Source of the DNA: a virus
Virus record (IMG/VR): IMGVR_UViG_3300050821_019647
Span: 1 to 39,027 of that record
Strand: one strand, 5' to 3'
DNA length: 39,027 bases
Each line of letters opens with the position of its first letter. Positions within the stretch are counted from its first letter, which is position 1. Position numbers and translations under genes: made by a program. The notes beneath the pieces are model-generated. The model worked only from the letters and a program-made list of their open reading frames with translations, did no database searches and was not told where the DNA came from. Below, piece after piece: positions 1-39,027 of the stretch.

Positions 1-52
1 CATTGGTTTGTTCCATAAAGTAATCAAATTTATCAAATGGTGGAAGTTGAGT
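1..52. repeat. Terminal direct repeat, left copy
   Basis: Bases 1-52 are identical to bases 38976-39027 at the other end. Such an exact end overlap is what an assembler leaves when it opens a circular or circularly permuted molecule. A minus-strand reading frame continues through the joined ends, so the circular map has one copy of this segment. It is more likely an assembly overlap than a physical terminal repeat, because the virion genes are P22-like and that group packages by headful. Confidence 0.93.
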
Positions 53-61
53 GTGCGGCAT
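1..61 (-). CDS. XhlA-like small membrane protein, 5' part of a gene split by the window ends
   Basis: This is the start (ATG at 61-59) of a 73-residue protein whose remainder is at 38815-39027. It begins one base after the stop codon of the spike gene, so it belongs to the same late operon. The joined protein has a short proline-containing N-terminus, a charged heptad-like helix (about residues 18-44), one hydrophobic segment (about 46-68) and a short basic tail. That layout matches XhlA-type phage membrane proteins, which accompany holins and lytic enzymes. A lysis role is inferred from the layout only; it could be another small membrane protein. Confidence 0.8.
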   Translation of the reverse strand, partial: MPHTQLPPFDKFDYFMEQTN

Positions 62-62
62 T

Positions 63-1658
63 TTAACCGATCCATGTGGTGGCAAGTGTGACGGGTGGCA
101 TGGCCCTTTGGAGTGCACCGATTGTTTGAAAGCCTGTGGAGAGGCCGCCCGGCATGGTGCCAATACTTCCGGCCGACCCCATGTTCGCTCCAGGATAAAA
201 GTTTCGGCCGGTCGTGATTTGATAGACAATATTTGTGCCACTCCCGCCAGGTGCACTTGAAAGGGTGAGTGTCGTGCCGCTGACATTTGTGATCAGATAT
301 TGTTGGGCTGTCGCCCCCGTACCCGAGATGATATAGACAAAATCCTGGTTGATTGTAATACCCGTGGCCGACGTGATCGCCAGAGTGGACCCCGAGACGG
401 TCGCGCCCGTGCCGGTCAACTGGCCGACGTTTGCAAATCCAGGATTGAGTGCAATATCGCTTGGTCCCTTGGTGCAGTTGGAAACATCAGTCGTGTTGCT
501 ATAAAAATCATTAAAATTTAAGAAAAACGATGTTCCTTGAAGTGCGCCCGAAGCATCGGTAACACTGACTCCAGTCGCAAGGCCGGTAAAGATGTTGTTG
601 ATAATGACCTTGTTGGCCGCATTGGTGACAAGAGAAATGCCCGTGCCGGTTTTGTTGGTAATGCCGCCAAAAAATGTACAGCCGTTGATTATGTCCGACG
701 TATCGCAAGCGCCGCTGTAGGAGATGCCGGCCGTGACCATGGAGTCAAAGATGCAATTCGTATATGTCGAGCCGTAATTGCCCGTTCCATTTGTGTTTAA
801 AATGCCAATATCTGAGTCGTGAAAGTAGCTATTGGCGACTAAAATCTCGTTCGGACATGTGAGCCCCCTGCCGGCATATGAGACAAACTCGCAGCTTAAA
901 AACGTGTTGTAGTTTGCAGCCGTCACCGCGGCAATATTGGCGGTTGTCGCCGATAAAACAAATTTACAAAGATAAAAATGGCATCGTGTCCCGCTCGAAA
1001 CCTGTGTGGCTGCAATGTTGGACGAGAATATCATGCTGGTAAAATTAAAGTTGTTACCGCACAAGAAGACCTTGGAATTCAACACCGGCCTTAGGGCACC
1101 CGTGGGCTTATCCCCGCGTACCGAATTATAGCCTTCCCAGGAAATTTGCGTCAGTGTCCCGCCATTGGTTGTTATATTCAAGGTGCCAGAAAGGGTGTAA
1201 GTTGGGTGACTTGCCCCACCCAAAACCCAAACCTTGTTGCCTGCGACCATGGCGTTACAAACGGTTGAATCACTTGCGTCCTGCAAAGACAAGGCGCCGC
1301 CAACGTGGTAGGTACCGCTTGAGAGTGATGCCGACGTGCCGCAAGCCCTATCGAGTGTGGCGGCCCCGCCGCTGACTGATACGATTTCATAAAACCCGGC
1401 GGTCCAGTTGGTGCCGGAATTGATGTGGATTAGGTTTCCACAATCGGCTGAAACAAAACTATGGCTTGCACTGGTAACGACAGGGGGGTTCGTTGTTCCG
1501 ATTGTTGAGGCCAGATCGGCAAACGTGTACTGAGCCGTCAATTGCTGGCTATAATCTGTCCCGGGTGTTGCGTTTGACGGATTAAACCCCCCCGAATTTA
1601 CATTGGCGGCTGTCGCTTGCTGACGAATCTCAAATACGGTTGAAGCGGCTAAAGCCAT
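63..1658 (-). CDS. Tail spike-like protein with right-handed beta-helix
   Basis: 531 residues. The central part (about 130-400) has the irregular short repeats of a parallel beta-helix, with many N, G, S, T and I residues and rungs such as NCIFDS, NGCTFFGG and INNIFTG, as in phage tailspikes and polysaccharide lyases. Residues about 57-122 form a compact module ending in an LDRACG motif that recurs inside the propeller protein at 4123-5967. The C-terminal 100 residues are S/T/G rich. The start has an AAGGGG ribosome site upstream. It is the last of three adjacent adhesin genes, so host-surface binding or glycan cleavage is likely. No catalytic residues can be assigned by eye, so enzyme activity is open. 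Confidence 0.75.
   Translation of the reverse strand: MALAASTVFEIRQQATAANVNSGGFNPSNATPGTDYSQQLTAQYTFADLASTIGTTNPPVVTSASHSFVSADCGNLIHINSGTNWTAGFYEIVSVSGGAATLDRACGTSASLSSGTYHVGGALSLQDASDSTVCNAMVAGNKVWVLGGASHPTYTLSGTLNITTNGGTLTQISWEGYNSVRGDKPTGALRPVLNSKVFLCGNNFNFTSMIFSSNIAATQVSSGTRCHFYLCKFVLSATTANIAAVTAANYNTFLSCEFVSYAGRGLTCPNEILVANSYFHDSDIGILNTNGTGNYGSTYTNCIFDSMVTAGISYSGACDTSDIINGCTFFGGITNKTGTGISLVTNAANKVIINNIFTGLATGVSVTDASGALQGTSFFLNFNDFYSNTTDVSNCTKGPSDIALNPGFANVGQLTGTGATVSGSTLAITSATGITINQDFVYIISGTGATAQQYLITNVSGTTLTLSSAPGGSGTNIVYQITTGRNFYPGANMGSAGSIGTMPGGLSTGFQTIGALQRAMPPVTLATTWIG
1293..1490 (-). other. Shared LDRACG module in the spike gene
   Basis: This segment encodes spike residues about 57-122. 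It matches residues about 335-408 of the neighbouring propeller protein position by position: S-A-(S/T)-H-(S/T)-F, AD-x-G, I-(N/S)-SG, G-x-Y-x-I and LDRACG are kept in the same order and spacing. It therefore looks like a mobile adhesin domain used in two different architectures. Confidence 0.72.
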
Positions 1659-1670
1659 TTCATTTACCCC

Positions 1671-4130
1671 TTATGGCATCCAGTTGGCGATTGGCACTTG
1701 GAATTTTAAAGAAAAAGATTCAGCCGAGTTGTTAAACCCATAAAACCCACTGCCAAAAGCCGACCCTCCGCCGTTGGCTGTGTAAATCTTTATGCTCGTC
1801 GTCGAATATGGAATGGCAAAAATAGCATCCGACGAGCTTCCCATGGCCATTCCACCAGGATAAACATCATAGGCTGCCGCTGGGCTGCCTGACCCTATGA
1901 GGGTTGAATAGGTTGAGACACTGGATGCAAATGTAATTCCCGAAGGCATCGCTAAAATGTAGTCGCCCGTCCCGTTGCTCGAGCCGGAACTTGATGTGTA
2001 CTTAAACTGCACCCAAATCTCGGCGTTGGCCCCATCTCTGCGCCATTGGATGGCGTCCTTGACCATGCTCGTTGGCTTTGTCGGGTTCGTGGTGGTCCCA
2101 GTCCACGTGGTGGCAACGGCCGTGGACCAGGCCGTGTTGGTCACCCGGTTTGTGACATACCACACGCTTGTGCCATCACTTGTGACGGTAATGCTCTCTC
2201 CCGGTGTCCAAAGTCCGAAACTTGTAAGCGCCGTGTTCTGAAACCCTGCGTTGATCGTGTCCGACCCAGCACAGGTTAAAGTATTGGCGTGAGTCACGTC
2301 GGTGGCGTGCGTTTTTGTCATTGTGACGACAAAGCCTGCACCAGCGGAGGCTGCCAAGGGCAGTGTGGCCGTGGTGCCGGCATTACTCGAACAATAAGTC
2401 GTGCCGCTACTGGTCGACCCAATTGTAAAACTTGAGCCCGATTGCACCGAAATGGGGAAAAGCGGGGCCGACGCCGGCGCACTCCTGGTTACTTTCAAAA
2501 CCAAATTGATACGGGTTAAAGTCGATGCCGAGTTGACGTTAAATGCCAACACATCGCCAGCATTCACACTGGTCGTCCAGCCGGTGAGTGTTGAATCCTG
2601 GTAGTCCTGAGCCGAGGACAGCGTCGGTAAATCGCTTGCTGTAATGGTGTTGGTGACTGTCGGGGGGAAACTGGCGTAGGCGACTTTCCATATATCAATC
2701 ACCGCAGACCCGGACTGATCAGCTGCAAGAGTCACGCTATTAATCGTACAAGCGAAGGGCACGTATAAATAACCCTTTACGCCCGTCGTGGGTGCGGACC
2801 CACCGCCGTCAATCGTAATGCCCAAAGTCGCAGTAAAGGTGCCCGTGCCGGAGCCGCCTCCGGTGGCAGCCGATGAAATCCAAGTGGACCCGTTCGATGT
2901 TAAGACGTTGCCGCTTGTACTCGGAGCAACGAGAGTGGGGTTTGAGGTACCAGCACCCACGACCACACTGCCAGACGTGAGGGAGGTGAGCCCTGTTCCG
3001 CCGCTCGTGACGGGGAGTGTGCTGGATAAACCTGCCGCCGTGCCGCTCGTGTTTTGGTTCAAGGTCGGAAAATCGGCTGCGACCGCAATCGTAAGCGCGC
3101 CGGTTGAAGTCGTCGATTTGACAATACCGGTTGAAAGCCCTGAAGTCCCAGCCGAGTAGTCCGTGCCCGATGTGGCGGCTGAAATGGCCGTCCCATTGCC
3201 CTTTAATACGCCTGTTACACTCGTTGCCATGGTGATGGCAGGGGTGGATGTCGCATTGGCAACGGTGCCCGTAAAGCCATTGGCACTTGCAACAGAAACT
3301 GTTGTGACCGTGCCCGAGCCCCCGCCACCGCTGGCAGACGAGCTGACGTCCCACGTGCCGTTGCTTGAGCCAATGCTCGTGCAAGTGATATAGGCCTGTG
3401 TGCTGGCGCCGACGGTTGCGACAAGCGAGGCGCCGTGGTTATTGACGGTGACCGCGCCGGTGGAGCGATTGAGAATCGCAAATTGCTGGCCGACAACCAA
3501 AGTCGTCGCATCCGGCAATACGACGGTCTGTGTCGTGCTCCCTGTGAACTGTTGGTTGTATGCCGATGAGACGCTGAGAGTCGTAGTCCCCGCAGCCGTC
3601 GCTGTCGTGGCAAAATTCTCGATTAAATTATTGGCCTGGGTGTTGGCATTGGCATCCCGACCCATAACGCTCGATGCCGTGGCCGCCGTCACAAGCGATG
3701 TTGAGCCCGTCCCCCCGTTGGCGACAGGCAGGGCCGTCCCCGATAAACCAAATGCCAATGTGCCAGTCGTGGTGACAGGGTTGCCAGAAATCGACATGAA
3801 AGCTGGAACCGACACGTTGACCGATGTCACCGTGCCCGAGCCCGTCGCAGGCGTGGGCTCTGAGACATTGTCGACCGTAAATTGCGTATTGCCGAGCGAA
3901 TCTTGCACCACAAATTTATATGAGCCCGACGTAATCCATATTTCGGCAGATCCCGTGGAATCTAAAACCACGGGGTTTGAATTGGGTGTCACACCCGTCT
4001 CATCCGTGTACGTGGCTTGCGGTGTACTGGTTCCTGCGATGTAGGAATAAATAAGTCCGCCCGAAAGGGGGACACCATTGGAGTCAAAAAACCTTTGTTT
4101 TAAAACCGGACAAAGCGTCGTGTTAGACAT
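1671..4130 (-). CDS. Tail fibre protein with virion-anchoring-type N-terminal domain
   Basis: 819 residues. Residues 1-95 have the pattern FFDSNGVPLSGG, IYSYIAGTSTP, NPVVLDSTGSA, YKFVVQDSLGN. This type of domain starts many podovirus tail fibres and resembles in layout the head-binding domain of P22 tailspike. The next gene upstream starts with a clear paralogue of it. The middle holds G/S/T-rich fibre repeats such as NGGTGSTSL and SGGTGLTSL. A segment near residues 170-260 (GQQFAILNRSTGAVTVNN) is a motif common in receptor-binding fibres. The C-terminal 150 residues are Trp/Tyr-containing and probably the receptor-facing tip. Its start overlaps the upstream gene by 8 bases. Confidence 0.75.
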   Translation of the reverse strand: MSNTTLCPVLKQRFFDSNGVPLSGGLIYSYIAGTSTPQATYTDETGVTPNSNPVVLDSTGSAEIWITSGSYKFVVQDSLGNTQFTVDNVSEPTPATGSGTVTSVNVSVPAFMSISGNPVTTTGTLAFGLSGTALPVANGGTGSTSLVTAATASSVMGRDANANTQANNLIENFATTATAAGTTTLSVSSAYNQQFTGSTTQTVVLPDATTLVVGQQFAILNRSTGAVTVNNHGASLVATVGASTQAYITCTSIGSSNGTWDVSSSASGGGGSGTVTTVSVASANGFTGTVANATSTPAITMATSVTGVLKGNGTAISAATSGTDYSAGTSGLSTGIVKSTTSTGALTIAVAADFPTLNQNTSGTAAGLSSTLPVTSGGTGLTSLTSGSVVVGAGTSNPTLVAPSTSGNVLTSNGSTWISSAATGGGSGTGTFTATLGITIDGGGSAPTTGVKGYLYVPFACTINSVTLAADQSGSAVIDIWKVAYASFPPTVTNTITASDLPTLSSAQDYQDSTLTGWTTSVNAGDVLAFNVNSASTLTRINLVLKVTRSAPASAPLFPISVQSGSSFTIGSTSSGTTYCSSNAGTTATLPLAASAGAGFVVTMTKTHATDVTHANTLTCAGSDTINAGFQNTALTSFGLWTPGESITVTSDGTSVWYVTNRVTNTAWSTAVATTWTGTTTNPTKPTSMVKDAIQWRRDGANAEIWVQFKYTSSSGSSNGTGDYILAMPSGITFASSVSTYSTLIGSGSPAAAYDVYPGGMAMGSSSDAIFAIPYSTTSIKIYTANGGGSAFGSGFYGFNNSAESFSLKFQVPIANWMP

Positions 4131-5967
4131 TACTCAAATTCCTTACCCATAAGAGTGCATCGGTTGGGAGAATGGATGCCGACTGGTAGGTAAATATGTA
4201 GGGTGTTGAGGTATTGACCGTTGCTAAAAACTGCCCGGTCGGCCCCCAAGCAATGGCGCCCGAGGCCGACGTCGGCAGACTTCCAGGAGCCGAAAGTGCT
4301 GTAAATGTTAAAGCGAGCGAGGACACCTGATAAATTAAAACATATGGGGAGCTGTTGAGCGCTAAGGCCATATAAAGGCTGTTGGGTGACCAGGCAATGC
4401 CCGTGACGATGCTTGTGGGCGGCACGGCCGGGGTCGATGCCAAATGTGTAAATGAAACACCCGACACCTGATAAATCGCCAAGTAAGGGGAGCCCGCAAG
4501 GCCTACTGACAAAAACTGACCCGACGGCGAAAACTTAACACTTTGGCCGGCGGCTGGAAGGGTCGGGCTACTTATATATGTAAACGTTGTGCCCGAGATT
4601 TGGTAAATCGTTAAATAAGGTGCGCTCTGGCTAATGCACGCTAAGAATTGATTGTCTGGCGAAAAGGCCATCGAATAAACCGTGCCACCGGGGAGTGTCA
4701 GGGGTGCTGAGAGTGCTGTAAATAAGGGCTGGTTGTTATAAGCCGTGACGGCAAAAACGCCACCCGTGAGGGATGAGCCAAGCCCGCAGGCTCGATCCAA
4801 AATGGCAAATGACCCCGAGTTTCCGGTGATACGGTACACGCCGGGGGCGTAGCCGGCACCGGAGGAAATTTGTAAACTTAAGCCTATGTCCGCAGTCGTA
4901 AAGGTGTGTGTCGCTGATGCGACTTGTGGGTTTGCGGTGTTGGGGGTGGTGCAGGTCAAATTCCCACCACTATAAAGTGGAATAATGGGTGCGGATGTCA
5001 CCTGGTACATGGTCACAAAAGGTGTTGTCGCACTGCCGTGGGCAAAATATTCGCCATTCGGTGACCAGGCGCACGAGAAGCCATTGCCCGGCGGGATTGA
5101 TTCCGGATCATTGAGCTTTGTAAACGTATTTCCCTGCCGCAGATAGTTGGTCACAAAAGGTGTGGTCGTATGGGCGTAGGATAAAAAATCACCCTTTGGT
5201 GACCAAGCCACACCATTGGCGACACCCGTTGGCGTGGTTCCGGGCGTTGAGAGTGCCGTAAATGTGGAGCCAATGCGCTCATAAATAACGGCATAAGGGG
5301 AGGGGACTTCGGCTACGGCCAAAAACCTGCCATCGGGCGAAAAGGCACAACCATTGCCAACACCAGTCGGTAAAGTCGTCGGTGGTGCCAATTGGTTGGG
5401 TGATGTCCACGGGTATTGGGGTACTGCCTCAATGACCGAGCCCGTTAAATCGCTGCAGTTTTGAAAGACGACCTCAATCATATTATCAAGGCTCGTTAAA
5501 TCAATGGTCGGGTCAATGTTTCCAACCTCAATGGTGCCTGTCGCAATTTTTGAACCCGTCACGGCACTATTGGCAAGTTTTGTGGTTGTAACAGCCCCGC
5601 TTTGAATAAGGGTTGAGGTGATGGCACCCGCCGCAATAAGTGACGTCGTAATAGCACCCGCCGCAATTGCGCCAGCGCCAATGGAGCCTGTCTCGACAAT
5701 AAACACATTATCTTTAGTCGTGATGGTATTGCCTGAGGCATCTTTTAAAATAAATTTGTAGCCCGTACTGATGGGAATCCAAACACTGGCGCTTCCCGTT
5801 GAATCCAAAACCGTGGGGTTGGCGTTGGGTGTCCCTTGCGTTTGATCCGTGTAAGTCGCAAGCGGCGTTGAAGTGCCAGCGGCATAAGAATAAAGGGAGC
5901 CGCCCACAAGGGGATTGCCATTGGTATCAAGGAATTGTTGGATAAGGTTTGGCAGTAATTCAGCCAT
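4123..5967 (-). CDS. Tail fibre protein with seven WD40-like propeller repeats and an inserted module
   Basis: 614 residues. Residues 1-92 are a paralogue of the N-terminal domain of the downstream fibre. Residues 95-150 are short fibre repeats (AAGAITTSLI, SGAVTTTKL). From about 200 on there are seven repeats of about 46 residues, each with a core such as FSPDGRFLAVA, WSPKGDFLSYA or WGPTGQFLATV, at about 209, 255, 301, 435, 479, 527 and 574. This is the signature of a seven-bladed WD40/YVTN-like propeller. Between repeats 3 and 4 sits a foreign module of about 74 residues that is shared with the spike gene. Propellers bind glycans or proteins, so receptor recognition is the likely role. Confidence 0.75.
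   Translation of the reverse strand: MAELLPNLIQQFLDTNGNPLVGGSLYSYAAGTSTPLATYTDQTQGTPNANPTVLDSTGSASVWIPISTGYKFILKDASGNTITTKDNVFIVETGSIGAGAIAAGAITTSLIAAGAITSTLIQSGAVTTTKLANSAVTGSKIATGTIEVGNIDPTIDLTSLDNMIEVVFQNCSDLTGSVIEAVPQYPWTSPNQLAPPTTLPTGVGNGCAFSPDGRFLAVAEVPSPYAVIYERIGSTFTALSTPGTTPTGVANGVAWSPKGDFLSYAHTTTPFVTNYLRQGNTFTKLNDPESIPPGNGFSCAWSPNGEYFAHGSATTPFVTMYQVTSAPIIPLYSGGNLTCTTPNTANPQVASATHTFTTADIGLSLQISSGAGYAPGVYRITGNSGSFAILDRACGLGSSLTGGVFAVTAYNNQPLFTALSAPLTLPGGTVYSMAFSPDNQFLACISQSAPYLTIYQISGTTFTYISSPTLPAAGQSVKFSPSGQFLSVGLAGSPYLAIYQVSGVSFTHLASTPAVPPTSIVTGIAWSPNSLYMALALNSSPYVLIYQVSSLALTFTALSAPGSLPTSASGAIAWGPTGQFLATVNTSTPYIFTYQSASILPTDALLWVRNLSNV
4744..4965 (-). other. Shared LDRACG module inserted between propeller repeats 3 and 4
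   Basis: Encodes residues about 335-408 of the propeller protein. The flanking propeller repeats keep a period near 46 residues, but repeats 3 and 4 are about 134 residues apart, so this module interrupts the array. It carries the same motif order as spike residues 57-122 (SATHTF, TADIG, ISSG, GVYRI, LDRACG). Confidence 0.72.
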
Positions 5968-5969
5968 TT

Positions 5970-8030
5970 TTATTTATCCCCTTTGTCATCGAGGCGTGAC
6001 TTCACTTTGCTCATTAAATTATCCATGGCTTTGCTGCCTGGCTTTAGGTCGGAGGCCTGCACCAACAAATCTCTGAGTTTTGGGTCGTCGATCATGGCGC
6101 CTTTTTGGCTTTGAAGGGTTTGTTTTTCTTTCGGGTCATTCGCGTGGTCGATTAAGTTTTGTAGGCCATCATTGGCCCATTTTTTTGGCCCCTTTGTTGG
6201 CGTGTCTCTGTCTTTATTCAACTGCATTGGGGAATTATCGGGTGTGACGGGGGTTTTTTGATCGGGTGCGGGATTCGTTGAATCGCCTTTTGGAAGGAAT
6301 GTTTCAGCCGCTTTACCGGCCAATGATGGTGCGACTTTCATTGTCGCAGCCGCCGTACGCCCCAACGCAGTTCCCGCATTGATTCCCGCCTTCACCGCAG
6401 CGGGCGAGGCAAGACCTTCTGCTATTAACGCCCCCGGAATATGGCCGACCAGGTAGCCCGCAGCACCCGCCGCGCCCATGCGAGTTAAAGATTTTCCCGT
6501 GGCATCTACTGGCAATAAAGATGGTTTACCAAATGTGCGCGCCGTTGCGATCTTTTCAGCATCGCCCAACATGTCGGTTCCGGTCGCCTCGCCCAACTGT
6601 TTTAAAACCTTGGCATTGGCCGGATTGGCGCCCGAGCCTGCGGCATAAAGGGAAGACGCCGTTTTTCCCTCGGCCAGCATGCTTTTATTTGCGACATCCT
6701 GGATTTCGTGCAGTTTTGACAAAGCTGCATTGGCCTCAGAAATTTCTCTTGGGCCAATCGTATCCATCAGACCCTTGGCTTCTTGAAACCCTTGTTTTGC
6801 AGCATTGGCTGCCTGTTTGCCCACCTGAAAGCCCAATGGGGTTCCACCAAATGCGCCAGCCGCTTGATCACCTAAAAATTGTTTTATTTTTTGCAGCGTT
6901 TGGATATTGGCCAAATATTTCGGTGGTCCCTTCCCGCCGGTCGGAATTTCAACAACGCGGTCTTCAGGGTATTGTTGGACCCAATTGCCCGTTTTATCTG
7001 TCGTCCATTTCGGAAAGACTGCGTCCCCCGGCTTTGTTTCCATCACAACCGGAACGGATTCGACTTTATTTTTAAGTCGATTGGGCACCTCGCCGGGTGT
7101 CAACTCCGTTATGCGTTGGTCATATGGGGCACCCTTTACCCGGGCATTCATTTCGGTCGCCGCATCATATGCAAGGACCGGTTTTTCGGCCGGTGATGGC
7201 GAGGAGCCCTTGATTTTATCGATTAGGCTGTCGACATCTTTGATTGCGTCCGCATGAAGGGATGGGTCGAGTCGCTGTTTATAATCCTCAAGCGAATCAA
7301 TAATTGGTGTTACATCAATATTTTTATTTTTTGGTGCACTCTCAAGCGCCTTCGAGATTTGTGCGTTTAGACCTTTCCGAGTGTCTTGAATCGAGGTGTT
7401 CATTTTCTGGCGCAGCTGATCGGCCATCTCCTGCGCGTCGTTATCACTGGATGCGGCAAGTTTGTCGATTTCTGCGGCATGTTTAGCGTACGTTTGAATT
7501 TCCTTTTGCGGCACACCCGTAAAAGTGCTTGCGAGTTTCGATGCGCCCTGGCCGACCTTATCAATAACGGCTTGGCCAAGTTTGGTATTGGCTGCGGCCT
7601 CAATGCCTTTTCCGAGTAACTTGCCGCCGGCTTCGGCCGCGGCCCCTTCAACGCCGGCCTTTGCGACGTTCCCATAAATATCGGCGCGCGTTTTATCCTG
7701 GCCCAAAATGTATTGCTCGCCTAGATTTTTGAGAGCTTCGCCGCCCGCGCTGCCCAGACCTGCACCAACCAATGAACCCGCACCAGGTTCGGCTGCGGTA
7801 CCGACCGCACCGCCCGCAACCATACCAGCCATAGGCAATGCATTTAGTCCACCTTGGATAATTCCGCGCGGGGTTGTCCCCAACGGCAAATTGGTATCGA
7901 GCCAGGACGGGCCACCATTGCCTGCCGGTGCGGCGGCCTGAAATGGTTGATTGGGATCAAAGGCTGGTTTTGCCCCCTGACTTCCTGCGACCTGAAACGG
8001 CTGGTTGGGATCAAACGCCGGCTTGTCCAT
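5970..8030 (-). CDS. Putative DNA ejection / internal virion protein
   Basis: 686 residues. The N-terminus carries two copies of a KPAFDPNQPFQ motif (about 3-13 and 21-31). Residues 45-110 are a long G/A-rich hydrophobic stretch that could enter membranes. The middle is charged and helical, a second A/G-rich stretch lies near 505-560, and the last 110 residues are K/D/P-rich. This composition and the position (three genes between tail accessory proteins and fibres) fit proteins that leave the capsid with the DNA and form a conduit across the envelope. The FDPNQPF repeat is common near the N-terminus of such podovirus proteins. It starts inside a TAATG overlap with the upstream gene. Confidence 0.6.
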   Translation of the reverse strand: MDKPAFDPNQPFQVAGSQGAKPAFDPNQPFQAAAPAGNGGPSWLDTNLPLGTTPRGIIQGGLNALPMAGMVAGGAVGTAAEPGAGSLVGAGLGSAGGEALKNLGEQYILGQDKTRADIYGNVAKAGVEGAAAEAGGKLLGKGIEAAANTKLGQAVIDKVGQGASKLASTFTGVPQKEIQTYAKHAAEIDKLAASSDNDAQEMADQLRQKMNTSIQDTRKGLNAQISKALESAPKNKNIDVTPIIDSLEDYKQRLDPSLHADAIKDVDSLIDKIKGSSPSPAEKPVLAYDAATEMNARVKGAPYDQRITELTPGEVPNRLKNKVESVPVVMETKPGDAVFPKWTTDKTGNWVQQYPEDRVVEIPTGGKGPPKYLANIQTLQKIKQFLGDQAAGAFGGTPLGFQVGKQAANAAKQGFQEAKGLMDTIGPREISEANAALSKLHEIQDVANKSMLAEGKTASSLYAAGSGANPANAKVLKQLGEATGTDMLGDAEKIATARTFGKPSLLPVDATGKSLTRMGAAGAAGYLVGHIPGALIAEGLASPAAVKAGINAGTALGRTAAATMKVAPSLAGKAAETFLPKGDSTNPAPDQKTPVTPDNSPMQLNKDRDTPTKGPKKWANDGLQNLIDHANDPKEKQTLQSQKGAMIDDPKLRDLLVQASDLKPGSKAMDNLMSKVKSRLDDKGDK

Positions 8031-9196
8031 TATTCGTATTCGCCCGTTTGTGGATTCAGGTTATAGGTGTGTCCGTTTTGAATAACTGATTGTGGTTTGC
8101 CTCCGCCACCTCCCGGTGCACCTTGCTGGCTATCCTCGGGATTGTTAAACCGGTTGATGTATTGCTGTTGCAGCGTTTGATAATTTTGTTCACCAATTCG
8201 GCCACGGCTGGATTCAATCACTCGGCCATACCGATCCGTGATGACTTTTTTCGCCTCCGTGGCGAGCGAGTCACCGTATTCTTTAAATCGTTGCAAAAAT
8301 TCGCCCGCCTGCGCACCGGTTGGGTGGTTCATGGCCTTTTGGGCGGCCTCAGCTAAAGTTTTTGGGACGGTTGAAGGATTTAAGCCTGCAAGCTCATGGA
8401 TCGACGGCGTCCCCCCGCTGGCCATTTTCGCAATTTCCGTAGCATACAACTGTACCTCTGCACTCGACATATTGTTGGGATCTTTTGCGTAGCGGTTAAA
8501 AAGTGAGCTTGCTTTTTGCGAGGCATAAAGGTCCATTTCGGCTTGGTTTGCGGCTTTCCCCTGGCGCGCCGAATCGAGCATTTGAAGGGTATTGCCCATC
8601 GCCTGGTTTTGTTTATCCGAGCGTTGTTGATCCCGCTTGACGGCCAAATCCTGGCGCTGAAGGTCTAATTTTTGTCGTTCCAATTGCTCCGTAATTTGGT
8701 CGTGTACACTTTGGCTTTGTGCCCGCATTTGGTCGACGTTGCCTTTGTCATATATTGGCGATAAATGATCGGTTGGAAGGCCCAATTCTTTACCCTTTTG
8801 GAGGGCGTCAGTCCAAGATTGTTGGTCGTAAACACCTGCGAGTAAATCTTGTCTTATTTGTTGTTGTTGTTGCAGTTGGGCTAAATCATTTTGCTGCCAT
8901 TTTTGTTTTTCTCGAACGGCAAGCTGCGGGTTTTTCCCCATAAGAGTTGAAAGCACCCCTTGGCGGTTGACGATAGGGCTACCGTCGGGTCCTTGGGTTA
9001 TGTTGTCTTGATAGGCCGAGCGCACGGCCTGGTCGTCAGCGTCTTCGCGTTGGGCCTTTTGAACCTCAAGGCTACGAATTTGTCCAAGGTCGGATAAACT
9101 TTTGACCTGTGCCATTTTGATGGCGTTATCTATGGGATTTTGAATCTGAATATCCGGAGCCTTGGCGCCTAAAATAATGCTTGGATCTAATGCCAT
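8030..9196 (-). CDS. Putative DNA ejection / internal virion protein, coiled-coil rich
   Basis: 388 residues. Residues 95-215 are Q/K/D/L-rich and predicted to be long helices (QLQQQQQIRQDL, QLERQKLDLQRQDLAVKRDQ). The rest is helical, with a Gly-rich linker (PGGGGGKP) before a short tail containing YNLNPQTGEYE. It is the middle gene of a three-gene ejection-type set. No enzymatic motif is visible. The role is inferred from composition and position. Confidence 0.6.
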   Translation of the reverse strand: MALDPSIILGAKAPDIQIQNPIDNAIKMAQVKSLSDLGQIRSLEVQKAQREDADDQAVRSAYQDNITQGPDGSPIVNRQGVLSTLMGKNPQLAVREKQKWQQNDLAQLQQQQQIRQDLLAGVYDQQSWTDALQKGKELGLPTDHLSPIYDKGNVDQMRAQSQSVHDQITEQLERQKLDLQRQDLAVKRDQQRSDKQNQAMGNTLQMLDSARQGKAANQAEMDLYASQKASSLFNRYAKDPNNMSSAEVQLYATEIAKMASGGTPSIHELAGLNPSTVPKTLAEAAQKAMNHPTGAQAGEFLQRFKEYGDSLATEAKKVITDRYGRVIESSRGRIGEQNYQTLQQQYINRFNNPEDSQQGAPGGGGGKPQSVIQNGHTYNLNPQTGEYE

Positions 9197-9205
9197 AGAC
9201 TACTC

Positions 9206-9934
9206 CTATTCTTCCGGGTCAAGCATAACGCTCGAGCCTGCAGGGGCTTGGACCGGGTACCCGCCGGCCCCTTGGTTTTGTGCCAGAAGATTAGATAAGG
9301 TTTGTCCGGTTTGATAATTCTGGTAAGAATTAATGCCGCTTGATATGCCGCTCGATATGGCATTGGCGCCCCCGACGTAACCCGCCGCCTGCGCGTTGGC
9401 AGCGCCGGTTGCGGTGCTCGCAAGGCCTTGCCCTGTCGCCATGGCGGCCTGCCCGGTTGATGTATTGGCGGTTTGGCCAAGACCCGCAATTGATGCGTAC
9501 TTGTTATAGGCGTTGTTTTGGTTATTCGTGTAGCGGTTGTAGGCATTTTGGAATTCGTTTGATGCCATGTTTTGGGAATAGTTATTTAAGGCAGTCAACC
9601 CCTGGCCCGAAACCAAACCGCCCGAGGCGGCGGCTGATCTTTGAATGGCCTGTTGGCCCTGTTGTAAATCAAATTGATAGCCGGGGTCTTGCTGGAAATC
9701 ATTCGTCGTAAACGCCGAAGTGTACGCCGGCATATTTTGTTGGAGTGTGCCTAAAGCACTGTAGCCCGCCTGCCTGTAAGGCGCCATGTCGGCCCTTGTT
9801 TGGTTATACATCTCCAATTGCGCCTGGGCTGCCGCGGCACTTCCCGCCTCCTCGGCACTGGCCGCATTTTGCGAGCCTAAATAATTCATTCCTGCGGCAG
9901 CGACTGAGCCTGCTGCTACGGCTGCAAATCCCAT
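9206..9934 (-). CDS. DNA transfer/ejection protein, P22 gp7-like type
   Basis: 242 residues, starting with an A/G-rich segment (FAAVAAGSVAAAGMNYLGSQ). It continues with Q/N/Y-rich helices (QFDLQQGQQAIQRSAAASGG, FQNAYNRYTNNQNNAYNKY) and G/A/S/T repeats. This N-terminus followed by PGYQF..QG..AI.R..AA.GG..S is typical of the family usually named DNA transfer protein p32. In P22-type phages such proteins are expelled before the DNA. A GGAGG ribosome site precedes the ATG. Confidence 0.7.
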   Translation of the reverse strand: MGFAAVAAGSVAAAGMNYLGSQNAASAEEAGSAAAAQAQLEMYNQTRADMAPYRQAGYSALGTLQQNMPAYTSAFTTNDFQQDPGYQFDLQQGQQAIQRSAAASGGLVSGQGLTALNNYSQNMASNEFQNAYNRYTNNQNNAYNKYASIAGLGQTANTSTGQAAMATGQGLASTATGAANAQAAGYVGGANAISSGISSGINSYQNYQTGQTLSNLLAQNQGAGGYPVQAPAGSSVMLDPEE

Positions 9935-10402
9935 TTAATCAAGCCTCCTGGCCCAAATTGTTTCGGCCTTTTCGTATCCTAATTTTTCAAAAAGATTCCC
10001 ATAGTTAAACCAAGGTTTAGCGTGATGGGTGACGGTTATGACACCTTCATCCTTTAATTGCTTGTCACACCAAAAGAGAAATGACTTGCCGATGCCGCGA
10101 TAGGGTTTTCTCACATACAAAATGTCCTGAGATCCAACCAAAGTATTTTTATAATGCAAGTGATGATCGACCAGAAAAAATGCATAACCGTTGAGGACAC
10201 TCTCTTTAAACTCCTCGTTGAGCGGTGAGCGGATTGTAAAGCAACGAAGTTTGTTTAATTTCTCAAGTGTGGCGTATTTATCCCATTGCATATCGATGGG
10301 GATGTCTTTGTAATGCCCAACCTCCACCCAATGTTCATTTACTAAAATGGGTTCAATGTCTTTTCGGCATTGCTCTAAAGTTTCACGCTGAAAGTGGGGC
10401 AC
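9935..10402 (-). CDS. GNAT-family acetyltransferase
   Basis: 155 residues if it starts at the GTG at 10402-10400, which has AGGAG five bases upstream; an ATG ten codons earlier has no ribosome site and would overlap the upstream gene more. The acetyl-CoA-binding loop is visible as YVRKPYRGIGKSFLFW (Q/R-x-x-G-x-G/A type), followed by the C-terminal strand pattern NLFEKLGYEKAE found in GNAT enzymes. The substrate is unknown. It sits directly downstream of a hydroxylase gene within the virion operon, overlapping it by 20 bases, so the two are probably made together. GNAT proteins in such positions may modify virion or host proteins. Confidence 0.75.
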   Translation of the reverse strand: MPHFQRETLEQCRKDIEPILVNEHWVEVGHYKDIPIDMQWDKYATLEKLNKLRCFTIRSPLNEEFKESVLNGYAFFLVDHHLHYKNTLVGSQDILYVRKPYRGIGKSFLFWCDKQLKDEGVITVTHHAKPWFNYGNLFEKLGYEKAETIWARRLD

Positions 10403-10997
10403 GCTCTCTCCTATAGGTGGGTGATACGGCATCGATGATTAAATGCATTCTAGGTGTTTTGGATTTATTTATGGCCCAATGGACTTGCTTGTGGTTGAAC
10501 CAAAAAAATTCGCCGGGCTTCATATAGGCCGCTTCTGCTTTGCCGTTGCTGTCTTGAACGAAAAACTCATTGCCCTCATCCGACGTTAATACGAGATGAA
10601 AACGCTCAAAGTGATCAGCATACATGCCATAATCGCGATGGGGAATGACGACACCTTCGGGTTTAAGTTTGGCGATAAACGCCCGCCCAAGTTTGATCGC
10701 TCTTGCAGCCTTCAGGCATTCAAACAGCAAGGGTTTGACTTCTTTAATATTGAAAATGTTTTTATGGTTTTGGACGTTCAAACTATCCCTTACCGATTCA
10801 ATTGTGTTTTCCGGTGCCCAACGAAACATGACCGCTTCCGTGTCTTGTTGGGGGGATATGGGCCTTTCCAATTGGACGACGTAGTCTTGGCGCCAGGTGT
10901 TTTCGCGCCACAAATCAGGCTCAGCTTCAAGGCGCTCGCATAAAGGTCCAACCGCAATGTTTTCTGCAAGGCATTTAATTAAATCACCGTTGATCAC
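10383..10997 (-). CDS. Aspartyl/asparaginyl beta-hydroxylase-like 2-oxoglutarate Fe(II) oxygenase
   Basis: 204 residues. The iron-binding triad and co-substrate Arg are visible in order: H120-x-D122 (IPHRDYG), H173 (KQVHWAINKS) and R183 (PRMHLIIDA). The surrounding pattern GEFFWFN...H...N.S..PRMHLIID is characteristic of the Asp/Asn beta-hydroxylase family. These enzymes use 2-oxoglutarate and oxygen to hydroxylate protein side chains. The start is a GTG forming a 4-base GTGA overlap with the stop of the upstream gene. It is located among tail genes, not with metabolism genes, so a virion protein substrate is plausible but not shown. Confidence 0.8.
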   Translation of the reverse strand: MINGDLIKCLAENIAVGPLCERLEAEPDLWRENTWRQDYVVQLERPISPQQDTEAVMFRWAPENTIESVRDSLNVQNHKNIFNIKEVKPLLFECLKAARAIKLGRAFIAKLKPEGVVIPHRDYGMYADHFERFHLVLTSDEGNEFFVQDSNGKAEAAYMKPGEFFWFNHKQVHWAINKSKTPRMHLIIDAVSPTYRRERAPLSA

Positions 10998-11485
10998 GAC
11001 ACCACCCGTCCCGAAATAGCGATGGCGATGCTTGAGGCCTTCGATGCGGAGGCCACAATAAATCCGCCGCCGCCGATGACCTGCCCCTGTGGGGCTGAAA
11101 GTGTGACGGTTTGCCCTGAGCCAATCGACAAGGCCGAGACCGACAAGTTGGCGTTTAAAGCCGGCGGATTGATCGGCGTGCCACCCACCGGTACCAAATA
11201 AACATTAAGAGTTTGGGCTGCAGAATCCGTATTGGTGGCAGTGAAAATATCCAGCACGGTGGATAATCCAGCAGGCGACGTGTAAATGGTGGCGTTGGTT
11301 AAGCCCACATAAGCGCCAAACAAAGACTGCGTTTGTTGTGTGGCGGACACGTTGGGGACAGCAAGCGACTGCCCGATTCTTATATACATTTGCTGAAACC
11401 ATTGCTGCCAGGCCGACGTCATTAAACCATTTTGATCCACAAACGTTGTTTTATATGGGGGGAATGGGAGATTGACACCTGCCAT
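10994..11485 (-). CDS. Small tail/head-completion-associated structural protein
   Basis: 163 residues, starting at the ATG that shares one base with the stop of the upstream gene (TAATG). The N-terminal segment has the form PFPPYKTTFVDQNGLMTSAWQQWF, given here only as the motif DQNG followed by W-Q-x-W-F, seen in small podovirus structural proteins encoded beside the DNA-stabilisation gene. The rest is beta-rich (V, T, S, G) and ends in a compact strand-rich domain. The exact role is unknown; virion location is inferred from position. Confidence 0.6.
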   Translation of the reverse strand: MAGVNLPFPPYKTTFVDQNGLMTSAWQQWFQQMYIRIGQSLAVPNVSATQQTQSLFGAYVGLTNATIYTSPAGLSTVLDIFTATNTDSAAQTLNVYLVPVGGTPINPPALNANLSVSALSIGSGQTVTLSAPQGQVIGGGGFIVASASKASSIAIAISGRVVS

Positions 11486-12933
11486 TATGATGCCCCCTCG
11501 AGCAAATCGAGCTCGGCCCCGATCAAAACGACTTTGACGGGGTCCGTAATGGTGAGCTTGAAAACACGGTCTCTCGCGTGGCCAAGTCTGCGCCAGATGG
11601 CGCGCCATTTGGTTTTGCCAATTTGCCCAATGGCGGCCCAGCGCTCATTCGACCACGTATGCCCGCCGTCGTCAGAGAATTGCAGCATGGCCTGAGGATT
11701 TGTGCCCTCGCCAGTACCCAGCCACCCCAGCCCGTCAAGGCCTGTGCCGGGCTCGACTTCCAATTGAAAGGTGGAATAAAAAATGCGGTTCATGTCTTTT
11801 GCAATGTGGGGAGATATGCGTTGGCGCGTAATTTGTTTGCCGTTGTCCAAATAGTAGGTCGACGACATTTGATAAAAATTGCCCGTCTGGTAGTCGCCGA
11901 TGACATGGGCACCGTAGGCAAATGCATGGCACTGCCCTAAATGCCGCTGAAAAATACCGTTGTTGGTATAAACCCTCTCATGCCAAAGGCCTGTCACCAT
12001 GTCGTAAACCCACGTAGTATTGGCATTTGGCACGTTGAGCACATAAAAATTATGCCCATTTTCCTGGTAGCAATAAGCAGTCGACTCGGATAAATCGCCG
12101 TAGCTTTGAATCGCCAATTCCACGGCATGGGTGGACACCCGTTGGGGCTGGTACCCTGAGATGGCATAAACAATGCCTTTTCCCCTCGGGTCTTGGCCTA
12201 AGAAAAATATCATGTTGTTGATTTTGGCGACCGAAAAGGCTGCGGCACACCCGACTTCAATATAGCCGCCTTGGACAATGGAAAAGGGCGAGCCTGTCGG
12301 ATTGCCAGCGTCATACCAAACTTCCGTTGTTTGGCTGCCAAATAACCACAGGTTTCTATTGTCAGATAAAATGCCAACAATGTTATCGGGGTTGGTTTCT
12401 TTGGATGCGAAGTTTAAAGCATTAATGGTCGTAGCCAAAAGATCGGTCACATAAAACTGATTGGTCCCTGGCACATTGAAAATAAAATAGCCATCTTGGT
12501 AGGTGACAAAATCTGCCCCCATCCAGCCGGGACTTGTTTGCTGGGTCAGCGACGTTGAGCCAAGGGTGGAATACCAGCCGTCGGTGCCGTCGACTAAGTA
12601 CATCACAATGCCGTTATCGGCCATCGAGACTGGACCGGTAAATGAGTTAATCGTGCCGATGGTGGTAAAAGCCCAAAGCGATGTGACCGAGTAAACAGTA
12701 TTGCCGTAACAGGCGTAAAGGACACCATTGGAGGCCGTGAAAAGACACCGGCAGGCATAGGTGCCGAGAGTCTGAAGGGGTGAAAGACCAGGTGTGCCGA
12801 TCAACGATGCCACCTCGCCCTCATTGCCCGTGTGCATTTCATCCATCTCAGGGTAAAGATTAATGCACCGCTGGCAGTCCACGTTGATGGACCTGAGCTG
12901 GTAGCTTGGGCCTATAAAACCTGGAAATCTCAA
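11485..12933 (-). CDS. Packaged DNA stabilisation protein, P22 gp10 family
   Basis: 482 residues, close to the usual length of the family. Diagnostic segments are the N-terminal FIGPSYQLRS...RCINLYPE, the central LWLFGSQTTEVWYDAGNP followed by IEVGCAA, and the later VYDMVTGLWHER. In P22, gp10 forms a ring in the tail hub beneath gp4 and closes the portal after packaging. The start is a TTG in a TTGA overlap with the stop of the upstream gp4-like gene, with a GGGGGA ribosome site, so the two are translationally coupled. Confidence 0.88.
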   Translation of the reverse strand: MRFPGFIGPSYQLRSINVDCQRCINLYPEMDEMHTGNEGEVASLIGTPGLSPLQTLGTYACRCLFTASNGVLYACYGNTVYSVTSLWAFTTIGTINSFTGPVSMADNGIVMYLVDGTDGWYSTLGSTSLTQQTSPGWMGADFVTYQDGYFIFNVPGTNQFYVTDLLATTINALNFASKETNPDNIVGILSDNRNLWLFGSQTTEVWYDAGNPTGSPFSIVQGGYIEVGCAAAFSVAKINNMIFFLGQDPRGKGIVYAISGYQPQRVSTHAVELAIQSYGDLSESTAYCYQENGHNFYVLNVPNANTTWVYDMVTGLWHERVYTNNGIFQRHLGQCHAFAYGAHVIGDYQTGNFYQMSSTYYLDNGKQITRQRISPHIAKDMNRIFYSTFQLEVEPGTGLDGLGWLGTGEGTNPQAMLQFSDDGGHTWSNERWAAIGQIGKTKWRAIWRRLGHARDRVFKLTITDPVKVVLIGAELDLLEGAS

Positions 12934-13649
12934 ACCGTATCCCCCGTGATCCAGTTAAATGAGCCCTTGCCGTTATTTAAAAGGGCTTGGTCCATGCCCA
13001 ATAACAATTCCTTCGTGTTCATGCGCTTGATATTTTCTTTTGATTGCACGGCCAGCGCCACAACGGTTGGCGAGGGCTCCTTGCCATATTCAGGCCCCAG
13101 TTCCACTGCCAAATTGTAGCGCATCATGCGCTGATAGCCTGGCGGGAGCTCAATGGTGGTGAAAACCCCGCTTGTCGAAAAATTGGTCAAAGGCTTCCAA
13201 GAGTATAAAACAATTTGCGCTGCCACCGACGGCACGGGCCAGAGATTGATATTGGCCGAGGGGTAAGCATTGTCGTTATATAAATAAAGCGGAATTGTTG
13301 ACGTGGTGGATTTAACAAGAATCGATGAAAAATAATCCTGATTGACGATGGACATGGGCAGTTCAATCTCGGGACTGTTGGATGCCACAATCAAGGCGTC
13401 TTCGATCAATTGGGGTCTGACAGAATTAAAATCCCCGCCTGTGCCAAAGGCATAAGTTTGCTGGCCCGGGACAAGTGTGAACACTTCGCGCAATTTTGAT
13501 GGGATTAAAAGATTCTCCGTCGACCAGGAATCCATTAGGTCATCGAGCACTGAAAGGGCGTCGTTTTGTTCGGTGGCGGTTGGCACCTCACCAGGGGAAA
13601 GGACCCCTAAAAGCCTTAAAGAGCCGTTGATCAGATCAGAGACCATCAT
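12930..13649 (-). CDS. Tail accessory factor / head completion protein, P22 gp4-like
   Basis: 239 residues. The N-terminal helical pattern (LINGSLRLLGVLSPGE followed by LDDLMDSWSTENLLIP) and the later YNLAVELGPEYG are typical of the P22 gp4 tail accessory family, which binds the portal and starts tail assembly. It lies between the decoration-type gene and the gp10-like gene, the usual order. It follows an intergenic hairpin with a T tract, so its expression may be lower than that of the capsid genes. Confidence 0.8.
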   Translation of the reverse strand: MMVSDLINGSLRLLGVLSPGEVPTATEQNDALSVLDDLMDSWSTENLLIPSKLREVFTLVPGQQTYAFGTGGDFNSVRPQLIEDALIVASNSPEIELPMSIVNQDYFSSILVKSTTSTIPLYLYNDNAYPSANINLWPVPSVAAQIVLYSWKPLTNFSTSGVFTTIELPPGYQRMMRYNLAVELGPEYGKEPSPTVVALAVQSKENIKRMNTKELLLGMDQALLNNGKGSFNWITGDTV

Positions 13650-13670
13650 TTTTTATTCCCCTTCAATGGC

Positions 13671-13697
13671 AAAAGGGGGAGGCACAGTCCCTCCCCC
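13671..13697 (-). terminator. Hairpin terminator or attenuator after the decoration-type gene
   Basis: On the minus strand an 8-base-pair stem (GGGGGAGG/CCTCCCCC, arms at 13690-13697 and 13675-13682) with a 7-base loop is followed by TTTT. It lies between the stop of the upstream repeat-protein gene and the gp4-like gene. The short T tract suggests partial termination, which would reduce expression of tail genes relative to capsid genes. Confidence 0.65.
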
Positions 13698-13714
13698 ATG
13701 GTAGGAAAAAATGA

Positions 13715-15112
13715 TTAGGCGCCGGCCAAAAGTCCCAGCGACACAAGGGCTGCCCTTTGGGCATTGCCGAGGTTGGCAAGCGAGTTTACAACGGGTGAAG
13801 CCGTTTGATAAACCACGTTACCAGCACCCGGGCTTGGCGCCTGGAAGTTACCAATCAAATACGTCTCGGTTGGCGGCACAATGGCTGAGCCCGACGTATT
13901 GATGTAGTTGATGGCCAAAGTGTTGGCTGCACTCACACGCACACCCGCAATGCCAAGGCCCGGCGTGTAGGACGGCTTATTGACCCACACAGGCGAGCCC
14001 GCAACCAGACCCGTCACCGTAAAGGTTTGCTCGGCCGTGGTGGCTGCAGCAACCGACGAAGGCACAAGGCTTTGCGAGTAATTCACCAGGGGAGCCGCAG
14101 GATTCATGCGGAAAGTGTGAACCCCATAAACTTCTGAAGCCGTGGGAGTCGCACCCGTGCCAACGCCGGTAAAATAAAGGGTCAGCGTGTTGGCGGTGGG
14201 AATGCCGTAAGCTAACATGGCGGCATTGGTGGCAGCGGCTTGAGCGGTGGGTTTAAATAGACCCGCAACCAAGTCGGTTGCCAATAGACCCGTCAAAGTC
14301 GTACTACCACCCGAGACCACAATGCCCGCGCCAATGGCGCCAACCGTGCCGACGTTAAAGCCGTAGCAGATTTCGTTATCCACCGCATCCAGGCCCGGCA
14401 GCACAAACACGTTGTAAGATTCTGCAGCCGTCGGCGTGATGGGTGAGCTTGTGACGTTGGCAAAGGTAATGCCAAGCAGGTTATTGGAGATAACCCGACA
14501 TCCCACAATGTCCAACCCAGCCTGGGCGGTCGGTTTGTTGACCTGCACCAAAAAGCCAGCAGGCAAGCCCACAACCGAGAATTGTTGCTCGACCGTGGTA
14601 TTGGCTGCTACCGCTGCGGGCGACAAAGAGACCGACAGCTTTGGCATGCCGCGAATGCCAACCACACTGTACACTTCGCTCGCGGTCGGCGTAATACTTC
14701 CACCCGCAGCCGGCACGTTAATAAACGTAATACCTAACGTGTTGCCCGATGAGACGCGGCAATTGCCAACGCCTAAGCCTGCCTGCGAGCTGGGCTTATT
14801 CACGTAAACAATATCGCCTGATGCAAGCAGCATTTGACCGCCCGAGCCCGATTGAATCGTCAACGTTTGCTCGGCTGTGGTCCCCTGGCTGACGGCCGAG
14901 GGCGACTGTGTGGAGTTGTAGCTTGCCACCACGCCGCACGCAAGACCGCGGGTGGCTGCCACCTGGGCATTGCCCGAAGGCTGGATGACAGGCGAGGCGC
15001 CATAAAAACCAATGGGGCTTTGGGATGAAACACCAACGGAATGGCCATCGGCTGGCACATTTTCTTGAATAATGTTGGAGGTACTCGTTACGTTTGGTCC
15101 GGGGTTTGACAT
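13715..15112 (-). CDS. Repeat-built capsid decoration-type protein
   Basis: 465 residues. The N-terminus contains SPIGFYGASPVIQPSG, a motif seen in small phage proteins encoded next to the coat gene. After it come four related units of about 90 residues (about 65-160, 161-247, 248-342, 343-430). Each has TxEQxFxVxGL, then VNKPxxQAGL, GxRVxxxNxLxIxFxN and TPTAxExY; unit 3 is the most divergent. The units look like tandem beta-sandwich domains displayed on the shell. Its gene directly follows the coat gene and has a strong AAGGAG ribosome site, so it is probably abundant. The surface-display role is inference; it could also act as a minor capsid fibre. Confidence 0.6.
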   Translation of the reverse strand: MSNPGPNVTSTSNIIQENVPADGHSVGVSSQSPIGFYGASPVIQPSGNAQVAATRGLACGVVASYNSTQSPSAVSQGTTAEQTLTIQSGSGGQMLLASGDIVYVNKPSSQAGLGVGNCRVSSGNTLGITFINVPAAGGSITPTASEVYSVVGIRGMPKLSVSLSPAAVAANTTVEQQFSVVGLPAGFLVQVNKPTAQAGLDIVGCRVISNNLLGITFANVTSSPITPTAAESYNVFVLPGLDAVDNEICYGFNVGTVGAIGAGIVVSGGSTTLTGLLATDLVAGLFKPTAQAAATNAAMLAYGIPTANTLTLYFTGVGTGATPTASEVYGVHTFRMNPAAPLVNYSQSLVPSSVAAATTAEQTFTVTGLVAGSPVWVNKPSYTPGLGIAGVRVSAANTLAINYINTSGSAIVPPTETYLIGNFQAPSPGAGNVVYQTASPVVNSLANLGNAQRAALVSLGLLAGA

Positions 15113-15153
15113 TTTAAAATCTCCTTAAAATACATTTTGTTTGTTTAAAGAAC

Positions 15154-15192
15154 GGGGGCCTCAACCAGAGAATCGGCAATGCCGAGGCCCCC
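15154..15192 (-). terminator. Intergenic hairpin between coat and decoration-type genes
   Basis: Perfect 9-base inverted repeat (GGGGGCCTC at 15154-15162, GAGGCCCCC at 15184-15192) with a 21-base loop that holds a smaller GGC/GCC hairpin. On the minus strand it is followed by GTTCTTT, a poor T tract. It may be a weak terminator, an RNA-processing signal or an mRNA stabiliser. Confidence 0.45.
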
Positions 15193-15208
15193 ACCGTGAA
15201 GGATAAGG

Positions 15209-16423
15209 TCAGCCTTGAATGCGGCAGGCAAGCTGCGGGTACGGTGTCGCCCAGCCGTAGAGGACATCCAGGCGGCAGGGAAACATGTCGTTGACGATGT
15301 CATAGGCGCGGACCATGCGGATCGACACACCCGTGCGCTTGTCCGAAATGCGGGCCGCCATGTCGATGCCCTTTGGCAGCGGCAAATCAGCACATGCAAA
15401 TGCAAAAGCATCGCGGTGAAACATCAAATTCATGGGGCTCACCGTGCCGCCCGTGCCCACGACCGTGATCGAGGCACCATCGGCCGGGGCCGCATTGACG
15501 GTCTGAAATTGACCCGAAGTCACAATGGCTGGAGCGATGGCAAGCGAGCCAATTTTTCCAGCACTGCTGGAGCTTGCAGCGGCGGTGACAACAAACTGTT
15601 GCAGGCTACCCGTGCTCTTGCGGCTTTGGGGGTTGACCGAGTAAACGTTTGCAATTGTGAAAATATCGCCCACGTTTAAAACGGCGGTGGAAGCCGTCCA
15701 ACCGCGCGTCGAGAGCGAATTGCCCGACAGGTTGCCGCCGGCCACATCCACAACAGGTGTTCCGCCTTGGGCTCCGACCGTGTAGGAATTGACGTTTTGG
15801 TCCATCGACCATTTGCAACCGATGGCTTTGCCCATGGTGCCGTCTTCATATTGATCGCCAATTTCTTTGGACGGGTTAAAGAGAGTCGTCAAAGCATTGA
15901 CGATTTGCACTTGCGCGTTGGGGTCCATAACGACTGAGCGCAAGCCATCTCTGGGGGTGGCCGAAAAATCAAGGGCTGCACCCGCCTTCAAATACGTCAA
16001 AAGGGTCGAAGGCGTGGTGCCAGGCGAGCCGACCTGCTGGTAAATGTTGAGGGCTTGAGCCAAACCATCGGCATCGATTTTGTTGGCAACCACAGCCATG
16101 GCGGGCTTTAAAAATCTTTCCGAGAAATCATCCATGCTCAGGTGGAGATCAGCTGAGGTAAACTGCACATCCACACCAAACTGTGTGCTCAAAGTCAGCG
16201 GCACATAGGTTTCGGTTTGGTTTTCAATGCTCAACGTCGGGCCCGAACGGCCAACATAACGAGCCGGCAAGCGCAGGTTGAGCGTGTTGCCGATTTTGGC
16301 GCCTTCCACTGCAAACTGGTCGTCATACGTGCGGTTGACACCTTTGGTGAAAGTCAGGTTGTTTTCCAACACCCGCAGAGCTTCCCGGGTGATCATGGAT
16401 ATGGTTAAAATTTGGTTCGCCAT
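15209..16423 (-). CDS. Major capsid protein, P22 coat (gp5) family
   Basis: 404 residues, near the length of P22 coat protein. Family features include the N-terminal ISMITREALRVLENNL and VNRTYDDQFAVEGAKIGNTLNLRLP, the following FTSADLHLSMDDFSERFLKPA, and the C-terminal GVSIRMVRAYDIVNDMFPCRLDVLYG. The fold is HK97-like. It is preceded by a strong AAGGAG ribosome site and by the scaffold gene, the usual order for this group. The C-terminal segment FPCRLDVLYGW is strongly typical. Confidence 0.9.
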   Translation of the reverse strand: MANQILTISMITREALRVLENNLTFTKGVNRTYDDQFAVEGAKIGNTLNLRLPARYVGRSGPTLSIENQTETYVPLTLSTQFGVDVQFTSADLHLSMDDFSERFLKPAMAVVANKIDADGLAQALNIYQQVGSPGTTPSTLLTYLKAGAALDFSATPRDGLRSVVMDPNAQVQIVNALTTLFNPSKEIGDQYEDGTMGKAIGCKWSMDQNVNSYTVGAQGGTPVVDVAGGNLSGNSLSTRGWTASTAVLNVGDIFTIANVYSVNPQSRKSTGSLQQFVVTAAASSSSAGKIGSLAIAPAIVTSGQFQTVNAAPADGASITVVGTGGTVSPMNLMFHRDAFAFACADLPLPKGIDMAARISDKRTGVSIRMVRAYDIVNDMFPCRLDVLYGWATPYPQLACRIQG

Positions 16424-16437
16424 TTAAAAAAATCTCC

Positions 16438-17361
16438 TTAACGTTTGTGAGTCTTTGCCCACCACGCCTTGTATTCCTGATAGGTCATTTCATCGGGCGA
16501 CTTGGTCGATGCCGACTGATTCGACCCCACAGGCTCAATGGGCTTGGGCTTTGGTTTTGGTTTGGCTGCGCTTTGAGTCGTTTCAGCCGACGAAGCAGAA
16601 TTTACTTTGGCCTCGATTCGCCCCAACGCACGGGCGGCAGCAATGGGCGATAACCCATTGATTCGCTCATATTCGTCGCGGTTTTTAGCCAGCTCATACA
16701 TCAAAGCCGGCCCTGAATCGGATTCCAAAATGACCTGTTGGACGGTGGGTGAAATCCTAATGTCATCCACGTCCGAGACGACGTCTTCAAAGTCTGAGTG
16801 CGCTTTGACGAATTCCTTTAAGCGCGAGCGGTGATCACTCATCTGTTTTTCATGATGCGATTTCACTTCTTGCTCGCGTCTTTGGCGCTCTTGCTCCTTG
16901 GTCTTCTGATCGACCTTCCAATCGGTTAAGGCTTCGACGTAGTCTTCGTGTTTATCGAAGTCGTCAGCCTTAGGCCTTTTGGTGGCATCGGCTTTCTCTA
17001 AAGGCTTTGGCTCCGCTGGCTTTTGGCTTAGCTTCATTGCCTCAGCCCGCCAGTATTCGGCCTCCTGGGCTTTCGCCGTCAGATTCCGATTGAGCTTGTC
17101 GATGCGCTTTTTAAAGCCGTTTTTCTTTTTTGGCTTTTCGGGCGCATCGCTTTCGCCTTCACTCTCGGCTTCTTGTCCGTCGTCTTCTACATCGTCGGTG
17201 TCCGATGCGCCCGAGGCATCTGCTTTTTCAACCGGCTCTTTTTCAGTGTCCGGCGCGGGTTTTGTCTCCTCAACTGGTACTACCTCTTTTGCTTTTCCAT
17301 CGCCTTGGGCGGCCAGAACAGCGTCAGGTGTGTCGGTTGTGGAGGTAATGGTGACTGGCAT
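16438..17361 (-). CDS. Capsid scaffolding protein
   Basis: 307 residues, highly charged. Residues 1-80 are E/D/A/P-rich and probably disordered. Helical charged segments with R/K/E/Q runs follow at about 80-210. The C-terminus is basic with a KPKPKPKP stretch and ends YQEYKAWWAKTHKR; a basic helical end is what P22 scaffold uses to bind coat. Position between portal and coat genes supports the assignment. It would guide procapsid assembly and then leave the shell. No protease is encoded beside it. Confidence 0.8.
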   Translation of the reverse strand: MPVTITSTTDTPDAVLAAQGDGKAKEVVPVEETKPAPDTEKEPVEKADASGASDTDDVEDDGQEAESEGESDAPEKPKKKNGFKKRIDKLNRNLTAKAQEAEYWRAEAMKLSQKPAEPKPLEKADATKRPKADDFDKHEDYVEALTDWKVDQKTKEQERQRREQEVKSHHEKQMSDHRSRLKEFVKAHSDFEDVVSDVDDIRISPTVQQVILESDSGPALMYELAKNRDEYERINGLSPIAAARALGRIEAKVNSASSAETTQSAAKPKPKPKPIEPVGSNQSASTKSPDEMTYQEYKAWWAKTHKR

Positions 17362-17364
17362 GGT

Positions 17365-19476
17365 TTATGCTCCCATGGGTTGACCCGGCGTAGACCCACC
17401 GGTGGGTTGTTGTGGACTTTGGGGTGTCGCAGCAGGTTGTGGCCCGCCAGCACCTGTTTGATTTTGACTGTCTTGTGGACCGATGGGGTTGAGATCGCCA
17501 ATCAGGTCCAAGCGTTTATGGATGTTGGAAACCTCGGCCTTAAATGCCGTTTGAGAATGCATGGCATCGATGCGCATTTGCTCGACGACAAGTTCTGTTT
17601 CCATTTCCTTTAGAGCAATGCGCTCTTTGGATTCGAGCTCCAGCTTTTTGGTTTCGATGACTTGGTTTAATTGATTTAAGGCTTGCGTCAGCTGTTGGTT
17701 CTGCTGGCGAAACTGCATGATCATTTGCTGCGCTTGGGGCGGAATTTGCGGCTGCTCGCCGTCGTCGTCTTGTTGCAGTCCCGGTGGCAGCGTCTTTTTT
17801 AAACGTTCGGCAATTTCGTCACTGCCTGGCCAGTCCATGTTTTTAACCAGCAAGTCACCCGCAATTTGCACGATGTTCGGGTAGGCCTTAGTCAAATCCA
17901 TCATGCTGGCCACGGCCTCTTGGCGCTTGGTCTGATAGCTTGGGCCAGTCGACACCGTCACGTCATAGCGGCCTAAGTCTAAGTCATGCGACATGACCTT
18001 TTGGCCCTTTTGAAACATCTGGTTGATTAAAACCATTTCCTGCGTGTCATCGGCATTGATGATTCGGACCGCTTGGGCCGAGTCGTAAATCTTTGGGATT
18101 AATTCGACAATAATGCGGCCGGCATGTCTGAGCGAGCGTGCGAAATTGTCGATTAAATGAAAATTGGATGTTTGCGATTGGTTGTTGAGGCGCTGAATGG
18201 CAATGCCGGATTGATCCGCATCGCGATTGCCAAGTGAGGGGTCATAAATGCCGGTTGTGGCTTTTAAGTCCTCAGCCGCCATCGAGCGAGCGTTGGTAAT
18301 GGCTTGTACCGGTGGCTCAATGACGTTTCGTTGCGGCGCCGGCAGTGCTGTGCCCGCAATGTCTTTGGGTTTATATTCCAAAAAGGGCTGGTTTTTGGTG
18401 TTGGCCGACTTCCACGCCGTCTCATGCCCCTCAAACTGACCCTCAGCCCCGATAAATGGCGCCTTTGGTGCCAATGATATGGTTTCGGTCTCAGCCGACG
18501 CCCAATAATTGTACATGCGCTGTGAATCTTTGGCGTGACGGATCACACCCTCTAAAATTCTACGGCCCTCGATAATGATTTCATCCCCGTAGGCCGGCAC
18601 AATGGGAATCCATGTGCCAAGCCATTCGGTTTCCTCCAAAATCTCGGTGCCGCAAATTTTACACCACATGACTTTAGGGATCGTGGTCGTGCGCTCATCC
18701 ACCACTGTAATGCCTTCGGGCAGCGCACTCGGCATTTCTTTTTCCGGCACAACCGAGCCGTCGGACATCAAATAGATTTTGGTCTTCTGGTTGACCTTGT
18801 AGTAATAATCCGCGACCCTGGCGCCGTCTTTTTGGACCCAGTCTTCCAGCGTGTCGCCAACGGATTCCCAATCATCCATGGCTGAAAGCTTGGCGTTTTT
18901 AAATTGGGCTTTAAATTCGTCTTTCGACATTTGATCAACGACAAAGCCCCAATTGGCATCTGAGCCGTCGGGCTCTTGGGCCGCGGGGTCCAAGTAAACG
19001 TTAAATGGGTTTTTGATCCGCTTGATTTTGATCTCTTGGTCAAACGAGTCGGGGCTTGCGTAGCCTGTGATGATTCGAAAATACCCAAACCCGTGCGTTG
19101 CGACCCCGTCAAAGGCCGTGTCATAGGCAATACTGGCATTGGATTGATATTCAATATGGCGAATCATGCCCTCAAGCACTTCGGCCGTTTCTTCGGTGGC
19201 TTTGGAGTCAACCGGGTTGACCTTGATGGAGGGTCTATTTTGCCGCTGGTCATTGGTGATTTGGCGCAAAAACTGCGGCAGCCGGTTAATCGTAAGGCAA
19301 GGGCGGTGATCAATGTCGCGCTGAGTTTTGATCTCATCGGGCCATTGCTCGCCCGCCCTGAATTTTAAATCATCAATGGCGAGCTTGCGGATTTCCATCT
19401 CGGCTTCGGCCGCCAGTTTAAAACGCCGCTGCGCGGTCTCTAAAATTGTCTCATCTCGATTGTCGTCTTGTGCCAC
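17365..19476 (-). CDS. Portal protein, P22 gp1 family
   Basis: 703 residues, the usual length for P22-type portals. Recognisable segments are LKFRAGEQWPDEIK, RPCLTINRLPQFLRQITNDQRQNRPSIKV, HGFGYFRI, NPFNVYLDP and the later SGIAIQRLNNQSQTSNFHLIDN. The C-terminal 150 residues form a Q-rich coiled coil (QFRQQNQQLTQALNQLNQVIE), like the barrel of P22 portal. It forms the dodecameric ring at the DNA-entry vertex and binds the terminase and tail accessory factor. The start is a GTG with no clear ribosome site, just after an AT-rich stretch that may hold a promoter. Confidence 0.9.
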   Translation of the reverse strand: MAQDDNRDETILETAQRRFKLAAEAEMEIRKLAIDDLKFRAGEQWPDEIKTQRDIDHRPCLTINRLPQFLRQITNDQRQNRPSIKVNPVDSKATEETAEVLEGMIRHIEYQSNASIAYDTAFDGVATHGFGYFRIITGYASPDSFDQEIKIKRIKNPFNVYLDPAAQEPDGSDANWGFVVDQMSKDEFKAQFKNAKLSAMDDWESVGDTLEDWVQKDGARVADYYYKVNQKTKIYLMSDGSVVPEKEMPSALPEGITVVDERTTTIPKVMWCKICGTEILEETEWLGTWIPIVPAYGDEIIIEGRRILEGVIRHAKDSQRMYNYWASAETETISLAPKAPFIGAEGQFEGHETAWKSANTKNQPFLEYKPKDIAGTALPAPQRNVIEPPVQAITNARSMAAEDLKATTGIYDPSLGNRDADQSGIAIQRLNNQSQTSNFHLIDNFARSLRHAGRIIVELIPKIYDSAQAVRIINADDTQEMVLINQMFQKGQKVMSHDLDLGRYDVTVSTGPSYQTKRQEAVASMMDLTKAYPNIVQIAGDLLVKNMDWPGSDEIAERLKKTLPPGLQQDDDGEQPQIPPQAQQMIMQFRQQNQQLTQALNQLNQVIETKKLELESKERIALKEMETELVVEQMRIDAMHSQTAFKAEVSNIHKRLDLIGDLNPIGPQDSQNQTGAGGPQPAATPQSPQQPTGGSTPGQPMGA

Positions 19477-19505
19477 AGCTTACAAGGTAAGGGCTCACAG
19501 ATTTT

Positions 19506-19540
19506 ATTATAGTTTTATAAATTCTTTATATTCTATAAAC
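19506..19540 (-). promoter_or_regulatory. Possible promoter upstream of the portal gene
   Basis: The 76-base gap between the large terminase and portal genes is very AT-rich and, on the minus strand, contains a perfect TATAAT (19506-19511 on the map). The upstream -35 position holds only a weak match. It is one of few non-overlapping gaps in this operon, so a promoter for the virion genes is plausible. Confidence 0.3.
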
Positions 19541-19552
19541 GTCCAGGCCGTG

Positions 19553-21004
19553 TTAGCTCATCCACCCCTCACCACTGAGACCTAAACTGTATTCAATTAC
19601 CTGAGGCGGTTTTTCGATGGGCTTCGTTTTCATGCGCTCAAGGCCTGACATAACAAAATAGCGCATTTCATCCATGGCATGGTCATTGGCTTTCACAATT
19701 TTGCCGGCTTCATCGCGCCTATAAAGCCGAAACTCCTGGCGCCACGACTGACACGACTCAAACACTTTGAAACGCCCCGACGACATGCGCTCCCAGACGG
19801 CGTAAATGCCGGCCTCCACCGAATTGAGTGCCACGTCGAGATTAAGACCCAGCTCGCGATAAATACTTAAGAGCTGCATGCCGTCTTGTTGGGCGCGGCC
19901 ACGGGAGGCGGGGTCAATCACGCCTGGCAACCACAACCCTCGCGCTTTGATGGCTTGGGCATGGACCGCGGGCTCGGCCTGTCCCCGGTAATGCTCGCCG
20001 TAGCGATAAAGTACATCGGTGTCGCGGTTCAGGGCGTAAAAGCCTGCAGCCGTCCTGTTCCACCCGACATCCATGGCATAACCCCGGGGCCAGTGCGCCG
20101 GGATTTCAAAGTCCGAGACCAAAATATCAGATTCTGGCACGGGGTAAATGGCGCCGGCCCCCAATTGCGGTACACCCTTCGATCTGGCATCGCGCTGAAA
20201 GGGCGGAATGGAATCCCATAATTCTTTTTTGGCTTCATCGGACAAGTGCGGTGCGTCGTTCCACGTGGCCATGACCACATACTTGGAGCCGTCGCTTTGC
20301 TCGGCCGCCAAGCCATTGGGCAAAAACGCCATCACCACATCCGACATGCCCATAAGGGGTGTGAACGTCAGCATGATCAGCCCATTGTTGGTCATCGTGC
20401 GCAAAAGGCATTCGGTGTAAATGGCAATGGGCGGCTCCTCATCGAGCCAAATGACGTCTTGCTCGGTGCCCTGAAATGACTTTCGTTTTTGGTCATAGCT
20501 TTTAAATATCAATTGGCTCACACCGCCGGAGGCATGCCTGACCAATATGGTGTCAAACGCGTCGGCCGTGCCGGACTTCGATGTATGATCCACGATGGCG
20601 TCTTTGGGGATCAGTCCTGAGCCCACATCTGACACCGGGCCTAAGAGCTTTTCTTGCAAAATATCCCGCGTGGTTTTGCTGGTGTCCCCTGCGGCCCAGG
20701 CCTTGATGGGTTTATCAAACCTGCGACCTTTCCACCAGGTGGGATATTCCCCTGTCAAATGTAGCGTTAATTCATATCCACCCACACCCTCGGTTTTGCC
20801 GACGCGGTTGGCTGCGAGCATCAAGCGTTCGCGATATCTGGAGCCCGCGTGAAAGAAGTCTAAGGGTTTGGTGTACAGTTCTCTACGCAAGGGGCCCGTA
20901 TCTGGATAGTACGTCGCAATTTTACGGTACGTTTGCCTGCGGTGTTTTTCCTCCAGCAAACGGATCAGTTCAATTTTCTCGTCGCGGGTCACCAGTGCCC
21001 GCAC
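19553..21004 (-). CDS. Terminase large subunit
   Basis: 483 residues from the GTG at 21004. The ATPase Walker A motif is AANRVGKTEG (64-73) and Walker B is VIWLDEEPP (184-192). The nuclease domain shows the catalytic-type Asp in AMDVGWN (D312), VIDPASRG and the C-terminal NDHAMDEMRYF. It drives DNA translocation into the procapsid and cuts the concatemer. A GTG at 20992, forming a GTGA overlap with the stop of the upstream 50-residue gene, is an alternative start and fits the coupling seen throughout this operon; it would remove four residues. The small subunit candidate lies 3.5 kb upstream, beyond a methyltransferase and eight small genes. Confidence 0.9.
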   Translation of the reverse strand: MRALVTRDEKIELIRLLEEKHRRQTYRKIATYYPDTGPLRRELYTKPLDFFHAGSRYRERLMLAANRVGKTEGVGGYELTLHLTGEYPTWWKGRRFDKPIKAWAAGDTSKTTRDILQEKLLGPVSDVGSGLIPKDAIVDHTSKSGTADAFDTILVRHASGGVSQLIFKSYDQKRKSFQGTEQDVIWLDEEPPIAIYTECLLRTMTNNGLIMLTFTPLMGMSDVVMAFLPNGLAAEQSDGSKYVVMATWNDAPHLSDEAKKELWDSIPPFQRDARSKGVPQLGAGAIYPVPESDILVSDFEIPAHWPRGYAMDVGWNRTAAGFYALNRDTDVLYRYGEHYRGQAEPAVHAQAIKARGLWLPGVIDPASRGRAQQDGMQLLSIYRELGLNLDVALNSVEAGIYAVWERMSSGRFKVFESCQSWRQEFRLYRRDEAGKIVKANDHAMDEMRYFVMSGLERMKTKPIEKPPQVIEYSLGLSGEGWMS

Positions 21005-21141
21005 TCTGGTTCGGATCTACCGGTTTTCATGCAATCAAGCTTGATTTGGTCACGCTGGTGTAAAAACGCGTTGCAGTTTGTAATAAAAAAGGCAACGAAA
21101 GCCATAACACCAAGAGCAGTAACCATCTCGGTCCACTTCAT
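20989..21141 (-). CDS. Small single-span membrane protein
   Basis: 50 residues. One hydrophobic segment (about 6-22, MVTALGVMAFVAFFITN) is followed by a polar tail with three cysteines (C23, C37, C46). The ATG lies two bases after the stop of the basic 52-residue protein and has AAGG upstream. The stop overlaps the start region of the terminase gene. The tail cysteines suggest a periplasmic, disulphide-bearing domain or a lipid-like anchor near C23. Function is unknown; it was found by reading the gap between terminase and its neighbour. Confidence 0.65.
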   Translation of the reverse strand: MKWTEMVTALGVMAFVAFFITNCNAFLHQRDQIKLDCMKTGRSEPECGHW

Positions 21142-21143
21142 CT

Positions 21144-21302
21144 CTAACCTTTCTTAGCTTTCCCAGCCTTGAGCAGCTGCGACATTTTCTTTACCTGCGG
21201 CTGAGCTGCCTTGGCCATTGAAGCCTTGGCGCCGCCGGGTTTTCTTATAATCTTTGAGCCCGTGCCAAACGCCTTAGCTGGGCTCTGTTTTGGTTTCGCC
21301 AT
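21144..21302 (-). CDS. Small highly basic protein
   Basis: 52 residues starting at the ATG preceded by a strong GGAGGAAT ribosome site. It is K/A/G/Q-rich with about one residue in four Lys or Arg (MAKPKQSPAKAFGTGSK...KAKKG) and no acidic cluster. It is probably unstructured and binds nucleic acid. The gene overlaps the end of the zinc-ribbon gene by 29 bases. Function is unknown; nearness to terminase could mean a DNA packaging or virion DNA role. Confidence 0.65.
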   Translation of the reverse strand: MAKPKQSPAKAFGTGSKIIRKPGGAKASMAKAAQPQVKKMSQLLKAGKAKKG

Positions 21303-21570
21303 TTGATTCCTCCATCGTCTTGTCAGTTGTTTGGTCAATCAGCGCCTGCATGGCAGCCGTGGCCTTATCGCTTAAATCAATAATTTCAAAATCCGTTTTA
21401 TATTCCCTTGGTATTTTATCGCGCACGACTTCACACGAGATTAAAAACCTGGATTTACATGCGGGGCAGCTCAAGCGTTGCACGACCGCCTCCATTTGGG
21501 TGGGCTTTTTTAAGCCTGCCGAGAGTGTCACACCACATGGGCATTTGGTTTGGAAGGCGAGGCTACTCAT
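21274..21570 (-). CDS. Small zinc-ribbon protein
   Basis: 98 residues. Four cysteines in two pairs, C10-x-C12 and C35-x2-C38, are arranged as in a zinc ribbon, with KSRFLISCEVV after the second knuckle. The C-terminal 30 residues are acidic and T/E-rich. The ATG is inside an ATGA overlap with the 46-residue gene upstream. A DNA-, RNA- or protein-binding role is likely; no specific function is recognised. Confidence 0.65.
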   Translation of the reverse strand: MSSLAFQTKCPCGVTLSAGLKKPTQMEAVVQRLSCPACKSRFLISCEVVRDKIPREYKTDFEIIDLSDKATAAMQALIDQTTDKTMEESNGETKTEPS

Positions 21571-21707
21571 TTCTGCTCACTTAATTCAAACAAACGTTTT
21601 TCGATTCTCTTCTTGACCGAATTCCATTCACCAAAACTGCAACTATATATTTTTTGAAGCGTCAGCCATGCCTCTATCAACATAAGGAATTCCTTATTGT
21701 CATTCAT
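21567..21707 (-). CDS. Small hypothetical protein
   Basis: 46 residues (starts MNDNKEFLMLIEAWL, ends KRLFELSEQK), probably two short helices. The ATG has a GAGG ribosome site and forms an ATGA overlap with the gene before it; its own stop overlaps the next start in the same way. No similarity is recognised. The ribosome site and double overlap are the main evidence that it is real. Confidence 0.6.
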   Translation of the reverse strand: MNDNKEFLMLIEAWLTLQKIYSCSFGEWNSVKKRIEKRLFELSEQK

Positions 21708-21970
21708 TTTTCCTCCCATAGCGCGAGGGCCATCCAGGCACGTTCGGTGTACGCCAACAAATAATTGCGCGTACTTGAGCCTTTTTCATATGCTTGGGTC
21801 GTATTGATCCGTGGGAAATTTTTTTCCGCTTCATAAAACTTCAACGCCTTTAGCAGCTCCACCACTTTGTCGGCCGGACAAACTTGCACCATTGCTTGAT
21901 CCGGAAAGATATCAGCCCCGTGGTGAGGATCTTTAAATAAATGACCTTCTGGCACCCAATAAGTGTTCAT
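21704..21970 (-). CDS. Small hypothetical protein, paralogue of its upstream neighbour
   Basis: 88 residues from the ATG in an ATGA overlap with the upstream gene, with GAGAAG as ribosome site. The C-terminal half (VVELLKALKFYEAEKNF ... AWMALALWEEK) resembles the upstream 75-residue protein (LMLLKTLQFYAQYD ... AKQALAAWEKK). The LLK-x-L-x-FY pattern followed by a helix ending in WE(E/K)K occurs in small phage proteins of unknown function. The N-terminal half has a histidine- and proline-containing segment (EGHLFKDPHHG). Confidence 0.6.
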   Translation of the reverse strand: MNTYWVPEGHLFKDPHHGADIFPDQAMVQVCPADKVVELLKALKFYEAEKNFPRINTTQAYEKGSSTRNYLLAYTERAWMALALWEEK

Positions 21971-22194
21971 TTCTTCTCCCATGCCGCAAGAGCCTGCTTG
22001 GCCGCGTACCCGCAATCGTATTGGGCATAAAATTGTAATGTTTTAAGAAGCATGAGCATTTTTGGGTTTGGGTTTTCATCGCGCCAGGCGACGCCGGCTT
22101 TAAAAATATCGCCGAAACCATAAGGGTCATAATCATCTGGGACTTTTAGCTCGTAATCGTTGGCCGCCTGCTCGATCTTTTTTTCGTCCGTCAT
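21967..22194 (-). CDS. Small hypothetical protein with LLKxLxFY helix
   Basis: 75 residues, acidic N-terminus (DDYDPYGFGDIF), then a C-terminal LMLLKTLQFYAQYD helix and a final AKQALAAWEKK helix shared with the downstream 88-residue protein. Start and stop both lie in ATGA overlaps. The two genes look like an old tandem duplication. Function is unknown. Confidence 0.6.
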   Translation of the reverse strand: MTDEKKIEQAANDYELKVPDDYDPYGFGDIFKAGVAWRDENPNPKMLMLLKTLQFYAQYDCGYAAKQALAAWEKK

Positions 22195-22211
22195 TTCGTC
22201 TCATCCTTTGG
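22191..22211. repeat. 21-base direct repeat, copy 1
   Basis: Identical to 22358-22378. It contains the stop codon of the 56-residue gene, the ATG of the next gene and codons for the shared PKDETK tail. Copy 2 does the same job one gene upstream. Confidence 0.9.
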
Positions 22212-22361
22212 GAAGAAATCCCACGAAAGGTAAAACGTAAAGATTAAAAAATTGCCTTGGATGATCCGGGCGGATTCACCAACCAAATGTACCCAATCAT
22301 ACCACGTGCGCGGGTTGAACGTGAGGCCGAAACCAAAATGACAGCCCTTTAAGCGATTCAT
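22191..22361 (-). CDS. Small hypothetical aromatic-rich protein
   Basis: 56 residues beginning MNRLKGCHFGFGLTFNP and ending in WDFFPKDETK. It is rich in F and W with a weak hydrophobic stretch (IIQGNFLIFTFYLSW). Both ends are ATGA overlaps. The last seven codons and surrounding bases are identical to the end of the upstream membrane protein gene (a 21-base repeat), so the two genes share the tail PKDETK. No function is recognised. Confidence 0.6.
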   Translation of the reverse strand: MNRLKGCHFGFGLTFNPRTWYDWVHLVGESARIIQGNFLIFTFYLSWDFFPKDETK

Positions 22362-22378
22362 TTCGTCTCATCCTTTGG
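22358..22378. repeat. 21-base direct repeat, copy 2
   Basis: Identical to 22191-22211, 167 bases away. It encodes the PKDETK end of the membrane protein and the ATGA junction with the 56-residue gene. It probably arose by duplication of a gene junction. Confidence 0.9.
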
Positions 22379-22585
22379 CCAATCCAGGGGCTCCCTCATA
22401 TCAAAAAACAAATGCCCGCATAAGAGGCCTGCCAAAAACGGGATGTACGGATGGTAAAAACTAATGGTCGCAATGACCGCGGATTCGGTCGCGGGGTTGC
22501 CGTAAATTAGGTAAACAAAAATGTCGTAGGCGATCCATAAGACGACGGTTGATAAAATGATGATGCGGGTGATGGTTCGAATCAT
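22358..22585 (-). CDS. Small two-span membrane protein
   Basis: 75 residues. Two hydrophobic segments (about 5-27 and 43-62) flank a short polar loop (NPATESAVIAT), followed by a charged tail ending PKDETK. The pattern IAYDIFVYLIYG ... PYIPFLAGLLCGHLFF is typical of a small phage membrane protein of unknown function. Size and topology would also suit a holin, but it sits with DNA-modification and packaging genes, not beside the endolysin. Start and stop are ATGA overlaps. Confidence 0.65.
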   Translation of the reverse strand: MIRTITRIIILSTVVLWIAYDIFVYLIYGNPATESAVIATISFYHPYIPFLAGLLCGHLFFDMREPLDWPKDETK

Positions 22586-24552
22586 ACGGCCTCAATTCGT
22601 TTGTTGGCAATCTCGACATATTCTTCATTCATTTCGATGCCGATAAATTGAAAACCCAACCGTTTGGCTGCGACCAGCGTTGAACCAGAGCCAGCAAACG
22701 GATCCAGCACCACGCCGCCAGGGGGGCAAATAAGTTTTATTAAATATTCCATCAGTTTGATGGGTTTGACGGTGGGATGCGTAGACTTAAGAACGCCGCC
22801 GCTTTTTATCTGCAACAGATCGTTTGACTGTGCAGGACTTGCACTCGTAGCAGACCCCGTCGGGACGTTTATAATATTGATCGATGGGCTTAAACTTCCG
22901 GCAAGATCCGCATGGTTTCCACCACTGATTTCCAATAAGTTTGCATCCAGAATGTTCGCGCTTGTGTTGAAGTGGGCTAACCAGCTCAAGGTTTTCGATT
23001 CGATTGTCGAGGTTTTTACCGTTTTTGTGGTGGACTTGAAGTTTGCCAACGACGGGTCCGAAGTGCTGTTCCCAAACAACAACGTGTTCCATTCGGTAAC
23101 GCTTTTGACCAACGTCCCAGATGCGGCGATAACCTTTGGGGGAGATTGTGCCGTATCCACCTGGAGCTGAGCTTTTTGGTCCGCACTTTCCCATGAACCA
23201 ATACTTATATTAATTATCTCAATACAGTCAAGCCCCCGGTTCCTTTCAGATTTTGACGCCTTGGCCACGTAGAAAAAGCGAGAGGCGCCGCCGGTGTCAT
23301 TGCCGTATAACTTTTCAATTAGCCCACCACCAACATAACCGCCGTCCTTAGTATGCTTGCCCTGTCCGCGCTTATGCCCTGGATTGAGTGCACCGCTTTT
23401 TAATTGACCACTCTGCTCATCCAACAATTGGGCGGCCTTTTCATCGAAAATCACATTACTTGGCCATCTTCCGAGCTGCCCACCAGGACTTGCGGTATTC
23501 ACTGATTTTTCGCTTGGTTTCGGCTGTGCGTTTGAGATCGCCTTGTCTTGAATGGAGTTGTGAATGATCTTTTCGTGACATGATTTCAAGATTGTCGATT
23601 CGGTTATCGGTCCGGTCGCCATTGATGTGGTGGACGATGTGGCCCCGTGGGATTGCTCCGTTGTGTTCCTCCCATACAACTCTGTGCTCAAATCTTTGCA
23701 CTCGGTTTGGCTTATGTTTTGTGCCACCGGGTTCTGTCCATGCGAGCATGATATATCCGGCTTGAATGTGACGTCTTGCTCCAGTGATGCCTTTTCGCTC
23801 GAAGTTGGCGCGGCATCTTTTATTGCAATACATTCCTCTGTTGCCGATGTTGCGTGTTTCTGTGTGTCGCCCACAGGCTTTGCATTTGAATTTAAGAGGC
23901 CATCCTCTTTTACCCATACTGGTTTTGTTGCACTTGTCGTGCCAATCCGGCATGCGTCGATGTTAATACCACCGACACCATGCTTTAAAACATTGGCGGC
24001 CACGGTGAGTTTATGTTCCAGTGGTTTACGCGCGAGACATATCGGCTCGTTGGCGGGTTTTAATGCCGTGCCAAAGCCTTGCCATTTCTTGGCGGCGTCG
24101 GTGGAGGGGCCGGTTTTATGTTCTGGCCTCATTGGGGTTTTGCCACCTGCACCGCCCACCCAATCGTATTCATTTGGTCTATAAGCGGGGTTTTTACCAA
24201 TGACAGGCCGTTCATGCTCAGCCCCCGCCTGCTTATCAATCGCTTTGGAAATATCCAGGGATTTGGGGAAGCCTGAGCCATAAATCCATTGGATTTGGTC
24301 TCTTATTTCAAACCCAGCATCTTCGATAGCAGATACAAGTCGGTGATAAGTGCGAGTACCACCAAAACACAAACAATGTCCGCCCGGCTTGAGGACCCGA
24401 AGTGCTTCCTTCCAAATATCCACACAAGGAATGTCATAATCCCACTTCTTTCCCATAAACTTGATGCCATAAGGTGGATCTGTCACCACGCAATCAATCG
24501 AATGATCCGGCATCAAACGCATTTGCTCCAGGCAATCGCCGTGCAGGATCAT
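22582..24552 (-). CDS. DNA N4-cytosine/N6-adenine methyltransferase with two large in-frame insertions
   Basis: 656 residues, against roughly 350 expected. The catalytic motif DPPY is at 25-28 and the AdoMet-binding motif DPFAGSGST at 617-625; this order is that of beta-class methyltransferases. Conserved segments appear in normal order (KPGGHCLCFGGTRTYHR, QIQWIYGSGFPKS, KPANEPICLARKPL, GGINIDACRIG, GRWPSNVIFD, ASRFFYVAKASKSERN, THPTVKP), but about 154 residues are inserted after ACRIGT (about 204-357) and about 147 after ERNRGLD (about 442-589). Both inserts are S/T/N-rich low-complexity protein in this frame, and each contains an HNH endonuclease gene in another frame. The methyltransferase frame remains open throughout. 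It is probably an orphan anti-restriction or regulatory methylase; activity with such inserts is uncertain. Confidence 0.85.
   Translation of the reverse strand: MILHGDCLEQMRLMPDHSIDCVVTDPPYGIKFMGKKWDYDIPCVDIWKEALRVLKPGGHCLCFGGTRTYHRLVSAIEDAGFEIRDQIQWIYGSGFPKSLDISKAIDKQAGAEHERPVIGKNPAYRPNEYDWVGGAGGKTPMRPEHKTGPSTDAAKKWQGFGTALKPANEPICLARKPLEHKLTVAANVLKHGVGGINIDACRIGTTSATKPVWVKEDGLLNSNAKPVGDTQKHATSATEECIAIKDAAPTSSEKASLEQDVTFKPDISCSHGQNPVAQNISQTECKDLSTELYGRNTTEQSHGATSSTTSMATGPITESTILKSCHEKIIHNSIQDKAISNAQPKPSEKSVNTASPGGQLGRWPSNVIFDEKAAQLLDEQSGQLKSGALNPGHKRGQGKHTKDGGYVGGGLIEKLYGNDTGGASRFFYVAKASKSERNRGLDCIEIINISIGSWESADQKAQLQVDTAQSPPKVIAASGTLVKSVTEWNTLLFGNSTSDPSLANFKSTTKTVKTSTIESKTLSWLAHFNTSANILDANLLEISGGNHADLAGSLSPSINIINVPTGSATSASPAQSNDLLQIKSGGVLKSTHPTVKPIKLMEYLIKLICPPGGVVLDPFAGSGSTLVAAKRLGFQFIGIEMNEEYVEIANKRIEAV
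22787..23194 (-). CDS. HNH endonuclease gene nested in the methyltransferase gene (distal insert)
   Basis: 135 residues in a frame shifted by two bases from the methyltransferase. The HNH core is clear: EHVVVWEQHFG, then VHHKNGKNLDNRIENLELVS, then H in QHKREH. The C-terminus has a zinc-knuckle pattern (CGSC and CYECKSC) and a basic end. The ATG is just inside the insert and the TAA stop falls a few codons before the conserved THPTVKP of the methyltransferase, so the gene fills the insertion. There is no room for a group I intron. No strong ribosome site is seen. It probably acts as a homing endonuclease cutting insert-less methyltransferase genes. Confidence 0.85.
   Translation of the reverse strand: MGKCGPKSSAPGGYGTISPKGYRRIWDVGQKRYRMEHVVVWEQHFGPVVGKLQVHHKNGKNLDNRIENLELVSPLQHKREHSGCKLIGNQWWKPCGSCRKFKPIDQYYKRPDGVCYECKSCTVKRSVADKKRRRS
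23456..23953 (-). CDS. HNH endonuclease gene nested in the methyltransferase gene (proximal insert)
   Basis: 165 residues from the ATG at 23953, or 153 from an internal ATG (residue 13), in the same shifted frame as the other nested gene. A zinc-finger-like N-terminus (CKACG ... YCNKRCR) precedes the HNH core: FEHRVVWEEHNG, VHHINGDRTDNRIDNLEIMS, KDHSQLH. A basic tail follows. The stop lies within the bases coding for GRWPSN of the methyltransferase, so the gene spans the insertion exactly. The two nested proteins share about half of their core residues and are the same family, but sit in different loops. A homing function is inferred. Confidence 0.85.
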   Translation of the reverse strand: MPDWHDKCNKTSMGKRGWPLKFKCKACGRHTETRNIGNRGMYCNKRCRANFERKGITGARRHIQAGYIMLAWTEPGGTKHKPNRVQRFEHRVVWEEHNGAIPRGHIVHHINGDRTDNRIDNLEIMSRKDHSQLHSRQGDLKRTAETKRKISEYRKSWWAARKMAK

Positions 24553-24902
24553 ACGATTTTCACCTTCGGCAATAATTCCTCGAGGCGCTGGTCTAATTTG
24601 GCGTCGGGCTCTGAATGAATATTGTTTACAATGACTTTTGGGTCTGATTTATCCCGTTGGTCCAATATGATTTTGCCGAGCCAGATGAGCATCGTGACAT
24701 TGCCCGACATGGCGACTTCATACTGTTTTCGTTTAAGGGATTGTTTGCCATGGGCACGGCCCTTTTCTATGGCCTGCGCAAAACGACGGGTGAGAGTCGA
24801 TGGGTTGCAGTTTAATATCAGCGCCATTTCATTATACGAGCAATGGATGGCTGCTAATTTTTCGACTGTTTCTTCATCGATTGGTTTTTTAGGGCGTGCC
24901 AT
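24549..24902 (-). CDS. Terminase small subunit candidate
   Basis: 117 residues from the ATG at 24902, which has a GGAG ribosome site; a longer frame upstream would overlap the ParB-methyltransferase more. A helix-turn-helix is visible (EKLAAIHCSYNEMALILNCNPSTLTRRF), followed by KGRAHGKQSLKRKQYEVAMSGNVTMLIWLGKIILDQRDK. The combination of an N-terminal HTH and an A-x-x-GN-x-x-M-x-I-W-L-GK segment is typical of a group of phage small terminases that recognise the packaging start site. It is flanked by two methyltransferase genes with 4- and 14-base overlaps. Confidence 0.75.
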   Translation of the reverse strand: MARPKKPIDEETVEKLAAIHCSYNEMALILNCNPSTLTRRFAQAIEKGRAHGKQSLKRKQYEVAMSGNVTMLIWLGKIILDQRDKSDPKVIVNNIHSEPDAKLDQRLEELLPKVKIV

Positions 24903-26088
24903 TGATGAGCTCCGCCTGTTTACCTGTGTATTTCTCCCAGCGCGCCACAATCACGTCGCAGTAGTGGGGGTCTAATTCCATCATGAAGCATTGGCGATTC
25001 GTTTTTTCGCAGGCGATGAGGGTTGAGCCGGAGCCGCCGCTCAAATCAAGAATGTTGTCATTCGCCTTTGACCAATTATTTATAAAATACTCACACACAT
25101 CTATGGAGCGCGGGCATGGATGCTTTCCTGAAATTATTCTGTCCTCTGTTTGGGATGTATTTGCTGTATTCGCCAAAAACCAATCTCGACAGTTTACCGG
25201 ATTTTTTTTATCAATGTCTGTTGTCCACGCCACGACTGGGTCAGTGGCCCATTGAAGCCACACAGATCGCGCTTGAACAAAGTTTTTTGTAACCGAAATT
25301 AAGCGCCAGTCAAAATCAGAAAACCATTTGCCGAAGGATCTAATATTAAGCATTCCCTGCCAAACAAAGGCAGAATATTTCGAATCGGCGATAACTATAA
25401 AATTGTACAGGCATGCTTTCAGAAAATTTCCGTAATCCTCATCGGATTTGGAATCTGAACCTTGATAGGCCCCTTCATATTTAAACCCAACATTAAACGG
25501 CGGATCCCAGCAAAGAAGCTGAACTTTGCTCCCGTCGGCTAATCTTTCCACCGCATCAATGCTCGTCGAATCCCCACACATCAACCGATGAGCCCCGAGC
25601 TGGTAAATGTCACCGAGCTTCGTCTTAGGCTCCACATGCTCCGGCACCTCGTCTTCATCACAGCCGGGCTCTATCCGGTCGGCAGGCTCAATTTCAAAAT
25701 CCTTAATCCCCAACAAATCGATATCAAAATCAGGCCCAAGGTCCACCACATCCAAATTCACACCCGATAAATCCAGCTCGGCCCACGACGCTATGGCATT
25801 ATCCGACTGCACGTCGGCATATTCTTGCTCGTCTGATTCATAGTCTTGGTGATTGACCGGCACATGATCCCAGCCGTTGAGTTTAGCCGCCTCAATTCGG
25901 CCATGCCCTGAGGTGACAAAGCCAGAACGCGTGGACACTTTGATGGGATAGCGCCAGCCCTGGTAGGCCAATATTTTAGCTAAGCGTTCAATTTGCTCTT
26001 TTGGATGTTTGTTGCGGTTTTTCGGGTGGCTTTTAAGCGATGTGATTTGTGCCACACCGTCGTGCGCACACCTGATATGCATGTCCAT
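24889..26088 (-). CDS. ParB-domain / DNA methyltransferase fusion
   Basis: 399 residues. Residues about 15-100 are a ParB-like nuclease domain (LKSHPKNRNKHPKEQIERLA, then GFVTSGHGRIEAAKLNGWDHVPV). Residues about 155-395 are a beta-class methyltransferase with DPPF (195-198) and a C-terminal LDLSGGSGSTLIACEKTNRQC. The usual F in the F-x-G-x-G AdoMet motif is S here, and motif IV is DPPF. This ParB-methyltransferase fusion is frequent in phages beside terminase genes. It may methylate phage DNA against restriction. It starts the packaging operon and lies divergent to a ribbon-helix-helix regulator. Confidence 0.82.
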   Translation of the reverse strand: MDMHIRCAHDGVAQITSLKSHPKNRNKHPKEQIERLAKILAYQGWRYPIKVSTRSGFVTSGHGRIEAAKLNGWDHVPVNHQDYESDEQEYADVQSDNAIASWAELDLSGVNLDVVDLGPDFDIDLLGIKDFEIEPADRIEPGCDEDEVPEHVEPKTKLGDIYQLGAHRLMCGDSTSIDAVERLADGSKVQLLCWDPPFNVGFKYEGAYQGSDSKSDEDYGNFLKACLYNFIVIADSKYSAFVWQGMLNIRSFGKWFSDFDWRLISVTKNFVQARSVWLQWATDPVVAWTTDIDKKNPVNCRDWFLANTANTSQTEDRIISGKHPCPRSIDVCEYFINNWSKANDNILDLSGGSGSTLIACEKTNRQCFMMELDPHYCDVIVARWEKYTGKQAELINGTP

Positions 26089-26109
26089 GTGCTCAAGAAT
26101 AATGGCCCA

Positions 26110-26145
26110 AAAGTTTTAAGAAACTTTAAACAAACTTTTAACTTT
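26110..26145. promoter_or_regulatory. Operator-like array of AAACTTT boxes
   Basis: Four 7-base boxes lie in the divergent region: AAAGTTT (26110-26116), AAACTTT (26121-26127), AAACTTT (26132-26138) and TAACTTT (26139-26145). The first two form a perfect inverted repeat with a 4-base spacer; centres of the first three are 11 bases apart, one helical turn. The last box overlaps the likely -35 of the plus-strand gene. Short phased boxes of this kind suit ribbon-helix-helix repressors. Confidence 0.6.
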
Positions 26146-26172
26146 AACCAGGGTTCAATATCACCATATAAT
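26143..26172 (+). promoter_or_regulatory. Promoter of ribbon-helix-helix gene 1, apparently leaderless
   Basis: A perfect TATAAT (26167-26172) has a weak -35 (TTTAAC, 26143-26148) with an 18-base spacer. A start point about seven bases downstream would be at 26179, only three bases before the ATG at 26182. No Shine-Dalgarno sequence precedes that ATG. Confidence 0.55.
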
Positions 26173-26181
26173 TCTCAAACA

Positions 26182-26415
26182 ATGGATGACCAATCGATCG
26201 ACTCCCTTATTGAAAATTTCGATATATCTGAAGGTAAGGATGAAAACCGGGCGACCCTCAATCCTTTTACCTTTTGGCTGCCCCATGCCTACAAAATCAA
26301 GTACGACCAGATCCAAATGCGTTCCAAACGCAAGTTTGGCAAAATCTTAAAAGAGGTTTTGAAACGCTCCATCGACAAGGTCAATTTGGACGATTTGGAC
26401 GAGCGGGCGTCTTAG
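26182..26415 (+). CDS. Ribbon-helix-helix type regulator 1
   Basis: 77 residues from the ATG just downstream of a TATAAT box; longer upstream starts would overlap the divergent gene and the promoter. An acidic N-terminus (DDQSIDSLIENFDISEGKDE) precedes the segment FTFWLPHAYKIKYDQIQMRS with KRKFGKILKEVLKRSIDKV, a strand-helix-helix layout as in CopG/Arc-like DNA-binding proteins. It is one of the few plus-strand genes, divergent from the packaging operon, with AAACTTT boxes in the shared upstream region, so it is a candidate repressor or timing switch for that operon and for itself. Confidence 0.68.
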   Translation: MDDQSIDSLIENFDISEGKDENRATLNPFTFWLPHAYKIKYDQIQMRSKRKFGKILKEVLKRSIDKVNLDDLDERAS

Positions 26416-26528
26416 CGGCGCCAAATCAGCATTCGGTAGCCGACTTGGATATAAACGAAGGCGCCAGTATTGAAACATTTAAATGCAAATTCGTCCATTT
26501 TGGCGATTTGTACTTTGGGCTGTCTCAT
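26412..26528 (-). CDS. Tiny hypothetical protein
   Basis: 38 residues (starts MRQPKVQIAKMDEF, ends GYRMLIWRR). Its ATG is in an ATGA overlap with the 43-residue gene upstream. Its stop overlaps by four bases the stop of the convergent regulator gene. Function is unknown; support is the overlap and a G-rich ribosome-site-like stretch upstream. Confidence 0.5.
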   Translation of the reverse strand: MRQPKVQIAKMDEFAFKCFNTGAFVYIQVGYRMLIWRR

Positions 26529-26656
26529 TCATCACCGCCCGGAATCGTCACCCAGCCACATGTGGGGTGCCAGTAAACCGTTATATAGCCTTTTATCTCG
26601 CCCCTGCCGTTTTTGATCGCGATCCGTTTTGTTTTCAATTCTTGTTTTTTGTCCAT
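26525..26656 (-). CDS. Tiny hypothetical protein
   Basis: 43 residues (starts MDKKQELKTKRIAI, ends WVTIPGGDE). The ATG has a GAGG ribosome site at good spacing. The N-terminal half is basic and the C-terminal half is beta-like with one Cys and two Trp. It begins a two-gene unit behind a minus-strand promoter at 26728-26755. No family is recognised. Confidence 0.55.
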   Translation of the reverse strand: MDKKQELKTKRIAIKNGRGEIKGYITVYWHPTCGWVTIPGGDE

Positions 26657-26717
26657 TTGATACCTCACTTGACCTTATACAATGCACGCCCCGTGCCAGC
26701 CTCAAGTCGTATATATC

Positions 26718-26725
26718 GTATGTAT
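26718..26725. promoter_or_regulatory. GTATGTAT box 1 near the minus-strand start point
   Basis: GTATGTAT preceded by TATATATC. The same box preceded by TATATAT-AC(T) recurs at 26794-26801. Box 1 lies at the expected start point of the minus-strand promoter; box 2 lies on that of the plus-strand promoter. They are candidate operators for regulator 2. Confidence 0.4.
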
Positions 26726-26727
26726 AG

Positions 26728-26755
26728 TGTATACAGACTAGACAGCCTGTGACAA
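26728..26755 (-). promoter_or_regulatory. Minus-strand promoter for the two tiny genes
   Basis: TTGTCA (map 26750-26755) and TATACA (map 26728-26733) are separated by 16 bases. Transcription would start near 26721, giving a 65-base leader with a GAGG ribosome site before the ATG at 26656. The -10 overlaps the palindrome TGTATACA. Confidence 0.5.
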
Positions 26756-26765
26756 TCTTTGCACC

Positions 26766-26793
26766 TTGACGTGGTTTTCTATTTATATATACT
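26766..26793 (+). promoter_or_regulatory. Promoter of ribbon-helix-helix gene 2, apparently leaderless
   Basis: TTGACG (26766-26771), 16-base spacer, TATACT (26788-26793); both hexamers match five of six consensus bases. The base seven positions after the -10 is the A of the ATG at 26800, so the mRNA would have no leader. No ribosome site is present. Confidence 0.68.
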
Positions 26794-26801
26794 GTATGTA
26801 T
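26794..26801. promoter_or_regulatory. GTATGTAT box 2 at the plus-strand start point
   Basis: Second copy of the GTATGTAT box, overlapping the ATG and expected start point of regulator 2. A protein bound here would block its own gene. Confidence 0.4.
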
Positions 26802-26967
26802 GAAAAAGACGACCGACGCCTATATTTCAATTTCAATAAGGCTCCCCGTAAACCTTGTTAAAGAGCTAAAGCAGCTATCACTCACGCCCGAACACGAGGG
26901 CCGGTACCAGGTATTGGTACGCCATATCCTGACCGAGTATGTGAAGCGGACCAAGAGACGCGGATAA
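26800..26967 (+). CDS. Ribbon-helix-helix type regulator 2
   Basis: 55 residues. The pattern AYISISIRLPVNLVKELKQLS, then GRYQVLVRHILTEYVKR, has the alternating strand (I-x-I-x-I-R-L-P) and two helices of CopG-type ribbon-helix-helix proteins; GRYQ-x-L-(V/I)-R-x-x-L is frequent in antitoxin-like members. No toxin gene is adjacent, so an autoregulated repressor is more likely. The promoter TTGACG-16-TATACT places the transcript start at the ATG. The stop codon overlaps the T tract of the terminator of the convergent operon. Confidence 0.7.
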   Translation: MKKTTDAYISISIRLPVNLVKELKQLSLTPEHEGRYQVLVRHILTEYVKRTKRRG

Positions 26968-26995
26968 AAAAGGCGCAGGCATTTCACCCGCGCCT
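26966..26995 (-). terminator. Rho-independent terminator of the early/lysis operon
   Basis: On the minus strand GAGGCGC..GG..CC..GCGCCT forms a 6-base-pair GC stem (arms 26990-26995 and 26971-26976) extended by two more pairs after one mismatch. It is followed at once by TTTTTT. It lies seven bases past the stop of the large secreted protein gene and ends the operon that starts near 36.8 kb. Confidence 0.85.
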
Positions 26996-27002
26996 CAAAG
27001 TA

Positions 27003-29519
27003 TTAACTATGGTGGGCAAATCCCAAATGATGGGGCTTTTTCTTCTTTAATTTCTTCTTGGCTACTGGCTTTTTCGATGCCAATGGTGATTCAACAGCCT
27101 TGACCATGGCTGCGACGATTGATCCCCAGGTCGTCAACGACTGCCCACTGTTTGTCATGCTGTAGTCAGGCACGCCATTGGGATTGAACCACACAAAACC
27201 CACGCCGCCGATACCATTGGCTGCTACGGCCTGCATAGCCGACACAATCGCTGCACCATCACTTGAGCTTGGGCTCGCGGTCGACTCAGATCCATACTCA
27301 TTGAAATTTATCGGCACGACACCGTCCGCACTCAACAATTGCTGTTGAGCAAGGTAACCGCTACTCGACGCAATACTGCCCTGAAGTCTCGCCAAAGCGC
27401 CTGCATTCGAACCTGAATAATAGGCGTGCATCCAGTAAACAATATTTGTCATTTGCAAATAGGCTTTCGGGTCAAACCCTAGTGCTGGACCAACTGAGCC
27501 AGGGTTGCCGTTGGTGCCGCCCTCTAAACTCACTATGTTTTGGTTTCCCGTCGCGCGGATCGCGTTGTAGAGCGCAAGCTCATAAGTCGAGATGCTGGCG
27601 CCGTTTTGATAAAGGCATCCATCCGCGCACAGTTCATTGAGCGAACCAATCCACGCATACGGATTGCCCACAAACTGTTTCGCCATCGCGGACCAGAACG
27701 CCAAATCTTGCCCAAGCTGCGAGCCAGTCGGCGGTGCACTCATCGTCGCACCAATGCCGCCCGGAATATCACTTTCCCAATACCCGCCGTTTGAAGAGTG
27801 GTCCTCAAACTCGCACACGACTTTTTGCGCCTGGCACCACTGCGCGAACGCTTGAAAATCCGACGCCGGCTCAAACGTCCATTGGGTGTTGGAATGATAC
27901 GTGGGGAATACAATTACCCGTACATGATTTGCGCCGGGCATCAGGTTTTTCAGATTCGCTTGGAGGGATTGCACATCGCCTGGGTCCCAATAAAGATTAA
28001 CGCCCTCGCTAACAAACTTTTTTCCACTCGGGTCAATAACCCAGCCGCCTTTGATTTGGAAATTTCCACTGGGCACAGGCGGAGGTACTGGCGAATTGCT
28101 TGGCCCAGGTGTTGGCGTCGGCGATGGCACAGGGCTTGGACTCGGGCCGATCCATTGGCCGTTGGTCCATGCATACCATCCAGAGCTTGCGGCATCCTCA
28201 CCCCAAATGCTCGGTGCAACATAAGTGAGTGCGGCCGTCCCGCTGCCGCCGGCAACGGCCGAACCATTTTCCATGACAACGCCAGCCGCAGTGAGCGACC
28301 ACACGTTGCCCGACCCGTCGGTAATTGTGCCGCCACTCGTAGGGGTCAATATCACGCTGCCAGCCGATGCGCTCGGGCTGGGTGAAGGCCCTGGCTGTGG
28401 GGATCCGCCGCTTGTTTGACTAAACAACCATTGATATAGCGCGGTGCCGTCGCCGCCATCGGCATTCATTCGGCCAAACGTGGTCCAGGGGCTGCCGCCG
28501 GGCATGTTTATATAATAAAACTGTGACTGACCCGCGCGAATCGCAGCCATACCGCCGGAATCGTATGCCGATTGCGAGGGGTAGTTGCTATTGCCCGTGA
28601 TGTACTGCCAAAACGGCTGGTCATAGCTTGAGGGGCTGTTATCCGACGGTGTGGATATTGCTAAATAAGGCACGTTTACCATGCGCGGGAACACCGACGA
28701 ATTCGGAGTGGACCTGAACAATTGCTCGCTCATGCCAACGCCGGCCGTCCAGAGTTTAAGCCCAAGGCTGTATTGTTGGTTGTTGTCGACAAGCTCCGCT
28801 AAAAAGCCAATTGCAGACAAAGAAAGTCCAACGCTATAGATTCTGGTGGTATCAACGCTGAAGTTTTGGACCATATGGCTGACGACCGCTGAGATAGCTT
28901 GCTCATTCCATCCCCCATTGGGGCTGTCAGCATACCCTCCGCAATTGGCATTGCCATTGGCGCCAGATAAATCAAGCGTCTGGTCGCACTGCACGGCGAC
29001 AATGATGGTCGGGTGGGCGGTGCGAAAGGCTGTGGTGTTAAACGTAAACCCATCCCCCTCCATGGCCGAGACGAACACGCCGCCATCCCGAGGGTAACTT
29101 GAGCCATTCATGCCTTGGTCATTGCCCGCACCAACGACCATGAGCGGGTAAACAAATTGTGAGCTATAGCCTTGCGGCAGCAGGTAGTTGTATTGCATGC
29201 CCTGATAACCACTTGGGCTCCCCCCTAAGGGTTGAAGCTGGTTTGTCACCCATGAGCCTGCCGAAACAGCGCCGGTGAGCGGTGCTGGTACCCTTGGCTT
29301 GCCCGATGCCGATGGTTGCGGCGACGGCGACACACTTGGGCTTGGCGATGCCGTTGGACTCGGCGATGGTGTCGCATGTGGAACAATTTGCAGGCTGACC
29401 ATTTGGCCCGGCACCGTGGTGCTTGTCCCATCGGCATTGGTGATCATCGTGTCGCTCGACGCCATGTGCGGCACTATCGCCGTCAGCGTCAAAATTAAAA
29501 AGATTTGGTGTAGTTTCAA
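27003..29519 (-). CDS. Secreted multidomain protein: esterase-like domain, small beta module, GH5-like hydrolase
   Basis: 838 residues from a TTG with a GGGGGG site. A signal peptide (1-20, hydrophobic FLILTLTAIV, likely cut after HMA) and a PSPSP linker (49-72) precede an alpha/beta-hydrolase domain of the PHB-depolymerase/CE1 type (about 90-370) with elbow GLSLS (Ser233). No His follows Ser233 within the domain, so the triad looks incomplete. A linker, a 75-residue beta module (about 386-458; VWSLTAAGVVMENG, WYAWTNGQW) and a second PSP linker lead to a GH5/clan GH-A-type domain (about 487-805): candidate acid/base E629 in NEL, H698 and Y700, candidate nucleophile E741 in NEYGS, W777. The C-terminus is lysine-rich. 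It could degrade plant or bacterial polysaccharide outside the cell. Such an enzyme is unusual in a phage this small. Confidence 0.75.
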   Translation of the reverse strand: MKLHQIFLILTLTAIVPHMASSDTMITNADGTSTTVPGQMVSLQIVPHATPSPSPTASPSPSVSPSPQPSASGKPRVPAPLTGAVSAGSWVTNQLQPLGGSPSGYQGMQYNYLLPQGYSSQFVYPLMVVGAGNDQGMNGSSYPRDGGVFVSAMEGDGFTFNTTAFRTAHPTIIVAVQCDQTLDLSGANGNANCGGYADSPNGGWNEQAISAVVSHMVQNFSVDTTRIYSVGLSLSAIGFLAELVDNNQQYSLGLKLWTAGVGMSEQLFRSTPNSSVFPRMVNVPYLAISTPSDNSPSSYDQPFWQYITGNSNYPSQSAYDSGGMAAIRAGQSQFYYINMPGGSPWTTFGRMNADGGDGTALYQWLFSQTSGGSPQPGPSPSPSASAGSVILTPTSGGTITDGSGNVWSLTAAGVVMENGSAVAGGSGTAALTYVAPSIWGEDAASSGWYAWTNGQWIGPSPSPVPSPTPTPGPSNSPVPPPVPSGNFQIKGGWVIDPSGKKFVSEGVNLYWDPGDVQSLQANLKNLMPGANHVRVIVFPTYHSNTQWTFEPASDFQAFAQWCQAQKVVCEFEDHSSNGGYWESDIPGGIGATMSAPPTGSQLGQDLAFWSAMAKQFVGNPYAWIGSLNELCADGCLYQNGASISTYELALYNAIRATGNQNIVSLEGGTNGNPGSVGPALGFDPKAYLQMTNIVYWMHAYYSGSNAGALARLQGSIASSSGYLAQQQLLSADGVVPINFNEYGSESTASPSSSDGAAIVSAMQAVAANGIGGVGFVWFNPNGVPDYSMTNSGQSLTTWGSIVAAMVKAVESPLASKKPVAKKKLKKKKPHHLGFAHHS

Positions 29520-29556
29520 AAAAAATCCCCCCTTATGGCCTTACCTTAAGACCGAA

Positions 29557-30123
29557 TCATTGCGTTGGATTAGCCGTGGTCGTAAGCGTCAAAAGTCGAT
29601 CGGCCCTTGAAAGCCACCCATCCAAAAACTTATCCAACGCCGGATTGTGCTCGGCAATCGACTCATAGGCTTCGTGCATCGTGCCCGAAAGGGCCGTAAT
29701 GATCGCGTCAGGTTGCCCTAGGTTTAACGTTTGTAGCGTCAGCGGTCCAACTACTCCGTCGACGACTAATGGCTTGAGCGGCGCGTTTTTTTGCGCAGAA
29801 ACGGTATTTAAAACACACTGCAGGCACTTCACCGCTGATGGAACGCCTAGACTGACTGCGGCATCAAAAATCGCCGTCGCCACATTTTGGTCGAAAACCT
29901 GATCCAAACTGAGCGGCTGCCACCACCAAAAATAATAAATCCGCTTGGCTTCCATGGGGGTCAGGGCTTGCATGTCAGCCTCAGAGACGGCCTTGCCCCT
30001 CCAGCGGGTTAAGTCTTCCTGGGTGATCCCCATGTTGGTCATCCCGCCCTTGTCGGATGGGTCGTCGGAGTATCCGCCTTCATTTTTGAACACGTAGTCG
30101 ATCGATAAGTCGATGTTAGCCAC
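29557..30123 (-). CDS. Endolysin, glycoside hydrolase family 108 type
   Basis: 188 residues from the GTG at 30123, which has AAGGGGA upstream and overlaps the resolvase stop by 8 bases. The GH108 signature is at the N-terminus: IDYVFKNEGGYSDDPSDKGG with T-N-x-GIT, where E15 is the catalytic Glu. It continues with the Trp-rich IYYFWWWQPL. The second half (PLVVDGVVGPLTLQTLN) matches the peptidoglycan-binding part that follows in this family. It cleaves peptidoglycan glycan strands. No signal peptide or adjacent holin is visible. It lies in the early operon, not with the virion genes. Confidence 0.87.
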   Translation of the reverse strand: MANIDLSIDYVFKNEGGYSDDPSDKGGMTNMGITQEDLTRWRGKAVSEADMQALTPMEAKRIYYFWWWQPLSLDQVFDQNVATAIFDAAVSLGVPSAVKCLQCVLNTVSAQKNAPLKPLVVDGVVGPLTLQTLNLGQPDAIITALSGTMHEAYESIAEHNPALDKFLDGWLSRADRLLTLTTTANPTQ

Positions 30124-30538
30124 ACTTTTCCCCTTCGCTTTGGTTAAATTTGAAAATCTGAATTTGAATGCCTTCCCCATGGCCAAAGCGCTTTTCAGCG
30201 GTGACCCTTTGGACTTGCCGGTCATTTTGCAAAATCCCCGACTTTTGCAAGACGTCGAGTGGGCCGCCCAAACAGTTGTCGATGTCGGGCTCGTGCAGGT
30301 GGGATTTAAAATAAAACACCATGTGCACCTCGACAGGACACGTGATCTGGCGCTCCTTTTCGAGCGACGTCTGATCCAGCAACGCTTTTAAAAGCCATGT
30401 GACGGCCATCCTTTCCCACGCCAAATATTTTGGGCTTGAAATCAGCGTTGGCCTACGCCCGCCGCGGCCAGGGATGATTTGCTTTGAGTTTTTCTTAATC
30501 GCCACACGGCCCGGGATGGTCGCTTGGAAAAGTATCAC
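30116..30538 (-). CDS. rusA: RusA-family Holliday junction resolvase
   Basis: 140 residues. The acidic catalytic motif EPDIDNCLGGPLDVLQKSGI (D85, D87, D95) is followed by NDRQVQRVTAEK (D106), as in RusA. The enzyme is a dimer that cuts four-way junctions formed in replication and recombination. It starts at a GTG in a GTGA overlap with the upstream gene and is placed between replication genes and endolysin. Resolving branched concatemers before packaging is a likely role. Confidence 0.88.
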   Translation of the reverse strand: MILFQATIPGRVAIKKNSKQIIPGRGGRRPTLISSPKYLAWERMAVTWLLKALLDQTSLEKERQITCPVEVHMVFYFKSHLHEPDIDNCLGGPLDVLQKSGILQNDRQVQRVTAEKRFGHGEGIQIQIFKFNQSEGEKCG

Positions 30539-31092
30539 GTTTCACCCGCCCAGAATGCCTTCGAGGCCCTCATTTTTGCCCTCCAAAGATTCACCTTGTC
30601 CTGAATGGATGCGATCGGGTGATTGGGGTCAAACCGATTGGGTTTCCACTCGGTGTGATCGATTGCGCGGCGCTCAAACACGTCGGCAAACGTGTCCACC
30701 CACATGGGCAGCTCGATATGGTGGGATTTTTCACCCACCTCGCAGGTGCATCGGATAAAATAAACCTGTTCGCTCCGTCGCCCGCGCGCCTGGCACACCC
30801 CTGAATCCAAACAACACTCGCACAGGATCACGTACGGCGCGTCTTCCTTCTGGGCACGTGGCTGGTTTTTGATTTCAGCGCGCACAGCATCGGCAAAGTC
30901 CTTGGGCAATGGTGCATGGCGGCAGGATGCAATCAGGTGATCGCAGATTCGCTCAAAGCTTTTCCAGGAAAGCCTTTCAACCGCACGCCAGATAAGCTTG
31001 CAGCGCTCCCCGCTAAAGGCGCGCTCGCCGAACACACTCTCGAGGCGATCAATTTGAATGTCGAAGTAGTTTTTTGTGAGTTGGTCCATCAT
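30535..31092 (-). CDS. Putative replication accessory protein with cysteine cluster
   Basis: 185 residues. The N-terminal half is helical and contains CRHAPLPKDFADAVRAE, a pattern found in small phage proteins encoded next to replication initiators. The middle has cysteines C93, C95, C96 region (ILCECCLDSGVC) and C120, C122 (IRCTCEVG), probably a zinc site. It may help load the host helicase, but no ATPase motif is present and this is inferred only from position. It overlaps the initiator by four bases (ATGA). Confidence 0.55.
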   Translation of the reverse strand: MMDQLTKNYFDIQIDRLESVFGERAFSGERCKLIWRAVERLSWKSFERICDHLIASCRHAPLPKDFADAVRAEIKNQPRAQKEDAPYVILCECCLDSGVCQARGRRSEQVYFIRCTCEVGEKSHHIELPMWVDTFADVFERRAIDHTEWKPNRFDPNHPIASIQDKVNLWRAKMRASKAFWAGET

Positions 31093-32006
31093 TTGCCACC
31101 GCCCAAAAGCATTTGGCGCTTGGCCTCGTCTTCGGCTAAGAGCTCATCGATCGAACGGCGCTTTGGTGCCGTCCCTTGCGCCTCGTCCACTTTTTCCTGG
31201 ACCACCTTCATGGCCTTTGCAGTCAGCACGGTGCCCGTGTGCATGAACTGTGTGACGGCATTGAGGCTGCCAAGAAACGTCGTCAGGTCATGACGCCGGG
31301 TTAAAAACCACGGCTCGGGCATGCGCATGTATGCCGCAATCATGTCTTCGGCCTTTTGGGCGCCCACCTGTTTGGCGAAATCCTTTAGCTGTTTGGCATT
31401 CTTTGCCAGGATGATGGGGTTTTGCCCGTAGCGTGCCTTCCATGCGTCGCAATAAACCTCGACAACCTTTTGACCCTCGGGGGCGGTCGGCTTGTCCGGC
31501 CGCGGTCGGACGGCCACGTCCGTACCTGCCTCCTCTGTCTTGTTCTGTTTGTTCTGTATTGTAGTGTTATGTAGTGTAGGTACGGATTTATTTGGGGCCG
31601 ACACCGACCCCCGTACGGGCTCCGTACGGGCCTCAATGGGTGCCTGTACGGGTGCCGTACGGATCTGTACGGATGGCGTACGGGACTCTAAGATTTTGAT
31701 GGCGCCACGCTCAGAAAGCTTTTCCAGGGCGGACCTCACCGCAATGGACGGGATGCCCGCCACGGTCTCGGCGCGCGATGGATAGATTTCGGCCACCGCC
31801 GTGTTTTTTTGCGACGCCTTGCAGAGGATATAAATCCAGGCAAGTTTCTCCTCCAGCCCCAAATAACAAAAGTCGTCGTCTTCGAGAATGCGGTTGTTGA
31901 GCGCAAACCAATATGGCCGCTTGATGTCTTTTCTTGGATTGTACTCACTCCAGTTTTGGATTTCGACGCGCACTGGCTCGCGCAGATCATCGGATGTGTA
32001 TGTCAT
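31089..32006 (-). CDS. Replication initiator, winged-helix, lambda O-like arrangement
   Basis: 305 residues. The N-terminal part (about 10-105) reads as a winged helix-turn-helix (YWFALNNRILEDDDFCYLGLEEKLAWIYILC, then AVRSALEKLSERGAIKIL), typical of phage replication initiators. Residues 106-170 are a low-complexity linker whose DNA carries the iteron array. The C-terminal part (about 175-300) is helical with WKARYGQNP and WFLTRRHDLTTFLGSLN, possibly contacting helicase or loader. The layout (origin repeats inside the initiator gene, accessory gene next) mirrors the lambda O/P region. It starts with an ATG after a run of G. Confidence 0.72.
   Translation of the reverse strand: MTYTSDDLREPVRVEIQNWSEYNPRKDIKRPYWFALNNRILEDDDFCYLGLEEKLAWIYILCKASQKNTAVAEIYPSRAETVAGIPSIAVRSALEKLSERGAIKILESRTPSVQIRTAPVQAPIEARTEPVRGSVSAPNKSVPTLHNTTIQNKQNKTEEAGTDVAVRPRPDKPTAPEGQKVVEVYCDAWKARYGQNPIILAKNAKQLKDFAKQVGAQKAEDMIAAYMRMPEPWFLTRRHDLTTFLGSLNAVTQFMHTGTVLTAKAMKVVQEKVDEAQGTAPKRRSIDELLAEDEAKRQMLLGGGK
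31521..31685. other. Putative replication origin: GTACGG iterons in the initiator gene
   Basis: Core GTAC of (C)CGTACGG boxes starts at 31522 (reverse orientation), 31580, 31613, 31624, 31646, 31657, 31667 and 31678. From 31613 on all spacings are 10, 11 or 22 bases, with a degenerate AATGGG at 31635 filling the 22-base gap. Such helical phasing is not a multiple of three, so it is not explained by peptide repeats. Several boxes are palindromic (CCCGTACGGG at 31610-31619). A more AT-rich stretch (about 31540-31580) adjoins the array, as in lambda-type origins. Confidence 0.72.
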
Positions 32007-32050
32007 TTTCCCCCCCGGATTTTGACGTTTTTTGTTTGTCTGAGCCGTTT

Positions 32051-32073
32051 ACCCGTAACGATTTCGCAACCGT
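32051..32073. repeat. 23-base direct repeat, copy 1 (probable integrase arm site)
   Basis: Identical to 32270-32292; core CGTAACGATTTCGCAACC. It lies in the gap downstream of the integrase gene and upstream of the initiator start, the usual place for attP. Confidence 0.8.
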
Positions 32074-32078
32074 CCTTT

Positions 32079-32090
32079 GCAAACGTTTGC
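32079..32090. repeat. Perfect 12-base palindrome in the attP region
   Basis: GCAAACGTTTGC, six bases past the first 23-base repeat. It could be a binding site for integrase, excisionase or a host factor, or a small hairpin in the leader of the initiator mRNA. Confidence 0.5.
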
Positions 32091-32091
32091 G

Positions 32092-32316
32092 TCAGATTGC
32101 GTTTAATTCGACTTGGCGCGCATGGTGCCAACTCAAAACTTTTGATATTTTCCTTTGATAATTCAGTGACTTAGGTGGTATACGGTGCGTTATTGGCAAC
32201 GACCATAATAATCTCGTAAGGGACGCCAACATCGCCGTAAATACCTGAAAAGACGCACCTTTCAATTCCACCCGTAACGATTTCGCAACCGTACTATTTA
32301 CAATTTGATCCTTCAT
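32092..32316 (-). CDS. Doubtful small protein overlapping attP
   Basis: 74 codons starting in an ATGA overlap with the integrase stop. The product is basic, with a hydrophobic stretch (VFTAMLASLTRLLWSLPI), and the first 23-base repeat met by the ribosome encodes TVAKSLRV. Because the sequence lies over the probable attachment site and its composition is ordinary for chance, it may not be a gene. The 4-base overlap is the only support. Confidence 0.3.
   Translation of the reverse strand: MKDQIVNSTVAKSLRVELKGASFQVFTAMLASLTRLLWSLPITHRIPPKSLNYQRKISKVLSWHHARQVELNAI
32270..32292. repeat. 23-base direct repeat, copy 2 (probable integrase arm site)
   Basis: Identical to 32051-32073, same orientation, 21 bases beyond the integrase stop codon. 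Confidence 0.8.
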
Positions 32317-33428
32317 AATTTGACCTCGATCGCGTCCTTCATTTTAAGAATCCCAGCGGGCGTAGGTTTGATGTACGTTTCAAGTGCCACAGCCAGCGAC
32401 ACCCGATACAGCGTGCAGATCAAACCCTGTGGATTGCGCTCATCGTTAAAGAGGTTAGACAAACAAGTATGGCGAAAGGTATGTGGCGTCCAATGCCAGC
32501 CGACATTGGCGCGCTTGCGCCAGGCCTCCCAATTGATTTGTTGCTCCTTTAATGGCTCCTGGTTGTCCCGTTGCTGCGGGAAGAGGCGCGTGGTCCCCTC
32601 GGCCCGGCGTCGCTCCCGCAAGCGCCTTAGCGGCTCAATAACGACCGAATGCAGCGCATGCTCGCCACAGTGGTCAGCCTTGTTTTGGCCGATCGTCCAG
32701 CGGTAAACCGGTACGGCCTGATCAAGGAAAATCTCAGAGCCAAAGCGCAAATGCAGGGTCTCCGTTATTCTGGATGCCATCGTGTACAAAAACAGCACAA
32801 GCACCTTGTATTCGTCGGATTCGGCCGTGTAGTAAATTTTCAGGAAATCATCATGGCTTAAAATTTTCTCTTTTTTCTTTTTCCTCGCCGCCCGCACTTC
32901 GCGGTAATCAGGGTTTTTGATTTTTGGGACGGCCGGCAAAAGCGGATAACCATGCTGCACCTTCTCGGCCAAATACCTGCAAAAAACTCTCATGTATTTG
33001 ATGTTGTTTTCAATCTGCCGGTCTGGCTTCGTTTGTTTAAACCAGTTGACCCATTTGGCGATACTGTCCCGCGTGATGTCGCTTGGGAACATGCTGCCCC
33101 AATATTCCGCTATTTCATTCTTCGCGCGGCGCACATTGTTGAGCGTATCGTACTTAAGCCCTTCTGACTGCTTGGTTTGAAACCAATGCTCAATTTCATC
33201 CTTGATAAGGGTGCGCACCACCGCCTTGTTTGGTGCTAATTTCTTCTTTAATAAACCATTTGCAACACGCTTAGCTTTGGCCAAATCCGGTAGCTTGACC
33301 TTGGTCGAAAACTTTATCTTTTTGTTGTTTATGGACTTTAAAAAATAAATGACCTCAGTTTGTCGGTCATAAAAGAAATCAGGAACGCGGGATGGGCCAT
33401 CGTAAGCGGGCAAAAGTGTTTGGCTCAT
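32313..33428 (-). CDS. int: Tyrosine recombinase integrase
   Basis: 371 residues. The N-terminal region binds arm DNA; a core-binding SAM-like domain is at about 68-160. The catalytic domain shows R220 (MASRITETLHLRFG), H316-x-x-R319 in TPHTFRHTCLSNL and the nucleophile Y352 in ALETYIKP. The usual LGH box before the Tyr is degenerate here (CTLYRVSLAV). It integrates and excises the prophage with the excisionase encoded just upstream, whose stop forms an ATGA overlap with its start. A probable attP lies immediately downstream. Confidence 0.88.
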   Translation of the reverse strand: MSQTLLPAYDGPSRVPDFFYDRQTEVIYFLKSINNKKIKFSTKVKLPDLAKAKRVANGLLKKKLAPNKAVVRTLIKDEIEHWFQTKQSEGLKYDTLNNVRRAKNEIAEYWGSMFPSDITRDSIAKWVNWFKQTKPDRQIENNIKYMRVFCRYLAEKVQHGYPLLPAVPKIKNPDYREVRAARKKKKEKILSHDDFLKIYYTAESDEYKVLVLFLYTMASRITETLHLRFGSEIFLDQAVPVYRWTIGQNKADHCGEHALHSVVIEPLRRLRERRRAEGTTRLFPQQRDNQEPLKEQQINWEAWRKRANVGWHWTPHTFRHTCLSNLFNDERNPQGLICTLYRVSLAVALETYIKPTPAGILKMKDAIEVKL

Positions 33429-33619
33429 GGTTTTACCGTCCTTCGTTTAAACCAATCCAACACATCGTCAGTGCAAAAAGTGTACCTGCCCTTTTCGTCC
33501 TTCATGGCAGGAAAGCCATCGTCGCGAATGCGCCGCCGGATGGTATCATCCGACCAATTGATGACCTCGGTACGCAGGCCTTTCATATTCAAAAAGACCG
33601 GCAGTCTCCTTTTATCCAA
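33425..33619 (-). CDS. xis: Excisionase-type winged-helix protein
   Basis: 64 residues from a TTG preceded by GAGG; an ATG at residue 12 is an alternative. The pattern INWSDDTIRRRIRDDGFPAM followed by KGRYTFCTDDVLDWFKRR is that of the AlpA/MerR-like excisionase fold, which bends attachment-site DNA. Coupling to integrase by ATGA overlap supports the role. It could instead act as a regulator of the int region. Confidence 0.75.
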   Translation of the reverse strand: MDKRRLPVFLNMKGLRTEVINWSDDTIRRRIRDDGFPAMKDEKGRYTFCTDDVLDWFKRRTVKP

Positions 33620-33635
33620 CTCTCCCCCTCTTTAT

Positions 33636-33651
33636 GCCCTTCCCCAAGGGC
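33636..33651 (-). promoter_or_regulatory. Stable hairpin upstream of the excisionase start
   Basis: Perfect 6-base-pair stem with a 4-base loop (GCCCTTGGGGAAGGGC on the minus strand). It is the only gap in a chain of overlapping genes and lies just before the ribosome site of the excisionase. It has no T tract, so mRNA processing or translation control is more likely than termination. Confidence 0.5.
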
Positions 33652-33667
33652 TACATAAACAAAACTC

Positions 33668-34051
33668 TCAATGCTCCTCGTGCCGCTCAAATCCGGCGAA
33701 TGCCACATGCTCAATGCCGATGCGCCGGTCGAGCTCGTTATACATAACGTCGAACGCCTTAAACGTGACACCTGCAAAGTCCCTGATTTGGGCGACCAAG
33801 TGCGCGGTCAACTGAATGGTCCGATGCCATTCTTCTTTTGTTTTAAAATCCGCGCGCCGGGCTTGAAACCTCACTTCACTCTCATTTTCAATCGTGCAGC
33901 AAGACCATGACGGATCTTCTCTTACGCGAAACTCCGAGTGCGTCGGCGAGACAAGTGTCACCGTGCCGCCAAGGTCGTGCCGTTTTAAAATGGTAAATAT
34001 TTCGGCCATCGCGGTCTTTAATTTGGGGTCACTCATTGTTGCTTCTTTCAT
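33668..34051 (-). CDS. Hypothetical early protein
   Basis: 127 residues from the ATG in an ATGA overlap with the tiny membrane peptide gene (a second ATG five codons on is possible). It has a mixed alpha/beta pattern: LGGTVTLVSPTHSEFRVRED, SEVRFQARRADFKTKEEWHRT and a helical C-terminus ending ERHEEH. No family is recognised. It sits between recombination genes and the excisionase in the early operon. Confidence 0.6.
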   Translation of the reverse strand: MKEATMSDPKLKTAMAEIFTILKRHDLGGTVTLVSPTHSEFRVREDPSWSCCTIENESEVRFQARRADFKTKEEWHRTIQLTAHLVAQIRDFAGVTFKAFDVMYNELDRRIGIEHVAFAGFERHEEH

Positions 34052-34134
34052 TTGATGTTGACGTACATGACGACAAAAGTGATCACGGCCCAGAGTAGTA
34101 AAATCCATAATGCGAGGAAAACCCCGTCGCTCAC
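34048..34134 (-). CDS. 28-residue single-span membrane peptide
   Basis: Reads MSDGVFLALWILLLWAV, then ITFVVMYVNIK. It is one transmembrane helix with a short N-terminus. It starts at a GTG in a GTGA overlap with the upstream gene and ends in an ATGA overlap with the downstream gene, so it fills the gap exactly. Tiny membrane peptides in early operons can alter host membrane or superinfection; the function here is unknown. Confidence 0.6.
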   Translation of the reverse strand: MSDGVFLALWILLLWAVITFVVMYVNIK

Positions 34135-34454
34135 TTACGGCCTTCAAGGTGCTCATAGTCGGCAGCGGACCCATCAAAGGTGCCGCGCCGGCGCATGCGC
34201 TCGCCCAATTGCCGAAGGTAAGCCCGTTTGTCGCGATCAAAACGGAAGTGTAAAATCCTGGCCGTCTGTAAATATTCCCTAGTGAGCCATTCATCGTAGT
34301 TATGTCGAAAGTGCTCATAAAAATCCAATTGCTCCGTGTAGTCGGCGGCGATCAGCCGTTTTTCGCACCAGTCACCGATGGACCGCTTCGTTTTATCCCA
34401 CCATGTGGCGTGGGCTGCGATAACGAATGTAAATAAAATCAGTGGCGCTTTCAT
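34131..34454 (-). CDS. Small exported hypothetical protein
   Basis: 107 residues. The first 16 (MKAPLILFTFVIAAHA) look like a signal peptide with cleavage after AHA. The mature part starts TWWDKTKRSIGDWCEKRL and is helical, aromatic and rich in R/D/E. The ATG has a GAGG ribosome site eight bases upstream. Export to the periplasm in an early operon suggests interaction with the envelope, perhaps exclusion, but there is no direct evidence. Confidence 0.6.
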   Translation of the reverse strand: MKAPLILFTFVIAAHATWWDKTKRSIGDWCEKRLIAADYTEQLDFYEHFRHNYDEWLTREYLQTARILHFRFDRDKRAYLRQLGERMRRRGTFDGSAADYEHLEGRK

Positions 34455-34463
34455 GATGAAACC

Positions 34464-35240
34464 TCACAGTGTCTCCAAATAGGTGTTGGCGTGGTAAATA
34501 AATTCTGAGATAGCCCCCCCTTTGTCGGGCACATTTTCTGCCCAATGCACAAACGACTCCAGCTCGTCTTGCGGTACTTCTGATAGCTTTTTGCCTTTGA
34601 ATTTCTTTGAGATTTTGATCACGTAGTCGCCGGGCTCAGCCGGCGCCTGATCCTGATCAAATGGCGGTGGCGCGATTTCCTCGTAAGACACCTCAGGCGG
34701 CGGCTCAGTCTCGCTTATGACCGCTTGGATTTGTTTCGCCTTGGCCTCGCCGAGCTGCGCGTGTTGGGTCTTAATCGACTCGATTTCGGTTTCATCAAGA
34801 AAGCCCAGGCCGCAAATGGATAACGTCACACGCCGTTTGGCCTTGGTCTCGGCCTTCATATAGGCATTGGCTAGGGCCTCGCCTTTTAAATTAGAAGTCG
34901 TCACCGCCCCCGTACTCTCGTCGGTGCGCCCAGCTATGTTGTCCCGAGCGCGGGCGGTGACAACATAAAGGTCACCATGTTTTTCTCTGGCCACGATTTC
35001 AATTGAGATTTTATTAATGCGGCGGAGCTGGTCGGTAGCATCGCGCTTGGCGTACAAGGTCAGCTTGCCGTTTAGCATGATGTACTCGAATGGTTTTGTG
35101 AGTGGGTTAAGCCCAAGTGATTCGCACACCTGGTTATAAAATACGACCCGCTCCGCCGCTGAGAGCTTTGATAAATCGCCACCAATTAAGGCCGCCTCGA
35201 TGGCCGGGGCCTTTTGGGTTATGGGTTGGATATTGCTCAT
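34464..35240 (-). CDS. Putative single-strand annealing recombination protein
   Basis: 258 residues. The N-terminal domain (about 25-150) contains FYNQVCESLGLNPLTKPF, then YIMLNGKLTLYAKRDATDQLR, then AYMKAETKAKRRVTLSICGLG. The LGLNPLT-x-P-F-x-Y pattern followed by a lysine-rich helix is typical of RecT/Bet-like annealing proteins. The C-terminal part has a P/E-rich linker (TEPPPEVSYEEIAPPP) and a small basic domain. A RecE-like exonuclease is three genes upstream in the same operon, giving a complete recombination pair. Start is an ATGA overlap. Confidence 0.68.
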   Translation of the reverse strand: MSNIQPITQKAPAIEAALIGGDLSKLSAAERVVFYNQVCESLGLNPLTKPFEYIMLNGKLTLYAKRDATDQLRRINKISIEIVAREKHGDLYVVTARARDNIAGRTDESTGAVTTSNLKGEALANAYMKAETKAKRRVTLSICGLGFLDETEIESIKTQHAQLGEAKAKQIQAVISETEPPPEVSYEEIAPPPFDQDQAPAEPGDYVIKISKKFKGKKLSEVPQDELESFVHWAENVPDKGGAISEFIYHANTYLETL

Positions 35241-35527
35241 TTTTTATCTTTCGGTTGATTGGTGCACTCGCACCAATGCAGGTATTTTTCCGTAATGTAG
35301 TCGACCGCTTCGTCGTCATCGGCCCTGATGTCGCCTAAGGATTCCCCGTCTTGGTCGACTTGCCAATAGACGGCGTTATCCAAAGCCTCACCTAATGTGT
35401 CACCCCAGGCCTCAAGGTCATAGCTAACGAAGCGGCCGTCGATATCACCACTGCCAAAATTGGCGCAGAACAAATCAAAATCAGGGCATTTCCATTTGCG
35501 GTGGAGTTTAAAAATATTGTCTTTCAT
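35237..35527 (-). CDS. Hypothetical acidic early protein
   Basis: 96 residues, strongly acidic (FGSGDIDGRFVSYDLEAWGD, IRADDDEAVDYITEKYLHW). Three cysteines are present (PDFDLFCANF and HWCEC). Its ATG is in an ATGA overlap after a GGAGGA ribosome site. It could be a DNA mimic or a partner of the flanking recombination proteins. No family is recognised. Confidence 0.6.
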   Translation of the reverse strand: MKDNIFKLHRKWKCPDFDLFCANFGSGDIDGRFVSYDLEAWGDTLGEALDNAVYWQVDQDGESLGDIRADDDEAVDYITEKYLHWCECTNQPKDKK

Positions 35528-35724
35528 TCCTCCACCTCAACAAATTTAACGATTTTTGCCCGCATCTGGGTTTCGGCATCCATCATGACAAAACCTGCCT
35601 CAACGTTGACTTTGGTGGACGACACGAGGGGCAATTGCTGGCCGTTGATGGCAAGACACACAATGTCCCAATCGCCCAATGGGTCTGGCGACATGACGAC
35701 CCAAATGATTTTTAATTCCCTCAT
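35524..35724 (-). CDS. Small hypothetical early protein
   Basis: 66 residues from the ATG in an ATGA overlap with the exonuclease stop; a longer frame upstream is out of context. It is beta-rich (LKIIWVVMSPDPLGDWDIVCLAING, then STKVNVEAGFVMMDAETQM), probably a small barrel. Function is unknown. Its place between a RecE-like exonuclease and an annealing protein suggests recombination or anti-host duties. Confidence 0.6.
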   Translation of the reverse strand: MRELKIIWVVMSPDPLGDWDIVCLAINGQQLPLVSSTKVNVEAGFVMMDAETQMRAKIVKFVEVEE

Positions 35725-36524
35725 TCGCCGTTCCATAGCCACCTGGGCGCCGAGATGGGTTGAATCTCCTGCGGGTAGCCCGGCCACATATCGGCCTCGA
35801 GACATTTGGCATAAAGGCGCAAGGCCTCTTTGACGTCGCGCAGCCCCCGCTTAAGGTCGGCATCGTTTAAACGAAATGTTGCGACTTCATAGGGCGCCTC
35901 GCGCTCGGCAACGATAAACGTAAAATCGCTAAATTGCTCACCCGTGATTTGCGACAAACCCTCTAAATAAAATGCCGCCTGCATGTCGTAGCGGTATTTG
36001 CCGATGGAATTAGAAAACTCATGTTTCTTAGCACTGAGGCATGTTTTTAAGTCGATGCCAATTTTTTGCGGGTGAATACTGTCGGGCCGAAACTTGCACT
36101 TCACACCGGTCTCGGGATCCGTCCAAAAATAAGATTGCTCGTTCATGCCGTCCCGGAGGAGGTTGCGCGCCGAAAAATGACCAAAAACCGCGTCCCTGAT
36201 TTTGATCGCTTGCTCGTGTTCGCAGGTGAGCATGACCAATTTATTTGGATGCTTTTCGACTGCGTCCTTGAACGCTTTGGCAGCCCGACTGCCAACGTCG
36301 ATCACCACCGATTGGGCAAATATGTGTGGCTCCAAAATGGCACTATGGGTGTAGGTCCCAATGCGCATATCCGGCGTGGGGGGTTTGGGATTGTCTTGGT
36401 AGTATTTAAAATGCGCGGGCGATTGCTGGAAAATGGTCCGAAGCCCACTGGAACTGATCGCGGTCCGATCCGCGTGGTATTCCTCATTGGTACAAATAAT
36501 GGCCTTGTCGGCTAGGTCTTTCAC
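35721..36524 (-). CDS. RecE-like exonuclease (PD-(D/E)XK, exonuclease VIII type)
   Basis: 267 residues from the GTG at 36524, which has AAGGAG six bases upstream; a TTG 15 codons earlier lacks a site. The start ISSSGLRTIFQQSPAHFKYY and MRIGTYTHSAILEP is typical of the family. The nuclease core shows GVKCKFRPDSI, GIDLKT (D-x-K) and the helix YRYDMQAAFYLEG. It degrades one DNA strand to leave 3' tails for the annealing protein encoded downstream. The PD-(D/E)XK residues appear intact. Confidence 0.85.
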   Translation of the reverse strand: MKDLADKAIICTNEEYHADRTAISSSGLRTIFQQSPAHFKYYQDNPKPPTPDMRIGTYTHSAILEPHIFAQSVVIDVGSRAAKAFKDAVEKHPNKLVMLTCEHEQAIKIRDAVFGHFSARNLLRDGMNEQSYFWTDPETGVKCKFRPDSIHPQKIGIDLKTCLSAKKHEFSNSIGKYRYDMQAAFYLEGLSQITGEQFSDFTFIVAEREAPYEVATFRLNDADLKRGLRDVKEALRLYAKCLEADMWPGYPQEIQPISAPRWLWNGE

Positions 36525-36587
36525 GGGGCACTCCTTATTCTTGACCAATGGCGCTGCCTGCCGGTACAAGGTTTAGTTATTTACGTC

Positions 36588-36797
36588 CTAAGAAGCCTGC
36601 TCCGCTGCATCAGCCAAGATTGTGCTCAATACATTATATAAAAGGGCACGCGGTTTAGCCCCGTACCGTCCATTTACAAGTAGCATCGCCGTGGTGATGG
36701 CTACGTTTTGGTTTAGCAACGAAACCATCACCTTTTGTTTACCTAATTTTTTGGCGAGATTTACGATGTCGTCCAGGATGCGCTCTTCTTTCGTCAT
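36588..36797 (-). CDS. First early gene, small helical protein
   Basis: 69 residues from the ATG at 36797 (MTKEERILDDIVNLAKKLGK); an ATG four codons earlier lies inside the -10 box and would not be transcribed. It reads as helices: KQKVMVSLLNQNVAITTAMLLVNGRYG, then ALLYNVLSTILADAAEQ. Being the first gene behind the divergent early promoter, it is where Cro- or CII-like regulators are found, but its HTH character is uncertain. The predicted start point is about seven bases after the -10, next to the ATG, so the mRNA is probably leaderless. Confidence 0.65.
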   Translation of the reverse strand: MTKEERILDDIVNLAKKLGKQKVMVSLLNQNVAITTAMLLVNGRYGAKPRALLYNVLSTILADAAEQAS

Positions 36798-36804
36798 GGA
36801 AAGG

Positions 36805-36833
36805 ATCATACGCTAATTTACTGCGTATTTCAA
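36805..36833 (-). promoter_or_regulatory. Early promoter
   Basis: TTGAAA (map 36828-36833), 17-base spacer, TATGAT (map 36805-36810) on the minus strand. It drives the first early gene and, by gene overlap, the recombination to endolysin operon. An operator overlaps its spacer. Confidence 0.78.
36811..36825. promoter_or_regulatory. Operator 1 of the lysogeny switch
   Basis: CGC-N9-GCG, extended to ATACGC-N9-GCGTAT (36808-36828), a perfect 6-base inverted repeat located between the -10 and -35 of the early promoter. A repressor dimer bound here would block transcription. Confidence 0.6.
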
Positions 36834-36842
36834 CCACTATTG

Positions 36843-36857
36843 CGCACCATACCAGCG
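36843..36857. promoter_or_regulatory. Operator 2 of the lysogeny switch
   Basis: Second CGC-N9-GCG with the same spacing, within TTGCGC...GCGTTCAA. Its centre is 32 bases (three helical turns) from that of operator 1, allowing cooperative binding on one DNA face. Confidence 0.5.
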
Positions 36858-36891
36858 TTCAATGACAATTTTTACCGGCGTAATGTAACGT

Positions 36892-37224
36892 GTGGATTTT
36901 ACTGAGTTTTCTAAACTGTTTGGTAAGGCCATCAAATACCAGCGGAAAACGCTTCGCGGTCTCTCGCAGGAGTTTGTCGCTGAAAAGGCGGCCATGGGTC
37001 CGCGGGCACTCCAATATATAGAGGCGGGCGAGGGCAACCCGGAGCTGAAAACCATCCATGCAATTGCCAACGCCATTGGCTGCCGAGTATGGGAATTTTT
37101 TACGCTGGCGGAGGACGCGCCCAAGTCCAATCAAAGCCTTATCTCCGCGCTTACGGAATTGGAGCAGGAAAAACAGGCCCTTATCGCCGAATTGTCCAGG
37201 CGGTCCGACCGTAAACAAAAATGA
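36892..37224 (+). CDS. XRE-family repressor
   Basis: 110 residues from a GTG. The helix-turn-helix domain (about 5-68) reads FGKAIKYQRKTLRGLSQEFVAEKAAMGPRALQYIEAGEGNPELKTI in outline, with GLSQEFVAEKAAM as first helices and RALQYIEAGEGNP as recognition-helix end. The C-terminus is a coiled-coil-like helix (LISALTELEQEKQALIAELS) for dimerisation; there is no peptidase domain, so it is not a LexA-cleaved CI type. It is divergent from the early operon with two operators between, and so is the likely lysogeny repressor. No good ribosome site is seen. Confidence 0.82.
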   Translation: MDFTEFSKLFGKAIKYQRKTLRGLSQEFVAEKAAMGPRALQYIEAGEGNPELKTIHAIANAIGCRVWEFFTLAEDAPKSNQSLISALTELEQEKQALIAELSRRSDRKQK

Positions 37225-37325
37225 GCACATGCGAGCCAATAAACGTCACCCAGGGCCGTCCCATTAGTGACCCGGAACAAGACCTCGGTGGCACATATAA
37301 TGCATCATTGGAGGCATGGATATGA
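37221..37325 (+). CDS. Tiny hypothetical protein downstream of the repressor
   Basis: 34 residues (starts MSTCEPINVTQG, ends GTYNASLEAWI). The ATG is in an ATGA overlap with the repressor stop and its own stop overlaps the next start the same way. No function is recognised. Support is the double overlap. Confidence 0.45.
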   Translation: MSTCEPINVTQGRPISDPEQDLGGTYNASLEAWI

Positions 37326-37411
37326 GCCTTTTAAATCTTATCGCAGTTGTTTTGTTTATCGCCATGGTCGACCGGGAAATCACCCGCGACCGCAATAACA
37401 GGCCTAAATAA
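37322..37411 (+). CDS. 29-residue membrane peptide downstream of the repressor
   Basis: Reads MSLLNLIAVVLFIAMV followed by DREITRDRNNRPK: one hydrophobic helix and a basic tail. The ATG has a GGAGG ribosome site seven bases upstream and an ATGA overlap. Co-transcription with the repressor would make it a prophage-expressed gene, a common position for superinfection exclusion or other lysogenic conversion factors; this is inference. Confidence 0.55.
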   Translation: MSLLNLIAVVLFIAMVDREITRDRNNRPK

Positions 37412-37604
37412 AGGCGAGCGGCCGCGCGCGACTGCGGCTCACGTGCCCCCCATGGGCCAGGAATGCACGAGTTTTAGCCTGTCCCATAAAGTGCGGGTTC
37501 CAGTGGTCTCATAGATTGGTCGTCTATGCCGTTGTCACCCCGGTCCCTTGCGGTCCTCAGATCACCACAGCTTCCCCGCCTTCGCTCAAAAAAATATTAA
37601 ACCG
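37412..37604. other. Convergent intergenic region without a supported gene
   Basis: 193 bases between the end of the repressor unit and the end of the virion operon. It is GC-rich at its left end with an imperfect hairpin (GAGC...GCTC around 37415-37440) and AT-rich near 37590 (AAAAAAATATT). No frame with a start codon spans it. It may hold terminators for both converging units or a small RNA, but no classical terminator is clear. Confidence 0.5.
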
Positions 37605-38399
37605 TCATTTGCGAATCGTCCACATGTCCCACGCAATTTCAGTGTCCGTCAAATATTGGTACGGGATGTAGGCATAGCCTTTGAGACCCCAATCAGACCC
37701 CCAAGAATTGCGGAAAATAAAGGCCTGCCTGGAATCATCATAGCCAACGCACAAAAGGGCATGCCCACCCAAAGCCTCCTCCGAGCTCACGTCAGGCATC
37801 GGGACCATACCGGTTTGAGCGACCGCATCGGATTCAAACGAGGAATAAATTGTCACACCAAACACAAAGGGATTGCCCGAGGCCAGGCATGTTTTCATAG
37901 CGGCCAGTTTGGAATTGTCGATCAAATACCCCGAAATACCGCTGTGGCTTTTGGCCTCTTGATAAGCTGGCGTTGGCGGCGCTAAAAGCACATTGGCCTC
38001 CACATAGGGCCATGTCGTCTCTTGGCATATCCCCCAATGGCCAATGGCCTTAATACCGTTGGCAAGTGTTGCCCCACCATCGGTTGAAACATCGCCTTCT
38101 AAAAGGCGCTCGTTATAATAAATAAAAAGCCTGGATAAACTATCAAAGCTCTTGGGATCAAAAACCTCGGGCGCTGCCGCATCGCTCGTAAGATCCGCCA
38201 GCTCTAAAAATTCCAAAGCACCAGCCAAGGCATTGCCGGTGCAGGAGCCGATGTCACCTTGGTCAAAAACGGGGGAGCATTGGGGCCGCAAGTCCACAAC
38301 ACTCGGCAATAAAAAGCGGCTTAAAAACAAGCGCGGCTGATAATGCTCGGCCTTTTTGTCGTACGCACTTCTTTTCGCATTGTATTTGCGTTTTCCCAT
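37605..38399 (-). CDS. Papain-family (C1) cysteine peptidase
   Basis: 264 residues from the ATG with GGGGGGA upstream. The catalytic set is visible: Q47 and C53 in FDQGDIGSCTGNALAGALEF, H213 in GGHALLCVGYDD and N231 in FIFRNSWGSDWG. The first 30 residues are basic (GKRKYNAKRSAYDKK), without a signal peptide or obvious propeptide. It is the last gene of the virion operon. It may be packaged and act on the host envelope, trim virion proteins or attack host proteins. Bacteria also encode such enzymes, so transfer from a host is possible. Confidence 0.85.
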   Translation of the reverse strand: MGKRKYNAKRSAYDKKAEHYQPRLFLSRFLLPSVVDLRPQCSPVFDQGDIGSCTGNALAGALEFLELADLTSDAAAPEVFDPKSFDSLSRLFIYYNERLLEGDVSTDGGATLANGIKAIGHWGICQETTWPYVEANVLLAPPTPAYQEAKSHSGISGYLIDNSKLAAMKTCLASGNPFVFGVTIYSSFESDAVAQTGMVPMPDVSSEEALGGHALLCVGYDDSRQAFIFRNSWGSDWGLKGYAYIPYQYLTDTEIAWDMWTIRK

Positions 38400-38420
38400 T
38401 GGTCCCCCCAAAAAAAGATT

Positions 38421-38570
38421 TTAGCTTTTTAGAATTTTAATTGCGGCCTCAAGTTTTTCGACATGGGCATCGTGTGCCTGCTTGTCTTGAACGTGGCTAA
38501 GCGGAATGGTTTTAAGGCCCGCGAGCACAGCCTCGGCTGCACTGATTAAAATGGACATCCAAATTGGCAT
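38421..38570 (-). CDS. Small hypothetical protein
   Basis: 49 residues (starts MPIWMSILISAAEAVLAGLK, ends EAAIKILKS). The first 20 residues form a hydrophobic helix and the rest is a charged helix with several His. A strong AAAGGAGA ribosome site precedes the ATG. It could be a small membrane-associated lysis or virion protein; no family is recognised. Confidence 0.6.
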   Translation of the reverse strand: MPIWMSILISAAEAVLAGLKTIPLSHVQDKQAHDAHVEKLEAAIKILKS

Positions 38571-38583
38571 TTTTTATCTCCTT

Positions 38584-38772
38584 TTAAATCGACTCGATGG
38601 CTTGGTCTTCTGATTGAACGGCAACCGGCAAAATGGCAGCCACCAGGGCTTGGGCCATCGCTTGGTAAGCGGGCGGCAATTTGCTGAGCAAATCGGCAAT
38701 CACCGGCGCCTCCTCTTTATCGACGATTAGGTGCAGCAAATCTTTGATTGCTTGTATTTGTACCGGGTCCAT
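38584..38772 (-). CDS. Small hypothetical helical protein
   Basis: 62 residues from the ATG that has AAGGAG six bases upstream; a frame extending six codons further lacks a site. It is helical: MDPVQIQAIKDLLHLIVDKE, then LLSKLPPAYQAMAQALVAAI. Acidic, no cysteine, no clear membrane segment. Position beside an XhlA-like protein and a peptidase suggests a lysis or late-stage role. Confidence 0.6.
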   Translation of the reverse strand: MDPVQIQAIKDLLHLIVDKEEAPVIADLLSKLPPAYQAMAQALVAAILPVAVQSEDQAIESI

Positions 38773-38814
38773 TTTTGTCTCCTTTTGCATTTGGCGAAAT
38801 TGCCAGTTAAATAA

Positions 38815-39027
38815 TTAGTGTTTGTACGTGACCCAAACCATGACCAGATTAAATGCGCCTGTTGCGATAATGCTTGTCACAATGCTGGCACCGATTAGCA
38901 TCATGCGGAAATTGCGCAGTTCCTGAATGTCAGCCCTTAAATCTCTTACTTCGGCCTTGATTTCGGCCAAACTCGCATTGGTTTGTTCCATAAAGTAATC
39001 AAATTTATCAAATGGTGGAAGTTGAGT
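38815..39027 (-). CDS. XhlA-like small membrane protein, 3' part of a gene split by the window ends
   Basis: Continuation of the gene that starts at 61; across the circular join the protein has 73 residues and ends in TYKH. This part encodes the charged helix LAEIKAEVRDLRADIQELRN and the membrane segment (LIGASIVTSIIATGAFNLVMVW). The 52 terminal bases are counted twice in the window. See the entry at 1-61 for the role. Confidence 0.8.
   Translation of the reverse strand, partial: TQLPPFDKFDYFMEQTNASLAEIKAEVRDLRADIQELRNFRMMLIGASIVTSIIATGAFNLVMVWVTYKH
38976..39027. repeat. Terminal direct repeat, right copy
   Basis: Identical to bases 1-52; removing one copy gives a circle of 38,975 bases with an intact gene across the joint. 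Confidence 0.93.

Follow-up and report, generated by a model that had tools for sequence, protein, structure and literature searches.

A temperate phage gene for a signal-peptide-bearing GH5 protein with an esterase-like domain: a candidate secreted polysaccharide hydrolase

The window, by which we mean the whole stretch of DNA that was analysed, is 39,027 bases long, bears a direct terminal repeat of 52 bases and represents a phage record that is complete or nearly so. It carries genes for a P22-like portal, a terminase, an integrase and a GH108 endolysin, and is unambiguously a phage genome; the phage is temperate. The gene studied here is an open reading frame of 838 codons that spans exactly positions 27003-29519 on the minus strand, with a TTG start at 29519 and the stop codon at 27005-27003. 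The original prediction had these coordinates exactly right but did not give the strand; a plus-strand reading of the same interval runs into many stops and was rejected. At 2517 of 39,027 bases, the gene takes up about 6 percent of the genome, in agreement with the earlier estimate. The terminase and portal genes lie to one side of it and the endolysin and integrase genes to the other. The endolysin gene (29557-30225, minus strand) is directly upstream with a gap of 37 nt, and a Shine-Dalgarno-like AAGGGGGG at 29527-29534 (minus strand) stands 7 nt from the TTG start. The sequence immediately in front of the gene in the window phage yielded no promoter-like site. Directly 3' of the gene, an intrinsic-terminator-like hairpin of 12 pairs followed by TTTT occupies 26970-26996 on the same strand.

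A scan with the small beta module of the protein, described below, led to a second phage, L006 (39,203 bases, 56-base terminal repeat). Its 811-aa protein has the full layout and is about 70-71% identical to the window protein over the full length. The L006 ortholog starts at the homologous place with a GTG codon and a textbook signal peptide, has a matching AAAAAGGGGG upstream of its start, and is likewise followed by a terminator-like hairpin. Between the two copies the dN/dS over the whole ORF is about 0.11, with dS near saturation. Purifying selection over the entire reading frame means that it did not arise by chance, and the ORF is confirmed at the sequence level as a real gene. The same value bears on the possibility that the phage picked up a decaying bacterial gene by recent accident and has no use for it. 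The sporadic presence of the gene among related phages would fit such an origin. Strong purifying selection, intact catalytic residues, the ribosome site and the terminator all speak against it, as does the full-length copy in another complete phage, and we regard this explanation, rejected on dN/dS, as largely refuted and very improbable.

The layout of the protein, with all features on the minus strand, agrees with the signal peptide, PSPSP linkers and small beta module that had been predicted. Residues 1-22 (29454-29519) are a signal peptide by inspection and by alignment with L006, in which MKKKILTVAVFLGLFALA is followed by DT; cleavage is likely before Asp-Thr, L006 having an ALA/DT junction there, and the N-terminus is hydrophobic in both full-length orthologs. 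A short N-terminal segment, DTxITNxDGTxTTVPGxMVSLxIVPH (residues 23-48, 29376-29453), is 81% identical to L006. It leads into a Pro/Ser/Thr linker (residues 49-78, 29286-29375) that is poorly conserved, as expected for a linker. An esterase-like alpha/beta-hydrolase domain (residues 79-372, 28404-29285) is followed by a Pro/Ser linker (residues 373-389, 28353-28403), the beta module (residues 390-460, 28140-28352), a further Pro/Ser/Thr linker (residues 461-485, 28065-28139) and the GH5 catalytic domain (residues 486-808, 27096-28064). The C-terminal tail (residues 809-838, 27006-27095) contains the Lys-rich stretch KKPVAKKKLKKKK and is missing from L006. A search of the whole protein against Pfam found GH5 as the only family, and a search against PHROGs found none. 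No Pfam family scored above cut-off for the beta module, which thus matches no described carbohydrate-binding module; that it binds polysaccharide is a guess.

The gene had been placed at the end of the lysis operon. The endolysin directly upstream and the terminator directly downstream agree with this placement; no holin or spanin, however, was recognised beside the gene in the window phage, and in the L006 phage the GH5 gene and a repressor-like gene converge, and the endolysin is not adjacent. The end of the lysis operon is therefore not a conserved placement. The window and L006 phages have in common tail fibres (80-81%), a RecT-like protein (87%), a methylase and the GH5 gene, and no matches between their portal, terminase and capsid genes were found. 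Among 15 other records that share the RecT-like protein, several of which are fragments, the GH5 gene has a real match in L006 only. The different position in L006 and the absence from the other 14 records make a cargo pattern and weaken the lysis-operon reading, so that the gene appears to behave as mobile cargo rather than as a lysis gene. The portals and terminases nearest to those of the window among cultured phages belong to P22-like podophages of mixed hosts, and no tRNA or Rfam RNA was found in the window, hence no att-site clue to the host.

Several other features of the window were observed. The tail fibres at 63-4130 and those at L012/L013 are 80-81% shared while the head genes have no detectable similarity, pointing to a common host and to modular exchange. 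Within a DNA methylase ORF (22582-24552, minus strand), two further ORFs, read in different frames, encode HNH endonucleases (22787-23194 and 23456-23953). The first of them shows 99% identity between the window and L006 phages, against 90% for the flanking methylase, and this contrast fits what would be expected of recently mobile homing endonucleases. On the minus strand, the window also encodes a papain-family (C1) cysteine peptidase (37605-38411; Pfam E 2.4e-12), which is unusual in a small temperate phage, a tail-fibre-like protein with WD40-type beta-propeller repeats (4123-5967) and, among the structural genes, an aspartyl/asparaginyl beta-hydroxylase-like protein (10383-10997).

The GH5 domain matches PF00150 over residues 496-777 with an E value of 4.5e-15 and 56.3 bits, against a cut-off of 23.5, and the L006 ortholog matches the same family (E 7.8e-14). 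GH5 enzymes use a retaining mechanism with two Glu residues. A profile built from three phage GH5 domains picks up the mannanases 4fk9, 1bqc and 2whl, and aligns with solved mannanases at the R, H, NE, HxY and nucleophile E sites. The full-length protein modelled with AlphaFold, at modest confidence (mean pLDDT 53.5), has eight beta/alpha units in residues 505-810. In the model strand 4 ends at the acid/base Glu629 (27635-27633), and the nucleophile Glu741 (27299-27297) comes directly after strand 7; both are invariant in the three phage copies and align with the corresponding Glu residues of 4fk9. A TIM barrel and a Glu pair, the two features whose loss was to count against the predicted GH5-type domain, were checked and are both present, and the profile match and the model together make GH5 membership firm. 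Structural alignment of the model (residues 484-816) to GH5 mannanase and mannosidase structures gave Z scores of 17-19, at about 12-18% identity to the beta-mannanases. The best sequence matches are mannanases, and other GH5 subfamilies are nearly equal by fold score. By profile and model, then, most of the nearest proteins of solved structure are GH5 beta-mannanases, and an identity of about 16% to known mannanases is too low for the substrate to be read from it.

What four phages have in common is the esterase-like domain, which is also the best-conserved large part of the protein. It is 81% identical between the window and L006 copies (dN/dS 0.09), whereas the GH5 domain is 60% identical. 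This difference could mean that it is the main functional part, a point against the reading favoured below. A profile of the four phage copies reaches the esterase 3doh (E 2e-5), which is also the best fold match, with Z scores of 14.8 for the domain model and 17.7 for the full model, both models being of modest confidence. Ser233 (28823-28821), at the nucleophile-elbow position, and Asp293 (28643-28641) are invariant in the four copies, two of which carry GxSxS in place of GxSxG. In related esterases the catalytic His is expected before the last helix. In the alignment of the four copies no His column is common to all, and the stretch before the last helix reads GGSPW or similar with no shared His; the expected place is taken here from general knowledge of related esterases rather than from a residue-level structural alignment. 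The predicted esterase-like part therefore has the alpha/beta-hydrolase fold but no conserved catalytic His in the four copies.

Could the two domains nevertheless act together, the esterase-like domain clearing the backbone of acetyl or feruloyl groups for cleavage by GH5? An esterase and a GH5 enzyme would be a sensible pair for acetylated glucomannan, and the invariant Ser and Asp, the low dN/dS and the best fold match to an esterase all point this way. Such a bifunctional enzyme would be compatible with a cargo, a nutritional or a virion role. Because no catalytic His is conserved in the four copies, a working esterase is doubtful, and the substituted Gly of GxSxG weighs in the same direction; we consider the bifunctional enzyme rather unlikely. 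The domain is probably a pseudo-esterase that has lost its catalytic His, for which a binding or other non-catalytic role would be the simplest reading.

Parts of the same layout recur in phage proteins of other kinds. The L007 protein has the esterase-like domain, the module and two Fn3 domains, without a signal peptide and without GH5. Its gene sits between the small and large terminase genes, next to one for an Fn3 protein that weakly matches tail fibre J. Two contigs, of 38 and 116 kb (L010 and L011), do not differ over the 20,963 bases compared and code for a protein of 1619 aa in which the esterase-like domain is joined to two modules and GH5. On the 116-kb contig a second GH5 protein of 1655 aa (L041, 4557-9524) combines the beta module with Fn3 repeats, and its module is matched at E 1.7e-10 by a profile from which L041 was left out. 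The L041 gene is part of a baseplate operon, with tail-lysin-like genes on one side and baseplate genes on the other. The L007, L010 and L041 proteins thus share with the window protein several of the esterase-like domain, the module and GH5. They differ from it in having no signal peptide and in carrying extra Ig- or Fn3-type repeats, and two of the three have a tail or packaging neighbourhood. No relatives were found by tblastn in 50,697 phage records and 72,556 plasmids, and the esterase-like part alone gave one insignificant match among the plasmids. None appeared either in a scan of 84,980 bacterial and archaeal genomes that needs exact short peptides and so leaves bacterial kin possible. 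A match in G006 was discarded since it covers mainly the Pro-rich linker.

These relatives raise the possibility that the window protein is itself a virion-associated depolymerase, a part of the tail like the GH5 and esterase-like proteins of other phages. The baseplate setting of L041, the position of L007 between packaging genes with no signal peptide, and fold matches among viral proteins that include GH5 proteins of Erwinia phage and of Pseudomonas phage Skulduggery are consistent with it. Virions assemble in the cytoplasm, however, out of which the signal peptide of both full-length orthologs would carry the protein, and the gene lies outside the structural block, 3' of the endolysin, at a position that is not conserved. 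A tail component is accordingly an improbable role for this protein.

Then, what would such a protein do for the phage? An intact GH5 domain, a signal peptide, linkers, a module, an alpha/beta-hydrolase domain and purifying selection are all present, and the gene occurs in two complete phages. From this anatomy we favour, with moderate confidence, a multidomain polysaccharide hydrolase that the phage carries as cargo and that, exported through Sec, would cut a mannan- or cellulose-like matrix around the host cells. Export would be followed by release of the protein from the cell. On the polysaccharide it may be held by the beta module and the probably inactive esterase-like domain, while the GH5 barrel would use the retaining two-Glu mechanism to cut beta-1,4-mannosidic or glucosidic bonds inside the chain. 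The matrix polysaccharide around the host cells is the most likely target, since other phages have the same domains in proteins linked to the tail or to packaging, and the outcome could be easier escape of progeny or access to neighbouring cells. One point against secreted matrix clearing is that a Sec signal alone leaves passage through the outer membrane, if the host has one, unexplained.

Polysaccharide hydrolases carried by phages are believed to have one of two roles: they feed the host, with effects on soil carbon turnover, or they act for the virion at the cell surface. The place beside a repressor, which the L006 copy occupies away from the endolysin, is usual for cargo expressed in lysogeny. 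The window gene might be a nutritional auxiliary gene, expressed from the prophage, with which the lysogen digests plant or fungal beta-mannan or cellulose nearby. The nearest solved relatives are mannanases, many of which act on plant polysaccharides, and a viral GH5 mannanase active on plant glucomannan exists (PMC6786970). The window copy, however, is in line with the endolysin with no promoter-like site in front of it, the same domains occur in tail-linked phage proteins without signal peptides, and no gene for sugar uptake or utilisation was recognised in the ORF list. Feeding of the lysogen on plant mannan is thus our second choice after matrix clearing, possible but unlikely.

More tentatively, the His-less esterase-like domain and the module, with or without GH5, may be a phage-specific set that moves between tail-linked virion proteins and Sec-exported enzymes, so that a tail depolymerase would have become a secreted matrix-clearing enzyme and the esterase-like domain would represent a new family of polysaccharide-binding pseudo-enzymes. 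The occurrence of the same domains in exported and in tail-linked settings permits a direct comparison of both roles, and the conserved domain without His is a clear and testable candidate for a binding pseudo-enzyme.

Viral GH5 enzymes are already known, and the window protein is not new in kind. Its layout of signal peptide, His-less esterase-like domain, module and GH5 is undescribed in the papers and libraries searched, and the domain combination recurs in other phages. Nearest by sequence are the GH5 beta-mannanases 4fk9, 3wsu/4y7e, 1bqc and 2whl, which we take to belong to subfamily GH5_8. They share with the window protein the TIM barrel, the Glu pair and the Arg, His, Asn-Glu and His-x-Tyr sites; the window protein differs in being phage-encoded and joined to an esterase-like domain and a beta module. 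The thermostable 3doh and PHB-depolymerase-like esterases such as 8daj have the alpha/beta-hydrolase fold and the nucleophile-elbow Ser region in common with the phage domain, which, unlike them, has no conserved catalytic His. Among viral proteins, the peat-bog GH5 encoded on contig Bog_ctg_46288_cat2 was expressed and has endomannanase activity on glucomannan and galactomannan (PMC6786970). It is likened to the window protein by description only, both being virus-encoded GH5 proteins; the measured activity is that of the peat-bog enzyme, which was assigned to polysaccharide breakdown. Erwinia phage S6 gp095 has a C-terminal GH5 domain and cleaves carboxymethylcellulose, and cellulose is the first receptor of this phage (PMC9544554). 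Together with its homologs, as in Pseudomonas phage Skulduggery, it resembles the window protein in its several domains, of which the C-terminal one is GH5, and in its predicted Glu pair. Gp095 and its homologs have other N-terminal domains (choice-of-anchor D) and are linked to host cellulose as first receptor, whereas the window protein carries a signal peptide and an esterase-like domain.
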